A DNA stretch of 64,000 bases, taken from contig NZ_CP061800.1 in the NCBI RefSeq assembly GCF_017377395.1, positions 2,480,001 through 2,544,000 of the forward strand, read 5' to 3'. Below, one piece after another: positions 1 to 64,000 of this stretch. The notes beneath the pieces were generated by a model. The model saw only the letters and a list, made by a program, of their open reading frames with translations. It was not told the DNA's origin and searched no databases. Numbering within the stretch: position 1 is the stretch's first letter; the number at the start of each line of letters is the position of its first letter. A program made the translations under genes and the position numbers. This DNA is from Desulfonema magnum (lineage in GTDB: Bacteria > Desulfobacterota > Desulfobacteria > Desulfobacterales > 4be13).

Positions 1-335
1 GAAGGCCCTCCCCGCTGAACATTGACAATCACACAGGGAATTTCCGTCATAATTGCGTATCCCAGACCTTCCTGCATGAGGGAAAACCCTGGCCCGCTGG
101 TGGCTGTCATGACTTTGTGACCTGTAAGCGACGCGCCGACAATGGCGCATATGGATGCGATTTCATCTTCCATCTGAAGAAACTTTCCCCCTGTTTGGGG
201 GAGCCTTAATGACATATGCTCGGCAATTTCAGTGGAAGGCGTGATGGGATAACCGGCAAAAAAATCAAGTCCTGCATAAAGAGCGGCTTCCACGCATACT
301 TCATTACCCTGAATAAATTTTACATTCTTGCTCAT
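1..335 (-). CDS. korA: 2-oxoacid:ferredoxin oxidoreductase, alpha subunit (partial)
   Basis: Only the first 111 residues are in the window; the gene runs off the left edge. The protein begins MSKNVKFIQGNEVCVEAALY and has the pyrimidine-domain signature of this family: FFAGYPITPSTEIAEH near residues 26-41, MEDEIAS near 55-61 and ATSGPGFSLM near 78-87. The family decarboxylates 2-oxoacids (2-oxoglutarate or branched-chain acids) to acyl-CoA and reduces ferredoxin in the cytoplasm of anaerobes. The start has AAGGA just upstream. It lies 55 bp downstream of the ferredoxin subunit gene on the same strand, the usual kor/vor operon order. Substrate cannot be told from this fragment. Confidence 0.9.
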   Translation of the reverse strand, partial: MSKNVKFIQGNEVCVEAALYAGLDFFAGYPITPSTEIAEHMSLRLPQTGGKFLQMEDEIASICAIVGASLTGHKVMTATSGPGFSLMQEGLGYAIMTEIPCVIVNVQRGGP

Positions 336-390
336 AATAAATCCTTCAGATCCTCAGAGTCCTGAAAACCTCCGATGTCTCTGACTATGC

Positions 391-639
391 TCAGACTTCC
401 GCTGCTTCCTCTGATTTTACCAGGGCGGAGGTCTCTGTTTCTGTCAGTACTTCTATTGCAAGATCCGGGCATCTGAGTTCGCAAAGTTTGCAACAAATAC
501 AATCTTCCGGCCGAACTGCGACCCCTTTATCTGTTTCGTCAAGTTCCAGAACATTCTTGGGACAAAAATGGACACAGATACCGCATCCTTTGCACCACTC
601 CCTGTTGATGATGTGTTCTTTTAACTTTACTTTCCCCAT
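391..639 (-). CDS. korD: 4Fe-4S dicluster ferredoxin subunit of 2-oxoacid oxidoreductase
   Basis: An 82-residue protein with two complete [4Fe-4S] ligand sets: CKGCGICVHFCP at about residues 16-27 and CICCKLCELRCP at about 47-58. This is the short KorD/VorD-type subunit that passes electrons from the catalytic subunits to ferredoxin. The start is preceded by GAGAGGAT. It is the first gene of the kor operon and is followed by korA. The C-terminal tail (TETSALVKSEEAAEV) is acidic and not conserved. The assignment is firm as a ferredoxin and good as KorD because of its neighbour. Confidence 0.88.
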   Translation of the reverse strand: MGKVKLKEHIINREWCKGCGICVHFCPKNVLELDETDKGVAVRPEDCICCKLCELRCPDLAIEVLTETETSALVKSEEAAEV

Positions 640-841
640 TCAAAAAATCCTCTCAGTCAAAGATATTTCATTAACTGTCTGTGATGTTTCATTATTCCGG
701 CCAATAAGTCCAATAGTTTTTCCGTCAGATCATACGCCATAGCCACTGTTTCCCCAAGTTCCTACTTCATGTTCGAAGAGATTGTCAAGCACTCTTTCGT
801 TATCATGCTTATGTTTATGCGGGAAACAACTTTGTAGCAGC

Positions 842-993
842 AGGTTGGCAAGCGCCGGCCAAGCCCCGCGGGGGCGGCATATTTGTAGCGAATATGCCGC
901 CCCCGCGGGGCTTTTTGGCCCGGCATGATGAATGCTGTAAATATGCTGCCACCACAGGGCTTTGCTAGCCTCCCCTAAATCCGTTATAACCGG
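842..993. repeat. Family A palindromic element, copy 1 (degenerate left end)
   Basis: This fills much of the 640-1127 gap. It contains a GC-rich inverted repeat (GCCCCGCGGGGGCGGCATAT against ATGCCGCCCCCGCGGGGC) separated by a short AT stretch. It ends in CCTCCCCTAAATCCGTTATA, the right-hand end seen in five other copies in this window. The left end is not recognisable here. No gene is seen in the rest of the gap. Confidence 0.7.
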
Positions 994-1127
994 AAAAATG
1001 GGTATGAAAAACTTTTGCCTCAGGTACTTATCACCTTGCGTATGTCCCGATATAGTGATATAATTTATTTTAAAGTGATGAAATCAAACCCGGGGAGGGA
1101 GCAAATTTTTTATAATCGGGTCTGCCC

Positions 1128-1155
1128 TTGACAGATTCAGGAACAGTGCTAAAAT
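1128..1155 (+). promoter_or_regulatory. Sigma-70-like promoter for the cheR-type gene
   Basis: A perfect -35 hexamer TTGACA (1128-1133), a 16-bp spacer and TAAAAT (1150-1155) as -10. This places the transcript start near 1162, before the two candidate ATG codons at 1188 and 1215. The TTG inside the -35 box could be mistaken for a start codon of the same reading frame. Confidence 0.55.
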
Positions 1156-1214
1156 GTGATTTCAATATTCCTCTCCCAATTGTGAATATGCCCTGCGTCC
1201 CAAAATATATACTT

Positions 1215-2045
1215 ATGGAATATCCTCTAAATAAAATACTGGAAGAATTGCGTCGGGCCAGAGGCATAGACTTCAGTAACTATCGGACAGCGATTCTTAC
1301 CAAGCGGCTTTCAGCAAGAATGACGCGGTTAAGCATCAAAGATCCTTTTAAATACTTGGAACGGCTCTGGGCTGATCCCTCAGAGTGCGATTGTCTTATT
1401 GACGCGATTGCGATAAAAGTCAGTTCCTTTTTTCGTGATCCCATTGTGTTTGAGACCATTGCTCAACGGGTGCTGCCTCGGATAATCGAAATTAACAGAC
1501 ATTCAAAAATGAGTCAGATACGCGTATGGAGCGCAGGCGCGGCCTCGGGGGAGGAAGCTTATTCAATAGCGATTCTGATTCATGAATTACTTGCAAATGA
1601 AGCTATTCAGTGGCATCCTTATATCTTTGCCACGGATATCAGCAGGGAATCGCTGAAAAAAGCTGAGGCAGGACGTTATCCGCGCGAGAGTTTAAAAAAC
1701 ACAAAAGTCGGTATCCTTGACAAATATTTCACTGTCAAAGATAATGTCTATGAAATACGACCGGTTATTCGGAAAATGGTCCGATTTTCTCACGACGATC
1801 TCACGTCAAAAGACCGTATTGCCCCTGCTGACAGCGTTTTTGGTGCGTTTGATCTCATACTTTGCCGGAATGTGATCATTTATTTTTCATCAGAACTTCA
1901 GAAGAGGGTATTACACAAGCTTTATAACGCGTTGGCCAGAGGCGGATTTCTGATACTTGGCAATTCCGAATCATTAGACCCTGAGACAGAACGCAGGCTG
2001 ATTTTCACTGACAGCAGAAATTGTATTTTCCAAAAACCGGCATAG
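1215..2045 (+). CDS. CheR-type protein-glutamate methyltransferase
   Basis: About 276 residues. The N-terminal helical CheR domain (KILEELRRARGIDFSNYRTA) is followed by the SAM-dependent methyltransferase domain with RVWSAGAASGEEAYSIAI as the SAM-binding loop, FATDISRESL as the acidic loop and FDLILCRNVIIYFS as the conserved catalytic-face motif. CheR methylates glutamates of chemoreceptors using S-adenosylmethionine. I chose ATG 1215 because it fits the family's N-terminus; ATG 1188 is equally possible, and an upstream TTG at 1128 lies in the promoter. No good ribosome site is visible at either start. It heads a run of signalling genes. No CheB, CheA or CheY operon follows, so the target may be the chemoreceptor at 22.6 kb. 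Confidence 0.88.
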   Translation: MEYPLNKILEELRRARGIDFSNYRTAILTKRLSARMTRLSIKDPFKYLERLWADPSECDCLIDAIAIKVSSFFRDPIVFETIAQRVLPRIIEINRHSKMSQIRVWSAGAASGEEAYSIAILIHELLANEAIQWHPYIFATDISRESLKKAEAGRYPRESLKNTKVGILDKYFTVKDNVYEIRPVIRKMVRFSHDDLTSKDRIAPADSVFGAFDLILCRNVIIYFSSELQKRVLHKLYNALARGGFLILGNSESLDPETERRLIFTDSRNCIFQKPA

Positions 2046-2188
2046 TCTTCATGCCAGACGATATCTTCCGGCCGGTGTTTTTAACGCCGTCCGGGATGTT
2101 TTTGAACAACCCCTGCAATGAAGACCACTGAAACATTGCAGATGATGCGGCTATAGGTTAAGCGCAGGCGGGTTTTCCGGTATTTTCT

Positions 2189-2584
2189 CCGGAGTGCGAA
2201 AAAAGCTTTTTCTCCGGAGTGCGAAAAATGCTTATTCTCCGGAGTGCGAAAAATGCTTTTTCTCCGGAGTGCGAAAAATGCTTTTTCGCAAGTGCAAAAA
2301 TAAAATTTTTGCACTCCGGATCCGTTCGGAATAGACCAAGTTATCCGGAGTGCGAAAAATGCTTTTTCGCCGGAGAGCGAAAAAAGCTTTTTCTCCGGAG
2401 TGCGAAAAAAGCTTATTCTCCGGAGTGCGAAAAATGCTTATTCTCCGGAGTGCGAAAAAAGCTTATTCTCCGGAGTGCGAAAAATGCTTATTCTCCGGAG
2501 TGCGAAAAAAGCTTATTCTCCGGAGTGCGAAAAATGCTTTTTCGCAAGTGCAAAAATAAAATTTTTGCACTCCGGATCCGTTGA
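2189..2584. repeat. Array of 25-bp repeats with hairpin tails
   Basis: Twelve copies of a 25-bp unit of the form CCGGAGTGCGAAAAAWGCTT plus five bases start at 2189, 2214, 2239, 2264 and then 2344, 2370, 2395, 2420, 2445, 2470, 2495 and 2520. Each block (four units, then eight) ends in the same longer hairpin, running from TGCGAAAAATGCTTTTTCGCA to ATTTTTGCACTCCGGATCCG. That hairpin is nearly the 77-bp unit of the array at 27 kb. The array lies between the cheR-type gene and the next kinase gene. Open frames through it are repeat artefacts. Confidence 0.92.
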
Positions 2585-2699
2585 GAATTGCCTGAGTCAA
2601 CAGCGTTGCGGCTATAGGGATGTTAAGGCAATCAGAGTTGTAAACCCCGTCCGGCAGCAAGGTTCGGCAATGAAACTTATCAAATTATGAGGAAGACCA

Positions 2700-5600
2700 A
2701 TGAAACTGTTAAACAGGATAACGATTAAGAGCAGACTGTTATCTGCGTTTGCATTGCTGGTGATTCTTTTTGTCGCATTTGGCGTCTCTTTAATTTCAGA
2801 AATGAACAAACTGAGTGAGTTGACATCCATATTGTATAATCACCCTCTCCGAGTCTCCAACGCGGCACTGAGAGCCAGTATGGGAGTCATCAAAATGCAC
2901 AGGAGCATGAAGGATGTCTCCCTTTCCAACTCAGATATGGAATTATATGAAGCCACAGACGCGGTTCGCTCAGAAGAGGATATCGTCTATGAACAGCTTG
3001 ATATCATAAAAAAGCAGATATTAGGAGAGCAAGGAAAGCAACTGGAAAAAGAGACCCGGAAACTGTTCTCAGGTTGGAAACCCATCAGGGAGGAAGTGAT
3101 CAGGCTGGTCCGTAAGGGGAATAAGGAAGCAGCTGCGCTGATCACCATGGAAAAAGGAGCGGACTATGTTTCCCTTTTGGAACGAAAGATGCTGCAACTC
3201 ACGCTTTACGCCAGAAACAAAGCTGACGGATTTATGAAAAATGCAACAGGTGTTCAGGATGACAGTGTTAAATTTACAATTGTGATTATCAGCCTGGTTG
3301 CCTTATTGTCATGTGTCATCGCCTTTTTGCTGACAAGGAGCATTCTTTTCAGTGTCACGGCCCTCAGGGACACCATGTCTGAAATCACGAAAACCGGGGC
3401 ATTCGCCAAAGCGGAGATCGTCGGAAAAAACGAAATCACAGAAATGGCATGGCATTTTAACAAACTCATTGAAAAGCTGGAAAACCAGTTCTGGCTCGGA
3501 GAGGGACTCAATGATCTGAATCAGGAATTGTCCGGCACGCCTTCTTATGATGAGCTTCTGACAAAGGGAATCAATTTTGTCTCAAGGTATGCGGATGCCT
3601 GCGCCGGAGCCATTTATACCTATGACAAAGAACAGGCTTTGTGTGAATTAAAAGCATCATTTGCCTTTGTTGAAAGAAAACAGCTTTCCAATAAATTTGA
3701 ACTCGGCAAAGGCATTGTGGGTCAGGTCGCGGTTGAAAAAAAGCCTATCCTGCTGAAAAACATAACACGGGAAGATGCTGTGGGGAACAGCGGGACTGTA
3801 AGCGAGCCTCCGAAAAACATTTATACCCTTCCTTTGTTTTATGAGGAAGAATTATGCGGGGTCCTGGAAATCGCTTCTTTTGAAGAGATCGGAAAAGTAA
3901 AAAAAGAGTTTCTCAGCGCCGCGGCCCGAATCATTTCCATCTCCCTTTACACGGCTTCTCAGAATGAGCAAATCAAATCACTTTTAAAATCTGCCCAGAC
4001 AGCGAACGAATCATTACAGATTAAAAGCGACGAACTGAACGAAAGCAACGAAAAACTGAGGGCCATGAATGATGAACTTCAGGCGCAGTCAGAGGAATTG
4101 CAGGCGCAGGCCGAAGAACTGAGATCACAGAAATTGGAGCTGGAAACCCAGCGTTCCCAGGTGGAGGAGGCGGACCGTCTCAAGTCGGAGTTCCTTTCCA
4201 ATATGAGCCACGAACTGAGAACGCCGCTGAACAGTGTTCTGGCTCTGTCACAACTGATGATTGCACGGGGAACCGGGAAAGACCCGGACCAGGAAGCAGA
4301 ATATCTGAGCGTTATTGAACGCAATGGCCGAAATCTGCTCTCTCTGATCAATGATATTCTGGATTTGTCCAAGATTGAGGCCGGCAGGATGGACCTTTAT
4401 CAGACCGAGTTTGATTCCCGAAAAGCAGTTGAACGTGTCTTGGAAACTATTCAGCCCCTGGCCGATGAGAAAGGACTCGGAACACGCATCCGGGGCGGCA
4501 AGGGACTGATCATGTACTCTGATGAAGATAAAGTACATCAGATATTACTGAATCTTTTTTCCAATGCGGTGAAGTTCACTGAAAGCGGTGAAATTGAGGT
4601 TCAAATTCTGCGATCCCGGGATATCATATCTTTTAGCGTCAGGGATACCGGGATTGGCATTAAAAAGGAGGATATTGCACATATTTTCGATGAGTTCCGT
4701 CAGTTGGACGGGTCAAGCACGAGACAACACGAAGGCACGGGCCTGGGCCTGGCCATATGCCAAAAACTGGCGAATCTCCTGGGCGGAGAAATATCGGTCG
4801 AATCTGCCGAAGGCCAGGGAAGCACGTTTACGCTGACCCTTCCTCTGCATTTTCATGAACAAGGAGATGCTGACAGACAAATGCTTGAGAACCGCGTGCC
4901 GGCTATTGAAGAAAATCTTCAGTTGCCGCCCCTCGGGCCTGAATCTCAAAGCCGGACCGTTCTTGTGATTGATGATGATGAAGAGATATGTATGCTTCTT
5001 GAAAACTATCTCACCGAATCTGGTTATCATGTGGTCACGGCTCGAAACGGGAGAAAAGGCATAGAACTTGCGCGTAAACTCAGGCCCTTTGCCATCACAC
5101 TTGATATTCTGATGCCGGAAATGGACGGATGGGAAGTTATCCGAAGGCTCAAAGATTCCCGGGAAACCGCAGATATTCCCGTGATTATTATCTCTGTAAG
5201 TGATGACCGGGCAACTGGCACAGCATTAGGTGCCTCGGGATATGTGGTAAAGCCCATAGACCGCCATATCCTCTTATCGGAGATTCAAAAGGTCGCTGTC
5301 AGCCGGAAAGTATATCGCATTCTTGTTGTGGATGATGATCCCATTGTCTGTAATTATCTGGAAGACCTTCTGGGAGGAAGAGGCTATCTGGTGGATATCG
5401 CTTCGGACGGAAAGCAGGGCATTGCTCAGGCGCTTGCGTCTCCCCCTGATATTATGATTCTGGATCTGATGATGCCGGAAACAGACGGATTCACGGTTCT
5501 GGACCGAATTCGTCAGGAACCGCTGACCCGGGATATTCCGGTGATCATTCTCACTGCCAAAGAACTCACACGGGAAGACCGCTATCGTCTGGAACACGCC

Positions 5601-6518
5601 ATGGAGCGCATTATCACAAAGGGAAAAATGGACAGAGAAGAACTGCTCCGACAAATTGAGAAGGCATTAGGAAATCTGCCCTTCCCGGCATCGGGACCTG
5701 AGGAAAGACCGCCCCTTATTTTGGTGGTGGAAGATAATGAAGTGGCAATGCTGCAAATCCGCTCGGCTCTGGAAGAAAAGGGCTATGAAGTTCGCACGGC
5801 GTTTGGCGGAACCGAGGCTCTGGCATGTGTTGAAAAAGAAGTGCCGGATGCCGTGGTTCTTGATCTGATGATGCCCGAAGTTGACGGATTTCAGGTTTTG
5901 GAACAGATCCGCTCAACCTCTGAAACAGCCACACTGCCTGTGCTGATTCTCACTGCCAAAGAGCTGACGGCCGAGGATCGTTCCCGTTTAAAGCATAATA
6001 ATATCCAGCAGCTCATTCAGAAAGGCGCGGTGAACCGGAACCAGCTTGTGGCATGCGTTACAAAGCTTCTTGAAACCCGGACAGGACCGGAGCCTCCCGA
6101 TCCCGCGGCGGACATATTATCCGAGTCTGAGCTGTCTTTAACCTCACAAGACGCGGACAACATTATATTGATTGTGGAGGACAACCCCGACAACCTGCTG
6201 ACCATCAGCGCCATACTGGATGAGGCCGGTTACAAATATATCACAGCAGGAGACGGAAAGGAAGCTGTGAAAGCGGCAAAGACATTTCATCCCGGACTGA
6301 TTCTCATGGATGTGCAACTCCCCGTGTTAAGTGGTCTGGATGCAACTCGGCAAATCAAGGCGGATCCGTCCACGGATGAGATTCCTGTTATCGGAGTGAC
6401 TGCCAGAGCCATGAGAGGTGATCGGGAAAAAGTATTGGCAGCAGGATGTGAGGACTATCTGTCCAAGCCCATCAGCCCTTTGTCATTAACAAATATTATC
6501 AAAAAATGGATGCGCTGA
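2700..6518 (+). CDS. Membrane hybrid histidine kinase with four receiver domains
   Basis: 1272 residues. TM1 spans about 14-32; a helical periplasmic region follows, then TM2 at about 191-212, HAMP at about 213-265, GAF at about 277-420 and a glutamine-rich coiled coil at about 428-493. HisKA has SNMSHELRTPLN with phospho-acceptor His504. The HATPase spans about 607-717 (NLFSNAVKF, DTGIGI, GTGLGLAI). Four receiver domains follow, starting with VLVIDDDEE, ILVVDDDPI, LILVVEDNE and IILIVEDNP. Their acceptor motifs are LDILMPEMDG, LDLMMPETDG, LDLMMPEVDG and MDVQLPVLSG. The start has GAGGA upstream. The stop is one base before the CheD-HDOD start, so the two are translationally coupled. Sensing is probably of a periplasmic or membrane signal; the ligand is unknown. 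Four tandem receivers is unusually many and suggests phosphorelay branching or sink behaviour. Confidence 0.93.
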   Translation: MKLLNRITIKSRLLSAFALLVILFVAFGVSLISEMNKLSELTSILYNHPLRVSNAALRASMGVIKMHRSMKDVSLSNSDMELYEATDAVRSEEDIVYEQLDIIKKQILGEQGKQLEKETRKLFSGWKPIREEVIRLVRKGNKEAAALITMEKGADYVSLLERKMLQLTLYARNKADGFMKNATGVQDDSVKFTIVIISLVALLSCVIAFLLTRSILFSVTALRDTMSEITKTGAFAKAEIVGKNEITEMAWHFNKLIEKLENQFWLGEGLNDLNQELSGTPSYDELLTKGINFVSRYADACAGAIYTYDKEQALCELKASFAFVERKQLSNKFELGKGIVGQVAVEKKPILLKNITREDAVGNSGTVSEPPKNIYTLPLFYEEELCGVLEIASFEEIGKVKKEFLSAAARIISISLYTASQNEQIKSLLKSAQTANESLQIKSDELNESNEKLRAMNDELQAQSEELQAQAEELRSQKLELETQRSQVEEADRLKSEFLSNMSHELRTPLNSVLALSQLMIARGTGKDPDQEAEYLSVIERNGRNLLSLINDILDLSKIEAGRMDLYQTEFDSRKAVERVLETIQPLADEKGLGTRIRGGKGLIMYSDEDKVHQILLNLFSNAVKFTESGEIEVQILRSRDIISFSVRDTGIGIKKEDIAHIFDEFRQLDGSSTRQHEGTGLGLAICQKLANLLGGEISVESAEGQGSTFTLTLPLHFHEQGDADRQMLENRVPAIEENLQLPPLGPESQSRTVLVIDDDEEICMLLENYLTESGYHVVTARNGRKGIELARKLRPFAITLDILMPEMDGWEVIRRLKDSRETADIPVIIISVSDDRATGTALGASGYVVKPIDRHILLSEIQKVAVSRKVYRILVVDDDPIVCNYLEDLLGGRGYLVDIASDGKQGIAQALASPPDIMILDLMMPETDGFTVLDRIRQEPLTRDIPVIILTAKELTREDRYRLEHAMERIITKGKMDREELLRQIEKALGNLPFPASGPEERPPLILVVEDNEVAMLQIRSALEEKGYEVRTAFGGTEALACVEKEVPDAVVLDLMMPEVDGFQVLEQIRSTSETATLPVLILTAKELTAEDRSRLKHNNIQQLIQKGAVNRNQLVACVTKLLETRTGPEPPDPAADILSESELSLTSQDADNIILIVEDNPDNLLTISAILDEAGYKYITAGDGKEAVKAAKTFHPGLILMDVQLPVLSGLDATRQIKADPSTDEIPVIGVTARAMRGDREKVLAAGCEDYLSKPISPLSLTNIIKKWMR

Positions 6519-6519
6519 C

Positions 6520-7845
6520 ATGGCACTCCGATCCGAATTTGTCCCTGTTGGCGAGCTTCGGGTTTCAGCGGACAAGACACTGGAACTTATCACGATAACA
6601 GGGTCATGTGTGGCCGTGGTATTGTATGATGAGAAACATTATCTGGGCGGAATGCTCCATGTGGTGCTCCCGGGACGCAGAAACAGCTCGCGAAAAAGTG
6701 ACCGGAACGCATATTTTGCTGACACCGGGGTTCCCATGCTTATCAAAGAAATGATCAGATACGGCGCACGGCCGGAACACCTGAAAGCCGAGGTCATTGG
6801 CGGCGGCGCACTTGTCACAGATGACAGTGGGCTTAATATCGGCAGAAGGAACGCTGAGGCGGTGACAGATTTATTGAAAAAAGCAGGTATTCCGATTCTC
6901 AGGACATCAGTTGGCGGTCAAGTCTCACGTCGTGTTACGCTTGATATTGCCACGGGACAGATAAAAGTGGAATCATCAGGAAGACATCCCGAATCAACAC
7001 AAGACCTCCGAAGTTTTGAAAACCTCGGAGGTCTCATAAAAATACTTGGGAAAAAACTCGAAATGCTGAAGCCTAATCCGACATGGGCCAGGAATCTTAT
7101 GAAAGCAGTTCACGAACCCGAAACAAACTGGAAAAATGTTCGGGGAATGATTTCCCGCTGTCTGATACTGAGCATGCATGTGTTCCGGCTCGCGAACTCA
7201 TCTTATTACGGTTCTCCGGGTAAGATTTCATCTTGTGAACAGGCTTTGGCGGTTCTGGGTTCCAGACAGTTCCGACGAATCTGCATGCTGGCATCCCTTA
7301 TTCGGCAATCTGAGCCATTTACTGACAATTTTCATATCTCAGAAGCCATGGTATCCCGGCACTGCCTGGCCGCCGCGGTGACGGCCCGATATCTGGCATC
7401 CGGGATGCCGCATCAGTTCAGAGAAGATGCTTTTTCAACAGGGATGTTACATGGTATCGGTGCCTTCAGTTTTATGCTCCTGAACGCTTCATGCCCGAAT
7501 AAGTTCACTGAAAGCGACATAAAATGGGATAAATTAGGAGGACTTATTCTTTCAGAGTGGAATTTGCCTGAACATATTGTCACTGCGGTTTCTTCTTATA
7601 AAGCTCCGGCACCGGGCACCAGGGGCCGTCCGTGCCTGGCAGCGTTCACGCATTTAGGCTGCGGAATCAGCCGATTATTGGGAATAACAGCCTCTCCGAG
7701 AACCGGAGAATTTAATTTTTCTTCAGAGGCTATAAAAGAAATAATTTCAGATAATGATATTGCCAGTGTTCTTCCCGGTGTTTTAAAAGAACTCAGATTA
7801 AGAGGGCTTCTGGAATATTTTAACCTTGATGTGAAAAAGACATGA
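6520..7845 (+). CDS. CheD-type receptor deamidase fused to an HDOD domain
   Basis: 441 residues. Residues 1-155 match CheD: TITGSCVAVVLYDEKHYLGG with the catalytic Cys30, and GGMLHVVLPG with His47. The Cys-His spacing of 17 is the same as in the Thermotoga enzyme. EVIGGGAL and GRRNAEAV follow. The catalytic Thr of CheD could be Thr25, but the loop is one residue shorter. Residues about 180-400 form an HDOD domain (LANSSYYGSPGKISSCEQAL, LGSRQFRRICMLA, HCLAAAVTARYLA), a non-catalytic relative of HD phosphohydrolases used as a signalling scaffold. CheD deamidates chemoreceptor glutamines. The fusion would tie receptor modification to an HDOD-mediated partner. It starts one base after the upstream kinase stop. 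Confidence 0.85.
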   Translation: MALRSEFVPVGELRVSADKTLELITITGSCVAVVLYDEKHYLGGMLHVVLPGRRNSSRKSDRNAYFADTGVPMLIKEMIRYGARPEHLKAEVIGGGALVTDDSGLNIGRRNAEAVTDLLKKAGIPILRTSVGGQVSRRVTLDIATGQIKVESSGRHPESTQDLRSFENLGGLIKILGKKLEMLKPNPTWARNLMKAVHEPETNWKNVRGMISRCLILSMHVFRLANSSYYGSPGKISSCEQALAVLGSRQFRRICMLASLIRQSEPFTDNFHISEAMVSRHCLAAAVTARYLASGMPHQFREDAFSTGMLHGIGAFSFMLLNASCPNKFTESDIKWDKLGGLILSEWNLPEHIVTAVSSYKAPAPGTRGRPCLAAFTHLGCGISRLLGITASPRTGEFNFSSEAIKEIISDNDIASVLPGVLKELRLRGLLEYFNLDVKKT

Positions 7846-7956
7846 CTCTGTCCCTTGCCGGGCAGGATTTTCTTTTACAGGACGTTGGCAAACGGAGTTT
7901 CTCGCCTTTGGCGCACGGGATTTTTTGTTGCACGGACGTTGTAATTTTTTGCAGCA

Positions 7957-7989
7957 TTGCCGGACAGGGTTTGCAACCCCGTCCGGCAA
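7957..7989. repeat. Family E palindrome (GCCGGAC...GTCCGGC)
   Basis: A near-perfect inverted repeat, TTGCCGGACAGGG-TTTGCAA-CCCCGTCCGGCAA, in the 259-bp gap between the CheD-HDOD gene and the next kinase. The same palindrome recurs four times at 33.6-33.9 kb. The rest of the gap holds no gene I can support. Confidence 0.75.
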
Positions 7990-8104
7990 AATGGAGTTCA
8001 GCAGGGCTGCAAACTCGGTCCGAGAATAAAACACCTGGAATGTCCGGTGGGGTTGGCTTCACTCACCCTCAAAAAATAAAGAGTACTTTGGAAAGGAAAC
8101 TACA

Positions 8105-10093
8105 ATGAATAAGTCTGTCTTACTGGCTGTTGATGACAAACGGGATAATCTCTTCGTTTTGAAGCAACTCATCATGGAATACTTCACTGAGTGCAGTGTC
8201 ATCACTGCACAAAGTGCCGAAGAAGGACTGGCACTTGTGAAAAAAAGCCCGCCTGATATTGCAGTGATAGATGTTCAGATGCCCGGTATGGACGGCATTG
8301 AAATGTGCCAGCGTCTCAAGACAGACAGGACCACAGCCAAAATACCGGTGATTCTTCTGACTGCTCACGAGACAACGCCTGAATTAAAAGTAAATGGATT
8401 GGAGGCCGGCGCGGATGACTTCATCACCAAGCCCTTTCATAATGATGAACTCATCGCCAAAATAAAAGTCATGCTGCGCATCAGGAAAGCGGAAGACATT
8501 CTTCGAGAGGAGAGAGACAAACTCAGGGGGACTGTCAAAGAGAGAACTGAGCAATTGGAAGCGGCTGAAAATCGGTATGAAATTCTCTTTAACAACGCGT
8601 CTGACGCTATTTTTGTTCGTGAGTTTGACGGACAGATATTAGATGTCAACCGAATCGCCTGCGAGTATCTCGGTTACAGTCGTGAGGAATTGCTGCAAAT
8701 GACAGTGAGGGATATCATCAGTCCGGAACAGCTACCTTTTGTGTCGGAGCGAACTGAAAAATTACGCAAACTCGGGCATCTGATCTTTGAGACAGCTTAT
8801 AAATCCAGGGATGGCGAAATCATCCCCATTGAAGTCAGCGCCCGCGTCATCGAATATACCGGAAAAACAGTCATGCTGACCATTGCCCGTGACATTCGGG
8901 ATCGGAAAAAGGCGGACCAGGAAAAGGCCAAGCTTCAGACCCAGCTCCGTCAGGCCCAGAAAATGGAGGCCATTGGTACTTTGGCCGGAGGGATTGCCCA
9001 TGATTTTAATAATATTCTTTTCTCCATATTCGGATACACTGAGATGACCATAGATATAGTTCCTGAAAACAGTCCGGCTCAAAGAAATCTGATGCAGGTT
9101 CTGAAGGCCGCGGACCGGGCAAGGAATCTGGTTCAGCAAATTCTTGCCTTCAGTCGTGAAAGCAACCAGGAACTCAGGCCCCTGAGAATTCAGCCTGTCA
9201 TAAAAGAATCGCTCAAACTGCTGAGAGCATCATTGCCATCAACCATTGAAATCAGACAGAACATTGATGAGAAATGCGGGTCTGTCATGGGAGATCCCAC
9301 CCAGATACACCAAATTATGATGAATCTCTGTACAAATGCCTATCATGCCATGCTTGAAAGCGGAGGCGTGCTGCTGGTGAGCCTGGGAGAGACAGAACTC
9401 GGAGCGGATGAGACTATCTATTATTCCAATATTGAACCCGGATTATATTTGAAACTCAGTGTGAGCGACACAGGACATGGCATGATAAGCGAGACCGTGG
9501 AACGAATTTTTGATCCCTATTTTACAACCAAGGAAATGGAGAAAGGGACGGGTCTGGGGCTTTCTGTTGTCCATGGAATTGTCAAAAGCCATAAAGGGCA
9601 TATTTCTGTTTACAGTGAACCTGGCATGGGAACAACCTTTCATATCTGTCTGCCTCTGGTTAAAAAAGAGCCGACCGAACAGAAACCAGTATCTGAAAAG
9701 CTTCTGTTAGGGAACGGAGAACGCATTTTACTGGTTGACGACGAACAACAGATTGTTCAAATGGAAAAACTGATGTTACAACGATTGGGCTACGAGGTCA
9801 CGACGCTGACCAGTAGTTCAGAGGCCCTGAATCTTTTCCGAATGAAACCAGAGAATTTTGATCTTGTTATCACAGATATGACCATGCCCGGCATGACAGG
9901 AGTGGAACTGTCCAAAGCACTGATGGATATCCGAGCGGATATTCCGATAATCCTTTGTACCGGATTCAGCGAGATCATCACGGAGGAAAAAGCCAAGGCC
10001 ATTGGTATTGATGAATATGTGATGAAGCCTATGCTCAAAAGCGAAATTGCCAGGGCCATACGACGGACCCTGGGGGATAAGGGGGGAACCTGA
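8105..10093 (+). CDS. Cytoplasmic hybrid kinase, REC-PAS-HisKA-HATPase-REC
   Basis: 662 residues with no membrane segment. The N-terminal receiver spans about 4-120 (LLAVDDKRDNL, AVIDVQMPGMDG). A coiled coil at about 128-158 leads to a PAS domain at about 158-280 (NRYEILFNNASDAIFV, CEYLGYSREEL). HisKA is of the IAHDFNN type with His299, and the HATPase is at about 405-515 (NLCTNAYHAM, GTGLGLSVVHGIV). A C-terminal receiver spans about 535-655 (ILLVDDEQQ, VITDMTMPGMTG). The N-terminal receiver suggests that it is downstream of another kinase, perhaps the four-receiver kinase. It is closely similar in its HisKA-HATPase-REC part to the protein at 12403-14094, so the two look like paralogues. Confidence 0.92.
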   Translation: MNKSVLLAVDDKRDNLFVLKQLIMEYFTECSVITAQSAEEGLALVKKSPPDIAVIDVQMPGMDGIEMCQRLKTDRTTAKIPVILLTAHETTPELKVNGLEAGADDFITKPFHNDELIAKIKVMLRIRKAEDILREERDKLRGTVKERTEQLEAAENRYEILFNNASDAIFVREFDGQILDVNRIACEYLGYSREELLQMTVRDIISPEQLPFVSERTEKLRKLGHLIFETAYKSRDGEIIPIEVSARVIEYTGKTVMLTIARDIRDRKKADQEKAKLQTQLRQAQKMEAIGTLAGGIAHDFNNILFSIFGYTEMTIDIVPENSPAQRNLMQVLKAADRARNLVQQILAFSRESNQELRPLRIQPVIKESLKLLRASLPSTIEIRQNIDEKCGSVMGDPTQIHQIMMNLCTNAYHAMLESGGVLLVSLGETELGADETIYYSNIEPGLYLKLSVSDTGHGMISETVERIFDPYFTTKEMEKGTGLGLSVVHGIVKSHKGHISVYSEPGMGTTFHICLPLVKKEPTEQKPVSEKLLLGNGERILLVDDEQQIVQMEKLMLQRLGYEVTTLTSSSEALNLFRMKPENFDLVITDMTMPGMTGVELSKALMDIRADIPIILCTGFSEIITEEKAKAIGIDEYVMKPMLKSEIARAIRRTLGDKGGT

Positions 10094-10114
10094 TCAACAG
10101 ACATATAAAAAATT

Positions 10115-10276
10115 CTGATTGTAACGGATTTTGGGGAGGCCCGGGGTTTTTTCCGCGGTATCGGGCGATATGACAGCGGACAGGAGGATGAAACGGATGT
10201 CCCTGCCCGGAATATCCGGTAAATCCTTAAATCCGATGTCATATTCGCGGGCCTCCCCCGAATCCGTTATAATCAG
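10115..10276. repeat. Family A element, copy 2
   Basis: A 162-bp element bounded by inverted ends CTGATTGTAACGGATTTTGG and CCCGAATCCGTTATAATCAG. Its core holds shorter palindromes (GATATGACAGCGGAC, GGATGTCCCTGCCCGG). It is nearly identical in length and sequence to copy 4 at 33252-33413. There is no open frame of coding quality, so it looks like a miniature non-autonomous element. Confidence 0.8.
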
Positions 10277-10329
10277 AAAAAATTTCCCAAAGCCGGAAAG
10301 ATTGGAAAGACCTTTTGAAATTTATAGCC

Positions 10330-10420
10330 GGCAGTCCTGCACAAGCAGTGATGAATGAGATTCAGTGTCCCGATAATCAGGGGACTGAACGGGATTCATC
10401 ACGACCTTTGCAGGACTGCC
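10330..10420. other. Long imperfect inverted repeat in a kinase leader
   Basis: The arms run from GGCAGTCCTGCA and GTGATGAATGAGATTCAGT to GACTGAACGGGATTCATCAC and TGCAGGACTGCC, giving a 91-nt hairpin with a short loop around GATAATCA. It lies 83 bp before the kinase start at 10503. It could be a leader structure, a terminator for upstream read-through, or a mobile palindrome. No uridine run follows it. Confidence 0.6.
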
Positions 10421-10502
10421 TTATCGCCAAAGAAAAGAACAGGGAGATTAAGACGGTGTTATTGAAACCGGAGAAAAAAAGAATAATAACCAACGAGGTG
10501 AT

Positions 10503-12422
10503 ATGTTATCGGAAATATTTTCCCATCCCCTGAGATATCGGGAGCATCCCCTGGCTTACCGTCTGCTTTTTTATATTCTGCTATTCAGTTCCTTTTTTAC
10601 GATTCTGGACACTGCGTTTCAATTATATTTGGATTACCGGAATGATGTGGGCATTATTGAAGAAAGGTTGGAGGAGATCGGGGCCAGTCATGTTCCGGGC
10701 CTTTCAAACAGTTTGTGGCATTATGATGATCAGCTTACCGAAGCTCAGTTGAACGGGATATTGCGGTTGCCGGATATACAATATTTGGAAATACGGACGG
10801 AACAGGGCGAGCCGCTGACCACAATTGGGAAGGCGCATAAAAAAAACGATGTGATCTCTCATCAGTTTCCGCTAGTATATAAAAAGAAAAATATCCCCCG
10901 GATTGGCACGTTATATGTTGCCGCTACTTTAGAAGGGGTGTATCAGCGTCTGCATGGGAAAATATTGGTGATTTTGGGAACCCAGGCTGTTAAAACTTTT
11001 CTCGTATCCGCGTTTATCATTTTTATTTTTCAATATCTTATTGCGCGCCATCTGAAAACTGTTGCCCGATATTCCCAGCAGATTGATTTCAATCATTTGG
11101 ATCATTCTCTGACCTTAAATCGTCCTCATTCCCACGGCTCTTATCCGGATGAACTTGACCAAGTCGTCAATGCAGTCAATAAAATGCGGGTAAATCTGAT
11201 TCGGGATATTGCCGCACGTAAGCACGCCGAAAATGAACTCCGACAAGTAAAAAATTATCTCAATAATATCATCAATTCAATGCCTTCTGTTCTGGTGGGA
11301 ACGGATCAGGAAAAATGTGTGATGTACTGGAACTTTGAAGCGGAAAAAATTACCGGCATATCTGCGAAGGAGGCCAGGGGACAGAGAATGGAAAACTTCT
11401 TCCCTCAGCTAAAAGAACATATAGAAAAAATAAACAGCGCCATGATATCAAAGACTCCCCAGAAAGCCGCCAAAGTGATGACCCGGCTGAACGGAGATAC
11501 CCATTATTTTGATATCATGTTTTATCCCCTGATTGCCAACGGCGTGAAAGGTGTCATACTGAGGATGGATGATGTGACAGAACGGGTCCGCCTTGAAGAG
11601 ATGCTTGTTCAGAGTGAAAAGATGATGTCTGTGGGAGGATTGGCCGCGGGAATGGCGCATGAAATCAACAACCCTCTGGGGGGGATTCTTCAGAGCGCCC
11701 AAAACATCTCACGGCGTATTTCTTCCGAACTTCCCAAAAATATGGAGGTTGCCCGGGAATGCGGGACTGATCTCAGGACAATTCAGGCTTACATGGAACA
11801 GAGGGGAATCATAAAATTCCTGGATGGTATCAGAACATCCGGCAAAAGAGCGGCAAATATCATTAATGATATGCTGCGATTCAGCCGGCCGGGTGAATCT
11901 CGTCTGATACAGGTCCGTCTGGCAGAACTTCTTGACAAAACTGTGTCGCTCGCGGCCCATGACTATGACCTGAAAAAAAAATACGATTTTCGGCACATCA
12001 GGATTGTCCGGGAATTCGAGCCTGATTTGCCGGAAATTTTCTGTGTGCCCACGGAGATTGAGCAGGTTATCCTTAATTTGCTCAGGAACGCGGCTCAGGC
12101 AATGACAGATAAAAAAGATAACACCACCCTACCATGTATCATCTTGCGTCTTTATCAGGACGGTGATATGATTTGTATTGAAGTGGAAGATAACGGCCCG
12201 GGAATGGATGAAAAAAACTGCAAACGCGCGTTTGAGCCTTTTTTCACCACAAAAACAGTGGGAATAGGTACTGGTCTGGGGCTTTCAGTTTCCTATTTTA
12301 TCATTAACAATAACCATAAAGGCACGATGACCGCAGAATCGCTACAGGGCAAGGGGACAAAAATTATTATCCGTCTGCCCATTTACAGAGGAGAGAATCC
12401 CAATGGTAACGAATATCACTGA
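10503..12422 (+). CDS. Membrane sensor histidine kinase with PAS domain
   Basis: 639 residues, not a hybrid. TM1 is at about 20-42 (LLFYILLFSSFFTILDTAF). A periplasmic domain at about 43-158 has the NSLWHYDDQLTE segment typical of sensor domains in this kinase class. TM2 is at about 160-182 and a linker or HAMP-like helix reaches about 240. PAS spans about 250-360 (IINSMPSVLVGTD). HisKA has LAAGMAHEINNPLGG with His386, and the HATPase is at about 510-632 (NLLRNAAQAM, EDNGPGMD, GTGLGLSVSYFI). GAGGTG stands just upstream of the ATG. Its end overlaps the start of the next gene by 20 bp, so the REC-containing protein at 12403 is its likely partner. Confidence 0.92.
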   Translation: MLSEIFSHPLRYREHPLAYRLLFYILLFSSFFTILDTAFQLYLDYRNDVGIIEERLEEIGASHVPGLSNSLWHYDDQLTEAQLNGILRLPDIQYLEIRTEQGEPLTTIGKAHKKNDVISHQFPLVYKKKNIPRIGTLYVAATLEGVYQRLHGKILVILGTQAVKTFLVSAFIIFIFQYLIARHLKTVARYSQQIDFNHLDHSLTLNRPHSHGSYPDELDQVVNAVNKMRVNLIRDIAARKHAENELRQVKNYLNNIINSMPSVLVGTDQEKCVMYWNFEAEKITGISAKEARGQRMENFFPQLKEHIEKINSAMISKTPQKAAKVMTRLNGDTHYFDIMFYPLIANGVKGVILRMDDVTERVRLEEMLVQSEKMMSVGGLAAGMAHEINNPLGGILQSAQNISRRISSELPKNMEVARECGTDLRTIQAYMEQRGIIKFLDGIRTSGKRAANIINDMLRFSRPGESRLIQVRLAELLDKTVSLAAHDYDLKKKYDFRHIRIVREFEPDLPEIFCVPTEIEQVILNLLRNAAQAMTDKKDNTTLPCIILRLYQDGDMICIEVEDNGPGMDEKNCKRAFEPFFTTKTVGIGTGLGLSVSYFIINNNHKGTMTAESLQGKGTKIIIRLPIYRGENPNGNEYH

Positions 12423-14094
12423 ACCCGGCGTAACCGCCCTGATCATTGATGACGAGCCTCTTGTACGTGAAAGTATTGCCGCTTATCTGGAAGACAGCGG
12501 TTTTATTACGCTTGAAGCAGAGGATGGCCGCGCGGGGCTGGAAGTGTTCCGCCGGGAACGACCTGATATCATACTGGTAGATTTGCGTATGCCAAAGGTG
12601 GACGGTCTGGATGTTCTGGCTGCTATGAGTAAAGAATCCCCGGAGACGCCCGTAATTATGGTTTCCGGAACAGGTGTGCTGACAGACGCTATTGAGGCTT
12701 TGCGACTGGGAGCCTGGGATTATGTACTCAAGCCGATACAAGACATGGCCGTATTGGAACACGCTGTCTGTAAAGCCCTGGAACGAGCCAGGCTGCTGGT
12801 GGAGAACCGGAAATATCGTGAACATCTGGAGAGGGAAATCAGAAACAGGACCGCGGAACTTGAGGAGCGTAAGTGCGCTCTGGAGATAGCAAATGAAAAA
12901 TTAAAAAAAGAGATGGCTGAACACAAGCAGACCGAAGCCCAGCTCCGCCAGTCTCAGAAGATGGAAGCCATCGGAACACTGGCAGGAGGAATCGCCCATG
13001 ATTTCAATAATATCCTTTTTCCTATAATGGGTTATACTGAAATGGCCTTAAAAAATCTGCCTGAAGACAGCCCTGTCCGAAGCAATCTCAAAGGTGTTCT
13101 CAAGGCCGCACATCGTGCCAAAGATCTGGTCCGTCAGATTCTGGCGTTCGGCCGTCATAGTGATATGAAACAGAGACGTCTGAATATCCAATCCATCATT
13201 AAAGAGGCATTAAAGCTGCTCAGGGCCACTTTGCCGACAACCATTGAGATGCGTCAGCACATAGATAATGAGTGCGGCCCCGTGTTCGCCAGCCCTACAC
13301 AGATCCATCAGGTAATAATGAACCTCTGTGCCAATGCGTATCATGCCATGCGTGAAAAAGGCGGTGTGCTGGAAGTGACGCTGAATGAGACCCATCTGCC
13401 ATCTCGTGAAAACATCACATTGCTTCCGGGTATGGCCCCGGGTCTGTATCTGAAACTTTCTGTAAGCGATACAGGTCATGGTATGACAAGTGAAATCATG
13501 GAAAAAATTTTTGATCCGTATTTTACCACCAAAGACACCGGAGAGGGGACCGGACTGGGGCTTTCTGTGATACACGGAATCGTCAGAAATCATAACGGCC
13601 ACATCACTGTTGAGAGTGAATGCGGCAAAGGATCAAGATTTCACATTTATCTGCCTGTGGCTACGGGCAAACCGGTCGCGTCAAGTCTCATATCCGACGA
13701 AGCCCGGGTTCCCACAGGCACTGAAAATATCCTTCTGGTTGATGATGAAGAACAGATCATTGATGTGGAAAAGCAGATACTCGAGGAATTAGGCTATCAT
13801 GTTACAAGCCTGACCAGCAGTGCGGAGACGCTGGAGCTTTTTCGCAACCATCCGGAACGTTTTGATCTTGTGGTCACGGATATGACCATGCCGGATATGA
13901 CCGGGGTGGAGCTGTCGGATGAACTTATGCGTATCCGTCCGGATATACCGATAATTCTTTGTAGCGGATTCAGTGAACGAATTACAGAGGAAAGCGTCAA
14001 AGCTATGGGGATTCGGGAGTATATGATGAAACCTCTGCTTAAAAGCGAAATTGCCAGGACAATTCGGCGGGCTCTGGACAGAGGAAAGAACTGA
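12403..14094 (+). CDS. Cytoplasmic hybrid kinase, REC-HisKA-HATPase-REC
   Basis: 563 residues. The N-terminal receiver spans about 8-125 (ALIIDDEPLVRES, ILVDLRMPKVDG, MVSGTG, YVLKPIQD). A long coiled coil at about 130-185 leads to HisKA with GGIAHDFNNIL and His199, then the HATPase at about 305-420 (NLCANAYHAM, DTGHGM, GTGLGLSVIHGIV). A second receiver spans about 440-555 (NILLVDDEEQ, VVTDMTMPDMTG, MMKPLLKS). It begins inside the previous kinase gene (20-bp overlap) and ends 3 bp before the next one, so this is a tight operon. The N-terminal receiver is probably phosphorylated by the membrane kinase just upstream. Confidence 0.92.
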   Translation: MVTNITEPGVTALIIDDEPLVRESIAAYLEDSGFITLEAEDGRAGLEVFRRERPDIILVDLRMPKVDGLDVLAAMSKESPETPVIMVSGTGVLTDAIEALRLGAWDYVLKPIQDMAVLEHAVCKALERARLLVENRKYREHLEREIRNRTAELEERKCALEIANEKLKKEMAEHKQTEAQLRQSQKMEAIGTLAGGIAHDFNNILFPIMGYTEMALKNLPEDSPVRSNLKGVLKAAHRAKDLVRQILAFGRHSDMKQRRLNIQSIIKEALKLLRATLPTTIEMRQHIDNECGPVFASPTQIHQVIMNLCANAYHAMREKGGVLEVTLNETHLPSRENITLLPGMAPGLYLKLSVSDTGHGMTSEIMEKIFDPYFTTKDTGEGTGLGLSVIHGIVRNHNGHITVESECGKGSRFHIYLPVATGKPVASSLISDEARVPTGTENILLVDDEEQIIDVEKQILEELGYHVTSLTSSAETLELFRNHPERFDLVVTDMTMPDMTGVELSDELMRIRPDIPIILCSGFSERITEESVKAMGIREYMMKPLLKSEIARTIRRALDRGKN

Positions 14095-14097
14095 ACC

Positions 14098-16587
14098 ATG
14101 GAACAAATTCTAATCATTGATGATATGAAAGAAAACCTGGTATTGTATTCTGAGTTGTTGAAAAAATATATTCCCGATTACAGTGTTATCATTGCTCAGT
14201 CAGGTCGTGAGGGTATAGAAAAAGCAAAATCAGAACAACCAGTTACGATTCTGCTTGATATCAGCATGCCTGTCATGGACGGATTTGAGGTCTGTAAAAG
14301 ACTGAAATCCGACAAAAAGACAAAGCATATCCCCATTATCATCCTTACCGGGATCAGAAGGGATACCCAGAGCCGTATCAAAGCATTGGATATCGGGGCG
14401 GACGCGTTTCTGACCAAACCCATCGGAGGAGCCGAGCTGGTGAGTCAGGTCAATGTCATGCTTCGGATCAAAAAGACAGAAGATCTCCTGCGCAGAGAAA
14501 AACAGCTGCTGGAGAATGCGGTAAAGGAGAGGACAAAGGACCTGGCCTGGGAAGCATCTGTAAACGAAGCCATCGCGGAACTGTCCGGTGCGCTTATCTC
14601 ATCTCTGACAATTGAAAACATTTCGTTCCTCATACTTGACAAAGCCAAACGTCTTACAGGCAGCAACCATGGTTACACGGGCTACATTCATCCGTCAACA
14701 GGAGATCTGATCTGTCCTGCCGTAAGCGGAGATCCCCGGGATCTTTCCCAGAAACCTGGCAGAGATATTGTCTTTAAAACATTCGAGGGATTATGGGGAT
14801 GGGTCCTGAACAATCGAAATCCCTTACTGATTAACACACCGCCATCCCTCCCGGATGCTTCGGTCACGCCCATGGGGCATATACCGATCCGGCGATTTTT
14901 ATCTGCTCCCGCGCAGACGGATGAGAAACTGGTAGGGCAAATTGCCCTTGCCAACTCGGACCGGAATTATGATGATCATGACCTGAAGGTGGTCGAACGC
15001 CTCGCGGTGCTTTATGCTGTCGCGATTCAACGAAACTGGGCAGACGCGGAGCTTATCAAAGCCAGGGAGCAGGCCGAAGCTGCCAACAGAGCCAAGAGTG
15101 AATTTCTGGCAAATATGAGCCATGAGATTCGCACACCCATGAACGGTGTCATGGGGATGTTGGAACTGGCCCTGGATACGCAATTAAACGAAAAGCAGAC
15201 AGAATATCTTACGCTGGCGAAATATTCCGCTGATTCCCTTTTGCACCTGCTGAATGAGGCCCTTGATCTGTCCAGGATTGAGGCCGGGAGACTGGAGATA
15301 AACCTTATTGACTTCAGCCTCTGTTCGGTGATTAAATCAGCCATTGCCCCTGTAAAATTGAAGGCAACGGAAAAGAACCTGGGGCTGAGGTATGATATTT
15401 CCGAGGATATTCCCGACCATCTTGTGGGAGATCCGGATCGTCTGCGTCAGATTATTGTAAATCTGGTAAGAAACGCCATCAAATTTACCGAAAAAGGAGA
15501 GATTTTCGTTCAGGTCACTCTGGTAAAAAAAAAGGGGGACAGTGTGCTTCTTAATTTTTCCGTAAAAGATAACGGAATCGGAATTCCGCCCAATAAGCTG
15601 GACAGCATCTTTGATTGCTTTTCCCAGGTGGATGGCTCTATTCGCAGGAAATACGGAGGGGTCGGACTTGGCCTGAGCATTTCTAAAAAACTGGTGGAAC
15701 TCATGGAAGGCCGCATATGGGTGGAGAGCGAAGTTGACAGGGGAAGCACCTTTTGTTTTACTGTTCCTCTGAGTCTGCAATCGAAAGTTCCCTTTTTAAT
15801 CTCAGACCGAGGAAGCGTTAATGGACACTATGAAATAAAGAATACCAAAAACACTGAATCAGATTTTCCGGAGCAGTTTAAAAATAATATCAGAATTCTT
15901 TTAGCTGAAGATGATCTGACCAGTCAGAAACTGGTTACAAACATCCTGAACAAAAACGGCTATAAGCTGTCTGTTGTTTCAAATGGAGAAGCAGCTTTGG
16001 AGGTGCTGGATCGCCTGCATTTTGATCTTATTCTCATGGATATCCGAATGCCGGTAATGGACGGTCTTGAAGCCACAAGAAGAATCAGAAAAAAGGAGTC
16101 AGAAACCGATAAACCGGACACCCGGACATCACACCCCGGGTCTGAGATATCAGGCATCCCGATTATTGCTCTGACTGCTCATGCTTTTAAAAATGAAAGA
16201 GAAGCGTGTCTGGCAGCAGGTATGAACGATCATATCTCAAAACCGATAAACAAAAAGGAACTTTTAGAAATTATCGAAAAATTTCTTCCCAGCAGAGAAC
16301 GGGAAGCATCAGAACAACCAATCTTAAAAAAAGCGTTGAATTCCGAACTCAAAGAGCGGACAAGGCTTGAGATCGAATTACTGAGGAAGGCGATTTCATC
16401 CCAAGATGAAAATTTAACAGAGTACCATGCACATAAACTAAAAAGTATGGCTTCTGATATGTCTGCGTCCAAGATGGTGGACGAGGTCTTTCGACTTGAA
16501 CTTGCCGTCCGAAAGGGGGACACTGCAAAATACGATTCATTACTCCAAAGGGTTGAAAAAGCGTTTGGACAATTAATTGAGAATTGA
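14098..16587 (+). CDS. Hybrid kinase, REC-GAF-HisKA-HATPase-REC-HPt
   Basis: 829 residues, cytoplasmic. The receiver spans about 1-120 ([23 protein letters not shown]). GAF is at about 155-310 ([33 protein letters not shown]). HisKA has [14 protein letters not shown] with His342. The HATPase is at about 450-565 ([27 protein letters not shown]). A second receiver is at about 598-735 ([23 protein letters not shown]), with a roughly 20-residue Thr/Ser/Asp-rich insert. A C-terminal phosphotransfer helix bundle carries [12 protein letters not shown], His779 being the likely acceptor. It can run a full His-Asp-His relay by itself. It is the last kinase of the operon; the stand-alone receiver downstream is the natural output. 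Confidence 0.92.
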
Positions 16588-16702
16588 GAATTGAAAATTG
16601 AGAATTATCAATTCTCAGCAGTTGAAAAATTTGCACACATCCTCGTTCCCGAGCTTCGAACGGTCATTAATTTTCAATTTTCAATTTTTAATTTTTAATT
16701 AT
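16574..16702. repeat. AT-rich word repeats in inverted halves
   Basis: The words AATTGAGAATTGA, GAAAATTGAG and AATTATCAATTCTC run from the last codons of the kinase. They are answered by TTTTCAATTTTCAATTTTTA and TTTTTAATTAT before the next gene. The two halves are complementary and could pair around a central roughly 50-bp stretch. Similar word-type repeats occur at 50040 and 59264, each at a gene boundary. Confidence 0.6.
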
Positions 16703-16719
16703 AAAAGGGAGTGCTGGCA

Positions 16720-17118
16720 ATGAGAATATTGATAGCCGAAGATGATTTTATTGCACGTCGTCAGTTAAAGGAGATTCTTTCCCCATATGGAGACTGCGAT
16801 ATTGTTGTTGACGGAGATGAGGCGGTTCGGGCATTCAGATTGGCCCGGGAAGAGAATTATCCATATAATCTGATCTGTATGGACATTATGATGCCAAATG
16901 TTGACGGGCTGGAGGCTCTGAAGCAGATTCGTGAGATGGAAAAAAAGCTGGGCATCAGAGGATCAAAAGAGGTGGATGTGCTTATGGTTACAGCGCTTGA
17001 TGATCCGAAAACCGTTGTAAAGGCATTTTACAAAGCAGGAGCCACAGCCTATATTGTCAAACCGATTCAAAAGGCAAAGCTTCTCGAAGAGATTGGAGCT
17101 TTAGGTCTGATAACATAG
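16720..17118 (+). CDS. Stand-alone CheY-like response regulator
   Basis: 132 residues forming one receiver domain: RILIAEDDFIARRQL for the acidic pair, LICMDIMMPNVDG for the phospho-acceptor Asp, MVTALDD for the switch Thr/Ala region and AYIVKPIQKAKL for the conserved Lys. An insert near residues 70-90 (EKKLGIRGSKEVD) is typical of a CheY subfamily found in hybrid-kinase clusters. AAAAGGGA fits ATG 16720 better than the GTG at 16711. It has no output domain, so it likely carries the phosphoryl signal to another protein such as a motor or a diguanylate cyclase. It closes the signalling cluster. Confidence 0.9.
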   Translation: MRILIAEDDFIARRQLKEILSPYGDCDIVVDGDEAVRAFRLAREENYPYNLICMDIMMPNVDGLEALKQIREMEKKLGIRGSKEVDVLMVTALDDPKTVVKAFYKAGATAYIVKPIQKAKLLEEIGALGLIT

Positions 17119-17167
17119 TTTGCTAAATTCGGGCTGATTTAAAGCCCCGGAGAGCTTCTGAGAACAG

Positions 17168-17255
17168 CCCCGGCAATTTTATTACCGGGGTGTAAGAATA
17201 TTACCGCATTTTTTCAGTTCTGCGGGAACGGCTGAAAAACCGTGATTTCAGCCGT
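17168..17255. other. Two hairpins after the signalling cluster
   Basis: CCCCGG-11-CCGGGG at 17168-17190 and ACGGCTGAAA-8-TTTCAGCCGT at 17228-17255 are both perfect stems. Neither is followed by a strong T run, so termination would be weak or Rho-linked. The rest of 17119-17441 shows no gene; a fragment near 17302-17332 (AATAAGTACCCGGCCATAAG) is a decayed family B end. Confidence 0.5.
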
Positions 17256-17441
17256 CCACACAGAACCGGACGGAACTGGGAGATTTGTCATCCCCTTTAC
17301 ATACCAAAAATAAGTACCCGGCCATAAGTTTTCCGACAGTTATAAAAAATGTTTAAAAATTTTTGGTCATATACTTATCTTTTACCATGAAAATATATTC
17401 TTATGACCCGGAATGATCACCTCGATCATGAACATTTCTTC

Positions 17442-17687
17442 TTAATGCTTTGCCAACTGATCACCCAGAGGTTCGTTGCATTTGGGACACCGGCCGGCAT
17501 ATCTGCTGACCTGTCCCCGCCAACCGCAGTTCTTACATCGGATAACCTGAATGTGTTCGCTGACTTTCTCTTTTTTAAAAAGCTTTCTCACGGCTGATAT
17601 CAATATCAGAAGCGCAATGATAACTCCCGCGGCAATGAGTACGTCCTGCACAGAATAGTTACCAAAAACGATTGTGTCCATTTCCAT
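17442..17687 (-). CDS. Small membrane-anchored zinc-ribbon protein
   Basis: 81 residues. One membrane helix lies at about 14-34 (VLIAAGVIIALLILISAV), followed by a basic stretch (RKLFKKEK). A zinc ribbon has CKNCGWRG at about 50-57 and CPKCNEPLG at about 68-76, both cysteine pairs intact. AGGAGGA stands seven bases before the ATG. The function is unknown; such proteins often bind nucleic acid or other proteins at the membrane. It stands alone between the signalling cluster and rsgA. Confidence 0.75.
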   Translation of the reverse strand: MEMDTIVFGNYSVQDVLIAAGVIIALLILISAVRKLFKKEKVSEHIQVIRCKNCGWRGQVSRYAGRCPKCNEPLGDQLAKH

Positions 17688-17770
17688 ATGTAATCCTCCT
17701 TTATTTGAATTATTAACGCATTTTTACGTTTTCCATATAACATTTGGCATCCTTCACAAAAGCTGAAAAA

Positions 17771-17844
17771 TAAGTACCTGAGCAAAAGTTTTTTATACAT
17801 CTTCTTTTCCGGGCAAATATCGAAAACTTATGGTTAGGTACTTA
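17771..17844. repeat. Family B element, empty form
   Basis: A 74-bp element with inverted ends TAAGTACCT and AGGTACTTA. The inner arms are GAGCAAAAGTTTT and AAAACTTATGGTT, around CTTTTCCGGGCAAATATCG. The same element at 54742-54892 carries an extra palindrome inside CTTTTCCG, and a reversed copy lies near 31230. The remainder of 17845-18122 is AT-rich with no gene seen. Confidence 0.8.
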
Positions 17845-18122
17845 GTTTACACTTTTTCCGAGTTGTAAAGTGTAAACTGTCAAATGAAAGATGCCTAACA
17901 TTTTAAAAATTATATAAAAAATAATTGTTTCATTCAATAAAAAATTTTGATACGTTTAATCAAAATTTTTTTAATACAATGAATAGAAACAAATTTCAAC
18001 TTTCAAAAAGTCAGAGCCTGTTTGAAAACTGAGATGCTGAGTCTTATGTTACAAATATGCCGTCCTTACAGGACGTTTCAAACACACTCTTACGCCGGCC
18101 TTAAATTATTCCACGGTATTTT

Positions 18123-19205
18123 ATGGGAAATATATCAATGAATATACAAGACTTAGGTTTTAGTAAATGGTTTCAGGATAAAACTGACCCTGAAAAATCA
18201 GCCGATTATCAACTCGCCAGGGTTATTGCTGTAAATAAGGACAGCTATCTCATTAAAAACGAAAAGAATGACGTGCCCGCGGAAATAACCGGGAAGCTCA
18301 TGTTCAGTGTGGATTCTTCCCTGGATTATCCCACAGTGGGTGACTGGATATGGGCGCAGTATTTTGATGAGGATACATTTGCTGTCATTCATGACATTGT
18401 TCCGAGAAAATCGCTTTTAAAAAGAAAGACATCAGGTAAAAAAACAGCGTTTCAGCTGATTGCCGCCAACATAGACACGGCCCTGATTATGCAGTCACTT
18501 GATTTTAATTATAATCTCAGGCGGCTGGAACGATACCTGGTCATGACAAATCAGAGCAATATTCATCCGGTGGTGTTATTAAGCAAGAAAGACCTGCTGC
18601 CTCCTGATGAGATCGAAAAAAAAATAGCTGAGATTCATGCCATCATGCCGAATATTCAGGTGGTAGCTTTCAGCAATAAAGATAATTCAGGTCCGGACAG
18701 TGTAAAAGAATTGCTGACCCCCAGAAAAACCTTTTGCCTGCTCGGATCATCAGGGGTTGGGAAAACCACTTTGTTAAACAATCTCATGGATAAATCAGTA
18801 TTTGAAACGCAGTCTGTCAGAGAAAAAGACGGAAAGGGAAAACACACCACAACACGCCGTGAGTTAATTCATTTGGAAAACGGTGCCATGATCATAGACA
18901 CACCGGGAATGCGGGAACTGGGAAATTTTGGTGTTGAAACAGGTCTTTCCCACACATTTAATGAAATAGAAGCCCTGTCAGCGCAATGCGCCTATAATGA
19001 CTGCTCTCATATTCAAGAAGAGGGATGCGCTGTGCTGGCCGCGCTGGAAAACGGAACAATTTCCAGGGAACGGTATCAGAATTATATAAAAATGAACAAA
19101 GAATCTGCCTATTATGAGATGTCGTATCTGGAAAAAAAGAAAAAAGACAAGCAATTTGGTAAAATGTGCAAAACTGTGATGAAGCATAAAAAAAACAAAA
19201 GATAA
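18123..19205 (+). CDS. rsgA: Ribosome small-subunit-dependent GTPase A
   Basis: 360 residues with the RsgA layout: an OB-fold at about 20-100, then a circularly permuted GTPase with LLSKKDLL (G4-type) before GSSGVGKTTLLNNL (P-loop, about 209-222), KHTTTRRE (switch) and DTPGMRELG (about 259). The C-terminal zinc knuckle is CAYNDCSHIQEEGC. It is a GTPase that acts late in 30S assembly and checks the decoding site. ATG 18123 has no clear ribosome site; ATG 18138 is an alternative. It is followed, on the other strand, by a tRNA gene. Confidence 0.95.
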   Translation: MGNISMNIQDLGFSKWFQDKTDPEKSADYQLARVIAVNKDSYLIKNEKNDVPAEITGKLMFSVDSSLDYPTVGDWIWAQYFDEDTFAVIHDIVPRKSLLKRKTSGKKTAFQLIAANIDTALIMQSLDFNYNLRRLERYLVMTNQSNIHPVVLLSKKDLLPPDEIEKKIAEIHAIMPNIQVVAFSNKDNSGPDSVKELLTPRKTFCLLGSSGVGKTTLLNNLMDKSVFETQSVREKDGKGKHTTTRRELIHLENGAMIIDTPGMRELGNFGVETGLSHTFNEIEALSAQCAYNDCSHIQEEGCAVLAALENGTISRERYQNYIKMNKESAYYEMSYLEKKKKDKQFGKMCKTVMKHKKNKR

Positions 19206-19217
19206 TGATAAGGAGGA

Positions 19218-19293
19218 TGGTACGCCCGGCTGGGTTCGAACCAGCGGCTTTCAGCTCCGGAGGCTGACGCTCTATCCACTGAGCTACGGGCGC
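19218..19293 (-). tRNA. tRNA-Arg (anticodon CCG)
   Basis: A full cloverleaf on the minus strand: acceptor GCGCCCG/CGGGCGT with a G-U first pair, D arm AGCTCAGTGGATAGAGC, and anticodon stem TCAGC-GCTGA with loop CTCCGGA, so the anticodon is CCG (codon CGG). The T arm is CTGGTTCGAACCCAG, and CCA is encoded at the 3' end (19218-19220). It lies downstream of folC in the same direction. Confidence 0.95.
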
Positions 19294-19384
19294 ATATTGA
19301 GGGTGACAGATATGTTGGTGCTGAATGCTCCGGGAAACACCAAACTCAAAATCTGGTGTACTTAAACATTAAACGACAAATAAG

Positions 19385-20677
19385 TCAAGTCTGAAAATCA
19401 TAATTTTTTATGGCTGTCTTTGCTTCTCCCACCACATAAAGAGAGCCTGCAATACAGATAGCGTCATCAGGCCCGGCTGTGTCAATGGCATATTTCACAG
19501 CGTCTTCCACATTGGGGATAATTTTTATGTCCTCAGTAAATTCCTTTGCCACGGGCTGAAGCGTTTCCGGAGGCAACGCACGGCCAATGACAGGACGGGT
19601 CAGGATGACTTTCTGGCACGCGGGAAGCAGAGATTTCAGCATGGCCTCATATGGTTTGTCATCCAATATGCCCACAACAAGCGTTATGTTCCGATTTCCC
19701 AGCTCATCTGATAAAAAATTCCCCAAATTCTGCGCGGCAACCAAATTGTGCGCCCCGTCTAAAAGTACAAAAGGAGACGCTGACACAACCTCCAGCCTTC
19801 CTGGCCAGCGATTTTGCTCAAGCCCGTCTTTCATGCTCTGCAACGGAATATCTGCCTTGCCTTTGTTCAGTATCTCACAAGTGGCAAGAACAAGGGCCGC
19901 GTTATCCACCTGGTGATTTCCCCATAACCCGGTACGCATGGCGCGCCATGTATTTTCAAAACCAAAATAGGTGAATGTCCCGCTTTTGTCCCTTCTCACC
20001 CGAAAATCATCCCCAAAACGGTAAAGCGGTGCTGATTTTTTTTCAGCAATTTCCTCGAAAACCGAAATTACATTTTTTTGTCTGGCACCGGTTACAACAG
20101 GAACCCCGTGTTTTATAATCCCTCCCTTTTCCCCCGCGATCTGGGCAAGGCTATCTCCCAGATATGAGCGATGTTCAAGGGATATGTTGGTGATGACGGA
20201 AATAGCCGGCTTTACGACATTGGTTGCATCCATACGCCCGCCCATACCGGTCTCAATCACTGCCCAGTCAACATTTTGCCTGGCAAATTCATAAAACCCC
20301 ATGGCCGTCGCATATTCAAAAAAAGTCGGCTCACGATCTCCGTATCCGGCATTTTTCACAGCTTCGTAAGCCGTGACAACATCCTCATCGGAAATCGGAT
20401 GATTATTTACACATATTCTTTCGTTAAATTTTACAAGATGCGGTGATGTGTAAAGCCCGACCTTGTATCCGGCAGCATGCAGAATCGAAGCCAGAGCAGA
20501 GGCAACAGAGCCTTTTCCGTTTGTTCCTGCAATATGGATACTTTTAAAATGTTCCTGGGGATTTCCCAGACCCTCAAGCATCTTTCGGATGGTTTCAAGA
20601 CCCAGAATAATCCCGAATCTTCTGAGACCGAACATGGCCTCGAGACAGTTGTTGTAAGAATTTTTTATTGCTGTCAT
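19385..20677 (-). CDS. folC: Folylpolyglutamate synthase / dihydrofolate synthase
   Basis: 430 residues of the Mur-ligase fold: P-loop HIAGTNGKGSVAS at about 48-60, YTSPHLVKFNERI at about 78-90, and VIETGMGGRMDATNV with the metal and ATP residues. NISLEHRSYLGDS is in the middle, and the C-terminal domain has LLDGAHNLVAA and VVGILDDKP. It adds glutamates to folates (and L-glutamate to dihydropteroate if bifunctional) in the cytoplasm. The length is normal. It is a single gene between the rpsU terminator and the tRNA. The start ATG has no strong ribosome site but matches family N-termini. Confidence 0.93.
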   Translation of the reverse strand: MTAIKNSYNNCLEAMFGLRRFGIILGLETIRKMLEGLGNPQEHFKSIHIAGTNGKGSVASALASILHAAGYKVGLYTSPHLVKFNERICVNNHPISDEDVVTAYEAVKNAGYGDREPTFFEYATAMGFYEFARQNVDWAVIETGMGGRMDATNVVKPAISVITNISLEHRSYLGDSLAQIAGEKGGIIKHGVPVVTGARQKNVISVFEEIAEKKSAPLYRFGDDFRVRRDKSGTFTYFGFENTWRAMRTGLWGNHQVDNAALVLATCEILNKGKADIPLQSMKDGLEQNRWPGRLEVVSASPFVLLDGAHNLVAAQNLGNFLSDELGNRNITLVVGILDDKPYEAMLKSLLPACQKVILTRPVIGRALPPETLQPVAKEFTEDIKIIPNVEDAVKYAIDTAGPDDAICIAGSLYVVGEAKTAIKNYDFQT

Positions 20678-20684
20678 GTCTTCA

Positions 20685-20722
20685 TAAAAAAACCCGGCAG
20701 AATGAAAAATCTCCGCCGGGTA
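20685..20722 (-). terminator. Rho-independent terminator after rpsU
   Basis: Read on the minus strand: ACCCGGC, a 16-base loop region, then GCCGGGT followed directly by seven T. It stands about 110 bp past the rpsU stop and just before folC, so it should end the rpsU transcript. Confidence 0.85.
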
Positions 20723-20831
20723 AAAAGGCTTTCATTCTTATAATCACCCGTTGGCCGAGCCAACACATGAAAAAACAACCTTGAAGCTTGTGCTGCTGTC
20801 TGCGCTGTAAATACAAACAGTTTCCCTTAAA

Positions 20832-21041
20832 TTATCCCCGGGATCTGTATTTTCTTGAAGCAGCTATTCTCTGTCGTCTTAAAGCTTCACGCTGTTTACG
20901 ACGTCTGTACTCGCTTGGTTTTTCGTAGCTTTTTTTCAGTTTGAGACGCTTGAAAAGCCCGTCATTTTGAATTTTTTTCTTTAAAATGCGCATTGCTTTT
21001 TCAAGGTCATTATCCAGAACTTTAACCTGAATCGCCTTCAA
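20832..21041 (-). CDS. rpsU: 30S ribosomal protein S21
   Basis: 69 residues: KAIQVKVLDNDLEKAMRILK, FKRLKLKKSYEKPSEYRRRK, then a basic tail. This is the full S21 family length. I chose a TTG start at 21041 because GAGGTAGG stands directly before it and the protein then begins at the position usual for S21. ATG codons further upstream (21065, 21095) would add 8 or 18 residues not seen in the family. S21 is a small-subunit protein needed for efficient initiation. It has its own terminator. Confidence 0.93.
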   Translation of the reverse strand: MKAIQVKVLDNDLEKAMRILKKKIQNDGLFKRLKLKKSYEKPSEYRRRKQREALRRQRIAASRKYRSRG

Positions 21042-21210
21042 CCTACCTCGCCCCTTTCTTTCCATCAGATGAAAAAAAATAATATATTTCAACATTCCAG
21101 ATGGTTATTTTATCATCTTGTTTATAACCCAAAATATATATCTGAAAATAAAGTTATTGGCAAGAAAATTTTTTTATACTCAGAAAATTATAGGGTAAAC
21201 ATCCCATAAA

Positions 21211-21243
21211 GAAACCGAGTTTTTTTGAAAAAAACTCGGTTTC
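21211..21243. terminator. Perfect stem-loop GAAACCGAGTTTTT / AAAACTCGGTTTC
   Basis: A 14-bp stem with its own A/T tracts, which can act as a terminator in either direction, between adk and rpsU. It belongs to the short GAAACC-type palindromes also seen at 53520, 54363 and 58622. Confidence 0.6.
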
Positions 21244-21376
21244 TGTCTGATCTGACGGACAATTATGACCATTATTTGTTCAATGGGATTTGTCCTGAAC
21301 AATAAAGGTGATGGTCATGACCATCACCCGGCTTTGCTTACCGGAAAGCTGTGTACAGGACAAAAATTGCAGAGGG

Positions 21377-21446
21377 AAAGAAACCCGGGTTTTTTCCCAA
21401 AAACGGGCAGCCTTGCCATGTCGGAAAAAGCCGGGTTTCTTTTTTT
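21377..21446. repeat. Family C palindrome, copy 1
   Basis: Inverted arms AAAGAAACCCGGGTTTTTTC and GAAAAAGCCGGGTTTCTTTT around a 25-30 base centre. It sits just after the adk stop and may end that transcript. The same arms recur at 31.26, 31.51, 33.48, 54.79, 62.33 and 63.45 kb. Confidence 0.75.
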
Positions 21447-21468
21447 GTCCTGTACACAGAGCGGAAAG

Positions 21469-22131
21469 TTAAAGTTTTGAAACCAGCTCCGCGGTAACAT
21501 CTTTCACACTTGGTTTGCCGTCAAGTTCGATGTATTTGATGCCGGAAGCGCCTTTAAAATAGTAAGCAGATGCAAGGGTTCCTGTCTCCGTGTCATAATA
21601 AATAGCATGACGCTTGCCAATGGCTTCCTCATCCTGATCATCGGAGCGGGTTTTTAATTCTCCACCGCAAACCCGGCATTTGTCCCCGTCCGGTTTGATC
21701 ACGTCAATAAAGATGTTGTTGGGATGGTTGTTATCATTCACGCAAAGTCTGCGTCCCATGATCCTGTTTTTTGCGATTTCACGATCAAGGATAATTTCTA
21801 TGACAATATCAAGGGCCATATTGGCTGCTTTCAGGGCCTCATCCAATTTTATAGCCTGGTTCTTGTTTCTCGGAAACCCGTCAAGAAGCCATCCGTCTTT
21901 GCAGTCATCCTGTTTCAGACGGTCAAGTATCATGGGGATCGTAATCTCATCCGGTACCAGATCGCCTTTGTCAATATATTCCTTGGCTTTGGCACCCAGC
22001 TCGGTTCCCTTTGAAATATTATCACGAAAGATAGCGCCTGACTCAATGTGGGAAATTTTGTATTTATCCTTTAAAATAGCGCCCTGGGTTCCTTTGCCGC
22101 TGCCGTTTGGCCCAAAAAACAAAATGTTCAT
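21469..22131 (-). CDS. adk: Adenylate kinase
   Basis: 220 residues. P-loop FFGPNGSGKGTQGAIL is at about 5-20, AMP-binding region HIESGAIFRDNI at about 28-39, WLLDGFPRNKNQA at about 81-93 (DGFPR motif) and lid-domain start NRIMGRRLCV at about 122-131. The lid carries cysteines CRVCGG and further Cys/Asp candidates, so it may bind zinc only in part. The C-terminal YFKGASGIKYIELDG is typical of a deltaproteobacterial subfamily. It converts AMP and ATP to two ADP. It is a single gene with a family C palindrome behind it. Confidence 0.92.
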   Translation of the reverse strand: MNILFFGPNGSGKGTQGAILKDKYKISHIESGAIFRDNISKGTELGAKAKEYIDKGDLVPDEITIPMILDRLKQDDCKDGWLLDGFPRNKNQAIKLDEALKAANMALDIVIEIILDREIAKNRIMGRRLCVNDNNHPNNIFIDVIKPDGDKCRVCGGELKTRSDDQDEEAIGKRHAIYYDTETGTLASAYYFKGASGIKYIELDGKPSVKDVTAELVSKL

Positions 22132-22599
22132 CTAATCTTTTCCTTTCCTTAAATTAGTATGTTGATAATTCTTGTTATCGGATATACTTAACTATTTCTT
22201 GAGAGTCAAGCATATTTCACAATGATTCTGCAAGAAAAAAAATGAAGATTCTGCTGCCTTTCCAAAGCTGTTATCTTTTCAGCCTGCCGGATGAGAGGCT
22301 TTTTTGTCACAGCATCCCGGGGCCGCGCATTTGAAAACCGAAGTCTGACTTCCGCCTGTTCAATTTAGATCAAAAAAATGTTGCTTTTCAAGATAGTTAA
22401 TTATAAATCTGTTTTAAATTATCAGTAAACCGGACAGAGTCTGAGGAGATAAATCATTCCATATATTCTGCTGTGAAAAAACCGAATTTCAGGACATTTC
22501 TCTCAAAGAATCCGCATTTTTTATGGGACAGATTTCCATTGTTCATAAATATTTTTTCCCAATTTACAAACAGGTCGGCCGGCAAAGGAGAAGTTAGCA
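22132..22599. other. Gene-free stretch before the chemoreceptor
   Basis: The stretch is AT-rich and lies between divergent adk and the chemoreceptor gene. It should hold both promoters. I see no repeat family member and no coding frame. CAAAGGAGAAG just before 22600 is the receptor's ribosome site. Confidence 0.6.
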
Positions 22600-25500
22600 A
22601 TGTTAAAAAAATTTAAGAATTTGAGTCTGGTGAAAAAGATTGTTTTTGGTTTTTCAGGAATACTGATGCTGCTATTTACAGTGGGGCTGATTGCTTATAA
22701 CGCCCTGAACAAAGCATCAGACGGTTTTATAAATTATCGGGAAATGGCGCGTGACACCGCGCTGATTGGCAATCTTCAGGTAAATATGCTCATGACACGT
22801 TTTCAGGCAAAGAATTACATTCTTTCAGGAAGTGAAAACAGTCTCAAGGAATATGAAGCTTATTACAGTAATATGGAAAACGTACTGGAAAAAGCAAACA
22901 AAGAGATTCAGGCTCCTGAGCGTGTGGCGAAAATCAGCGCAGTGAATATCGCTTATACAACGTATCATTCAGCATTTCAAAAAATCATTCAATTAAAAAA
23001 TGAACGCAACAAGAATGTCAATGAAATACTCAATGTCAGGGGGCCTCTGATGGAACGCACACTGACAGAAATTATGATTTCAGCCTCTGAAGATGGGGAT
23101 GTGAATATATCATACCATACAGGTCTGGCCATAAAGCATTTGCTTCTGGGACGGCTTTATATGGCAAAGTTCCTTGATACAAACGACCCAAAAACCGCGG
23201 AAAGAGTTCATGCGGAATTTGCCAGGATGGAGGAACAACTGAGTATTCTGGATAAGGAAATAGAAAAATCAGAGTGGCGTAAGAAGTTAGACACCGTGGC
23301 CCGGGCAAAGGACGATTACACGCGGAGTTTCGGTGATCTGTCGAAAATAATTAATGATCGGAATAAGATTATCACAGAGACCCTGGACCGCATCGGACCG
23401 AACATTACCCAAACTATTGATGAGGTCAGGCTTTCTATCAAAGCTGTTCAGGACGAACTCGGTCCCGGACTCGTGGCATCCGACAACAAAAGTATCACCC
23501 TTATCAGTGTCATCGCTGTCATTGCCCTGTCCGCAGGCATCGTTCTTGCCATGCTGATTGTGATACCTGTCAAAAAAGGGATTGCCAGAGCCATGGAGGT
23601 CACAAAAGCGGTGGCTGAGGGCGATCTGGGCATTGATATTCAGATAAACACCAAGGATGAAATCGGCAACCTCCTGGGCAATATGAAAAACATGGTGGAA
23701 ATATTAGGTCACAGGGCCGGAATTGTCGAACAGATTGCCAACGGTACCCTGGACGAAAAAATAAACATTCTTTCGGACAAGGATATCTTTGGTCAGTCTC
23801 TTATCCTGATGATACAGAGGCTTCATGAGATTATCGGTGAAATAAGGTCTGTGACGGATGGTGTTCAGGAAGGCAGACTGGATATCCGTGCGAATATAGA
23901 ATCCTTTACCGGCGGCTGGCATGAACTTATCGCCGGTGTAAATAACCTGACAGATGCCTTTGTGGCCCCGATTAATCTGACAGCAAAGTATATTGAACGG
24001 ATATCCAAAGGAGACATCCCGGAAAAAATCAGCGATGAATACAAAGGAGACTTCAACGATATTAAGAATAATCTGAACCAATGTATTGACGCTGTGAGCG
24101 AGCAGGCGACCGCTGCCCAGCGCATTGCTGACGGGGATCTGTCTGTGCAGATTAACATTCGCTCCGAGAACGATGTGCTGGCAAAAAGTATGCGTAATGT
24201 TAAGGATATCTTACTACTGCTACAGCAGGAACTGATCCGGCTGACCCGGACATCCAAACAGGGCGAGCTTTCTGTGCGCGGAAACCCGGCGCAGTTCCGG
24301 GGCGCATATGCAGATGTCGTAAGCGGTATTAATGAGATGCTTGACGCCATTCTTCTGCCCATTACCGAAGGCAACCGGGTTCTGGCGCATATTTCCGAAG
24401 GCAAGATTGACGAAGTGATCACCGAAACTTACAAGGGGGATCACGAAAAAATGAAGCAGGCTGTGAACAATGTCGCGGCTGTGCTCCAAGGTCTGCAACA
24501 AGAACTGGTCCGGCTGACCCAGGCATCCAAACAGGGCGAGCTTTCTGTGCGCGGAAATCCGGCGCAGTTCCGGGGCGCATATGCAGATGTCGTAAGCGGT
24601 ATTAATGAGATGCTTGACGCCATTCTTCTGCCCATTACCGAAGGCAACCGGGTGCTTCGTCTGATCCGAGGCGGAAATCTGCGGGAAAAGGTGGAAATTG
24701 ACTGCAAAGGCGATCATGAGGAGATGAAGAAAGCAGTGAACGGAGTCCATGAATGGCTGACGGAACTCATCGGATATGTCACGAAAATTGCCAACGGAGA
24801 TATGACCGCTGCAATGGCAAAGGCTTCGGAAGATGACCAGATCCATGAATGGCTGATGCTGATGAAGGATAACATTCAGTCGCTCGTGACTGAGGCGGAT
24901 ATGCTTGCCAAAAATGCGGTGGAGGGCAGACTCACTATTCGTGCTGAAGCAGAAAAGCATCGGGGGGAATATGCAAAAATCATCGAAGGGGTGAACAGAA
25001 TTATTGACTCCCTTATGGGTCATCTGGATGCCATGCCGGCCCCCTCATTTATTATTGATCGGGAATTTAACATTCTCTATATCAACAACGCGGGAGCAAA
25101 ATTGGTGGGAGTTGCACAAGACATGCTCATCGGAAGCAAATGTTACAATCACTTCAGAACCTCTGACTGCCGGACCGAAAAATGCGCCACAGGCCGATGT
25201 ATGGAACAAAACTGTGAAATCAGCTCTGAAACACAGTCCTACGCGGGGGATAGGTGCATTGATATTTCATACACAGGTGTTCCGATAAAAAATGCAGAGA
25301 ACAAAATCATCGGGGGCCTTGAAATTATTATGGATCAGACAGCCATAAAACAGGCGGCCCGCCTTGCTCAGAAGCAAGCTGATTATCAGAAAACTGAGGT
25401 TGGAAAACTCATCGCCAATCTGAGCAAGCTGGCATCCGGAGATTTGAATATTGATATTGAGGAAGCTGCCACAGATGAGGACACCCGTGTCATCGGAGAA

Positions 25501-26880
25501 AATTTCAAAAAGATCGGACAGGCATTGAAAGAAACCGTGATAGCGGTCGGGAACCTGGTGAACGACACAAATATGCTGGCTCAGGCCGCGACCGAGGGAA
25601 AGCTCGACACAAGGGCGGACATATCCCGGCATAAGGGAGATTTTTCAAAAGTGGTGGAAGGTGTCAACAACACCCTTGATGCCCTGACCGCGCCCATGAA
25701 AGTTGCCGCGGACTATGTGGACAGAATCAGCAGCGGTGATATTCCGAATAAGATCACTGAGGAATACAAGGGAGATTTCAATGAAATCAAGAAAAATCTG
25801 AATCTGCTTATTCATGTGACAAATGAAGTGACAGACATTGCCGGAGAAATTGCCAAAGGAAATCTGAGAGTAACGGTCGGAAAACGCTCGGAACAGGACG
25901 AACTCATGGCAGCGATGCAAAAGATGGTCCGGGACCTGACCGAAATCGCTATAAATGTCCAGAAAGCCGCCGGAGAGGTCGCCTCGGGCAGCCAGGAGAT
26001 CAGCGCGGGCGCTCAGACGATTTCCCAGGGCGCGGCAGAACAGTCTTCGAGTGTTGAAGAAATATCCGGATCCATGGAGGAAATAAACAGCACCGTGTCA
26101 CAGACAGCAGATAATACAAAAGAAACGGCTGTTATCGCTGAAAAATCCGCGGCTGACGCGTCTGAGGGAGGCAAAGCAGTTGCTGAGACTGTCCGGGCAA
26201 TGAAGACCATTGCGGAGAAAATCAGCATCATTGAGGAAATTGCCCGCCAGACCGATCTGCTGGCCCTGAACGCGGCCATTGAGGCAGCCAGGGCAGGTGA
26301 ACATGGGAGGGGATTCGCAGTGGTGGCAGCGGAAGTTCGCAAACTATCGGTGCGAAGCCAGACCGCTGCACAGGAGATCGGAGAACTCTCAGGTGTCAGT
26401 GTGGAGATTGCCGAAAAAGCAGGCAGGCTGATTGGTGATATTGTGCCGAGTATACGAAAGACTTCCGAACTCATAAGGGAAATCAACGCATCAAGCACGG
26501 AGCAGGCCACTGGAATTGAGCAGATCACCAAAGCCATCATACAGCTTGATCAGATCATCGGTCAAAATGCTTCCGCGACTGAAGAAATGGCCTCAATCAG
26601 TGAGGAACTCTCTGGGCAGGCTCATCGTCTGCGGGAAATGGCGGCATTCTTCAAAACAGAAGACCGGAAAACTCAGCATTTCTCCCGGAACCAGTCATCT
26701 CAGATTTCTCAGCCAGTTGCGAAGAGAGGCAGGGAGACATCTTCACATAAAGCAATGGCCCGGGACAGAATAACAGCGAATTCGGTTACTAATGGCTATG
26801 CTGATTACAAAAAGAAACGCGGGAAGAGTCTCGACTTAGATATTGATAAATCTGATGACAGTGAGTTCGAGGCGTATTGA
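22600..26880 (+). CDS. Poly-HAMP methyl-accepting chemotaxis protein with PAS domain
   Basis: 1426 residues. TM1 is at about 10-32, a four-helix periplasmic domain follows to about 295, and TM2 is at about 300-323. HAMP and HAMP-like modules run from about 323 to 800, each with an EGDLGIDI- or KGDIPEKI-type turn. Two of these modules are a 91-residue near-identical duplication. A PAS domain lies at about 803-910, with a cysteine-rich loop [20 protein letters not shown]. More HAMP-like modules follow to about 1100. The signalling hairpin includes [20 protein letters not shown] and [13 protein letters not shown]. After a flexible 70-residue linker the last five residues, EFEAY, fit the CheR-docking pattern (aromatic-x-x-aromatic). 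The ribosome site is good (AAGGAG). It likely signals with the CheW at 32.0 kb and is modified by the CheR and CheD proteins of the 1-8 kb cluster. Confidence 0.92.
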
Positions 26881-26924
26881 GATTTGAAATTAAGATGCGA
26901 AACCGCTCGTTGTGTGATCTCCCT

Positions 26925-27001
26925 TCCCCTTCGACAAGCTCAGGGAGCGGGTAAATGGAAGCTACTCGTTGAGCCTGTCGAAACGCCTCCCCCCTTCGAC
27001 C
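26925..27001. repeat. Inverted repeat with TTCGACAAGCTCAGG-type words
   Basis: CCCCTTCGACAAGCTCAGGG and CGTTGAGCCTGTCGAAACG are inverted and separated by about 25 bp. A related pair is at 47323-47371 (TTTTGACAAGCTCAACGAG and CCTGAGCCTGTCAAAGG). It is a dispersed intergenic palindrome. Confidence 0.6.
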
Positions 27002-27041
27002 AATGCTGTTGAGTTAAGGCTGAACAGGTTCATCAGTGTTC

Positions 27042-29775
27042 TCTCCGAAGTGCGAAAAATGCTTTTTCGCATGCGCAAAAATAGAATTTTTGCACTCCGG
27101 ACCCGTTCGGAACTGCCTTATCCGGAGTGCGAAAAATGCTTTTTCGCATGCGCAAAAATAGAATTTTTGCACTCCGGCCCCGTTCGGAACTGCCTTATCC
27201 GAAGTGCGAAAAATGCTTTTTCGCATGCGCAAAAATAGAATTTTTGCACTCCGGCCCCGTTCGGGACTGCCTTATCCGGAGTGCGAAAAATGCTTTTTCG
27301 CATGCGCAAAAATAGAATTTTTGCACTCCGGCCCCGTTCGGGACTGCCTTATCCGGAGTGCGAAAAATGCTTTTTCGCATGCGCAAAAATAGAATTTTTG
27401 CACTCCGGCCCCGTTCGGAACTGGCTTATCCGGAGTGCGAAAAATGCTTTTTCGCATGCGCAAAAATAGAATTTTTGCACTCCGGATCCGTTCGGAACTG
27501 CCTTATCCGGAGTGCGAAAAATGCTTTTTCGCATGCGCAAAAATAGAATTTTTGCACTCCGGACCCGTTCGGAACTGCCTTATCCGGAGTGCGGAAAATG
27601 CTTTTTCGCATGCGCAAAAATAGAATTTTTGCACTCCGGCCCCGTTCGGGACTGCCTTATCCGAAGTGCGAAAAATGCTTTTTCGCATGCGCAAAAATAG
27701 AATTTTTGCACTCCGGCCCCGTTCGGAACTGGCTTATCCGGAGTGCGAAAAATGCTTTTTCGCATGCGCAAAAATAGAATTTTTGCACTCCGGCCCCGTT
27801 CGGAACTGCCTTATCCGGAGTGCGAAAAATGCTTTTTCGCATGCGCAAAAATAGAATTTTTGCACTCCGGATCCGTTCGGAACTGCCTTATCCGGAGTGC
27901 GAAAAATGCTTTTTCGCATGCGCAAAAATAGAATTTTTGCACTCCGGATCCGTTCGGAACTGGCTTATCCGGAGTGCGGAAAATGCTTTTTCGCATGCGC
28001 AAAAATAGAATTTTTGCACTCCGGATCCGTTCGGAACTGCCTTATCCGGAGTGCGGAAAATGCTTTTTCGCATGCGCAAAAATAGAATTTTTGCACTCCG
28101 GATCCGTTCGGGACTGCCTTATCCGGAGTGCGGAAAATGCTTTTTCGCATGCGCAAAAATAGAATTTTTGCACTCCGGATCCGTTCGGAACTGCCTTATC
28201 CGGAGTGCGAAAAATGCTTTTTCGCATGCGCAAAAATAGAATTTTTGCACTCCGGATCCGTTCGGAACTGCCTTATCCGGAGTGCGAAAAATGCTTTTTC
28301 GCATGCGCAAAAATAGAATTTTTGCACTCCGGATCCGTTCGGAACTGCCTTATCCGGAGTGCGAAAAATGCTTTTTCGCAGGCGCAAAAATAGAATTTTT
28401 GCACTCCGGATCCGTTCGGAACTGCCTTATCCGGAGTGCGAAAAATGCTTTTTCGCATGCGCAAAAATAGAATTTTTGCACTCCGGCCCCGTTCGGAACT
28501 GCCTTATCCGGAGTGCGGAAAATGCTTTTTCGCATGCGCAAAAATAGAATTTTTGCACTCCGGCCCCGTTCGGAACTGCCTTATCCGGAGTGCGAAAAAT
28601 GCTTTTTCGCATGCGCAAAAATAGAATTTTTGCACTCCGGATCCGTTCGGGACTGGCTTATCCGGAGTGCGGAAAATGCTTTTTCGCATGCGCAAAAATA
28701 GAATTTTTGCACTCCGGATCCGTTCGGAACTGCCTTATCCGGAGTGCGGAAAATGCTTTTTCGCATGCGCAAAAATAGAATTTTTGCACTCCGGCCCCGT
28801 TCGGAACTGGCTTATCCGGAGTGCGAAAAATGCTTTTTCGCATGCGCAAAAATAGAATTTTTGCACTCCGGATCCGTTCGGAACTGCCTTATCCGGAGTG
28901 CGGAAAATGCTTTTTCGCAGGCGCAAAAATAGAATTTTTGCACTCCGGATCCGTTCGGAACTGCCTTATCCGGAGTGCGAAAAATGCTTTTTCGCATGCG
29001 CAAAAATAGAATTTTTGCACTCCGGATCCGTTCGGAACTGCCTTATCCGGAGTGCGAAAAATGCTTTTTCGCATGCGCAAAAATAGAATTTTTGCACTCC
29101 GGATCCGTTCGGGACTGCCTTATCCGGAGTGCGGAAAATGCTTTTTCGCATGCGCAAAAATAGAATTTTTGCACTCCGGATCCGTTCGGAACTGCCTTAT
29201 CCGGAGTGCGGAAAATGCTTTTTCGCATGCGCAAAAATAGAATTTTTGCACTCCGGCCCCGTTCGGAACTGCCTTATCCGGAGTGCGAAAAATGCTTTTT
29301 CGCATGCGCAAAAATAGAATTTTTGCACTCCGGATCCGTTCGGAACTGCCTTATCCGGAGTGCGAAAAATGCTTTTTCGCATGCGCAAAAATAGAATTTT
29401 TGCACTCCGGATCCGTTCGGAACTGCCTTATCCGGAGTGCGGAAAATGCTTTTTCGCATGCGCAAAAATAGAATTTTTGCACTCCGGCCCCGTTCGGAAC
29501 TGCCTTATCCGGAGTGCGAAAAATGCTTTTTCGCATGCGCAAAAATAGAATTTTTGCACTCCGGATCCGTTCGGAACTGCCTTATCCGGAGTGCGGAAAA
29601 TGCTTTTTCGCATGCGCAAAAATAGAATTTTTGCACTCCGGCCCCGTTCGGGACTGCCTTATCCGGAGTGCGAAAAATGCTTTTTCGCATGCGCAAAAAT
29701 AGAATTTTTGCACTCCGGCCCCGTTCGGAACTGCCTTATCCGGAGTGCGAAAAATGCTTTTTCGCAGGCGCACCT
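27042..29775. repeat. Tandem array, 36 units of exactly 77 bp
   Basis: Units begin (GTGCGAAAAATG or GTGCGGAAAATG) at 27050 and then every 77 bp to 29745 without a single indel. Each unit holds one large palindrome of about 56 bp, from CCGGAGTGCGAAAAATGC through the central GCATGC to ATTTTTGCACTCCGG. A 21-bp linker follows (ATCCGTTCGGAACTGCCTTA or variants). Units differ at only a few positions: GATCC, CCCC or ACCC; GGAACTG or GGGACTG; CTGCC or CTGGC; GCGAAA or GCGGAA; GCATGC or GCAGGC. The array lies between the 3' ends of convergent genes. The staggered 62-63 residue frames on both strands arise from the period and are not genes. It is not a CRISPR: the linkers are the same. Confidence 0.97.
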
Positions 29776-29787
29776 CCGGGATTGAAA

Positions 29788-30987
29788 TTATTCCAAAAGA
29801 TTTGAAATAAAACAGCCTCCTCCGTCCCCGCCATCATCTGATGCCGCATCTTTTGCAGGATTAATTTTAACTGTCACTGATGCTGTGTTTGAATCAGCCT
29901 TCCCGTCACTTGCTTTATAAATGAAATTATCGCTGACAGCATTACCGCCGTCATGCGAATAAGTAAATGAGCCATCAGCGTTTAAGGTCAGACTTCCGTG
30001 AGAAACATCGTTAATCAGAAATGCTGTAAGCGTATCACTATCCGCATCTGTGTCGTTTCCGAGTATCCCGGGAGCATTTTCGCTGATTTCATCACCTTGG
30101 CTGACCGTGTAAATATCATCAAAAGCCTCTGGTGTGTCATTGGATTTGGGAACATAGGTATAAATAAAATCAAGAAACGCTGTTATTCGGGTATAAACCC
30201 CGTAAAAATCCGGTTGTGCGCAACCCTCGCCCCAACTCACGATTCCCGCCAGCTTCCAAGTATCTCCGTCCGGCACAACAAGAGGCCCCCCGCTGTCATT
30301 TCGGCAGGCGTCTGTTCCGCCCTCACTGCGACCCGCACACATCATATACTCAGTAATGGGATCATCATAATACAGCTTCTGATTGTAGCTTTTATTGCAG
30401 ATGTCATTGGAAATAATGCAAACTGATGCCTGACGGAGCTTTTCAGGAAAGATATCATTACGCGCCGAAGTCGTTCCCCACCCGATAACAGCAGCTTCCT
30501 TTCCATCGAGAACCGCATTGCCCGCCACCGGCCGTATTGTCGGATAAGAGACAGTTTCTTCCAATTCCAAAAGGGCAATATCCGCATTCCAGTTATTTTT
30601 CTTGTCATAACACGGATGGGAAATGATTCTTTTCACTTTTATCCATTCTCCGATGTCATTTTTAAGATCATGGACGCCCAGCACCACTTCAATATCCTCA
30701 GGCTCCAAAGCGTCCCCATGGATATCCTCTGCACAATGCGCTGCCGTGACAACCCAGTTGGAATGGACAAGCGACCCCGCGCACATCAGACTATCATAAA
30801 GCGATCCCTTGTCAGGATAAACCAACGCGGTTATCCACGGCCAGGCTCCTTGTTCCGATTCATAACCACCGACGATCCTTGAAGATGCTTTTCGGGACGC
30901 GTCCTGTTTTACACTTTTATTCATATCCGCATAGCCCGATCCTGTGGCTAAAAACATCAAAAATACAATAAAATAAAGCTGTTTCAT
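29788..30987 (-). CDS. Secreted trypsin-like serine protease with C-terminal Ig/cadherin-like domain
   Basis: 399 residues. A signal peptide (KQLYFIVFLMFLATGSGYA) is followed by a short propeptide and the activation site RIVGGYESEQGAWPW. The triad is complete: WVVTAAHC (His), NADIALLELE (Asp) and CRNDSGGPLV (Ser). GIVSWGEGCAQPDFYGVYTR completes the S1 fold, ending near 270. Residues about 285-380 form a cadherin- or Ig-like repeat (EAFDDIYTVSQGD, NADGSFTYSHDGGN, ASDGKADSNTASVTV). The tail GGDGGGCFISNLLE is a glycine run plus cysteine, resembling C-terminal sorting or anchoring tags. It is exported and probably cell-surface attached. It faces the 77-bp array. Confidence 0.9.
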   Translation of the reverse strand: MKQLYFIVFLMFLATGSGYADMNKSVKQDASRKASSRIVGGYESEQGAWPWITALVYPDKGSLYDSLMCAGSLVHSNWVVTAAHCAEDIHGDALEPEDIEVVLGVHDLKNDIGEWIKVKRIISHPCYDKKNNWNADIALLELEETVSYPTIRPVAGNAVLDGKEAAVIGWGTTSARNDIFPEKLRQASVCIISNDICNKSYNQKLYYDDPITEYMMCAGRSEGGTDACRNDSGGPLVVPDGDTWKLAGIVSWGEGCAQPDFYGVYTRITAFLDFIYTYVPKSNDTPEAFDDIYTVSQGDEISENAPGILGNDTDADSDTLTAFLINDVSHGSLTLNADGSFTYSHDGGNAVSDNFIYKASDGKADSNTASVTVKINPAKDAASDDGGDGGGCFISNLLE

Positions 30988-31227
30988 AAAAAGAAATCCT
31001 TGTCCCCTTTGTTCTTGCGATAAGCCGTTAAATGTTTTTTTTGATAAAATCAGAGAGGTTACATTCTGTGATATCCCAAAAAGCTGATCAAAATGCAGGC
31101 TCAGACTGAATTTATTGAAATTTTACCGTGAAAAATACATTTTGAAAACCCGGTTTTTTATCTGAAAATATTTTTATAACCGGGGGTAAAAAACCCGGGT
31201 TTTTCATGAGCGTTTATTTTAAGCTTC

Positions 31228-31345
31228 AAGTACCTAACCATAAGTTTTCGATATTTGCCCGGGAAAGAAACCCGGGGTTTTCCCCGGAATGATTTGATGC
31301 CGCGGAATGAAAAACCCCGGTTTCTCCGCGGTTCACGGAAAAAAA
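31228..31345. repeat. Family B element (reversed) carrying a family C palindrome
   Basis: AAGTACCTAACCATAAGTTT and TCGATATTTGCCCGG match the end of the element at 17771-17844 in reverse. They are followed by arms GAAAGAAACCCGGGG and CCCCGGTTTCT, then GGAAAAAAAGATG as the other side of family B. The right end is decayed. The stretch 30988-31227 shows no gene; a short AACCCGGTTTTTT / AAAAAACCCGGGTT palindrome lies at 31148-31203. Confidence 0.65.
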
Positions 31346-31435
31346 GATGATAACTCGATGGTCAAATTTTTTTCTGTCATTCCGTCTGGCTAAGACTTTG
31401 AAAGCAGGAATGTAGATATAGCCATTTGCTTCTGT

Positions 31436-31600
31436 TACAAATACGGCCTTATACTCAGCAGATCGGAAAAGTTTTCAGGCCCTCTCGGGGCGGACAGGCC
31501 GAACAGGGAAGAAACCCGGGATTTTCCGGCGGAGGGGGACACTTTGTCCGGGGAAAACCCCGGGTTTCTTTTGTCGTCAATAAGCTTCTCAGTCGTCCTG
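31436..31600. repeat. Family D/C nested palindrome
   Basis: It starts with TACTCAGCAGATCGGAAAAG (family D left end). Inside it has GAAGAAACCCGGGATTTTCC and GGAAAACCCCGGGTTTCTTT as family C arms around a GC-rich centre. The open frames crossing it on both strands are palindrome artefacts. Confidence 0.65.
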
Positions 31601-31668
31601 ACAAATGCGATAATATCCTCAGTCTCACTGATTACGCTTTTTGAAAACAGTCTTTGTAACACATATTT

Positions 31669-31870
31669 CTGATTATAACGGATTTTGGGGATGCCTGGGA
31701 ATATGACATCGGATAAGGGGATGAAACGGATATATCAGGCCGATCCCGGAATCCGTTGTCATGTCGGATAAGAGGATGAAACAGATATATCAGGCTGATC
31801 TTGGAATATCCGGTCAATCCCGGAATCCGTTGTCATATTGACCGGCCTCCCCAAAATCCGTTACAATCAG
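31669..31870. repeat. Family A element, copy 3
   Basis: Ends CTGATTATAACGGATTTTGG and CCCCAAAATCCGTTACAATCAG-type sequence bound a 202-bp element. Inside, a 40-50 bp piece with GATGAAACRGATATATCAGG is duplicated, which makes this copy longer than the 162-bp copies. Confidence 0.75.
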
Positions 31871-32023
31871 ACATATTTATTATATACCAGGATAAAATTA
31901 AAGGTTTCAGCGCAGACAATCGCAGAGATGTGTAGCGGACACGTCTTTGTCATGTAAGACCTGAGGCAGCAGATCAAACAGTGATTATTATTATTATTAT
32001 GTCTGTTTTTTCAGATAAAAAAA

Positions 32024-32536
32024 TCATACTGTTTTCTCCAATAGTATTACTTCTTCAGATTTCAAAACCTTGTCAATATCAAGCAGAATCTTTACCCCTC
32101 CCTCCATTTTTGCCATGCCGAGGATGTAGTTCGTATCCACCTGTGTGCCGAAAGCCGGTGTATCTTCAATCTGTTCGGCTTTGATATTTAAAACTTCTGA
32201 AACAGTATCCACGACAATGCCGATCATAACTTTTCCTGTTTCCCCCGCAATTTCCACCACGATGATGCAAGTCCGGTCGGTGTAATCAATTGCATCCATG
32301 CCGAATCTCAGCCTGAGGTCCATTACCGGAATCACTTTGCCCCTCAGATTAATAACCCCTTTCACAAAGTCCGGAGTTTGCGGAACAGCCGTCACCGGCA
32401 TCATTCCGATAATCTCTTTAATTTTTAATATACCAATGCCATATTCCTCATCTGCCAGGGTGAAGGTCAGATACTTCCCTCCCATTTCATCCATTGCTTT
32501 TATCGCCTGATCCATTTTTTCAGCCAACTTTGCCAT
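32024..32536 (-). CDS. cheW: CheW chemotaxis coupling protein
   Basis: 170 residues: a short helical N-terminus, then the CheW fold at about 20-160, with YLTFTLADEEYGIGILKIKE, VKGVINLRGKVIPVMDLRLR (the conserved receptor- and kinase-contact strand) and ILGMAKMEGGVKILLDIDK. It couples receptors to a CheA kinase in the cytoplasm. AAGGAGGA stands before the ATG. No cheA is in the window, so the kinase is encoded elsewhere. It lies 5 kb from the large chemoreceptor. Confidence 0.93.
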   Translation of the reverse strand: MAKLAEKMDQAIKAMDEMGGKYLTFTLADEEYGIGILKIKEIIGMMPVTAVPQTPDFVKGVINLRGKVIPVMDLRLRFGMDAIDYTDRTCIIVVEIAGETGKVMIGIVVDTVSEVLNIKAEQIEDTPAFGTQVDTNYILGMAKMEGGVKILLDIDKVLKSEEVILLEKTV

Positions 32537-32605
32537 TACCTTATTCCTCCTTTGTTATATTAGTATCGAAGATATCTTATTTGTTGACTTTTATCTGTAA
32601 CACAA

Positions 32606-32777
32606 CAATATCGTTCGGCATGATTTTTGCATAGCCGGACGGAAATGCCCGGCATTTCCGCATTTTGGAGAAATTGTTTCCGAAAAACGCCCGGCGGACA
32701 TTTCGGGATTTCAGTTTTCCGGATATATGAATTCAGTTAGTTACAAATGTATGCAAAAATCGTGCCGAACGGTATTG
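32606..32777. repeat. Inverted-repeat element (28-bp arms)
   Basis: Arms at 32606-32633 and 32750-32777 match at 26 of 28 positions when inverted (core CGTTCGGCATGATTTTTGCA). The centre holds GC-rich CCGGACGG/CCCGGCGG words. Both flanks carry GTAACACAAC words, one before and one after. It looks like a non-autonomous mobile palindrome upstream of cheW. Confidence 0.65.
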
Positions 32778-32843
32778 GTAACACAACCAAATAAATGCTG
32801 ACGGGCTACTGAAATGTAAGACATTTTTTTAAATTGTTTCTTA

Positions 32844-32960
32844 GGGCAATTTGAAAAATTGTCGGTAGTGTTCCAAAACTGGAGCTAAAATTTTTAACCA
32901 TTTGAATCAATTTAGGAAATATCGGCTCATGTCCAGTTTTGGAACACCACCAAATTGTCC
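32844..32960. repeat. Inverted-repeat element around GTTCCAAAACTGGA
   Basis: GGTAGTGTTCCAAAACTGGA (32864-32883) is answered by TCCAGTTTTGGAACACCACC (32932-32951). Outer arms GGGCAATTTG and CAAATTGTCC extend it to about 117 bp. No coding frame is present. Confidence 0.65.
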
Positions 32961-33029
32961 TGTATGCTTTTGGATTTTCCGAATTTCTTCCACCCCTCAT
33001 ATTTAATGCGGTGAGGCACTGGGCGATGT

Positions 33030-33165
33030 TCAAGTCTTTTTGTCATTCCGTTCGATGACTTGACAACACTCGCCGAAGTCTGAGTTCACGCCGAAGCCTG
33101 CGAAAGCATGAATGACAAGCTTTTTGTTCGAATCGGGTCAAAAAAATTTGGCCATCGAGTATATA
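33030..33165. repeat. Family G element (CATTCCGTTCGATGAC...)
   Basis: It contains TTTTTGTCATTCCGTTCGAT, GAAGTCTGAGTTCACGCCGA and AGCCTGCGAAAGCATGAATG, ending in GGCCATCGAGT. A longer relative with clear inverted ends is at 62825-63034. Confidence 0.6.
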
Positions 33166-33251
33166 GGAAGTCATAAAAAATATTTTAATAATTAAAATAA
33201 GTTCAGATAAAAAAGAAATTTTCACGGCAGAAGAATTGGAAATCCCTTTTT

Positions 33252-33413
33252 CTGATTGTAACGGATTTTGGGGAGGCCCGGGGTTTTTTCCGCGGTATCG
33301 GGCAATATGACAGCGGACAGGAGGATGAGACGGATGTCCCGGCCCGGAATATCCGGTAAATCCTTAAATCCGATGTCATATTCGCGGGCCTCCCCCGAAT
33401 CCGTTATAATCAG
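33252..33413. repeat. Family A element, copy 4
   Basis: A 162-bp element bounded by CTGATTGTAACGGATTTTGG and CCCGAATCCGTTATAATCAG. It is almost identical to copy 2 at 10115-10276 (same length; a few substitutions such as GGGCAATATG for GGGCGATATG), which points to recent spread. Confidence 0.85.
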
Positions 33414-33432
33414 CCTTTTTTTATTGGAGATT

Positions 33433-33952
33433 CTTATACTCAGTAGATCGAAAAGTTTCCGGACTGTGTGCGGTATGACAGAGAAACCCGGCTTTTTTTC
33501 CCGGACAGAAGACTCCCCCCGCCGGAAAAAGCCGGGTTTCTCCCCATATGCATCAGGCTAAGATTACAACCTACTGTTTTTATTAACTCTGATTTTGCCG
33601 GACGGGGTTTGCAACCCCGTCCGGAATATTTTCCGGATCGCCGCCCGCAAACGTTTCGGACGGGGTTGCAAACCCCGTCCGGCAGCCGTCCCGCATTCTT
33701 AGCCTGATGCATATGGGGTTTCTCCCCATATGCATCAGGCTAAGATCATAACTCATTGTTTTTATTAACTCGTGATCTGCCGGACGGGGTTTGCAACCCC
33801 GTCCGAAATATTTTCCGACCCCCGAAAACAAACGTTTCGGACGGGGTTGCAAACCCCGTCCGGCAGTCTTAGCCTGATGCATATGGGGTTTCTCCCCCGT
33901 TTGCCGTGTCTGTCCCGCGACAGCCCGAAAACTTTTCGATCTACTGATACTC
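33433..33952. repeat. Nested family D/C/E composite with an internal duplication
   Basis: The outer ends are CAGTAGATCGAAAAGTTTCC and CGAAAACTTTTCGATCTACT (family D). Inside are a family C palindrome (33480-33542) and two roughly 175-bp copies (about 33536-33718 and 33716-33890). Each copy carries the family E palindrome GCCGGACGGGG-TTTGCAACCCC twice, framed by CCCCATATGCATCAGGCTAA and CTTAGCCTGATGCATATGGG. Open frames crossing it are not genes. Confidence 0.75.
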
Positions 33953-34041
33953 GGTGATCAGGTTTTTTCGGCCTGTAGGATTTGCTGATAATTTTTACTG
34001 ATGATAACGGATTTTAAACAGAGATTTTCCGGCCTGCCTGT

Positions 34042-37000
34042 TTATCTCTTTCTTAACTGTAACAAAACCCGCGTCATTTTTTCAATATCAGAAAGTGTTT
34101 TCAGTGCGCTTTTAAAGTTAAACCTGTTTATCTGATTTTCCAACTGTATTATTATTTCCTGTTCAATCCCCAAATCATCTAAATGCGCTTTCATTGAATT
34201 CAAATAGGACTCGGCTTTCGGATTGTTTTTCAGCAGCATCTGGGAAAGTTCAACGAGCAAAGGCAGAATTTCAACTTTTGAATTATCAGAAAATTGGGGT
34301 TTGCTGAACTCAGGCTCAAAAAATTCAGTTTTCCCATCTTCTGCTTCGGATTTTTTTACAGAATCCAAAATCTCTGTCAGAGTGTATTCGAAATCTTCCA
34401 ATAACCCATTCAACGCTTTTGTTGTTTTTCTTTGTTTTATTCCTGATTCAAGTTGTATGGCTGCCATATACAGCGCCTGGGCTGAAAGATTCCCGGCCAC
34501 GCCTTTTATAGCATGGGTTAATTCCTGGGCAAGCCTGATATCTCCCTTTTTCAGGGCTGCTCTGATGTTATCCGGTGTATTTTTATAATCTCTTGAAAAT
34601 TCACTTAAAAGTTTCTTGAAAAGTTTTTTGTTTCCCATAAACCGCTTCAAAGCGGACTCTGTATCAATTCCGGAAAGTTTGGCCGTGGCCGGAAGTTGGG
34701 AAGCAGCCGAAGCCTGCTGTGTTTCGGGTTCTGGTTGCTGAATAAGCGGATTTCCGGCTTTCGGTTTTATCCATTTCGCCAGCACAGAATATAACTCTTC
34801 AGTGTTTATGGGTTTGGCCACATAGTCATCCATGCCGGATGCGATACATTTTTTCTGATCACCTTTCATAACATGGGCAGTCATGGCAATAATGGGAATT
34901 CTGCAAATTGAAAACTGGGAATGTTTTTGTTCAATGTTCAACCGGGGATATTTATGCGACAATGCGTTTTCCCAGTTCCGGATAATCCGTGTGGCTTCAA
35001 ATCCGTCTATTTCCGGCATTTGCACATCCATCAGCACAGCATCATAGGGACATTCTTCCGGCATGCCCCTGCATATAAATTGAATCGCCTGCTTCCCATT
35101 GCCGGCAACCTCCGAACTTACTCCGGCGATGCGAAGCACCTCCGTTGCCACCTGTTGGTTGATGATATTATCCTCAACCAGAAGAACATTTGCCCCTCTG
35201 ATTTTCTCTGTCACCGCATTTTGTTTTTTTGCAGTTTCTTCGTGTTCGGATTCCCTCGGAGATTCCTGTCCGAAAACTTCCATGATGATATCAAACAACA
35301 AGGAAGGCTTCACCGGTTTTACGAGAAAAGAATTTACTTTTGGGATCCCCCCGGCTTGGTCTGCTGAACCCTCCTCACCGAAATTGGTTGTTATGATAAC
35401 CGGTATTCTGGTTAATTTCAAATCTTCTCTGATTTTTTTTGCGATTTCGGTTCCGTCCGAATCCGGCATCCTCTGATCAACAATAACCAGATCATATGAA
35501 TTTGTATCTGTTTCTGCCAGTATTTCTAACACTTGTTGTCCGAAACTGGCGAGGGTCACATCAAACGTGAAAGATTTCAGAATGTTTTCCAAAACCTTCA
35601 GAGATGCCTCTTTTCCGTCCGCCACCAGTGCCTTCATTCCCTGAAGATCCGCAGGAAGCTTGTGTCTTTTTTCTTTGTGTCCCCTCTGCCGGGCCAGGCT
35701 TGCCGTAAAATAAAAAGTGCTTCCCAGATCCGGTTCACTTTCCGCCCATGCCTCGCCGTTCATCATTTCCGCCAGTTGCTTACAAATGGCCAGTCCGAGC
35801 CCCGTACCGCCGAATTTCCGGGTGATGGAACTGTCTGCCTGGGTAAAAGAGGTAAACAATCTCGGCAAAATTTCCCGTGATATGCCGATGCCTGTATCGC
35901 TGACAGCAGTCCTGAGCGTGGCCCGTTCGGCATTTTTCTCCACCAGACTTACGCTGACAATGATCTCTCCCTTGTCTGTAAATTTAATTGCATTGTTCAC
36001 TAAATTAATGAGAATCTGCCCAAATCGCAATGGATCGCCGACCAGCGCACAAGGCACATCGTCGTCAATTAAAATAACCAGTTCGATTCCGCTTTCAGAA
36101 ACTTTCTCGGAAAACATATCTGCCAAATTGTCTGTAACATCATGTAACTGAAAATCAACAGACTCCAAATGCAGTTTGCCTGCTTCAATTTTAGAAATAT
36201 CCAGGATATCATTGATCAGCACAAGCAGCGAATGGGCGGAAGTTCGTACCGTGTTCAGATAATTACGCGTCTTGGGGGATATCTCATTTCTGAGTGCCAG
36301 GTTGGTCATGTTAATAATGGCGTTCATGGGGGTTCTGATCTCATGGCTCATATTGGCGAGAAAATCGCCCTTGGCCCGGTTGGCTGTTTCAGCGTCTTTC
36401 CTGGCCGTCTCAACTTCCATGAGGGCTTTGTTCAGTCTGATATTTTTATGCCCGAGTTCTCTTGTCCTTTCAGCAACTTTCTGTTCAAGTGTCTTACTGT
36501 ATTCCTCCAGTTTTTCATAAGACCTCTTCAGGTCTTTGCTCATTTCAATAAATGCTGTCCCGAGTACGCCCACTTCATCTTTTGAACGGACCCGAATATT
36601 CGAAGATACGGAAAAGTCACCTTTTGAAAGCTTTCTGGCTGAATGTGTGAGAAGAATAAGAGGTTTTAAAACACTTGCGGACAGGATAAAAACAATAACA
36701 AAACAGACTGCCATAAATCCCAGTGAGGTCAGTGTGGATTTATACACTATTTTTTTTATTTCCTGCTGAATCTGTGATCTGGAGGTTTCAATTTCTTTGT
36801 CAAGGTGCTTCAGGCTGCAGATCAGTCTTAACACCCCCCAGGGTTTGGTGCTGATTTGAACTGGCTTTACAATTTCAATGACGGATTCATTTCCCTCTCT
36901 GAACTCTGTTATTACAATTCTTTTCCTGTCTATCGCCTGAATATCTCTTTCAGTCAGCTTATTCAGAGCCGGATCGGATATCAGTGTATGAATAAGCACA

Positions 37001-37341
37001 ACACCGAACGTATCCATCAGGACGGCGTACTTGATTTCCTCGTTGTTTTCAACCCTGTCTCTGACTGATTTCATGGCACCGGAAAAATTAAAACTCGCGA
37101 TGTCGTTTTCCACCTGTCGCACAAGATCAGCAATTAAGCTCTTTCCGCGTTCAATTAAATTTTCCTTTATCAGTGATATTCTTTTATTCAGTTCATCCTC
37201 CAACATCTCCTTTTGTGATGATATCTGAGTATATGTCAGAATTGCCACCAAACAGGCCATCAGAACCATCATAATAGCAATCAGCTTCCATTTAATACTG
37301 CGTTTGACAGAAATCTTATCTTCTGACGCATTATCTGACAT
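34042..37341 (-). CDS. Membrane hybrid histidine kinase with two receivers and HPt
   Basis: 1099 residues. TM1 is at about 18-38, and a periplasmic region at about 40-195 has CACHE-like features (YAVLMDTFGVVLIHT, KPWGVLRLICSL). TM2 is at about 203-222, HAMP at about 223-275 and a coiled coil at about 275-320. HisKA has [14 protein letters not shown] with His333; the HATPase is at about 440-555 (NLVNNAIKF, GTGLGLAICKQL). REC1 is at about 575-690 (LVIVDQRMPDSDG) and REC2 at about 720-850 (NVLLVEDNIINQQ, VLMDVQMPEIDG). HPt is at about 890-985 (ELTHAIKGVAGNLSAQ). The layout is that of BarA/EvgS-type relays. It is the last gene of the receptor/binding-protein locus and lies about 0.7 kb from a periplasmic binding-protein gene, a possible ligand-presenting partner. 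Confidence 0.92.
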   Translation of the reverse strand: MSDNASEDKISVKRSIKWKLIAIMMVLMACLVAILTYTQISSQKEMLEDELNKRISLIKENLIERGKSLIADLVRQVENDIASFNFSGAMKSVRDRVENNEEIKYAVLMDTFGVVLIHTLISDPALNKLTERDIQAIDRKRIVITEFREGNESVIEIVKPVQISTKPWGVLRLICSLKHLDKEIETSRSQIQQEIKKIVYKSTLTSLGFMAVCFVIVFILSASVLKPLILLTHSARKLSKGDFSVSSNIRVRSKDEVGVLGTAFIEMSKDLKRSYEKLEEYSKTLEQKVAERTRELGHKNIRLNKALMEVETARKDAETANRAKGDFLANMSHEIRTPMNAIINMTNLALRNEISPKTRNYLNTVRTSAHSLLVLINDILDISKIEAGKLHLESVDFQLHDVTDNLADMFSEKVSESGIELVILIDDDVPCALVGDPLRFGQILINLVNNAIKFTDKGEIIVSVSLVEKNAERATLRTAVSDTGIGISREILPRLFTSFTQADSSITRKFGGTGLGLAICKQLAEMMNGEAWAESEPDLGSTFYFTASLARQRGHKEKRHKLPADLQGMKALVADGKEASLKVLENILKSFTFDVTLASFGQQVLEILAETDTNSYDLVIVDQRMPDSDGTEIAKKIREDLKLTRIPVIITTNFGEEGSADQAGGIPKVNSFLVKPVKPSLLFDIIMEVFGQESPRESEHEETAKKQNAVTEKIRGANVLLVEDNIINQQVATEVLRIAGVSSEVAGNGKQAIQFICRGMPEECPYDAVLMDVQMPEIDGFEATRIIRNWENALSHKYPRLNIEQKHSQFSICRIPIIAMTAHVMKGDQKKCIASGMDDYVAKPINTEELYSVLAKWIKPKAGNPLIQQPEPETQQASAASQLPATAKLSGIDTESALKRFMGNKKLFKKLLSEFSRDYKNTPDNIRAALKKGDIRLAQELTHAIKGVAGNLSAQALYMAAIQLESGIKQRKTTKALNGLLEDFEYTLTEILDSVKKSEAEDGKTEFFEPEFSKPQFSDNSKVEILPLLVELSQMLLKNNPKAESYLNSMKAHLDDLGIEQEIIIQLENQINRFNFKSALKTLSDIEKMTRVLLQLRKR

Positions 37342-37384
37342 TTATCAAACTTCCTAAGTGCTTAAAGGACTCGAAAAAAACGTA

Positions 37385-37680
37385 CTATTCAGGCTGTGAT
37401 ACAGGCAGAATGCAAAAAAAACTGTTCCCTTTCTCTGTTTCGCTTTTATACGCCTCATCTGAAAATTTTCCGGGAACGATATCCGCGTCCATTTTCTTTC
37501 TGGTTGCAACATTAGTCAGAACAACAGGCTCTGTCCGAATCTGTTTCAGTTCTTTTTCAACGTTCATCTCAGCATCTTCCCTGCTGACACCAGAGCATGC
37601 TGAGAAATTGCATAATTCGCATTGATGAGAGTGATAAAGAAAAATGTTAAAATATGAATTCCCATCTTCCTGTTTTTCAT
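37385..37680 (-). pseudogene. Remnant of a TonB-dependent receptor gene
   Basis: A ribosome site (AGAGAGG) and an ATG at 37680 open a signal peptide (KNRKMGIHILTFFFITLINA) in one frame, which stops after 38 codons. In the overlapping frame the sequence EPVVLTNVATRKKMDADIVPG follows. This matches the segment EAVVMTEIATKTKMDADMVPG found in both intact receptors of the locus. The whole plug and barrel are missing. It is therefore a frameshifted, deleted third receptor copy between a binding-protein gene and the hybrid kinase. Confidence 0.75.
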
Positions 37681-38011
37681 GATTGCCTCTCTTTTTTTCA
37701 CTATCTGAATTTTGTGTGGTCATATCAATTATGAAATTTGATCCGTCCTGTTCTTCCTGAGAACGGTCACGACCCGATGGCCACGAGGAAACATTATAAA
37801 GCAGAACAGGAAGATATGAAAAAGAAGTTAAAAATGTTTACTTGTTGTCAGGCAGAGTCTGGAAACTCCTGTCCGGGAACTCTTTCTCCTACAGGAAAGG
37901 CGGTGTGAAATCTGGTTTGGCTTATGTTCGGAACGTCCGGGCAGAGTCTCGCTGTACAGGTTCCCGGACAGGCCCTGGGAACCAGTGACCCTGCTTATCA
38001 GGTTTTTAATT
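37681..38011. other. Gene-free gap
   Basis: 331 bp between the receptor remnant and the binding-protein gene. I see no coding frame or member of the named repeat families. Words such as CCTGTCCGGGAAC and GGTTCCCGGACAGG form a weak inverted pair. Confidence 0.5.
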
Positions 38012-38986
38012 TTATTCAATAACCTGGTTAACCGATCCCAGTGCATCTTCGCTGTATTGCAGACCATATTCCTTTACCTTCTTCAGATTCAGAATAATGT
38101 GTGATCCTGCGGGAAATTGTACTTTTTCGGCTGGTTTTCTGCCGGACAGTAACTCCTCGGCTATGCCCGCGGCCTGTCGGCCAATGGTGGGATTATCTGC
38201 TGAAACAACCAAAATTGCGCCGTATTTTGCAAAAACACCGTGATAGGAAAAAACAGGTGTTTTTTTTGTATCGCATTGTTTTAATATTTTAAAAAGATTT
38301 TTTTTATCAGACATGACCATCGGATCAGATATGAGCCAAAATGCCTGGATATCAGGCAGCAGCTTTTGCAGTTTGGTAACAGCGTCATTGCCATCGGAAA
38401 CCGCATGACCGATAATTTCAACATTCATCTCTTTGGCCGCTTCCACGGTTTTCTTAAACCACTCTCCGGTGTACTGTCGGCTATACAGCACCCCGAGTTT
38501 CTGAATCTTCGGGAAGATATAGCGAAACAGCATGAGCTGCATTCCGGTATGAAGTTCATTGGACACGCCATAGGTTCTTTCGGTGACAGGCAAACGAAGC
38601 CAGTTGATAACCGAGGAAAAAATAACAGGCTTCTCATCCGCGTACTTGTTCGCAATAAGATACGCTTTGGTTCCGATACAATAAACAACGCAATAATCTT
38701 TATCATCCAATAACGCGTCAATCTCGGAAATGGTCCGTCTCCTATCCTCCAGCCGGATTTCCGTAACAGGGATCGGATAAGAAATGGCCTTATGGAATTC
38801 CTCCTGTACTTCTCTGTATTTTTCAACCGAAGCATCAGAATTGATCACCATAATTTTTCTTTTATCATCCGCAGATAGCAGGCCAGGCAAAAGAAGAAAC
38901 AAAAACAGAAGGCACAATAGTTTTTTTGATATGATTTTAATCATTCTCTCCGTTATATTCATTGTTTCATTGTTATAGCTGTTCAC
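38012..38986 (-). CDS. Periplasmic ABC_sub_bind-family protein
   Basis: 324 residues counted from a GTG start at 38986, which has GGAGGG upstream. A later ATG (MIKIISKKLL) at 38944 also fits the signal peptide (LLCLLFLFLLLPGLLSADD). The mature part is the COG2984/PF04392 fold: KIMVINSDASVEKYREVQEE, CIGTKAYLIANKYADEKPVI, LGVLYSRQYTGEWFKKTVEA and a C-terminal DNPTIGRQAAGIAEELLSG. It is a close paralogue of the protein at 44187-45101. No permease or ATPase is nearby, so it may deliver a ligand to a sensor or be part of a sensing route to the kinase. It lies five bases after the split PhnD-like gene. Confidence 0.82.
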   Translation of the reverse strand: MNSYNNETMNITERMIKIISKKLLCLLFLFLLLPGLLSADDKRKIMVINSDASVEKYREVQEEFHKAISYPIPVTEIRLEDRRRTISEIDALLDDKDYCVVYCIGTKAYLIANKYADEKPVIFSSVINWLRLPVTERTYGVSNELHTGMQLMLFRYIFPKIQKLGVLYSRQYTGEWFKKTVEAAKEMNVEIIGHAVSDGNDAVTKLQKLLPDIQAFWLISDPMVMSDKKNLFKILKQCDTKKTPVFSYHGVFAKYGAILVVSADNPTIGRQAAGIAEELLSGRKPAEKVQFPAGSHIILNLKKVKEYGLQYSEDALGSVNQVIE

Positions 38987-39625
38987 TTTGATTATCCCTC
39001 CAATTTCGACTCATCTGACGGATCAAATTTTTGCCAGCCATCCAACCCGATCATTTTTATTTTATTCCTTCCATCCGGGTCCCCGGACATATTTTGAATA
39101 ATCCGCAGAATACTTTCAGCGTCCTTTGTAAAACTTTCAGGCGTGGCTAATATTAAAAGCAAAGATTCTCTGCCTTCGGAAAGAATTGTCATTTTCCGAT
39201 AAAGCACAGGGTTTACTTTTTTTAATTTTTCAAGAGAATTTCTTGTTGTCAAAGCACACTGTGACATCCCGAAACCTACGGACATCAGGGCATCAATATC
39301 TTTGGGCACAGTCAGTATTTTTGCCTTGTCTGCCGCGCCTTTTTCCCTGAACATCTCTCTGAGTACGCTTTTGGTATGCTGAATGCTGGTGGCGGACGCT
39401 ATGCGCCCTGTTTTTGATGACTCCGGATTAACGGATTTGTCCTTGCCCACCAAAATTCTTTTCTGATGGGTTTTGCCGTTCCGCACGCCCACCAAAACCG
39501 GTCTGAGAGAATAGGTCTTGTATATATTTCTGTAATGCCAGCTGGATAGCAGCAAAAGACATTTTTTCTTGTCTCTGACATGCATTTCAAAAGCCTTTCT
39601 GTCACTGAAAGGCTGAAATTCATAA

Positions 39626-41342
39626 GGGTGCGGCTCTTTTAGGTCGACTTCCCTTCCACAAATTCCTTTGATGACAATTCGTCCAGAATGGCCGGGTCGG
39701 AATACTTTGAATAATGGTTTCTGTCAAATTCCTGAAGCTCATAAAATTTCCAATAATCATCAAAATCACCGCTTGATCTCAGTGATCGAAGCTTCAGCAC
39801 CGCCTCCGCACCTTCCAGACTCCACCGGGCTCCGGTGATATCCATCCTGTCCCTGATCAGATGCCGGCAGGCGCCTTCGATCACACCTGTGGCAATCGGC
39901 AATCCCTCTCCGAGATACTCATTGTAACGCAGATACGGCGAATTTTTGAGAAGATAGTCGGCGCACACATCGACAGGTTTTCTCGAACTCCGTCTTATCT
40001 TCAGAAGGGTGGCGGACCTTCTCATCCCCCCGGCAACAAGACTGGCTCTGCCCCGCAATATTCCCAGAAGACGTTCTGAGACCCATTTTTCGGATGTCCT
40101 GCTTGCCTCATCATGAAAAACCCTCGCAGCTTTCCACAAATACTCGATGACGTGAATGATGTCCAGTATCACCACGGCGCTCACCGAAAATTTTTCGATC
40201 TGCCTGTTGACACTTTTCAACTGATGAGGATCCCCATCAACCAGACACACCCACTTTTTGCTGTTTGACGGGTCTCTTCTCAGAGCCTCCTCGAAAATCT
40301 CACGAATGACATCCTCCCGACTTTTCTCCAGACTTGCCCACACCCTCTTTGCCACGGGGCGGGGCCTTCCTTTTTTTTCCGATTCCGATTCCGGTGCGAA
40401 TTCTCCTGCCACAGATTCGGGGGAGCGTACAAATCTCTCCATATGATAAACTGACGCGACAGTTGCCATGCGCTTACGATTTTTCTTTTCTCCCTTGGAG
40501 ATTCTCTTATTCAGCTTTCTTCGGGCATTTTCAGCCTTTTTCCTTGTCTCCTCCCTCAGATCCTCCTTCCTGACAACTATTCCCTTGCCATCCGTTGTCA
40601 GAATCAGCAAAGGCAGTTTTTCCGCCTCCCCGGGCAGGAGGCTGCAAGTCTGCTCATAATACTCGTCAAAACACCGCACCGCCTTCCGGGACAGGTGTTC
40701 CGCCTGTCTTTTATGCATTCTCACTCCGGTCTGCCGTCTGATCGAATCTGTCGCTTCCGAAAAAGAACTTTTCGAGACTTCCAGGGCAAGTGCCTTTCTG
40801 ATTCCGTAAGAATGGATGCCTTCGGGAAGATTCAGGACAGCATCCAGGGGAAACAGACTGCTCTTCCCGGGACGCGAATAACCTGTGCGTTTTATTCTCA
40901 CCTTCCCGAACACTGTCATCACTGTCCTTTCCCGCAATATCTTATGAGTTCGTTCAATGCCATCGGAACCGGTCACGGATTTCCATACGTCATCTCCGCA
41001 AGCCCGGATTCTCAGATGATCTTCCATGAGTCTTCGCATCAGTTCGCGGCCTTCGCCGGACAAAAGATTTTCCAAATCACTGTGAGTCATAGAATGACTT
41101 TCAGGCAACTCCAGATGGCCGATGAGTTCCAGATATTTCTCTGTCGAGGCGGCGAAGGCAACTTCTGTTGTTGACAAGGACGACAATTATGATTTTCTTT
41201 CCTGTTTGCCATTTATCAGCATTTCCCTCATATGACTGTCCACTTTTCATACATAGCAAATAATACATAAAAAATCAAGGATAAAAATTTGTATCATTTA
41301 TATATGATTGAATTTTCCACTCGACCTAAAAGAGCCGCACCC
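39626..41342 (-). mobile_element. Complete ISKra4-like insertion sequence
   Basis: 1717 bp with perfect 22-bp terminal inverted repeats (outer end GGGTGCGGCTCTTTTAGG) at 39626-39647 and 41321-41342. It is flanked by the direct duplication AATTCATAA (39617-39625 and 41343-41351). It contains a single transposase gene whose stop codon lies inside the left repeat. The family call rests on transposase features, GGG ends and the 9-bp duplication. The intact ends, exact duplication and uninterrupted gene suggest a recent insertion. Confidence 0.92.
39639..41186 (-). CDS. ISKra4-family transposase
   Basis: 515 residues. It has an N-terminal region with YLELIGHLELPES and GREL..LMEDHLRIRA, the KVRIKRTGYSRPG strand, a KRQAEHLSRKAV segment, and a catalytic core with LLILTTDGKGIVVR (first Asp) and VCLVDGDPHQLKSV (second Asp). 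VILDIIHVIEYLWKAA, YLGEGLPIATGVIEGACRHL (Glu) and DRMDITGARWSLEGAEAVLKLR follow, as usual in this family. It is the only gene of the element. The reading frame is intact, so the element is probably active. Confidence 0.9.
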   Translation of the reverse strand: MSSLSTTEVAFAASTEKYLELIGHLELPESHSMTHSDLENLLSGEGRELMRRLMEDHLRIRACGDDVWKSVTGSDGIERTHKILRERTVMTVFGKVRIKRTGYSRPGKSSLFPLDAVLNLPEGIHSYGIRKALALEVSKSSFSEATDSIRRQTGVRMHKRQAEHLSRKAVRCFDEYYEQTCSLLPGEAEKLPLLILTTDGKGIVVRKEDLREETRKKAENARRKLNKRISKGEKKNRKRMATVASVYHMERFVRSPESVAGEFAPESESEKKGRPRPVAKRVWASLEKSREDVIREIFEEALRRDPSNSKKWVCLVDGDPHQLKSVNRQIEKFSVSAVVILDIIHVIEYLWKAARVFHDEASRTSEKWVSERLLGILRGRASLVAGGMRRSATLLKIRRSSRKPVDVCADYLLKNSPYLRYNEYLGEGLPIATGVIEGACRHLIRDRMDITGARWSLEGAEAVLKLRSLRSSGDFDDYWKFYELQEFDRNHYSKYSDPAILDELSSKEFVEGKST

Positions 41343-41868
41343 AATTCATAATTACCGAAACTGGAAAGATAGCTGTCGAATTCTATTTTCAGGGATTTGA
41401 AATTGTTAATATTGCTTTCGGAGCTGTAAAAATAAATAGTTGTCTTATTTGCTCCTGCGAATACCGCGGCCGTCACCCAGAATAGCAGGACACAGAAAAA
41501 AACAAGCGTCGGAACCCAGATACGCTTTACAGCTTTACGCCTTTGTATCTCATAAAATTTCATTCGTTGATGTAAATTGCTTGTCATGCTTACTATCCCT
41601 CAGCATATTGGCAGGTGATTACAATTCATGCCCTGCCGGATTGAGAAAATGCAAGGTCAGGCACCCTGGCGCATATATTTCGATACGCAGTGAGTCAGTT
41701 TTCTGAAATGTTGTAAACTTCGGAAGTGGCTGAATATCGAAAACTGTTTGTCCGGGTACTTAACACAAATGCCAAAGAGTAATTTTTCACTTCTCAGTTA
41801 AAACCTGTTTGTCAGAAATCTGATCACCAGGTTTCATAGAATTTGCTTTTACAGATTTATTCTGACCC

Positions 41869-44073
41869 TCAGTCAAAATCATAAGAAAGCTGCATCCACC
41901 ACTCACGCCCGGGGCGGGGAAAATCATCAGCATAAGTATAGCCAATATTGCCATCCGCGTCTTTGTACGCGGGCGCGGGAAAAATAATTTCGCTGTCAGA
42001 CAGATTTTTGCACCCGCCTCGTAATGTCAGGCCCTTTGTGAAGCAATTGAAGATGCTGGCGCTCAGATCCAGGCTGTAATATGCGGCCGGATCATCTCGT
42101 TCATCTTCAGAGGCCCGATGCCGTTTTCCCACATAGCGGTATTGCAAGTCAAAAGCATAATCTTGCTTAGGCCTATATAAAAGCTCTGCATTTCCTAGCC
42201 ACTCGGTTGCCCCCATAAGAGATTTTCCCTGCCCATCCTCAGCGTCAGCAAAGGAGAGACTTCCGCTGAACCGGAGATCAACTCTCAGGTCATGCTCGAA
42301 TTCCAGTTCAAACCCTTTTGTTTTAATGGTGCCATCCGCGTTTTGGTACTGTACCTCCTTGCCGCCTTCTCCGAGACTGTCCGCATATTTGGGATATTCA
42401 ATATTGTCTTCCAGTTCAGAATAAAACAAGGTAATGCGCCCCACGGTTTTTGAACGCCTGTAAATATAGCCCAGTTCATAGCTTCTGATGTGTTCAGGAT
42501 CCAAATCCGGATTGCCTCCGATGACAGAGTTTCCTCTGGCGTATAACTCGGTAAAAGAGGGCGGCCGAACTGACTCCGAATACTGGGCCTTTAATATATG
42601 ATAATCTGTCAGCGCCCAGACAGCGGATACCCTCGGTGTTATGTTGTCTTCCACCTCATTTTTATTCTCATCTTCATCATAACGGCGATCATAGCGTACT
42701 CCCAGGGTCAGTGTGAAACGATCTGTCATGTCAAACATATCCTGAAGATAGACCCCGAAAATATCTCTTTTTCCACCCTCGGCAAACCAGTTTTCCTCCC
42801 CCCGCAAGCGGACCATTGTGCCTCTTTGCTCCTCTGTTGTATTGGTATCTACCCAGACATCCCGGATATCTGTGTCCGAATATTTCATCCCCAGAAGAAG
42901 TGTATGGCGATTCATCCCCTTCCAAATCAGTTCACCGCCGGCATAAATTTCTCTTTCCTCATAATAAGGCGTGATAATTGAACCCTGAGACGGCGTAATA
43001 TCAATAACTGAACCATCAGGCATAGAAATTGCGATGGGGGGAACAGCCGTCAGATTGTCGAGGTAAAACTCATATCGCCGCCACCCCAGTTTGAAGTCCA
43101 GTTTGAAAGCATCGGAAAGGCTGAGGGTTTGTCCGGCTTCCAAAGCACGATGATCGTGGGTGGTTATAATCCGCTCCTCAGCCTGCGGGAGAATATGAAG
43201 CATACCGAAATAATCGCCTCTTCCGTTTAAGAGATACTGCCCCGAAAGCGAAAAGCCTTTATATTTCAGAGACAGATTGGCAAGCCTGTTTTCCTGTGCC
43301 TCATTTGTGGAGCCAGGTGCATTCGAAAATTCATCAAATTGCATCCCGGCAAACTCCTCGTAAAGCCGGTCTTCACCTGTTTCGATATCCGGGCTGTCAG
43401 ATTTCCAGCCCGAAAGATGAAGACTGAGGCTGAAGGCCTCCTCCGGAATTGTATATGTTACTGCTCCGCCGCCGCCATAGCCATATGGGGGCCAATGATC
43501 CCAGACGCAACGTCCGTAAACCCGGGTGACATCTTTACGGGTCATAACATTTATCACGCCCGCGCAGGCGTACTCGCCATAGACAACCGATCCGGGGCCC
43601 CGGATAATTTCGATTCTGTCAACCTGCTCCACGGGGATTCCGTATATGACATAGCCCGCGGCGGTCAGACTGTCATTCAGGACAATGCCATCCAGCAGAA
43701 GTTTCAGATTGCCTGAGAAAAAGCTCCCCCCGAGCCCCCGGACAGAAACCCGCTGATCCCCCAGTGTGTCTAAATAAGTATGCAGCCCCGGTACCAGAGA
43801 CAAGGCTTCATAAACCGTTCGTATGCCTCTGATCTCCAAGTCGTCACCACGGAGGACTGTCACCATCCCGGGAACCATATCCGCATCCATTTTTGTTTTG
43901 GTGGCAATCTCCGTCATCACAACGGCCTCTTCCTGAAGCCACAGAAGTTCCGCCTCAAATTCCGCGTCCAGTTCCGAATCAATTATCGGCTCATTGCCCT
44001 GTTGGGCAAAGATCTGAGTTGTATTGATGACAACAAAGCCAAACAAAATAAAAATTCTGATTATAGTTTTCAT
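41869..44073 (-). CDS. TonB-dependent outer-membrane receptor (copy 1)
   Basis: 734 residues. The signal peptide is KTIIRIFILFGFVVINTTQIFA. A short linker is followed by the TonB-box-like EAVVMTEIATKTKMDADMVP, then the plug (VTVLRGDDLEIRGIRTVYEA, RIEIIRGPGSVVYGEYACAG, GVINVMTRKD) and a 22-strand-type barrel to the C-terminus (WWMQLSYDFD). AGGAGGAT stands before the ATG. Proteins of this class import siderophores, vitamin B12, metals or glycans, powered by TonB; the substrate is unknown. The first roughly 60 residues are almost identical, at DNA level as well, to the second receptor at 45172. It is followed by the split binding-protein gene. Confidence 0.93.
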   Translation of the reverse strand: MKTIIRIFILFGFVVINTTQIFAQQGNEPIIDSELDAEFEAELLWLQEEAVVMTEIATKTKMDADMVPGMVTVLRGDDLEIRGIRTVYEALSLVPGLHTYLDTLGDQRVSVRGLGGSFFSGNLKLLLDGIVLNDSLTAAGYVIYGIPVEQVDRIEIIRGPGSVVYGEYACAGVINVMTRKDVTRVYGRCVWDHWPPYGYGGGGAVTYTIPEEAFSLSLHLSGWKSDSPDIETGEDRLYEEFAGMQFDEFSNAPGSTNEAQENRLANLSLKYKGFSLSGQYLLNGRGDYFGMLHILPQAEERIITTHDHRALEAGQTLSLSDAFKLDFKLGWRRYEFYLDNLTAVPPIAISMPDGSVIDITPSQGSIITPYYEEREIYAGGELIWKGMNRHTLLLGMKYSDTDIRDVWVDTNTTEEQRGTMVRLRGEENWFAEGGKRDIFGVYLQDMFDMTDRFTLTLGVRYDRRYDEDENKNEVEDNITPRVSAVWALTDYHILKAQYSESVRPPSFTELYARGNSVIGGNPDLDPEHIRSYELGYIYRRSKTVGRITLFYSELEDNIEYPKYADSLGEGGKEVQYQNADGTIKTKGFELEFEHDLRVDLRFSGSLSFADAEDGQGKSLMGATEWLGNAELLYRPKQDYAFDLQYRYVGKRHRASEDERDDPAAYYSLDLSASIFNCFTKGLTLRGGCKNLSDSEIIFPAPAYKDADGNIGYTYADDFPRPGREWWMQLSYDFD

Positions 44074-44186
44074 ATCCTCCTTTTTTTACTATCAGCAGTT
44101 CAGACACTCTGAATTTTCTTCGATCTGCTGACTGTTTGATGTTTGCTCGACAGAGCCTGTGATTCATTTCAGCAGTTGTAAACGCC

Positions 44187-45101
44187 TCATTCAATAATAT
44201 GGTTGACAGAATCCAGTGCATCTTCGTTATAGCTCAACTGATAGTCGCTTAGTTTTTTCATGTTAAGCGTAATTCTGGAGCCTGCGGGAAACTGTACCCT
44301 CTCCCCGGGGCTGTCCCCGGAGAGAAGTTCCATTGCAATACCCGCGGCCTGGCGGGCAATGGTGGGCGTATCCACGGAAACAATCAGAGTCGCACCGTAT
44401 TTGGCAAACACGTCGTGGTAGGAAAAAACCGGAATCTTCCGGGCATCACATTTTTTTAATATAGTAAAAGGATTTTTTTTATTTCCCACAATTATCGGAT
44501 CGGATATCATCCAGAACGCCTCGGTCCCGGGGAGGATTTTCTTTAAAGCAGAATCAACGTCTTTCTTGTCAGAAACTTTCCTGCCGATGATGTCAACCCC
44601 TATATTCCGACCCTCAGCCCTGGTTTTTTCGAACCATGCTTCAGTGTATTTGCTGTATAGCACCCCGATCTTTCGCATTTTCGGAAAAATATAGCGAAAC
44701 AGCATGATCTCCATTTCCGAATGAAGTTCATTGGATACGCCATAAGTTTTCGGAGTCAGGGGCAGTCGCAACCAGTTGATGACAGAAGAAAAAACAATGT
44801 GCTTTTCACCGGCATATTCACTCGCTGCCAAATATGCCTTGGTCCCGATACAATAAATAAGCTCAGGCTGCGTATCCTGTATCAGTTCTCTGATGCCGGA
44901 AATGCTCCATTTCCTGTTACCCAGGTCAATTTCCAGTATGGAATCCGGGATTGTTTTCCTGAATTCTTTCTGTGCTGTTTTGTATTTCTGAACAGAGGCA
45001 TTGGAACTGATAATCAGGATACCAGAGGTCTCTCCCCATAACGGACTCGGAAAAAGAAAAAACAGAAATACAAGAATCACTGACAGGAGATATCGCTGCA
45101 T
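44187..45101 (-). CDS. Periplasmic ABC_sub_bind-family protein
   Basis: 304 residues from ATG 45101, which opens a signal peptide (QRYLLSVILVFLFFLFPSPLWG). An in-frame ATG at 45161, with GGTGA upstream and 11 bp from the receptor stop, would add 20 residues. The mature part follows the same order as the protein at 38012: ILIISSNASVQKYKTAQKE, CIGTKAYLAASEYAGEKHIV, INWLRLPLTPKTYGVSNELH and VDTPTIARQAAGIAMELLSG. It sits between two receptor genes in one direction. No transport permease or ATPase is present in the locus. Confidence 0.85.
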   Translation of the reverse strand: MQRYLLSVILVFLFFLFPSPLWGETSGILIISSNASVQKYKTAQKEFRKTIPDSILEIDLGNRKWSISGIRELIQDTQPELIYCIGTKAYLAASEYAGEKHIVFSSVINWLRLPLTPKTYGVSNELHSEMEIMLFRYIFPKMRKIGVLYSKYTEAWFEKTRAEGRNIGVDIIGRKVSDKKDVDSALKKILPGTEAFWMISDPIIVGNKKNPFTILKKCDARKIPVFSYHDVFAKYGATLIVSVDTPTIARQAAGIAMELLSGDSPGERVQFPAGSRITLNMKKLSDYQLSYNEDALDSVNHIIE

Positions 45102-45171
45102 TTTGATTTTCCGACCTGAAATACTCACCCTATCCTCTGCCTGATGTAAAAAAATTGTCATATATTCACCA

Positions 45172-47241
45172 TCACTCAAAATCGTAAGAGAATTGAAACC
45201 AGCTCTCTCTTCCGGTCTGAGGGTAATCTTCCAGATACCCGGGATAAGCAGAAGAATATCGGATTTCCTCGTCAAAAAGATTTCTCAAACCCGCACGAAA
45301 CGTGAGACCCTGTTTAAAAAAGTCCCTGACAGCGGCGGTAAAGTCAATTTTGTCATAGCTGTCCAGATTGTCGCGGGGATCGTCCGTATCCCGGTTGCAT
45401 TCATTCACATAACGATATTGAAGGGACAAGGACACATTATCCAAAGGCTCATAAACCAAACCAATATTGCTGATCCAGCTGGCAGCGCCTCTGATTTCAG
45501 CCCCTGTGCTGTCATCCCTGGTTTTTGCATAAGAGAAATTGACATCTGTTATCAGATTTCGGAAAATTTTCCAATTCAGTTCCAGTTCAGCACCTTTTGT
45601 CTGAGCCGAGTCGTTGTTTGAATATTGCCCGTCTTTCATGCCAATGAGATTCCGCAGTTCGGACCGAAACACGGTAAGTCTGCCAAGAAAATAAACACTC
45701 CTGAAGACGTACCCCAGTTCCCATGTTTTTACGGTCTCGGCTTCGATATCGGGATTTCCCGAACCTATGGGATTATTTTTAAAATACATTTCCATAAAAG
45801 AAGGCGGGCGGAAAGCCTCTGCATACTGAATTTTGAAAATATGGCACTGGGATGCCCGGAACACACCTGCCAGCCTCGGAGTAAGTCGTCCCTCTTTGGT
45901 ATCATCATAATAATCATATCGCAATCCCCCTGTGAGCGTCAGCCGGTGGGTAAAATCAAACTGATCCTGAAGGAACAGGCTGAAAATATTCCGGCTTTTG
46001 TCTTCTTCAAGCCAGTTTTCTTCCCCGGTAAAACGCTGAACAAAAGGGAGGGGTTCGCCTGTCATCGGATGATAATTCGAATCTGACCAGATATCTGTTA
46101 GTTTAATATTCTCATATTCCAGCCCCAGAAGCAGGAGGTGGCGTTCCCATCCTTCCCACTGTAACTCTGATTCGCCGTACAGGGAGCGTTCTTCATAATG
46201 GGGTCCCGCGATCATGCCATTTTCATATCCGGCATATCCGGGAGGAAACAGATATTCTTCATCATGGTTCCAGAGATACTCTTTCCAGCCAAATTTCATG
46301 TTCAGTTTAAGAGACTGTGATATTTCAGGGTGCCATCCGAACTCAGCCATATGGCTGTCATCTGTACCGGGGGTTTCGTCATTAGGCGGAGGAAGGGCAT
46401 CTGCTATCCCAAAGCCGGAACCATAACTGATGGTTGCCAATTGCGCCAGAAGAGACAGTTCCTTGTAGCTCAGTGTCATAATGGCCGTAGTCACTTTGCG
46501 CCTATCATTCACAGGCCCCGGGGCCCGGGAAATATCGGACATGCCTGTTTCATGAAGGATATCCGGCCCTGTTTTTCTGTCTGTCTGATCATTTCTCCAA
46601 CACCCAATATTCAGACTCATATCAAAATGCTGTTCAGGTGCTGCATAAGAAAAAATCCCCCCTGCGGAGTATGTGTCAAATCTGCCATATCGTCCGAACA
46701 GGCGGTTTTCTTTCTGCCGGGTGATAATGTTCACCACCCCTGAATAAGCAAATTTCCCGTACAGTGCGGATCCCGGTCCCCGGATAACTTCTATCCGATC
46801 CAGCTGTTCTATAGGCATATAGAACGTAAACGCTATCATACCGGTCATTGATTCATTTACAGGCGCATTGTTCCATAAGACCTTAACTTTGCCGGACGCA
46901 AAATCCATGCCGATTCCCCGAACAATGAAGTCCGGAGAAATATTCAGACCTGGCACCAGAGACAGGGCTTCCAAGACATTCCTTATCCCCCGCTTTTCCA
47001 GTTCTGCGCCTCGTAACACTGTGACCATTCCTGGAACCATATCCGCATCCATTTTTGTTTTGGTGGCAATCTCCGTCATCACAACGGCTTCGGCCTGAAG
47101 CCATTTCAGTTCTGCCTCAAGGCCCGCATCAGAATTTTCTGAATCTGATGTGTCATCCTGGGAAATCCCCTGGCCCGCGCTGATGGTAAAAACAAAGGAG
47201 GATACCAGTATGCTGATTATAGTTTTCACAACTGAGTTCAT
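45172..47241 (-). CDS. TonB-dependent outer-membrane receptor (copy 2)
   Basis: 689 residues from ATG 47241, which starts the signal peptide (NSVVKTIISILVSSFVFTISA); a frame 42 codons longer lacks sense as a leader. It has EAVVMTEIATKTKMDADMVP, then the plug (VTVLRGAELEKRGIRNVLEA, RIEVIRGPGSALYGKFAYSG, VVNIITRQKE) and a barrel ending SWFQFSYDFE. It is a paralogue of the receptor at 41869, with the same gene order behind it (a binding protein). The two pairs look like a tandem duplication, with a third, decayed copy at 37.4 kb. Confidence 0.92.
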   Translation of the reverse strand: MNSVVKTIISILVSSFVFTISAGQGISQDDTSDSENSDAGLEAELKWLQAEAVVMTEIATKTKMDADMVPGMVTVLRGAELEKRGIRNVLEALSLVPGLNISPDFIVRGIGMDFASGKVKVLWNNAPVNESMTGMIAFTFYMPIEQLDRIEVIRGPGSALYGKFAYSGVVNIITRQKENRLFGRYGRFDTYSAGGIFSYAAPEQHFDMSLNIGCWRNDQTDRKTGPDILHETGMSDISRAPGPVNDRRKVTTAIMTLSYKELSLLAQLATISYGSGFGIADALPPPNDETPGTDDSHMAEFGWHPEISQSLKLNMKFGWKEYLWNHDEEYLFPPGYAGYENGMIAGPHYEERSLYGESELQWEGWERHLLLLGLEYENIKLTDIWSDSNYHPMTGEPLPFVQRFTGEENWLEEDKSRNIFSLFLQDQFDFTHRLTLTGGLRYDYYDDTKEGRLTPRLAGVFRASQCHIFKIQYAEAFRPPSFMEMYFKNNPIGSGNPDIEAETVKTWELGYVFRSVYFLGRLTVFRSELRNLIGMKDGQYSNNDSAQTKGAELELNWKIFRNLITDVNFSYAKTRDDSTGAEIRGAASWISNIGLVYEPLDNVSLSLQYRYVNECNRDTDDPRDNLDSYDKIDFTAAVRDFFKQGLTFRAGLRNLFDEEIRYSSAYPGYLEDYPQTGRESWFQFSYDFE

Positions 47242-47408
47242 ATTAACTTCTTGTAATTTAGGCGATTTCCAAGAATCCGTAGATGGAAAATTTTTCCTGA
47301 CCTCGGCGTGAGTTCGTTTTGACAAGCTCAACGAGCAGCGTTTTAGCCCGCTTCCTGAGCCTGTCAAAGGGGAATTTCCATCTACTGAGAATGGATATAT
47401 CTGTTCCT

Positions 47409-47556
47409 ATGGCTTGACCTAATTAAACAGATACAGAATATTTAGGGCTTCTGTTGACAAATCAATAAGTTTAACACAATTTTAAGGTATCTTATTAATC
47501 TGGTCAAGCCATAGTTCCGCGTTCAGGCGGTGTGACACCGCCTGAACGCGGAACTA
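47409..47556. other. Inverted repeat plus 45-bp palindrome upstream of the receptor operon
   Basis: TAGTTCCGCGTTCAGGCGGT (from 47512) and ACCGCCTGAACGCGGAACTA (to 47556) form a perfect palindrome with a single central mismatch zone. Next to it ATGGCTTGACC (47409 on) and GGTCAAGCCAT (to 47512) form a second inverted pair enclosing about 80 bp. The palindrome lies 25 bp past the binding-protein stop, so it may end or protect that transcript. The gap 47242-47580 also carries TTTTGACAAGCTCAACGAG words. No gene is seen. Confidence 0.65.
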
Positions 47557-47580
47557 CGAATTAAAAAAACTGACAAGCGA

Positions 47581-48756
47581 TCAGTCCTTGAGCTTTGTTT
47601 CATCAGATAAAAAATCACAAGGATATATATAATCCGTCTCAAAATCAAGCTTTGAGATATCCAGACCAATTTTTTCAGCAGTTTCAAAATTAAAATGCCA
47701 CTTATAAGGCAGATTAACAAACATTGGCAGTTGACGCGGTTTTGCTCCGTTCATGATTTTTGCCGCCATAGTCGCGTGAAACTTACCCAGCTCCTTAAAA
47801 TCCAAAAGAGAGATTGTCATCAGAAAGCCCTGGCTGACCCCTTCCGGGCCAGTTTGAGAAAATGTCGGGATGCGGTGAAAATTAGCAATCTTCACCAAAT
47901 CCGGAACCGTTTTTTTGTTTACACCTAATAGCGCTGTAACATAAATGGCATCTGCCTTTTTGCCCAGTTCCCGGAAACATTTTTTCACGCGTTGTTCAAC
48001 AGTTTCAAGATCAGTATTCGTTTCCTGAGTGTAGCAGGTGACAATCTCAAAACCAAGTCTTTTTGAAAGGCCTTCCACTTTATCAAGAGCTGTATAAATT
48101 CTGCCTTCAGGTGAATTTTCATATATCATACCCAATTTTTTAAATTTTATAATGTTATGGAAGATCCAGACCTGTCGCTCATAGCGAAACGGATCAACCC
48201 GGGCATGGACATGGTCATAGCCGGAATCTTCAACGCTCTTAACAATACCGGACGCTACAGGGTCAGAACATGACATCACCATTGTGCGAACTTTGTGTCC
48301 GGTGTTTGCCATATCCTGCCCTGCCCAGGTGCCCATGGCAAACATAAGATCAATATCTTTTTGTTTGTTCAGACGGTTAATAATATTGACAGCCATTTTT
48401 TTTCTGATGGTCTTATCCCATTTTGCGCTGTAGTGGGCATCTTTAACAAATTGCAAATATGTGCTTTTTGCTTCAGTAGCAAGCCAGTTCCAGAGATTCC
48501 TGGTCTGAACAGCTTCCTGTTGCGGAATTTCTGTCGTCTCAATCCAGCCCAGATCCATCAGCCCCCTTATTGTTGCAATAAGGACCTTCTGATAATCAAT
48601 ATATTCACCGCCTTCGTAACAGCCAACCCGCCATTTGACCCCGTTGTTCAGTTTCGGATCAGTACTCCAATTGGCGGCTGACGCTGGTAAAAGCAGAATA
48701 AAAAATAAAATTATCGCGCTGATGAGCGTTGTCATGTTAACCTTCAAATTGTTCAT
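47581..48756 (-). CDS. Periplasmic ABC_sub_bind-family protein
   Basis: 391 residues from ATG 48756, with GAGGTGATA just upstream and a signal peptide (LISAIILFFILLLPASA). The frame stays open 146 codons further upstream only because the 54-bp repeat array has no stop in this frame; that extension (SGKVFRSTAKNRFALFL repeated) is not real protein. The mature part has VKWRVGCYEGGEYIDYQKVL, IDLMFAMGTWAGQDMANTGH, TMVMSCSDPVASGIVKSVED, KKLGMIYENSPEGRIYTALD-type strands and NFHRIPTFSQTGPEGVSQGF. It is a more distant relative of the two other ABC_sub_bind proteins in the locus. The likely role is periplasmic ligand binding. Confidence 0.82.
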   Translation of the reverse strand: MNNLKVNMTTLISAIILFFILLLPASAANWSTDPKLNNGVKWRVGCYEGGEYIDYQKVLIATIRGLMDLGWIETTEIPQQEAVQTRNLWNWLATEAKSTYLQFVKDAHYSAKWDKTIRKKMAVNIINRLNKQKDIDLMFAMGTWAGQDMANTGHKVRTMVMSCSDPVASGIVKSVEDSGYDHVHARVDPFRYERQVWIFHNIIKFKKLGMIYENSPEGRIYTALDKVEGLSKRLGFEIVTCYTQETNTDLETVEQRVKKCFRELGKKADAIYVTALLGVNKKTVPDLVKIANFHRIPTFSQTGPEGVSQGFLMTISLLDFKELGKFHATMAAKIMNGAKPRQLPMFVNLPYKWHFNFETAEKIGLDISKLDFETDYIYPCDFLSDETKLKD

Positions 48757-48789
48757 TATCACCTCTTTTTTAGCTAGCCATATTCGGCA

Positions 48790-49200
48790 GATCGAAAAAT
48801 TTTTCCGGAGCGCAAAAACAGAGCGAAGCGGTTTTTTTGCCGTTGATCGAAAAACTTTTCCGGAGCGCAAAAACAGAGCGAAGCGGTTTTTTGCTGTTGA
48901 TCGAAAAACTTTTCCGGAGCGCAAAAACAGAGCGAAACGGTTTTTTGCTGTTGATCGAAAAACTTTTCCGGAGCGCAAAAACAGAGCGAAACGGTTTTTT
49001 GCTGTTGATCGAAAAACTTTTCCGGAGTGCAAAAACAGAGCGAAACGGTTTTTTGCTGTTGATCGAAAAACTTTTCCGGAGCGCAAAAACAGAGCGAAGC
49101 GGTTTTTTGCTGTTGATCGAAAAACTTTTCCGGAGTGCAAAAACAGAGCGAAGCGGTTTTTTGCTGTTGATCGAAAAACTTTTCCGGAGCGCAAAAAAGT
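48790..49200. repeat. Array of 54-bp repeats (eight units)
   Basis: Units begin GATCGAAAAA at 48790, 48845, 48899, 48953, 49007, 49061, 49115 and 49169. The first is 55 bp, the others 54 bp and the last is cut. Each has CTTTTCCGGAGCGCAAAAAC and a hairpin GCAAAAACAGAGCGAAGCGG with TTTTTTGC. A closing palindrome (GGAGTGCAAAAATAGAGCG, GCACTTTTTTGCGCTCC on the minus strand) reaches to about 49232. The period is a multiple of three, so long artefact frames run through both strands. Confidence 0.93.
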
Positions 49201-49257
49201 GCTTCGCTCTATTTTTGCACTCCTTTTTTTCTCTAAAACTTTTCCGGTTCCTGATAT

Positions 49258-50022
49258 TTATCTTCTGAGAGTCTTCAGCGAAGATACGGTAAAGAGATTA
49301 TCCGGCAAATCATCTTCAAAAGCAAGTGCTTTATAATCCAGCAAAGTATATTCATCTTTTACATCAGCTTTTTGCATTTTCCACATCTTAGGAAACAATT
49401 TGCCGCCCAGCATTTGGATATCCTGGCCTGTCATGGATTTAACCAATTTCAGGTCTTCATCATAAAATTGTTCTTCCAGGAAGATGTAGTCTTCCCGGAT
49501 TTTGAGTTTCAGCATGCCCCACACCACCGGAGCATCAGGTTTTGGCATTGACCTGACTATCCAGACTTTTTTTCCCTCACGGGTCTCTGTCCCCTCAATG
49601 GTATGAGTGTAATCCTTAATCAGGCTGTCACTTTTTGCCAAGTCATTATTTGAAAAATCCGATCCCATCCAGGATTGGGACATCATCGAAGGCGGCAGCT
49701 TAATCACTCGGTTGACTTTGGGATTATACATCCACATTTCCCGGCCTTTTTTCAAGGTTCCGTTGCCGTAATCTTTGGGCGGGGCAATGATCGTGAAAAT
49801 GCTGTCTGTCTGACCTTTGGTCCATCCTTTGATTGACATGGTACGCTCCCACTCGGGCCGGTGAATGGTCATCACCACTGTTGAAACAGAAGTCTTGCCC
49901 CGCAGATAGTTCAGACAGCCCTCCACCAGGGACTGAGGGGTTTTTTCTTCTGCCCTGGCGTACAGCGCCATAAAAAAAAATAAAGAAAAAAATAAAGCTG
50001 TTGTCATTTTTTTTATCATCAT
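49258..50022 (-). CDS. LolA-like outer-membrane lipoprotein-sorting family protein
   Basis: 254 residues. The signal peptide is MTTALFFSLFFFMALYARA. The mature part has the COG2834-type beta fold: SVSTVVMTIHRPEWERTMSI, DSIFTIIAPPKDYGNGTLKK, REMWMYNPKVNRVIKLPPSM and WMGSDFSNNDLAKSDSLIKD. Such periplasmic proteins often stand next to RND or FtsX-type exporters and are thought to carry lipids or lipoproteins. Here no exporter is adjacent; it is the first gene of the receptor and binding-protein locus, 0.5 kb ahead of an ABC_sub_bind gene. Confidence 0.82.
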   Translation of the reverse strand: MMIKKMTTALFFSLFFFMALYARAEEKTPQSLVEGCLNYLRGKTSVSTVVMTIHRPEWERTMSIKGWTKGQTDSIFTIIAPPKDYGNGTLKKGREMWMYNPKVNRVIKLPPSMMSQSWMGSDFSNNDLAKSDSLIKDYTHTIEGTETREGKKVWIVRSMPKPDAPVVWGMLKLKIREDYIFLEEQFYDEDLKLVKSMTGQDIQMLGGKLFPKMWKMQKADVKDEYTLLDYKALAFEDDLPDNLFTVSSLKTLRR

Positions 50023-50039
50023 CAGTCCTTAATAAAAAA

Positions 50040-50182
50040 GTGTTAGGTGTTAAGTGTTAGGTGTTAGGAAAATCCTGAAATTTTCATGCTTCATCATAGG
50101 GAGGAATTTCTCCAAAAATAAAATACCCGGAAGTATGGAAACGTAGGGTGGGTGGAGCGAAGCGGAACCCACCGCACTTCTG
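50040..50182. repeat. Short word repeats (GTGTTAGGTGTTAAG...) and GTAGGGTGGGTGGAGCG palindrome
   Basis: GTGTTAGGTGTTAAGTGTTA runs at 50040-50068. At 50143-50175 the words GTAGGGTGGGTGGAGCGAAG and CGGAACCCACC recur as in 58753-58850 and 62498-62535. The last is a full palindrome with CCCACCCTACG. Otherwise 50069-50425 holds nothing I recognise as a gene. Confidence 0.55.
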
Positions 50183-50425
50183 AAATTATAGTCTATATTT
50201 TTATGATAAAGCCGTGCCTTCCCCGCCTGATCTGCTCCTGCCAAATTGACAAATCCGGGGGAAATGCTTTGAATTTGCCAGTCTCAAGCGGGCCGGGACC
50301 AGGATTCCCAACGGATTTTTAATCTGCTGATTTTTGTAAAAATGCCAAATTTTATGTCAAAAATCAATCATTTTATCTGCTGAAACTGAATTTTCCAAGT
50401 AAAAGGCTATTCACTTAGAACTTAT

Positions 50426-50606
50426 CTGATTATAACGGATTTAGGGGAGGGCCGGTAAAGCCCCGTAGGGGCGGCATATTTGTAGTAAATTGTTGCAAAT
50501 ATGCCGCCCCCGCGGAGCTTGGCGGTGGCCTGCAATCCTGCTGCCACTACAAATATGCCGCACTTGCAGGGCTTGGTCTGTCATCCCCTAAACATTTTAT
50601 AATCAG
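50426..50606. repeat. Family A element, copy 5
   Basis: CTGATTATAACGGATTTAGG starts it and TAAACATTTTATAATCAG ends it. The core has AGCCCCGTAGGGGCGGCATA and ATGCCGCCCCCGCGGAGCTT palindromes like copies 1 and 6. Confidence 0.75.
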
Positions 50607-50696
50607 CAACTTATATTAAAATTTGTTGATTTTTATATTAGACTATCAAATTTTTTAACATGACTATTCCATATTGGCTTTTGAGAAAATTATCCG

Positions 50697-50918
50697 TTAC
50701 ATTGTATATTGCAACACCGGAGCAGGTTCTGATCGGCCTAAGACCCTTCCGTTCATATGTTTTGCTGATGGTCTTAACTGAAAAATATTTTTGACAATTT
50801 TTTCTTCAAGTGTACGCCAGCTCAGATCAGCGGCAAGCAGATGGCGATAATTCTCCTCACCTTCATATTTAAAAGCAATGACAAAACGCTCTTTAGCGTG
50901 TGCATCAACTTTTGCAAA
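50697..50918 (-). pseudogene. Fragment of an IS4-type transposase
   Basis: The minus strand reads FAKVDAHAKERFVIAFKYEG, then NYRHLLAADLSWRTLEEK, and stops at 50697 after a short unrelated tail. The RHLLAADLSWRTL stretch is typical of IS4-group transposases before the second half of the catalytic core. Only about 74 codons remain, without a start, and the frame then meets AT-rich sequence. It is a dead relic. Confidence 0.6.
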
Positions 50919-51063
50919 TTATAAAAATTTAAATCTGTAAATACGATATTTTCAATAAGTTAAAATACATAATGTAAATATTTTGTTTTCAATCCTTCAA
51001 AACAGAACTTATCGAATTTATTGATATGGGTCTAAAATCCCAACCTAAAAATTTCCGGGGAAT

Positions 51064-51376
51064 TCAGTCAACAGAAAAAAACTCGATAGTCGAGTATCAA
51101 TATTTCTTCCAAATGATGTATTAAACATGACCCGTCACCATCTTTTACTTATTGATATATTTCTGAATAACAGGAAAAGTCTCAGATTCCTGAATTTTTA
51201 GCTTGACATGCTCATTTGTTTTATGGTTATTTGTAGCAAAACTATTTTCTGTCATTCCTGCGAAAGCAGGAATCCACTGCCCCGGAACCGCAGAATCAGC
51301 AGAAAACAGATTCTCCTGCTTTCGCAGGAATGACATGCTGTCCGGCAGGATCGGAGCAAAAAACTTGATCACCGAG
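51064..51376. repeat. Family G element with GAAAGCAGGAATCC words
   Basis: ACTCGATAGTCGAGT near the left and ACTTGATCACCGAGT near the right bound a stretch. It contains TGTCATTCCTGCGAAAGCAG, GAATCCACTGCCCCGGAACC and the inverted CTGCTTTCGCAGGAATGACA. No gene is supported in 50919-51480. Confidence 0.55.
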
Positions 51377-51481
51377 TAATAAAAAATTCTCTCTTTTACC
51401 CAAAAAAGGAGCAGCGAATAAAGTTATGAGATAAACAAAAGCGCGCTGAAAAATAACATATAGTTTTGCGTTAACGTAGTT

Positions 51482-51634
51482 GTCGTCCCGACTAAAAACC
51501 GCCAATTTTTAACCTACAGGACGATGCTGACGGAGACGCGCCCGTACGGGCGCGGCTCTTGTTTGTGTCCTGTGGGTGGGTGCTTGGCGGTACCTTAGTT
51601 GGGGCGTGAACACAGAGTCTGCGCCCTTTTTTTT
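51482..51634 (+). ncRNA. Candidate structured RNA with terminator
   Basis: Nested pairing on the plus strand is striking. A small GTCG-TCC-CGAC hairpin (51482-51492) comes first. Then CCGCCAA (51499-51505) pairs with TTGGCGG (51584-51590), ACCTACAGGAC (51512-51522) with GTCCTGTGGGT (51567-51577, one wobble), and CGCGCCCG with CGGGCGCG (51537-51554). It ends in GGGCGT-13-GCGCCC followed by eight T (51602-51634), a good terminator. An overlapping minus-strand frame is low-complexity and probably a shadow. The layout recalls HEARO/omega-type RNAs, but no HNH nuclease gene follows, and I hold that likeness only loosely. The 51635-51825 stretch before the next gene shows nothing else. Confidence 0.5.
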
Positions 51635-51825
51635 GGGGCCGGAGAGAAATTCTCTGATGAATCAAAATGTCTCCGTCAGAAAACCTGCCTTTTATACTTC
51701 TCTTCTGAAAGATTTCTGCACATCGGGCAGAAATATCTTTTTCCCACAACTGCCTGATATTGTCAGATCCCCTTTTCTTTTGACCTCCATGCCCGGGGTT
51801 TCCGCATCCGGGGAGGAGGAACTCC

Positions 51826-52770
51826 GTGTGGGATAAAAAGAAAAAAATAGCAGCTTCGTGCCTTGCCATCCTTATAAGTGTGGCCTTTTATCTGCTTTCA
51901 AATGTGAATCTGGCAGGCATTGATTCGAGGTCCGACAGATATTTCAGGGATCTGCTGAAAAAAACAGCGCTTTCCTATGCGAGCGTGAGAGGCATCAATG
52001 CCGTGGTTTCCATGATCAAGGATTCGGATATGTCAATCTCCCCCACAGGCGTGGGGGTCAATATCGCGGTGGGGCAGATTCTTGATCCCATAGATGATAT
52101 GACAGAAAGGCTGTCCTCTGTTCTGGTGGCTTCAATAGCATCTCTGGGTGTTCAGAAAGTCGCCATGGAAATAGGCAATTCTGTCTGTTTCAAAATCATA
52201 TCCTTTGCATTTCCCCTGCTTCTTATTCCCCTGTGGCTGAACAGAAAATATTCCGCCAGCGTTTTTTCCCTGTCTGTGAAAACAGTAAGCCTCTGTCTGA
52301 TTCTGAGATTTTTCCTTCCCTTGTCCGCAATTGCCGATGACCTGATTTACAAACATTTTTTTGAAAGTCAGATAGCAGAGGCCAAAGTGGGACTGGCGCT
52401 GATTCCCTCGGACTCCTCAGCCAGTCTCGGTGATGTCGGTGACATACAGAAAGAGAGCGGTATATGGGAAAAGGCAAAAGGCACGTACAACACTGTCAGA
52501 GTGAAAACCAGGGAGTTCAGGGAAGCTTTTTCCCGCATAAAAGACAATGCCGATGAAATAACAGACTCATTACTGAAACTGGTTACGGCTTATATTGCGT
52601 TGTTCATTTTTCAGGTCATTGTCATTCCCCCGGGAGTGCTGTGGATTCTGGTGAAACTGTCCGGCAAAGTGTTTGATACTGATTTTGAGGATAAAATTTT
52701 ATCCCGTTTCAGACCGGAACATGACAAAACAGAAGTCGCTCCAAAGGCGGAGGGAGGGATTGCTTTATGA
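51826..52770 (+). CDS. Uncharacterised integral membrane protein
   Basis: 314 residues from GTG 51826, with GGAGGAGGA five bases upstream. TM1 is at about 6-24 (IAASCLAILISVAFYLLSN). A central region at about 25-115 is amphipathic (TALSYASVRGINAVVSMIKD, GVGVNIAVGQILDPIDDMTE). TM helices lie at about 120-140 (ISFAFPLLLIPLWL), about 148-170 (VKTVSLCLILRFFLPLSAI) and about 255-282 (TAYIALFIFQVIVIPPGVLW). A charged helical stretch at about 205-250 comes between them and the tail is acidic. I do not recognise a family with a known job; similar conserved membrane proteins occur in varied Proteobacteria. It stands alone before the toxin-antitoxin island. Confidence 0.75.
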   Translation: MWDKKKKIAASCLAILISVAFYLLSNVNLAGIDSRSDRYFRDLLKKTALSYASVRGINAVVSMIKDSDMSISPTGVGVNIAVGQILDPIDDMTERLSSVLVASIASLGVQKVAMEIGNSVCFKIISFAFPLLLIPLWLNRKYSASVFSLSVKTVSLCLILRFFLPLSAIADDLIYKHFFESQIAEAKVGLALIPSDSSASLGDVGDIQKESGIWEKAKGTYNTVRVKTREFREAFSRIKDNADEITDSLLKLVTAYIALFIFQVIVIPPGVLWILVKLSGKVFDTDFEDKILSRFRPEHDKTEVAPKAEGGIAL

Positions 52771-52810
52771 GACGAAATTCAATGAACCTCTTATTTTTAA
52801 TTATTATTTT

Positions 52811-53060
52811 TTCTGGTTCCCAGGCTCCGCCTGGGAACCCATACACTGAGGCTCCGCCTCAAATCCTGCCATTTGCGTGAATGCCGATAATAAAAGGATT
52901 TTTCCCGGTTCCCTGCCTGTAAGAAACCATCCGTGACTCCGGAGTACAATATTCACACTCACAAATTCCAAATTCCCCTTGCAAACTTCCCCCTTGTGTT
53001 TTAATCTTTTCCGGTGTATATATCAGCAGATCGGAAAACTCCGGACTTCCGAATTCGTCA
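52811..53060. repeat. Family F long dispersed repeat, copy 1
   Basis: It begins with the palindrome TGGTTCCCAGGCTCCGCCTG and GGCTCCGCCTC words. It continues with CCCTGCCTGTAAGAAACCAT, CACAAATTCCAAATTCCCCT and TGTATATATCAGCAGATCGG. The same order is found at 56148-56400 and in part at 58620-58990. No gene is seen in 52771-53250. Confidence 0.8.
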
Positions 53061-53250
53061 GAGGAGTCTGATCTGCCGAACATACAGGTTTTAAGAAAAT
53101 TTGTCTGAAGCCCTTTGTCCCGAACATAATTCTCAGGACAAAGGGACAGGCAGGATTAAAAATTTTCTGATGTGAATATAATGAAATCATGGAAATCCCC
53201 TAATCCGGCAAATAATGGTTCGGACAATGAGGAGGAATGATTTCAGTCCC

Positions 53251-53570
53251 GGAGGGACGGGCCGAAAATAGCCCGGCCCTCTTATAAAATAAGATATTGC
53301 CGGGGTTCGGATACACACAATTTTTTCAGTCCCGCAGGGACGGTCCGAAGCCATGCAGTTTTTCGGTGGTCCCCACGGGACTCGGCTAATTTTGTCTGCT
53401 CCGTCCCCCGGCAATGAATTGCCGGGCTATTCTTATTCGTCCCTCCGGGACTGAACCTATGCCCCATCTGTGCGCCGCAGTTCCAAGTAATGAATCCGAA
53501 TCTTCACGCAATTTTTTCATGAAACCGGATTTTTCCAAAAAATCCGGTTTCTTTTTGGGCTGTTTTGTGG
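53251..53570. repeat. 320-bp direct repeat, left copy
   Basis: From CCCGGAGGGACG to GGCTGTTTTGTGG. It includes TATTGCCGGGGTTCGGATAC, CCGAAGCCATGCAGTTTTTC, the palindromic CCCCGGCAATGAATTGCCGG and the GAAACCGGATTTTTCC / AATCCGGTTTC hairpin. The right copy lies at 54418-54740; the HEPN gene pair lies between them. Confidence 0.88.
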
Positions 53571-53622
53571 TACAGATTATCCACGATATTTATTCTGGTT
53601 AACTTAGAAACGGATATGAAAA

Positions 53623-53997
53623 ATGATCAACGAATTTTTTGAAAAAGCACAGGAAAACCTGAAAGCCGCTCAGATTTTATTTGAGCAGAAACTTTACAAC
53701 GCCTCTGCAAACCGGGCATATTATGCGGCTTTCCAGATGGCAGTGGCGAGACTTGCCTCACAGGGCGTTAAAAACGAGAAAAACAGCCATAGTTGGATTC
53801 AGGCAAATTTTAACGGAGAGTTTATACAAAAACACAAGATTTATCCGGGACGCATGAGGTCTTATCTGCCCGATCTGCTGTCCGTGAGAAACCGGGCTGA
53901 TTACAAATCCGAATCTCTCAGCCGGAAAGCAGCGTCAAGGCAGTTGCACAAAGCTGAGGAATTTATCAGAACCGTCAAAAAGGAGTTTGCACCATGA
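53623..53997 (+). CDS. HEPN-domain protein (likely RNase toxin or partner)
   Basis: 124 residues, all-helical: INEFFEKAQENLKAAQILFE, YNASANRAYYAAFQMAVARL and DLLSVRNRADYKSESLSRKA. This is the HEPN fold; RNRADY is at the place where active HEPN RNases carry R-x4-6-H, but no His is present here. The family is often paired with a minimal nucleotidyltransferase. It overlaps the next gene by four bases (ATGA). It lies inside a pair of 320-bp direct repeats. Whether it cuts RNA is unclear. Confidence 0.82.
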   Translation: MINEFFEKAQENLKAAQILFEQKLYNASANRAYYAAFQMAVARLASQGVKNEKNSHSWIQANFNGEFIQKHKIYPGRMRSYLPDLLSVRNRADYKSESLSRKAASRQLHKAEEFIRTVKKEFAP

Positions 53998-54254
53998 TGA
54001 ATTTTAAACAAAAACAACTGACAGAAGAATTTTTTCAGGTTCTTAAAATAAAATTTCCGGAAGTCGAACTGATTGATATCACCCCCAGCCCGGAAGATCC
54101 GGATGATCTGTGGCTCAATATCACGGCCCCGCCGGAGGAGGAACGTGAATTTGAACTGATGGACATGGCAAGCGAGAGAACCGCCGACATATTGCAGGAA
54201 TACGGTTATTCCATTCTGGTGATGCCGACCCGGAACCAGGTATTTCATGCGTAA
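53994..54254 (+). CDS. Small partner of the HEPN protein
   Basis: 86 residues: FFQVLKIKFPEVELIDITPS, PEDPDDLWLNITAPPEEERE and LMDMASERTADILQEYGYSI. Its order (acidic DPDDLWLNI strand, long helix, hydrophobic strand) resembles the second half of minimal nucleotidyltransferases that pair with HEPN proteins, but the GSRARG motif is absent. It could be a stripped-down or unrelated antitoxin. The start overlaps the HEPN stop. I do not assign a function beyond a probable module partner. Confidence 0.65.
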   Translation: MMNFKQKQLTEEFFQVLKIKFPEVELIDITPSPEDPDDLWLNITAPPEEEREFELMDMASERTADILQEYGYSILVMPTRNQVFHA

Positions 54255-54417
54255 TGAACAATTTGTATTGTTTGAGGCGGACTGATCGCAGGGTCTGAAC
54301 CACGGATTTTCACGGATGACACGGATTTGAAATCATTCCTGACGTGGGAATCTGTCTGTTGATGAAACCGGATTTTTTCAAAAAAATCCGGTTTCTTTTT
54401 TGCCCGTCTTTTCAAAT

Positions 54418-54740
54418 CCCGGAGGGACGAATGAGAATAGCCCGGCCCTCTTATAAAATCAGATATTGCCGGGGTTCGGATACACACAATTTTTTCAGTC
54501 CCGCAGGGACGGTCCGAAGCCATGCAGTTTTTCGGTGGTCCCCACGGGACTCGGCTAATTTTGTCTGCTCCGTCCCCCGGCAATGAATTGCCGGGCTATT
54601 CTTATTCGTCCCTCCGGGACTGAACCTATGCCCCATCTGTGCGCCGCAGTTCCAAGTAATGAATCCGAATCTTCACGCAATTTTTTCATGAAACCGGATT
54701 TTTCCAAAAATTTCGATTTCTTCTTTGGCTGTTTTGTGAT
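54418..54740. repeat. 320-bp direct repeat, right copy
   Basis: It matches 53251-53570 almost base for base through CCGAAGCCATGCAGTTTTTC, CCCCGGCAATGAATTGCCGG and ATGAATCCGAATCTTCACGC. It differs mainly in the last 50 bases (AAAAATTTCGATTTC instead of AAAAAATCCGGTTTC). A further AAACCGGATTTTTTC / AAAATCCGGTTTC hairpin stands just before it at 54363-54394. Confidence 0.88.
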
Positions 54741-54741
54741 A

Positions 54742-54892
54742 TAAGTACCTGAGCAAAAGTTTTTTTATACATCTTTTTTTCCGCGAACGGGGGAGAAACC
54801 CGGCTTTTTTCGTCACAGGCCGCGGGTCATTCCGGGAAAAAAGCCGGGTTTCTTTTCCGGGCAAATATCGAAAACTTATGGTTAGGTACTTA
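54742..54892. repeat. Family B element filled with a family C palindrome
   Basis: The outer parts TAAGTACCTGAGCAAAAGTT and AAAACTTATGGTTAGGTACT equal the empty 74-bp element at 17771. Between them an extra palindrome of about 77 bp is inserted (GAGAAACCCGGCTTTTTTCG and GGGAAAAAAGCCGGGTTTCT). TTTTCCG stands on both sides of the insert, like a short target duplication. Confidence 0.82.
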
Positions 54893-54986
54893 AATTATCT
54901 GTAAAGGTCGGCATCGCCGCAGATTTTGAAATAAGGAAAGTTTACAGCCCACTACTTTATACCAGACAGTAAGGAGAAAGCGTATC

Positions 54987-55199
54987 ATGCAAATTACAGC
55001 CGAAGGACAGGTGACAATACCTCGGCATATACGGGAACAGCTCGGAATCAGACCGGACAGCGAGGTCGAGTTTATGGAAGAAAACGGACGGTTTTATCTG
55101 ATCAGAAAGGAAAGCAACAAATTCCGGCGTTTCCGGGGGGTTGCCACTGTAAAAATGTCAACAGATGAAATTATGGATATGACCAGGAGTGATAAATGA
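54987..55199 (+). CDS. vapB: AbrB/SpoVT-type antitoxin (VapB-like)
   Basis: 70 residues: the swapped-hairpin DNA-binding domain MQITAEGQVTIPRHIREQLG with IRPDSEVEFMEENGRFYLIR at about 1-42, then a toxin-wrapping tail (VKMSTDEIMDMTRSDK). AAGGAGAAAG precedes the ATG. Its last four bases overlap the PIN toxin start (ATGA). It binds the toxin and represses its own promoter, as in other VapBC modules. Confidence 0.92.
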   Translation: MQITAEGQVTIPRHIREQLGIRPDSEVEFMEENGRFYLIRKESNKFRRFRGVATVKMSTDEIMDMTRSDK

Positions 55200-55609
55200 G
55201 CGGCATGTTAGTTGATTCAAATGTCATACTGGATATATTTGAAAACAACCCGAAATGGGCGGACTGGTCTGAGTCGGTGCTTCACCGCCACAGTATGATA
55301 CATACGCTGTATATAAATCCTGTCATATATTCGGAAATTTCCGTAGGGTTCAAGCGTATCGAAGAACTGGAAGAGGCGATAGCCGGATGTGAGTTTCAGA
55401 TACTGCAAATTCCCAGGGAAGCCCTTTTTCGTGCGGGAAAAGCATTTTTTGAGTACAGAAGGCGGGGAGGCAACAAAATATCTCCCCTGCCAGATTTCTA
55501 TATCGGAGCACATGCGGTCGTTACCGGAATGTCGCTGATAACCAGAGACATCTCCCGCTTCAGATCATATTTTCCTTCTGTCAGACTGATTACGCCGGAG
55601 CAGACATAA
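55196..55609 (+). CDS. vapC: PIN-domain RNase toxin (VapC-like)
   Basis: 137 residues. The acidic set of the PIN fold is present: MLVDSNVILDIFE (first Asp), PVIYSEISVGF (Glu), LPDFYIGAHAVVTG (Asp) and LITRDISRFRSYFPSV (Asp). VapC toxins are Mg-dependent endoribonucleases that cut tRNA or rRNA. It is translationally coupled to the antitoxin. A decayed HigB-type toxin starts right after its stop. Confidence 0.93.
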   Translation: MSGMLVDSNVILDIFENNPKWADWSESVLHRHSMIHTLYINPVIYSEISVGFKRIEELEEAIAGCEFQILQIPREALFRAGKAFFEYRRRGGNKISPLPDFYIGAHAVVTGMSLITRDISRFRSYFPSVRLITPEQT

Positions 55610-55611
55610 TC

Positions 55612-55775
55612 CCGGTCAGCGCCGGTGTGACGGATGTCATATTCGAGGATATCAGCGGAATACTGAAACTTTCACACAACGCGGACAGACACTTGTGATC
55701 CTGCTTGCCGGAGGAGACAAACACACCCAGTCCCGGGATATTGAAAAGGCCCTGCGTCTGGCGGGGGAAGTTTAA
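55612..55775 (+). pseudogene. Decayed HigB/RelE-type toxin
   Basis: The last 30 codons read TQRGQTLVILLAGGDKHTQS, then RDIEKALRLAGEV and a stop. This matches the C-terminus of phage-derived Gp49-like HigB toxins. Upstream, the matching part (PVSAGVTDV) is in another frame and the N-terminal half is missing; vapC ends where it should be. It stands 20 bp before its former antitoxin gene. Confidence 0.7.
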
Positions 55776-55795
55776 GAAAAAGTTAGGAGATTATC

Positions 55796-56089
55796 ATGGG
55801 AAAGACTGAGACACTGCCCTGGGATGCGGCGGATCATCTGGAAACGGAGGAGGACATGGCGGCCTACCTTGAAGCGGCACTTGAGGATGGCGACCCCGCG
55901 CTGGTGACAGCCGCTTTGGGTGATATCGCCCGTGCAAAGGGGATAACGCAGATAGCCGGCGAATCCGGCATTGAACCTGACAACCTGTCCGAAGCCCTGT
56001 CGCCCGAAGGCAATCCGGACTTTGCAACAATTCTCAGGATAATAAGGGCATCAGGCATTCGTCTCCATGCAACCGTCACACATGCATAG
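55796..56089 (+). CDS. HigA-like addiction module antidote
   Basis: 97 residues: an N-terminal ETEEDMAAYLEAALEDGDPA helix pair, then the HTH-like DIARAKGITQIAGESGIEPD with LSEALSPEGNPDFATILRII. This is the signature of the HigA-type antidote subfamily that follows short HigB toxins. TTAGGAGA precedes the ATG. The toxin gene just upstream is broken, so it is an orphan, possibly kept as an anti-addiction antidote or regulator. Confidence 0.85.
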   Translation: MGKTETLPWDAADHLETEEDMAAYLEAALEDGDPALVTAALGDIARAKGITQIAGESGIEPDNLSEALSPEGNPDFATILRIIRASGIRLHATVTHA

Positions 56090-56147
56090 CAATCGCAATT
56101 ATCACCGGTGTCCGAATCCGGATATGTTCCGATATCTACTTTATTAC

Positions 56148-56400
56148 TTTTCTGGTTCCCAGGCTCTGCCTGGGAACCCATACATTGAGGCTCCGCCTTG
56201 AATCCTGTTATCTGCAAGAACGTTTATAAAAAACGGATTTTCCCAGATCCCTGCCTGTAAGAAACCATCCGTGATTCCGGAGTGCAAAGTCCGCACTCAC
56301 AACTTCCAAATTCCCCCCTTGCAGACTTCCCCCTTGTGTTTTAATCTTTTTCGGTGTATATATCAGCAGATCGGAAAAGTCCGGAGTTTGGAATTCGTCA
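56148..56400. repeat. Family F long dispersed repeat, copy 2
   Basis: The order is the same as at 52811: TGGTTCCCAGGCTCTGCCTG, CATTGAGGCTCCGCCTTGAA, CCCTGCCTGTAAGAAACCAT, TTTCGGTGTATATATCAGCA and GTCAGAGGGCTTTGATTTGC. It fills the gap between the HigA-like gene and the small open frame at 56453. Confidence 0.8.
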
Positions 56401-56452
56401 GAGGGCTTTGATTTGCTGAATATATAAGAAGCCTTGAAAGGAGGCGACAGCC

Positions 56453-56629
56453 ATGATAATCAGCACTCACAAAACGCAGAGCAGGAGAACGCCGCCGGAG
56501 AAACAAAGCCTCACTGAAAAGCATGAACCGAAAAAAGTCCGGTCTGCGGAGGATGAAATCGGAGAACTTTTTGAAATGCTGGATACGCCGGAATGGAACG
56601 AGGCATTTGAATATCTCGCTGCCCACTGA
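56453..56629 (+). CDS. Small acidic protein of unknown function
   Basis: 58 residues with a strong ribosome site (AAAGGAGG, nine bases before ATG): IISTHKTQSRRTPPEKQSLT, basic in front; then SAEDEIGELFEMLDTPEWNE and AFEYLAAH, acidic and helical. It may be a short antitoxin-like or anchoring protein. Its last codons lie in the first of two 33-bp direct repeats, so the C-terminus may have been replaced. It precedes a RelE/XRE pair. Confidence 0.5.
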   Translation: MIISTHKTQSRRTPPEKQSLTEKHEPKKVRSAEDEIGELFEMLDTPEWNEAFEYLAAH

Positions 56630-56718
56630 TTCCAATGTGCCTGATGCTTAGCTTCAGTATGCGGAGGGGCAAGGAAGCCAAAATGCTCGCTGCCCACTGA
56701 TTCCAATGTGCCTGATGC
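56615..56718. repeat. Two 33-bp direct repeats
   Basis: CTCGCTGCCCACTGATTCCA continuing to TGTGCCTGATGC occurs at 56615-56647 and again at 56686-56718, separated by 38 bp. The first copy supplies the stop codon of the small gene before it. They may mark a deletion or insertion junction. Confidence 0.85.
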
Positions 56719-56784
56719 GTAACAGCACGTTTCAACATGCTTAAGCTTGATCGTTAGGAGAATCGCCCGGAGAAGGAAAATTTG

Positions 56785-57051
56785 ATGAATTACAAAGTGG
56801 TGGTAAAAAAGAAAGCTGCCAAGAAATTATGGAAGCTTCCTTTGTGGGTTCAGAAGAAAGCGGCATTATTAGTCATGGACCTGAAAGAAAAAGGCCCCGA
56901 ACAACCCAAATGGCAAAACTACAGCAGGCTGAGTGATACGGAATATCATTGTCATTTGGGAACTTCCTGGGCCGCCTGTTGGCAACATCAGAAAAACACA
57001 TTAACGATAGAGGTGTATTATGTTGGCAGTCGTGAAAAAGCCCCGTACTGA
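56785..57051 (+). CDS. RelE/ParE-type toxin
   Basis: 88 residues: MNYKVVVKKKAAKKLWKLPL, VQKKAALLVMDLKEKGPEQP, then YHCHLGTSWAACWQHQKNTL and IEVYYVGSREKAPY. This is the RelE/ParE fold with basic first strand and helices and a C-terminal VYYVGSRE strand, typical of HigB-like RNase toxins. GGAGAAGGA precedes the ATG at 56785; a TTG just before it is not used. The antitoxin gene starts inside it (32-bp overlap). Confidence 0.85.
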   Translation: MNYKVVVKKKAAKKLWKLPLWVQKKAALLVMDLKEKGPEQPKWQNYSRLSDTEYHCHLGTSWAACWQHQKNTLTIEVYYVGSREKAPY

Positions 57052-57397
57052 GGAGACACTTTTCAGGGTCAAAGGCGATATTCCGCATAAAGTGATAGAC
57101 TATCTTGAAAAAGAATTCGGGCCGGACTTTGAAATTTCAGATGCGGATGAGGAGTTTGTTGATATCTTTGAAACAGACTGGTACAGGGAAATCAGTGCGG
57201 CCACAACTCCCGGAGATGTTTTAAAAATTTACAGAGAAAACATGGGACTGACTCAGGCGGAACTGGGCAGGAAGCTTGGAGAATTCACATCTCGGGAAAT
57301 ATCTGATATGGAAGATAACAAATCCTGTATCAGCAAAGAGGTGGCCGGGAAGTTGGGCAGTTTTTTTGAAGTGCCGACCAGCCGGTTTCATCCGTAA
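57020..57397 (+). CDS. XRE-family antitoxin
   Basis: 125 residues. The N-terminal part (EETLFRVKGDIPHKVIDYLE, FEISDADEEFVDIFETDWYR) probably wraps the toxin. Residues about 65-120 form an XRE helix-turn-helix (DVLKIYRENMGLTQAELGRK, REISDMEDNKSCISKEVAGK, FFEVPTSRFHP). It is the partner of the RelE-type gene it overlaps. Toxin-first order is that of HigBA modules, and the helix-turn-helix would repress the shared promoter. Confidence 0.88.
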   Translation: MLAVVKKPRTEETLFRVKGDIPHKVIDYLEKEFGPDFEISDADEEFVDIFETDWYREISAATTPGDVLKIYRENMGLTQAELGRKLGEFTSREISDMEDNKSCISKEVAGKLGSFFEVPTSRFHP

Positions 57398-57399
57398 CC

Positions 57400-57475
57400 A
57401 TAACATACATTGAGGCTCTGCCTCGAATCCTGTCATCTGCAAGGATATGGATAAGAAACGGATTTTGGCTGATTA
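57400..57475. repeat. Family F repeat, partial copy 3
   Basis: ACATTGAGGCTCTGCCTCGA, TCCTGTCATCTGCAAGGATA and GGATAAGAAACGGATTTT match the inner part of family F. The GGTTCCCAGG palindrome in front is missing. Confidence 0.65.
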
Positions 57476-57563
57476 CCAGGCTTTTTGCCTCTCAGATTGT
57501 AGAACAGAATCTCCTAACCGAACGCTAAATTAAAAACTGATTTCCCGCAAAGGAGATGGCGAT

Positions 57564-57722
57564 GTGAAGTTTGAATGGAATGATCAAAAAGAGAGCATTA
57601 ATATCCAAAAGCATCACCGGAATTGGGGGCCGGAATTGGGGTCGGACCATGCCATATTTCTGAAATCATACTGGCAAGAGTCAGACAAACCCCATTTTTT
57701 GCCCTTAAACAACCTTTTCTGA
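57564..57722 (+). pseudogene. Truncated BrnT-type toxin
   Basis: After AAAGGAG, a GTG start opens VKFEWNDQKESINIQKHHRN, which is the N-terminus of BrnT RNase toxins (usual form KFEWDEEKNRINIRKHGI). The match is lost after about 20 residues and the frame stops at 57722, giving 52 codons; full BrnT has about 90. No BrnA antitoxin follows. It is read as a broken gene. Confidence 0.6.
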
Positions 57723-58138
57723 CACCGAAAAGGGTTGCTTAAGAAAATTCTGCGGGACGGCATTTTTTGTCTGTCCTTCATTTCTCACCGACCCCTCATG
57801 ATCAAAACCCGCCAACCTGACATCATCACTCCTTTCATGTCCCCCTTTGTATTCCCCGAAAGCTCTGATTCGGCGATGGCGAAAATTTCCCTTGCGGCAG
57901 ATGCTCCGATTATGTTACTGAGAAAATCAGGGGGAACACAGGATTGCCCGTAACTGCAAACTGCCCTGAGCGTCTCCGCACGGACTGTGCGGGAAACGGC
58001 TTCGTCATCCTGATGTGTCGGCCGGTCCGAGTTCGCCTGTCCGTGGGCGAAGGGTCTTCCCCTGTGAGACAGATATGAATGATGTTAAAAAAAACGGATT
58101 CATGAAATCCTGAAAATTCAGGCTGAGGACAAGGTAAA
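57723..58138. other. Gene-free gap
   Basis: 416 bp between the BrnT remnant and the DUF29 gene. A 72-codon open frame (57735-57953) has no ribosome site, no recognisable family and odd composition, so I do not call it. Weak GGACTGTGCGGGAAAC words occur. Confidence 0.45.
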
Positions 58139-58594
58139 ATGGAAGAACTGTTTGAACTGAGAACTCATATTGAGGCAGGCCGTTATGCGGAGGCACTGGC
58201 TCTCCTGGGGGAAATGGAGGAGATGGGCAGAGAGGACAAAATCAACAAAATTGAGAGCTTTCTGGATGTTCTGCTTATTCATCTTATAAAAAAGCATGCG
58301 GAAAAAAGGACGACCCGCTCATGGGAGGCCTCCATACATAATTCATTGCGTCAGATTAAAAAGACAAACAAAAGGAGGAAGGCCGGGGGCTATTATCTGA
58401 GTGAAAGTGAACTGAGAGAATCCGTGGATGAGAGTTATTATCCGTCTTTGAAATACGCCTCGCTGGAAGCTTTCGGAGGCGCTTTTGACGAAGCCGGGCT
58501 TGCCCGGAAGGTGGATGAGTCGCAAATAAAAAAGGAAGCCTTGGAATTAATTCTGAAGACGCAGCAGGACTCGAAGAAGCGGAAATTGCAGTGA
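58139..58594 (+). CDS. DUF29-family protein
   Basis: 151 residues: ELFELRTHIEAGRYAEALAL, MGREDKINKIESFLDVLLIH, LIKKHAEKRTTRSWEASIHN and DESYYPSLKYASLEAFGGAF. The family is common in cyanobacteria and in large deltaproteobacterial genomes, often among toxin-antitoxin and repeat-rich regions, with no known reaction. It is all-helical, cytoplasmic and basic at the C-terminus. No ribosome site stands out (GGACAAGGTAAA precedes the ATG). Confidence 0.82.
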   Translation: MEELFELRTHIEAGRYAEALALLGEMEEMGREDKINKIESFLDVLLIHLIKKHAEKRTTRSWEASIHNSLRQIKKTNKRRKAGGYYLSESELRESVDESYYPSLKYASLEAFGGAFDEAGLARKVDESQIKKEALELILKTQQDSKKRKLQ

Positions 58595-58619
58595 ATATCC
58601 GTGAACCGGGGATGAGGGG

Positions 58620-58990
58620 GAAAACTGGTTTTTTCCGAAAAATCCGGTTTCTTTTTTTCTGGTTCCCAGGCTCCGCCTGGGAACCCATACACCGAGGCTC
58701 TGCCATATCGAATCCTGTCATCTGCAAGAATGTGGATAAGCAGATGTAGATGTAGGGTGGGTGAAGCGGAGCGAAACCCACCATTTGCTGGAGAAAAAGC
58801 GTCATTCCTGACAATGACGGTGGGTTGTGCTACGCTTCATCCACCCTACAACCACTACAACCACTCAAATCCTCTCATCTGCAAAGATGTGGATAAGAAA
58901 CGGATTTTCCCAAGCCCCTGCCTGCAAGAAACCATCCGTGATTCCGGAGTGCAAGGTTCTCTTGCACTCACAAATTCCAAATTCCCCTTG
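58620..58990. repeat. Hairpin, family F copy 4 and GTAGGGTGGGTG palindrome
   Basis: AAACTGGTTTTTTCC / AAAAATCCGGTTTC lies at 58620-58653, then TGGTTCCCAGGCTCCGCCTG (58658 on). Next come GTAGGGTGGGTGAAGCGGAG and CTACGCTTCATCCACCCTAC as inverted arms at 58753-58850, then CCCTGCCTGCAAGAAACCAT and CACAAATTCCAAATTCCCCT again. The rest up to 59260 is AT-rich and shows no gene. Confidence 0.7.
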
Positions 58991-59263
58991 CAAATTTACC
59001 TCGGAACAGCATCCTGCTCCCACGATAACCGCCTGAAGGCAGAACTCCGAACTTTTTCGGATGAATCAGGTTCCCTTCTGATCTGCCAAATTTTTTGTTA
59101 AATGCCATTTCCACTTTGCTGATTTTTGTAAAAATACAAAATCTTATGTCAAAAATTAATTATTTTATCTGCTGAAACTGAATTTTCCAAGTAAAAGACC
59201 TATTCTATTAGAACTTATGTTAAAATTTGTTGATCTTTATAGTGAACTTATTTATATGAAAAT

Positions 59264-59316
59264 GATTGGTGATTTGTGATTGGTAGTTTGTGATTTGTGA
59301 TTGGTGATTGGTGAAA
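59264..59316. repeat. Word repeats GTGATTTGTGATTGGT
   Basis: GATTGGTGATTTGTGATTGG, TAGTTTGTGATTTGTGATTG and GTGATTGGTG repeat in tandem just before the ribosome site of the next gene. This is the same kind of word repeat as at 16574 and 50040. Confidence 0.6.
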
Positions 59317-59333
59317 TCATGGGAGATCATAAC

Positions 59334-61289
59334 ATGAAAAAATTGTTTCATTTTTTTTTAGCCGGTTTTTTGGTTTTGCTTATATTTTTGCAGGCTGAAG
59401 CAAAAGAAGGCCGCGGAGACATATATTATGATCTCGGAGTTTATGCTTATGAACAAGGTAAATATCAGGATGCCAAATATTATTTTTTAAAAGCCATTGA
59501 TTTCAATCCTGCAAATTCTTCATATAGTCATTTTTTAGGCAAAATCTACCTTAAACTGGGAGATTATGAAAGAGCCGCGGGATTTCTGGGCAGAGCGGCC
59601 CGTTATTGCCTCAAAAAAGGGGAATCATATAAGCATCTGTCTGATCTGAGTTATGATGTTGCTTACCTGCATTACAAAAATTCTGATTTTTCCAAAGCAA
59701 CTGAACTTTTTAAACAAGTCATCAAAGAAGACCCGTCAGATGTGCTTGCCTGTTATTACGCGGGGATATGTCTGTTCAGACAGGAACGCTGGAAAGCCGC
59801 GGCAGATTATTTTAACAAAGCCGCGGAAATGAGTCATAGCCTCAGAATAAATAGTTCCTGTTTTGCAGGGATATGTTATTTCAAACTGGGGCAGGACACA
59901 AAGGCGGCTGAGAAGCTGGCGTATGTGAGAAACAATGCGCCGGCTCCCCTCAGAAACATTGCTGAAAAATGGCTTCTGTCCCTTAAAGCTCCTGGAAATG
60001 CGCGTAAAATTTATGATCTGGCTTATCAGAAATATAAAGCGTCCGACAATTCCGGGGCTGCTGATCTTTTTAAGCAGGTCATTAAGAAAGACCCGTCAGA
60101 CGCATCTGCCTATTATTACGGAGGAATATGCCTGTTTAATCAGGAACGTTGGAATAACGCTGCGGATTATTTTAACAAGGCGGCAAAAATAAATCCTGAC
60201 ATCAGGTCAAACTGTGACTGCTATGCCGGAATAGCTTATCTGAAAATGGGAAACACCGCAGAAGCTTTCAGAAAGCTGGAAAATGTGAAAGACAATTCCT
60301 CATCACACAAGCTCAGAAAAATGGCTGAGACATGGCTTCAGGACTTAAAAAAGCAGGAAACGACCCAGGCAAAGCAGGCTGTGCCGCGTGCTGAGGAAGC
60401 GCAGGAAAAGTCCCTCAGACCTTACAGCCTTTATTTAAAAGCAGGGTATCAGCATGACGATAATATCCGACTTGAGCCGCTGGATTTGGATATTTACACA
60501 AATGAAAATGATGTTGTGGTCAAAGGTTTTTTTTCAGGCACATATGACTTTGTAAAAAAAAAGGACGGGTTAAAAATAGGAGCCGGATACAGTCATTATC
60601 AGACATGGCACAATGAACTGAAAGCATATGATCTCACAGGCAGCATACTGAGTCTTTATGCCAAATACAACTACAGCCCGTTTATCTTCGGGGTCAGCTA
60701 TCTTCCGTCCTACTATTGGCTTGATTCCGGAAGTTATCTGATGTCTCACCAGTTGAAACCCGAGGTGATATGGAAGCTCAGTGACAGACTTTTCAGCAGA
60801 TTCTCATACAGCTACTGCAATGATAATCATTTTCAGGATGATGACAAAGAAGGGCATACCAATGATTTTTTTCTTGATATCCGTTACAATCTTTTCAAAA
60901 AAAACAGCAGGGAAGGAGATAGAAAAGGCTATTTCTTCGGCGGGATCGGTTATGAGGACAAATCCGCGTCGCATTCTCATCAGGATTATGGAAAATATAA
61001 GGCAGAAATGGGAATATCCTTTGATCTTCCGTGGCATCTGAATATTGGTCTGAGCGGAAAATATTCTCTCAAACAATATGATAATACAGCCTCAGTGTAT
61101 GACGATGAACGGGACGACGCCAGATATTTCGGCTCGGTATCGCTGACACGGAAATTTTTTTATAACTGGCTCGGGTGCGACTGGCTTGGCATTGTCGGGG
61201 AATTCAACTACACAAAAAATGATTCCAATATCAGTTTTTATGAATATGAAAGAAGAGTGACAAGCCTGTCCATGACAGCAGGCTATTGA
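59334..61289 (+). CDS. TPR outer-membrane protein with C-terminal beta-barrel
   Basis: 651 residues from ATG 59334 (GGGAG upstream). The signal peptide is FHFFLAGFLVLLIFLQAEA. TPR units at about 25-330 include DLGVYAYEQGKYQDAKYYFL, FKQVIKEDPSDVLACYYAGI and FKQVIKKDPSDASAYYYGGI; two blocks are internal copies. Residues about 365-651 are alternating beta strands (YSLYLKAGYQHDDNIRLEPL, GLKIGAGYSHYQTWHNELKA, YFGSVSLTRKFFYNWL) that end in SMTAGY, as in surface-exposed barrels such as SLAM- or PgaA-like proteins. It overlaps or abuts the FecR-domain gene. Its role may be secretion or surface display; the substrate is unknown. Confidence 0.82.
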   Translation: MKKLFHFFLAGFLVLLIFLQAEAKEGRGDIYYDLGVYAYEQGKYQDAKYYFLKAIDFNPANSSYSHFLGKIYLKLGDYERAAGFLGRAARYCLKKGESYKHLSDLSYDVAYLHYKNSDFSKATELFKQVIKEDPSDVLACYYAGICLFRQERWKAAADYFNKAAEMSHSLRINSSCFAGICYFKLGQDTKAAEKLAYVRNNAPAPLRNIAEKWLLSLKAPGNARKIYDLAYQKYKASDNSGAADLFKQVIKKDPSDASAYYYGGICLFNQERWNNAADYFNKAAKINPDIRSNCDCYAGIAYLKMGNTAEAFRKLENVKDNSSSHKLRKMAETWLQDLKKQETTQAKQAVPRAEEAQEKSLRPYSLYLKAGYQHDDNIRLEPLDLDIYTNENDVVVKGFFSGTYDFVKKKDGLKIGAGYSHYQTWHNELKAYDLTGSILSLYAKYNYSPFIFGVSYLPSYYWLDSGSYLMSHQLKPEVIWKLSDRLFSRFSYSYCNDNHFQDDDKEGHTNDFFLDIRYNLFKKNSREGDRKGYFFGGIGYEDKSASHSHQDYGKYKAEMGISFDLPWHLNIGLSGKYSLKQYDNTASVYDDERDDARYFGSVSLTRKFFYNWLGCDWLGIVGEFNYTKNDSNISFYEYERRVTSLSMTAGY

Positions 61290-61321
61290 ATTTTATCATT
61301 AAAGGATATGGGGAATTGGGA

Positions 61322-62287
61322 ATGAAATCCGTTTGTACATTGTGGGTGATGCTGATGTTTGCGGCCGCGGGGGAAAATGTCATGGCATATGCCGCGTCCG
61401 GGGGGCCGGCAGGATATGTCGAATGGGTCAGGGGCGAGGTGCTTATTGAAAATCCGAACCTGGCTCCCCGGTATGCCAAAAAAGGCGAACCGCTTTATAA
61501 AGGCGATAAAATCCGAACCTCCGGGCGTGGAAAAGTGCAATTCACACTCAAAGGGGATATCATCAGAACCCGAAACGGTGACAAAGCATGGAGAGGGGAA
61601 AGCAGGCTGATACTGGCTCCGGAGACAGAACTGATGATCATCAGGCATGTTTATCATTCCAAAGAAAAAACCCGTTCCTCGTTTATTGACATGGGTCTGG
61701 GAACTGTCCGGTTTCTGGTAAAAAAACTGATGGACTGGGATTCAAAATTCAAGGTAAGGACAAATATGGTTATGGCGGGAGTGGAGGGGTCTGATTTTAT
61801 CTTACGGTCAACCAATGAATTCACTGAAGTGACGACCTTTGGTGACACCACCCTGAAAGTCGTGCGTCTGTCTGCGCCGGACCAGCCTTTTTTGATAAAA
61901 CATTCCCAGGGGATGAAAATTTCTGAACACGGCTGCCTGTCCGTGAAGAATACTGCTGATACGAAAACCGGCGATCTGTCGTTTTATCCGGTCAATGTTC
62001 TGTCTGACCACGGAGCCACAATTGTTTCAGCAGATGATATGGTTTCGGTCCCGTTGCCACCGGCGGCCTCATCACTTACCGTGAAAAAAGCCAGGGTCTC
62101 CCCCGTGCTTCCCCCGGCTCCGATAGGGACTGCAACAGAGCCTGAGATGGAAGATGAAATTCTGTCATCACACCATACTTTTATAATGGATAAGATAACC
62201 AGAGATGAAGATGATGTAAGAACAGAGCAGGAAGATAAGATGCCAAGACCGCCGATTCCTCCTCAAAAAGCGACAATTTGTAAATAA
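61322..62287 (+). CDS. FecR-domain secreted protein
   Basis: 321 residues from ATG 61322 (GGGGAATTGGG upstream). A signal peptide (VCTLWVMLMFAAAGENVMA) is followed by a FecR domain at about 30-170: GPAGYVEWVRGEVLIENPNL, LYKGDKIRTSGRGKVQFTLK and TNMVMAGVEGSDFILRSTNE, closing with TEVTTFGDTTLKV. The C-terminal quarter is Pro-rich and acidic (VSPVLPPAPIGTATEPEMED). Free FecR proteins of this type are periplasmic or surface proteins, not anti-sigma factors. It directly follows the TPR barrel, so the two probably form one cell-envelope unit. Confidence 0.85.
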   Translation: MKSVCTLWVMLMFAAAGENVMAYAASGGPAGYVEWVRGEVLIENPNLAPRYAKKGEPLYKGDKIRTSGRGKVQFTLKGDIIRTRNGDKAWRGESRLILAPETELMIIRHVYHSKEKTRSSFIDMGLGTVRFLVKKLMDWDSKFKVRTNMVMAGVEGSDFILRSTNEFTEVTTFGDTTLKVVRLSAPDQPFLIKHSQGMKISEHGCLSVKNTADTKTGDLSFYPVNVLSDHGATIVSADDMVSVPLPPAASSLTVKKARVSPVLPPAPIGTATEPEMEDEILSSHHTFIMDKITRDEDDVRTEQEDKMPRPPIPPQKATICK

Positions 62288-62289
62288 CA

Positions 62290-62447
62290 ATCAGTATGAA
62301 AAGTTTCCGGACTGTGCGCGGTGCGGCAAAGAAACCCGTTTTTTTTCCAGGACGGGGTGCTTTTTCCCGCCGGAAAAACCCGGTTTTTTTCGCGTGTCCG
62401 CCATGTCTGCCCTGTGACAGCCCGAAAACTTTTCGATCTGCTGACAT
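62290..62447. repeat. Family D element with family C palindrome
   Basis: GAAAAGTTTCCGGACTGTG opens and CCCGAAAACTTTTCGATCTG closes. In between are GAAACCCGTTTTTTTTCC and GGAAAAACCCGGTTTTTTTC. It is the same build as 33433-33952 but without the inner duplication. Confidence 0.72.
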
Positions 62448-62497
62448 TAATTCCCTTAGGGATTTCCCCAAAATAAAATACCCGGAAATGCAGAAAC

Positions 62498-62535
62498 GTA
62501 GGGTGGGTGGAGCGAAGCGGAACCCACCCTACGTT
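62498..62535. repeat. GTAGGGTGGGTGGAGCGAAG palindrome
   Basis: CGTAGGGTGGGTGGAGCG and the inverted CCCACCCTACG form a palindrome around AAGCGGAAC, seen also at 50143 and 58753. 62536-62824 has short C/T-rich runs (CCCCCTTTTTATACCTCC) and no gene. Confidence 0.7.
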
Positions 62536-62824
62536 TTTTGTATCAGGTACATTATTTATTTCGAGTTCCTTTATTCCCAAATTCCGGTTTGGGGACGGAC
62601 CTTATGATCTGATCAGTTGTTTGCTAAGTATTTTATAACCTGCTGTTTTTACACAGTCTGCCTGATAAATCAATTGCTATTTTTTATATTTTAAACAGGT
62701 TGACCAGATAATGGGGATATAATTCCCCCTTTTTATACCTCCTTTATCCCCCCTTCATCCCCCCTAAAAACCCCTCTTGACGGGTCAGTTCAGAACACTG
62801 TAATTTATGATTGGATAGGAATCA

Positions 62825-63034
62825 CAGTGACACCCGATAATCAAGTTTTTTCTGTTATTCTGTTCGACGACCCGAGAGAGCTTGTCGAAGTCTGAGTTCA
62901 CGCCGAAGCCTGCGAAAGCAGGAATCCGCTGCCTCGGAACTGTAGCGTCGGCCCCAAACAGATTCCTGCTTTAACAGGCATGACAGGCTCCTGGTCCGAA
63001 TCGGATTATAGAAAGCTTGATTATCGAGTGACAG
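62825..63034. repeat. Family G element with inverted ends
   Basis: CACCCGATAATCAAGTTTTT on the left and AGCTTGATTATCGAGTGACA on the right are inverted. Inside are GAAGTCTGAGTTCACGCCGA, AGCCTGCGAAAGCAGGAATC and CAGATTCCTGCTTTAACAGG. About 210 bp and non-coding; it looks like a miniature mobile element. Confidence 0.65.
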
Positions 63035-63399
63035 TACTCCTTCTGCCTATTACAAGCCGTATTATTCCGCTTCAAAACTCGGAGCAATACTGTCCGACAC
63101 TTTCATGTGCTTCATGCCAAAGCGTCATCACCATTAAGTTAAAGGTAAAATTTTTTCCTTTTATGAAAAAAAGAAGCATGAATATTCGCGGCCTGACTTG
63201 ATGACCCGGATGCCGGAGCGTGAATGCAAAATTAACGAGATCAGCGTGGGAAATAAGATCAAAATTTTATCATCTGTAACCTGTCTCTGATTTGCCATGT
63301 GCCGACGGACGGACAAAGGTTTTTTGAAACTTTGAAAAAACAAACGCTTAACTTAAAAAAGGAGGATATTATGGACACCTGCGAACTGCCCCGTTGGGG

Positions 63400-63556
63400 C
63401 CCGGAACCCCGAAGCAGATTCCGGGATGTGTGCGGGACAGCGAAAAAACCCGGGTTTTTCCCGGACAAAGTGTCTCCTATACCGGAAAATTCGGGTTTCT
63501 CTCCTGTCCGTCGTGTCCGTCCTGTGACAGCCCGAAAACTTTTTGATCTGCTGACA
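63400..63556. repeat. Family D/C element, copy 3
   Basis: CGGAACCCCGAAGCAGATTC begins it. GCGAAAAAACCCGGGTTTTT and GAAAATTCGGGTTTCTC are the C arms. GACAGCCCGAAAACTTTTTG followed by ATCTGCTGACATTA closes it. No gene is supported in 63035-63399, although AAAAAGGAGGATATTATGG at 63356 looks like a ribosome site with ATG running into the repeat. Confidence 0.65.
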
Positions 63557-63568
63557 TTAAGAAAAAAA

Positions 63569-63747
63569 CTGATTATAACGAATTTAGGGGAGGGCCGACT
63601 AAGCCCTGTAAGGGCGGCATATTTGTAGAAAATCATGTTGCGAATATGCCGCCCTTACGGGGCCTGGCTGACCCGGCATGATGAATGCTAAAAATATGCC
63701 GCCCCCCACGGGGCTTGGCCGACCTCCCCTAAATCCGTTATAATCAG
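63569..63747. repeat. Family A element, copy 6
   Basis: CTGATTATAACGAATTTAGG opens and CCCCTAAATCCGTTATAATC closes, with AGCCCTGTAAGGGCGGCATA and ATGCCGCCCTTACGGGGC palindromes inside. It lies 47 bp before the last gene. Confidence 0.82.
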
Positions 63748-63793
63748 CAAATGGTTAATTCTTAACATCTGACATCCTGAAAGGACAGACAAA

Positions 63794-64000
63794 ATGAAAT
63801 TTATTCAAAGGAAAACCTGTGTCATACTGTTCGTGGTCGCTATAATGGCTGTTCCGGCTTATCCGGGTTCGGACAATATTTCAAAAGGCGCATTATCACA
63901 GGAAACATCCCTCAGAATCATCGGAGGCATTGAAGCAGACCCGGGAGCCTGGCCCTGGATGGCAGCACTGGTCAGAAGTGAGGAAATTTCGTATTATGAC
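63794..64000 (+). CDS. Secreted trypsin-like serine protease (partial)
   Basis: The first 69 residues are in the window; the gene runs off the right edge. A signal peptide (RKTCVILFVVAIMAVPAYPG) and short propeptide lead to the activation site RIIGGIEADPGAWPWMAALV, which matches RIVGGYESEQGAWPWITALV of the protease at 29788. It is therefore an S1-family paralogue; the catalytic residues lie beyond the edge. AAAGGACAG precedes the ATG. Confidence 0.85.
   Translation, partial: MKFIQRKTCVILFVVAIMAVPAYPGSDNISKGALSQETSLRIIGGIEADPGAWPWMAALVRSEEISYYD

Follow-up and report, generated by a model that had tools for sequence, protein, structure and literature searches.

A 77-bp tandem repeat lies between two convergent genes

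Bacterial genomes are thought to hold few, short repeats. Nevertheless, the window analysed here (a whole stretch of 64,000 nucleotides of the Desulfonema magnum genome) contains a long tandem array placed between a chemoreceptor gene and a protease gene, and this raises the question of what such an array is, how it could have grown and whether it serves the cell in any way. The answer which we consider likely is that it is a satellite grown from a mobile element, namely a REP doublet carried in an IS4-type MITE that was tandemly amplified, and that it has no dedicated function.

The array occupies positions 27044-29772 and is described by TRF as having a period of 77, 35.4 copies, 97% matches and 0% indels. 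The original prediction spoke of 36 units in perfect register. The register is indeed kept without indels, but in-register reading yields 35 complete 77-bp units and a 36th of which only 34 nt are present. The predicted location of the array between convergent chemoreceptor and protease genes agrees with both the domains and the strands of its neighbors:

22600-26880, + strand: chemoreceptor gene (HAMP_2 x4, HAMP, PAS, MCPsignal; domain search), left of the array
27044-29738, + strand: 35 complete 77-bp units (TRF and in-register reading)
29739-29772, + strand: 36th unit, truncated after 34 nt, with the GCAGGCGC spacer that is common in single MITEs; the MITE right end is missing (in-register reading and array comparison)
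29788-30987, - strand: trypsin-like serine protease with an Ig/cadherin-like domain, right of the array

A coding repeat was considered and rejected, as 77 cannot be divided by 3 and the array is not spanned by any listed ORF. A scan with Rfam 15 found no RNA family above the gathering score in the array. Elsewhere in the window, the Acido-Lenti-1 RNA (Rfam RF01687) is matched at 53407-53452 and 54576-54621 (49.5 bits each), i.e. about 1.2 kb apart on one strand.

Units of the array differ at seven shuffled sites

Seven columns of the 77-bp unit are variable (unit positions 5, 12, 29, 58, 59, 68 and 73), and the mean pairwise divergence among units is 3.0%. About five shuffled sites had been expected; the shuffling stands, whereas the number of sites has to be raised to seven. 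All four combinations are present in 13 of the 21 variable-site pairs, and the longest recurring block of variant types comprises 2 units (P=0.99 in comparison to shuffled order). Higher-order duplication of blocks of units was considered too, and no evidence of it was obtained, as recurring blocks are no longer than in shuffled orders. The absence of long recurring blocks, together with the four-combination pairs, suggests that variants were mixed by short exchanges and not by large-block duplication. The unequal exchange or gene conversion proposed in the original prediction fits such shuffled variants.

It could be argued that the copy number was inflated or collapsed during assembly, since arrays in perfect register are difficult for assemblers and our assessment was made from the assembly alone. 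Such an artefact seems extremely improbable to us, though, because the seven sites allow the units to be told apart and recurring blocks never exceed 2 units, unlike in a duplicated stretch; moreover, the assembly consists of one 8.03-Mb contig in which many other arrays of the family are present. The copy number of the array, as read from this one genome assembly, may be variable.

The unit is an inverted pair of hairpins

The 77-bp unit consists of a 58-bp core, 17 nt of what proved to be the right arm of a MITE (see below) and TA. The core reads TCCGGAG-TGCGAAAAATGCTTTTTCGCA-TGC-GCAAAAATAGAATTTTTGC-A-CTCCGGA. In the first unit, its parts are as follows:

27044-27071, + strand: left REP, TCC-GGAG-hairpin TGCGAAAAATGCTTTTTCGCA; the tag reads GAAG, not GGAG, in this first unit
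27075-27101, - strand: right REP, inverted, hairpin GCAAAAATAGAATTTTTGC and then CTCC; its stem is that of the REP flanking the RAYT gene at 7646454
27102-27120, + strand: linker of the CCGTTCGGAACTGCCTTA type, made up of 17 nt from the right arm of the MITE followed by TA, with the duplication joint at the linker end (from comparison with single copies)

The unit was initially described as one large palindrome of about 56 bp. This description had to be abandoned, as the core matches its own reverse complement at just 42 of 58 positions and two hairpins are found instead. As single-stranded DNA, the core folds into two adjacent hairpins on a common CTCCGGA clamp (z=-5.1); RNA parameters favor a single long interrupted stem for the unit (z=-4.4). 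Perfect stems of at least 7 bp (7-9 bp) occur in both half-hairpins of 29 among the 39 distinct cores, and cross-pairing between core halves is mostly 60-77% in these 39. In a related core from another genome, GTGTGAAAA...TTTTCACAC replaces GTGCGAAAA...TTTTCGCAC, which means that both sides of the half-hairpin are altered. The unit is an inverted pair of GGAG-tagged hairpins, arranged as in a REP doublet (REPIN/BIME module). The GGAG located 5' of the hairpins is constant; its AG half agrees with the canonical GTAG, while its first half differs. Marinomonas Mb is the only family cited for tolerance to changes in the first two tag positions.

The hairpin pair is carried by a MITE with IS4-type ends

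Dispersed copies of the core lie within an element of constant length (133 bp, or 122 bp in a subfamily), bounded by the terminal inverted repeat CAATRCTGYTGACTTA. Exact target duplications of 10-11 bp were found in 16 of 31 copies of this element, some of them being units of one array, a count which cannot be extended to the window copy because its right end is gone. Being short, non-coding, constant in length, equipped with terminal inverted repeats and target duplications, and sharing its ends with an autonomous element elsewhere, the element is a MITE. By their sequence, these ends are of the IS4 type: in another genome of the order, identical 18-nt ends enclose an element of 1552 bp that encodes an IS4-family transposase of 413 aa. 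An autonomous IS4-type partner with the ends of the MITE was not found in its own genome. Two other Desulfobacterales genomes contain MITE families with identical IS4-type ends and unrelated interiors, several of them with visible target duplications.

At the window locus, the left end of the MITE is kept from position 27001, the array takes up the remainder, the last unit is cut at 29772 and the right end is lost:

27001-27043, + strand: MITE left arm, i.e. TIR CAATGCTGTTGAGTTA (27001-27016) and the sub-terminal arm (TIR match; the arm is common to dozens of dispersed copies)

Another dispersed inverted repeat, of the TTCGACAAGCTCAGGG...CCTGTCGAA type, adjoins the MITE end at 26928-26999, and tandem arrays of it are likewise present in other parts of the genome.

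Other copies of the core expanded independently

The 77-bp unit has 212 matches in the genome. According to the original prediction, finding the unit scattered singly, with no array in relatives, would speak against it. Half of this picture was found: the unit does occur singly at dozens of places, yet its own genome contains several other arrays. These are independent expansions of other core copies, with periods of 23, 25, 36, 46, 66, 74, 92, 92, 143, 144 and 161 bp, and each of them has its own joint. Some repeat the whole MITE plus the target duplication (144 = 133 + 11), and others repeat part of the core. The proposed selection on a length of 77 bp through helical phasing is not supported, as the same core is expanded elsewhere at periods of 66, 74, 92, 144 bp and others. 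As other copies expanded with other periods and joints, the period of 77 bp simply reflects where the first duplication happened to join, i.e. a breakpoint accident. The arrays of the family appear to have each arisen separately from one mobile seed. Two further arrays are present in the window:

2183-2608, + strand: second array of the element, comprising half-REP units of 25 bp, two full cores and the MITE right TIR at 2593-2608
48790-49223, + strand: third array, built of 54-bp units whose REP (CCGGAGCGCAAAAACAGAGCGAAGCGGTTTTTTGC) is related and resembles the one surrounding the RAYT gene at 5626978

In 20 stretches spread evenly over the genome (384 kb in all), a census of tandem arrays with a period of at least 20 and no fewer than 2.5 copies gave 33, a few of which are likely coding repeats; this corresponds to 8.6 arrays per 100 kb and 3.7% of bases. 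Two relatives had 2 arrays in 200 kb (1.0 per 100 kb) and 0 in 200 kb, and the density here is thus about 9 times that of one relative, with none sampled in the other. The GGAG tag is present in only 7 of the 33 sampled arrays, the others differing in sequence and some having no strong hairpin, which argues that tandem growth belongs to the genome and not to the GGAG REP alone.

Several other repeats deserve mention. The array at 433-436 kb (432439-436194; 144-bp spacing) is interrupted by an insertion sequence, and an insertion sequence also lies inside a tandem array of 166-bp spacing at 6464884-6468477; tandem arrays may be preferred or tolerated targets for such elements. The stretch at 7530000-7545000 contains MITE-derived units over about 5 kb, spaced at 96 and 126 bp, inverted in orientation and broken by other sequence. 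An 84-bp repeat of 30.8 copies near 5.01 Mb (10607-13196 of the local stretch) is probably a repetitive coding region, 84 being a multiple of 3.

The exact core 27-mer had no match outside its own genome in a scan of GTDB genomes, among which the own genome may be missing. The single right-hand REP was found in 45 stretches of GTDB genomes, all from Desulfobacterales assemblies, and by exact sequence the REP family appears to occur only in this order.

The REP family of the unit surrounds three RAYT genes

There are eight Y1_Tnp matches in the genome, and three of the weaker loci (5626978, 7565659 and 7646454) lie inside arrays with the tag and hairpin of the unit. These three loci have 16, 36 and 36 GGAG-hairpin tags per 3.2 kb, in comparison to a background of 0.38 per 3 kb (49 tags in an unbiased sample of 384 kb) and to no more than 12 in any one of 401 sampled windows. 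Their proteins score 99.3, 88.5 and 101.2 bits with NF047646 (REP-associated tyrosine transposase), for which the NCBIfam cut-off is 80, and all three retain the HYH motif. When one of them was compared with PDB sequences, the sole match was TnpA_REP 4ER8 (6.8e-13). Tyrosine 115 of 4ER8 would correspond to the tyrosine of VNYLL, and the three proteins share VNY, VTY or ANY. With these features, the three are predicted Y1 transposases of the RAYT (TnpA_REP) class, and at each of the three loci the putative RAYT gene is delimited by the REP family of the window unit. The REP beside the third gene (7646454), TCCGGAGTGCAAAAATTTTATTTTTGCA, differs from the right hairpin of the window unit in a single loop base; no exact copy of the left hairpin was seen at the RAYT loci. 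As the Y1 transposase loci of relatives are not flanked by the GGAG REP, the association of RAYT and REP is one found in this genome.

None of the four top-scoring Y1 genes has the GGAG REP; beside two of the four, another hairpin is present instead. Two Y1 genes (7716610-7719951 and 6513786-6517127) are flanked by a different hairpin, CCCGGCAATGAATTGCCGGG, with a spacing of 69-70 bp, and together with this hairpin they constitute a second RAYT/REP system in the genome.

Maintenance of the array for a function is improbable

One may suppose that the array is kept because it is useful, be it to block transcription between convergent genes, to bind gyrase or some other protein, or to supply hairpin RNA. 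On one hand, its position between convergent genes is in line with this idea, and the unit folds strongly both as RNA and as DNA (z-scores given above). In addition, there are reports of DNA gyrase binding to BIMEs and of REPs aiding Rho-dependent termination (PMC2817692). On the other hand, convergent gaps are not preferred by the element, as they hold 4 of its 32 placed intergenic sites versus 66 of 433 large gaps overall (gene calls being crude longest-ORF ones, with 15 of 48 clusters inside short doubtful ORFs). No intrinsic terminator (a GC-rich hairpin followed by a T run) was found in the array, while shuffles of the region average 6.7. The transcription barrier suggested by the original prediction thus loses its ground. 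Arbitrary periods and sizes of the sister arrays and the lack of an Rfam match also speak against a cellular role, which we consider quite improbable. Gyrase binding or Rho-dependent termination might, by analogy with BIMEs, be side effects of the array.

A probable mobile-element origin of the array

The satellite could have arisen as follows, by a route through mobile elements that the original prediction did not contain. A REP doublet of the kind processed by RAYT/TnpA_REP would have become the center of a 133-bp MITE with IS4-family ends, one copy of which came to lie in the gap that separates the chemoreceptor gene from the protease gene. Next, the middle of the right arm might have been connected to the core start by a tandem duplication involving little or no homology at the joint; this would have given the 77-bp unit, which recombination or replication slippage at hairpin DNA may have expanded to about 35 units. 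Short-patch gene conversion would have kept the units similar to each other while shuffling their variants, and a deletion presumably took away the right end of the MITE. The nature of the core, the build of the MITE, its left end at this locus, the separate expansions at other sites and the association of RAYT with REP are direct observations. We infer this order of events, as well as an amplification by recombination or slippage rather than by RAYT and the view that the array does nothing dedicated in the cell apart from possible side effects of its hairpin DNA. Several points count against such an origin: the tag is GGAG, not GTAG; the left hairpin was not seen in exact form at a RAYT gene; the link between RAYT and REP is not seen in relatives; and an autonomous IS4 partner was not found in the own genome.

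A different engine of amplification is conceivable, in which RAYT itself makes the arrays. The enzyme would nick REP hairpins and circularize the doublet with its flank, and rolling-circle copying would reinsert a head-to-tail concatemer, so that the MITE would be the seed of bacterial satellite DNA; a circle and rolling-circle concatemer model of this sort was proposed for BIMEs (PMC2817692). The location of RAYT genes within the densest arrays and the HYH motif retained in three RAYT proteins are both compatible with this scenario. Also, in a 74-bp array both breakpoints are CT (ACTTTCT/AAG and TTCTCT/CCGG, the slash marking the break), a dinucleotide cut by several TnpA_REP enzymes, and the 77-bp unit departs from the right arm after GCCT. 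However, the tag is limited to the above-mentioned minority of sampled arrays, some of the others have no strong hairpin, and several joints of tagged arrays are not at CT. Untagged arrays and non-CT joints speak against RAYT as the sole cause, and the 144-bp whole-MITE arrays are explained more simply by exchange between target duplications. We therefore find the RAYT-driven scenario doubtful and prefer recombination or slippage acting on an inserted MITE. If RAYT did turn out to be an engine of tandem amplification, a doublet-bearing MITE would seed satellite DNA across the genome. In either case, the arrays offer a natural series of amplification joints on which the BIME rolling-circle model can be compared with slippage and recombination.

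Comparison with known repeat systems

The closest parallel are REP/BIME/REPIN sequences and their RAYT genes in E. coli, Stenotrophomonas and Pseudomonas (PMC2817692, PMC8266576, PMC3733652). They share with our element the tagged short hairpins in inverted pairs, a high copy number, the location of RAYT genes within arrays of the respective REP, and modules arranged head-to-tail with stretches of flank; REP dimers tandemly repeated with flank segments were described already (PMC3733652). They differ in that here the tag is GGAG and not GTAG, the stems are AT-rich, 35 units stand in one array and the doublet is nested in a DDE-type MITE with terminal inverted repeats and target duplications. 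A DDE-type MITE and a RAYT-type REP are thus united in one element.

In BrickBuilt of Porphyromonas gingivalis (PMC4596501), a minisatellite, MITE ends likewise enclose a tandem array of variable length, and the element is intergenic and present at multiple loci. However, it has one 23-nt unit and IS5-type-like TIRs, whereas here the unit is locus-specific, its core is a RAYT/REP hairpin pair and the ends are of the IS4 type. The BOX element of Streptococcus pneumoniae (PMC3049150) is also a modular repeat whose middle module (boxB) is tandem between fixed ends, but the largest BOX has 637 bp and boxB is one fixed module, while the amplified segment described here varies by locus. Compared with IS4-family insertion sequences and their MITEs, our element has the 18-nt terminal repeat of the 1552-bp element of a relative and 11-bp target duplications; unlike them, it has no transposase, and the genome gave no autonomous partner. 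What is new is the combination, found in Desulfobacterales, of a GGAG-tagged REP doublet with an IS4-type MITE and with expansions to tens of copies that occurred repeatedly and independently.

Follow-up and report, generated by a model that had tools for sequence, protein, structure and literature searches.

What is the palindromic element at positions 51482-51634 of the window, the 64,000-nucleotide stretch of the 8.03-Mb Desulfonema magnum genome analysed here (NZ_CP061800.1, positions 2,480,001 to 2,544,000)? An initial annotation, made from the letters alone, proposed a structured RNA with three nested stems and a separate terminator, either a solo copy of a HEARO/omega-type RNA or a new RNA. 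All three stems are found where they had been placed, and the sequence confirms their nesting:

51499-51505 / 51584-51590, plus strand: stem 1, CCGCCAA / TTGGCGG
51512-51522 / 51567-51577, plus strand: stem 2, ACCTACAGGAC / GTCCTGTGGGT
51537-51544 / 51547-51554, plus strand: stem 3, CGCGCCCG / CGGGCGCG

The run of eight T proposed for the 3' end is present at 51627-51634, and a fourth, outermost tier (CGTCCCGACTAA / TTAGTTGGGGCG), overlooked initially, is also present. The 221 nt from 51440 to 51660 have a folding energy of -99.4 kcal/mol, compared with -69.8 ± 4.6 kcal/mol for 200 dinucleotide shuffles (z = -6.42), none of which folds equally well.

For this RNA, a search of the window against Rfam 15 returned no family at the gathering score and nothing credible at E ≤ 10 on 51400-51700. 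HEARO, the omega RNA of IscB (RF02033), is a hairpin-rich intergenic RNA of about 200 nt that lies ahead of a gene, and to that extent it resembles the RNA described here; its conserved sequence differs, however, and the proposal of a solo copy is not supported, as neither the window nor any of 29 homologous loci matched HEARO. The HEARO covariance model was silent on the whole genome and likewise on control genomes, no gene resembling IscB was noticed next to the copies, and neither an HNH nor a RuvC family is among the 25 most frequent Pfam families of 98 downstream proteins. 6S RNA (RF00013), a long hairpin of about 180 nt with internal loops, also bears a likeness to this RNA. It was rejected, the genome's sole 6S match lying elsewhere (C1:7427934-7428116, 102.8 bits); unlike 6S RNA, the RNA here is multicopy, two-state and linked to genes.

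Other features of the window include two Acido-Lenti-1 RNAs (RF01687) on the plus strand (53407-53452 and 54576-54621, 49.5 bits each), both inside a 300-nt direct repeat (53264-53563 / 54433-54732, 98% alike), and a tandem array at 48790-49197 (54-nt unit, 7.5 copies, 97% match) that extends into the N-terminus of a mechanically called ORF. Directly upstream of the RNA, an inverted repeat seen by eye (51250-51275 / 51310-51335, TGTCATTCCTGCGAAAGCAGGAATCC...) resembles a small palindromic repeat element.

Two mutually exclusive folds

The D. magnum genome holds two copies of the RNA, the second on the minus strand at C1:7526242-7526416, where it precedes a C25-propeptide protein, and six other genomes of the order carry one to four full copies each. 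Of 18 stretches fetched and aligned, 17 full copies, the window's included, were retained (alignment A1); a search of the order with model R1, in which 8/340 genomes match, additionally picked up G251 (107 bits) and two copies in G035:C989, which were omitted from the alignment. Where a palindrome matched on the minus strand as well, that second match was disregarded. RNAalifold, applied to the 17 copies, returned a two-domain fold and not the hairpin described initially. In the long tiered hairpin (state A), strand U pairs with strand D and M5 with M3; in the other fold (state B), a 5' domain (U:M5) is followed by a 3' domain (M3:D), the latter a large predicted U-tract terminator. Both states draw on the same strands and cannot form together. 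The hairpin first recognized thus stands as one of two folds, its competitor having been missed, and the GC stem with its T run is confirmed not as a separate terminator but as the 3' part of the second fold; the 5' arm of that stem, GGGGCG, also serves to close the long hairpin. The parts of the RNA and its neighbourhood are as follows, with the hexamer and the U-tract read directly from the sequence:

51459-51464, plus strand: -10-like hexamer TATAGT, directly 5' of a conserved GCGTT
51468-51635, plus strand: whole two-state RNA, delimited by its 16 full homologues elsewhere in the order (model R1, 202 bits)
51468-51495, plus strand: strand U, paired with M5 as the 5' domain of state B or with D as the outer stem of state A
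51498-51505, plus strand: core ACCGCCAA, displayed in B as the loop that tops the 5' apical hairpin (AAA..UUU) and paired in A as the core helix
51510-51543, plus strand: strand M5, partner of U (B) or M3 (A, antiterminator)
51548-51577, plus strand: strand M3, partner of M5 (A) or D (B, 5' arm of the terminator)
51578-51595, plus strand: 3' apical hairpin GGGUGC..GUACCU, which displays core' UUGGCGGU (51584-51591), the complement of the core
51595-51626, plus strand: strand D, closing the long hairpin with U (A) or forming the terminator with M3 (B)
51627-51634, plus strand: terminator U-tract, common to other copies
51826-52770, plus strand: next sizeable gene, 314 aa from a GTG start, its product resembling a membrane protein by eye

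Compensatory change holds both folds, A strongly and B less so. Among the 17 Desulfobacterota copies, 92.7% of alignment cells are paired in state A and 18 of its 48 pairs show two-sided change (score 0.304, shuffled 0.163), while for state B the corresponding values are 95.8% and 13 of 45 (score 0.238, shuffled 0.169); both scores exceed those of 500/500 shuffles and of every slid control. As shuffles ignore relatedness, we added a test in which strands are exchanged with the nearest relative, copies more than 97% alike being dropped. All four helices are weakened by the exchange in Bacteroidota (n = 94, p from 1.2e-7 to 2.5e-16), and U:D, M5:M3 and U:M5 are weakened in the Desulfobacterota-type set (n = 19), where the effect on M3:D is not significant (p 0.2). 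Swaps with all other copies agree (60 pattern-found and 60 model-found copies). In 13 closely related Bacteroidetes copies, picked for aligning well (alignment A5), A covaries (16/49 pairs two-sided) and B shows conserved pairing only, with 0/51 two-sided changes and a score of 0.120 against 0.120 shuffled; an alignment of 64 model matches (A3) was too poor in its middle and was kept out of these counts. The summed strand-pair energies are similar between states (means of -55.8 kcal/mol for A and -53.0 kcal/mol for B), and strands that pair in both states are conserved while those that pair in one vary freely. The original suggestion of a structured RNA with a terminator, perhaps a new one, is therefore borne out by plentiful homologues with compensating changes, the very search that the initial annotation had recommended.

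The apical loops are free to differ in sequence from copy to copy. In 55/60 copies found by model R3, a core of 7-9 nt stands after an A-rich triplet, with its exact complement placed before NCC, and the far-side GGN matches N in 52/55 (38/39 for ACC, 12/14 for GCC and 2/2 for CCC); some two dozen different core sequences occur among the R3-found copies. Given a core and its exact complement, the two hairpins of state B have loops that are complementary to each other, and state A joins the same letters in one helix. In 61 pattern-type copies the free letters are always complementary (C..G in 58 and G..C in 3; U..A in 57 and G..C in 4) and never mixed. Several copies of one genome can have a core sequence in common, so that the cores need not be strictly orthogonal.

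Distribution and gene context

A core-based pattern, in which both letters of two pairs were free, found 60 stretches in the genome collection, mostly from Bacteroidales and other Bacteroidetes by title; further titles are Desulfobacterota, Lentisphaerae, Victivallales, Kiritimatiellae, Phycisphaerales and Nitrospinia (PVC records included), although single phylum labels are uncertain, many of the records being MAGs. Model R3, built from 32 Bacteroidetes copies, re-found 35/35 searchable genomes among 36 source genomes (1 to 14 copies each, E ≤ 0.001) and matched 61/395 sampled Bacteroidota genomes, about one in six. In the window's class it matched 7/340 genomes, every one an already known carrier, which argues for few false matches. 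Four patterns run on viral contigs gave 0, 0, 2 and 4 places (six in all, L261-L266), where the RNA lies ahead of putative lipoproteins and of proteins that resemble restriction enzymes by eye; in L265 it follows apparent lysis genes and may head a phage accessory gene.

TATAGT at 51459-51464 is likely to be a promoter element of the RNA, and TAAAGT-like hexamers occur at the equivalent place in other copies; no clear -35 element was seen. With such a promoter, the RNA would start near 51468-51471. At the other end, a U-tract (7 or more T in any 10-nt run of the final 24 nt) is present in 111/121 copies against a background of 11.2%, in a set where at least two places are counted twice (L100 = L192, L128 = L246) and near-copies occur. 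Attenuators are marked by a GC-rich stem running directly into a U-tract, by a conserved alternative fold that excludes the terminator, and by position in the 5' leader of a same-strand gene. The first is found here; the second is found also, with weaker support for state B; and, judged by position, the RNA would lie in such a leader. We consider it probable that these RNAs form a new family of cis-acting two-state leaders, that is transcription attenuators, each with its own promoter and placed just ahead of one gene.

It could be argued instead that the element is a free-standing, trans-acting sRNA with an ordinary terminator that merely lies upstream of genes, its two folds being two conformations. 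Its own promoter-like hexamer, strong terminator, many copies per genome and varied downstream genes would all suit such an RNA, but we regard this as unlikely from the way the genes are arranged. The next ORF (at least 80 aa) is on the same strand in 99 of the 107 loci with enough sequence, at a median gap of 55 nt, whereas the upstream side is random (same strand in only 26/48). First same-strand ORFs of at least 60 aa, called mechanically in a 106-ORF set that omits L100, L119, L128 and L111, start within 20 nt of the RNA end in 29/106 and within 40 nt in 44/106, and the latter leave little room for another promoter. A short protein of about 70 aa, mostly with an M[IV]HIG start, follows the RNA at L083, L103, L106, L110, L112, L125, L130, L131, L192, L193 and L209; in gut-type Bacteroidales, 10/11 of these ORFs start before or no more than 9 nt after the RNA end, at the U-tract itself, which also speaks against a free-standing sRNA. 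One such protein had no match in Pfam, and by eye it could be a DNA-binding regulator.

The genes in question have little in common. Among 98 of the 106 ORFs searched (set A6, in which the window entry was replaced by the 314-aa ORF) there is no shared family, no Pfam family occurring in more than 5/98 proteins, and this absence of a shared function is odd for a regulon. PAS sensors, Lcl_C, BspA-type LRR, NHL repeats and type IX sorting tails are represented, as are N6 and N4 DNA methylases, HsdM and a C5 methylase, with single cases of a dynamin-like GTPase and of an Mrr/ResIII restriction enzyme; 48/106 ORFs look exported or membrane-bound by an ad hoc hydrophobicity rule. In the window, the gene at 51826-52770 is presumed to be the one regulated, and its 314-aa product has no Pfam, PADLOC or NCBIfam match.

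Another possibility is a mobile repeat or recombination site (a MITE, a REP or an integron attC-like joint) whose hairpins serve DNA transactions and not gene control. The unit is dispersed and multicopy, and arrays include places where a 5' block stands alone, with the full copy about 1-4 kb further downstream. The likeness of copies in different contexts often stops within about 15 nt on both sides; L111 and L133 are 99.6% identical over 536 nt and diverge right after the terminator, with different genes following. We nevertheless find this improbable, as the orientation to the gene is strict and a U-tract is present, the copies are diverged yet compensated, unlike the products of fresh transposition, and the one Bacteroidales copy tried had no match in plasmid and phage collections. 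An integron cassette or attC was rejected as a general account, an integrase scoring above cut-off in only 4/30 carrier genomes. Similar copies in different settings often have in common only the RNA and about 10-50 nt upstream, which suggests that the unit moves or recombines together with its promoter, ahead of changing genes. Two RNA-like matches lie in tandem in each of two records (L111:7463-7937, minus strand, and L133:4260-4734).

Stand-alone 5' domains that lack the terminator half occur at L040:4181-4265, L044:10312-10394 (minus strand), L055:6300-6380 (minus strand) and L043:5129-5212; they align with the remaining copies, some lie 1-4 kb upstream of full ones, and an AAGGAGG site follows two of them. 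These domains, and the succession of sensor, antiterminator and terminator, might suggest a metabolite riboswitch in which the 5' domain is the aptamer for one small molecule and the remainder an OFF-type expression platform, but this is very unlikely given that the best-conserved parts are the strands that pair in both states, that the loop varies and no unpaired pocket was seen to be constant, and that the downstream genes share no family or pathway.

Predicted mechanism of the proposed leader RNA

For the attenuator that we favour, the best reading is that the RNA would choose co-transcriptionally between read-through (state A) and termination (state B). U would pair with M5 first, forming the 5' domain, whose loop would hold the core; as M3 emerges, M5 would switch from U to M3 to give the antiterminator, aided by core:core' pairing. 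Once this exchange is done, the freed U would capture the emerging D, the long hairpin would lock, the terminator would be blocked and the polymerase could read into the gene, so that state A is presumably ON. If the 5' domain were instead held, by a protein, a ligand, the ribosome or another RNA, M3 would remain free to pair with D and the U-tract terminator would release the transcript, making state B the putative OFF state.

Computed folding of the nascent window RNA is consistent with this order, with the 5' domain appearing at 82-98 nt and M5:M3, present by 114-122 nt, replacing it between 106 and 122 nt, followed by U:D closure. In partial transcripts that end before D, M5:M3 is predicted in 121/121 copies, and the computed minimum at full length is A in 114/121 and B-like in 7/121. 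Folding the halves apart is on average 12.7 kcal/mol worse, an energy that leaves out loop-loop pairing. Since A is the computed minimum and the halves are worse, B would need something to hold it, and no such factor was found. The model puts the direct path from B back to A at about 45 kcal/mol, a cost at which the RNA would commit itself only once, while it is being transcribed. From the folding order and the minima together, we take read-through as the default and holding of the 5' domain as the cause of termination.

Attenuators and OFF-type riboswitch platforms are built from sequential, mutually exclusive hairpins (1:2, 2:3 and 3:4 in the trp type) with an intrinsic terminator in the 5' leader. 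The RNA here is similar to the trp type in its leader position and in its exclusive hairpins, which end in a predicted terminator. It differs in that its first strand also pairs with the last strand of the terminator, which would make the ON state a closed four-strand fold, in that its apical loops are complementary, and in that no leader peptide or metabolic regulon was seen. Our verdict is that of a new RNA family which, by its layout, would be a cis-acting attenuator with an unusual closed ON state.

A literature search with a core 12-mer and related terms (supplements aside) found no description of this element. Palindromic predicted terminators of Bacteroidetes, with HTH_XRE as the commonest domain directly downstream, are reported in the available portion of Fremin and Bhatt 2021 (PMC8040213); its candidates are 80-132 bp long and that portion describes no two-state fold, and, compared by description, some of our gut copies may overlap with them. 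A 2010 motif list (PMC2864571), in its available part, includes motifs without an Rfam number, such as GUCCY-hairpin and Desulfotalea-1, which are known here by name only.

A wider proposal, which we put forward as speculation and think unlikely, is that of a gene-independent RNA switch which would be coupled, in bacteria and in a few phage-like contigs, to accessory genes that are costly, working by a four-strand exchange seeded by complementary loops, with copy-specific loops as barcodes that pair in trans too and so form an RNA-only network. If true, the costly accessory genes would be those for surface proteins, restriction-modification and sensors, and a copy could be switched in trans by a 5' domain that stands alone or by that of a different transcript. 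An RNA of about 180 nt with two compensated, exclusive folds is present in several phyla, yet is not in Rfam 15. The two folds yield exact predictions for paired mutants. As it precedes restriction-modification genes, exported proteins and sensor kinases without a single pathway, the RNA may serve accessory genes in general as a control module.
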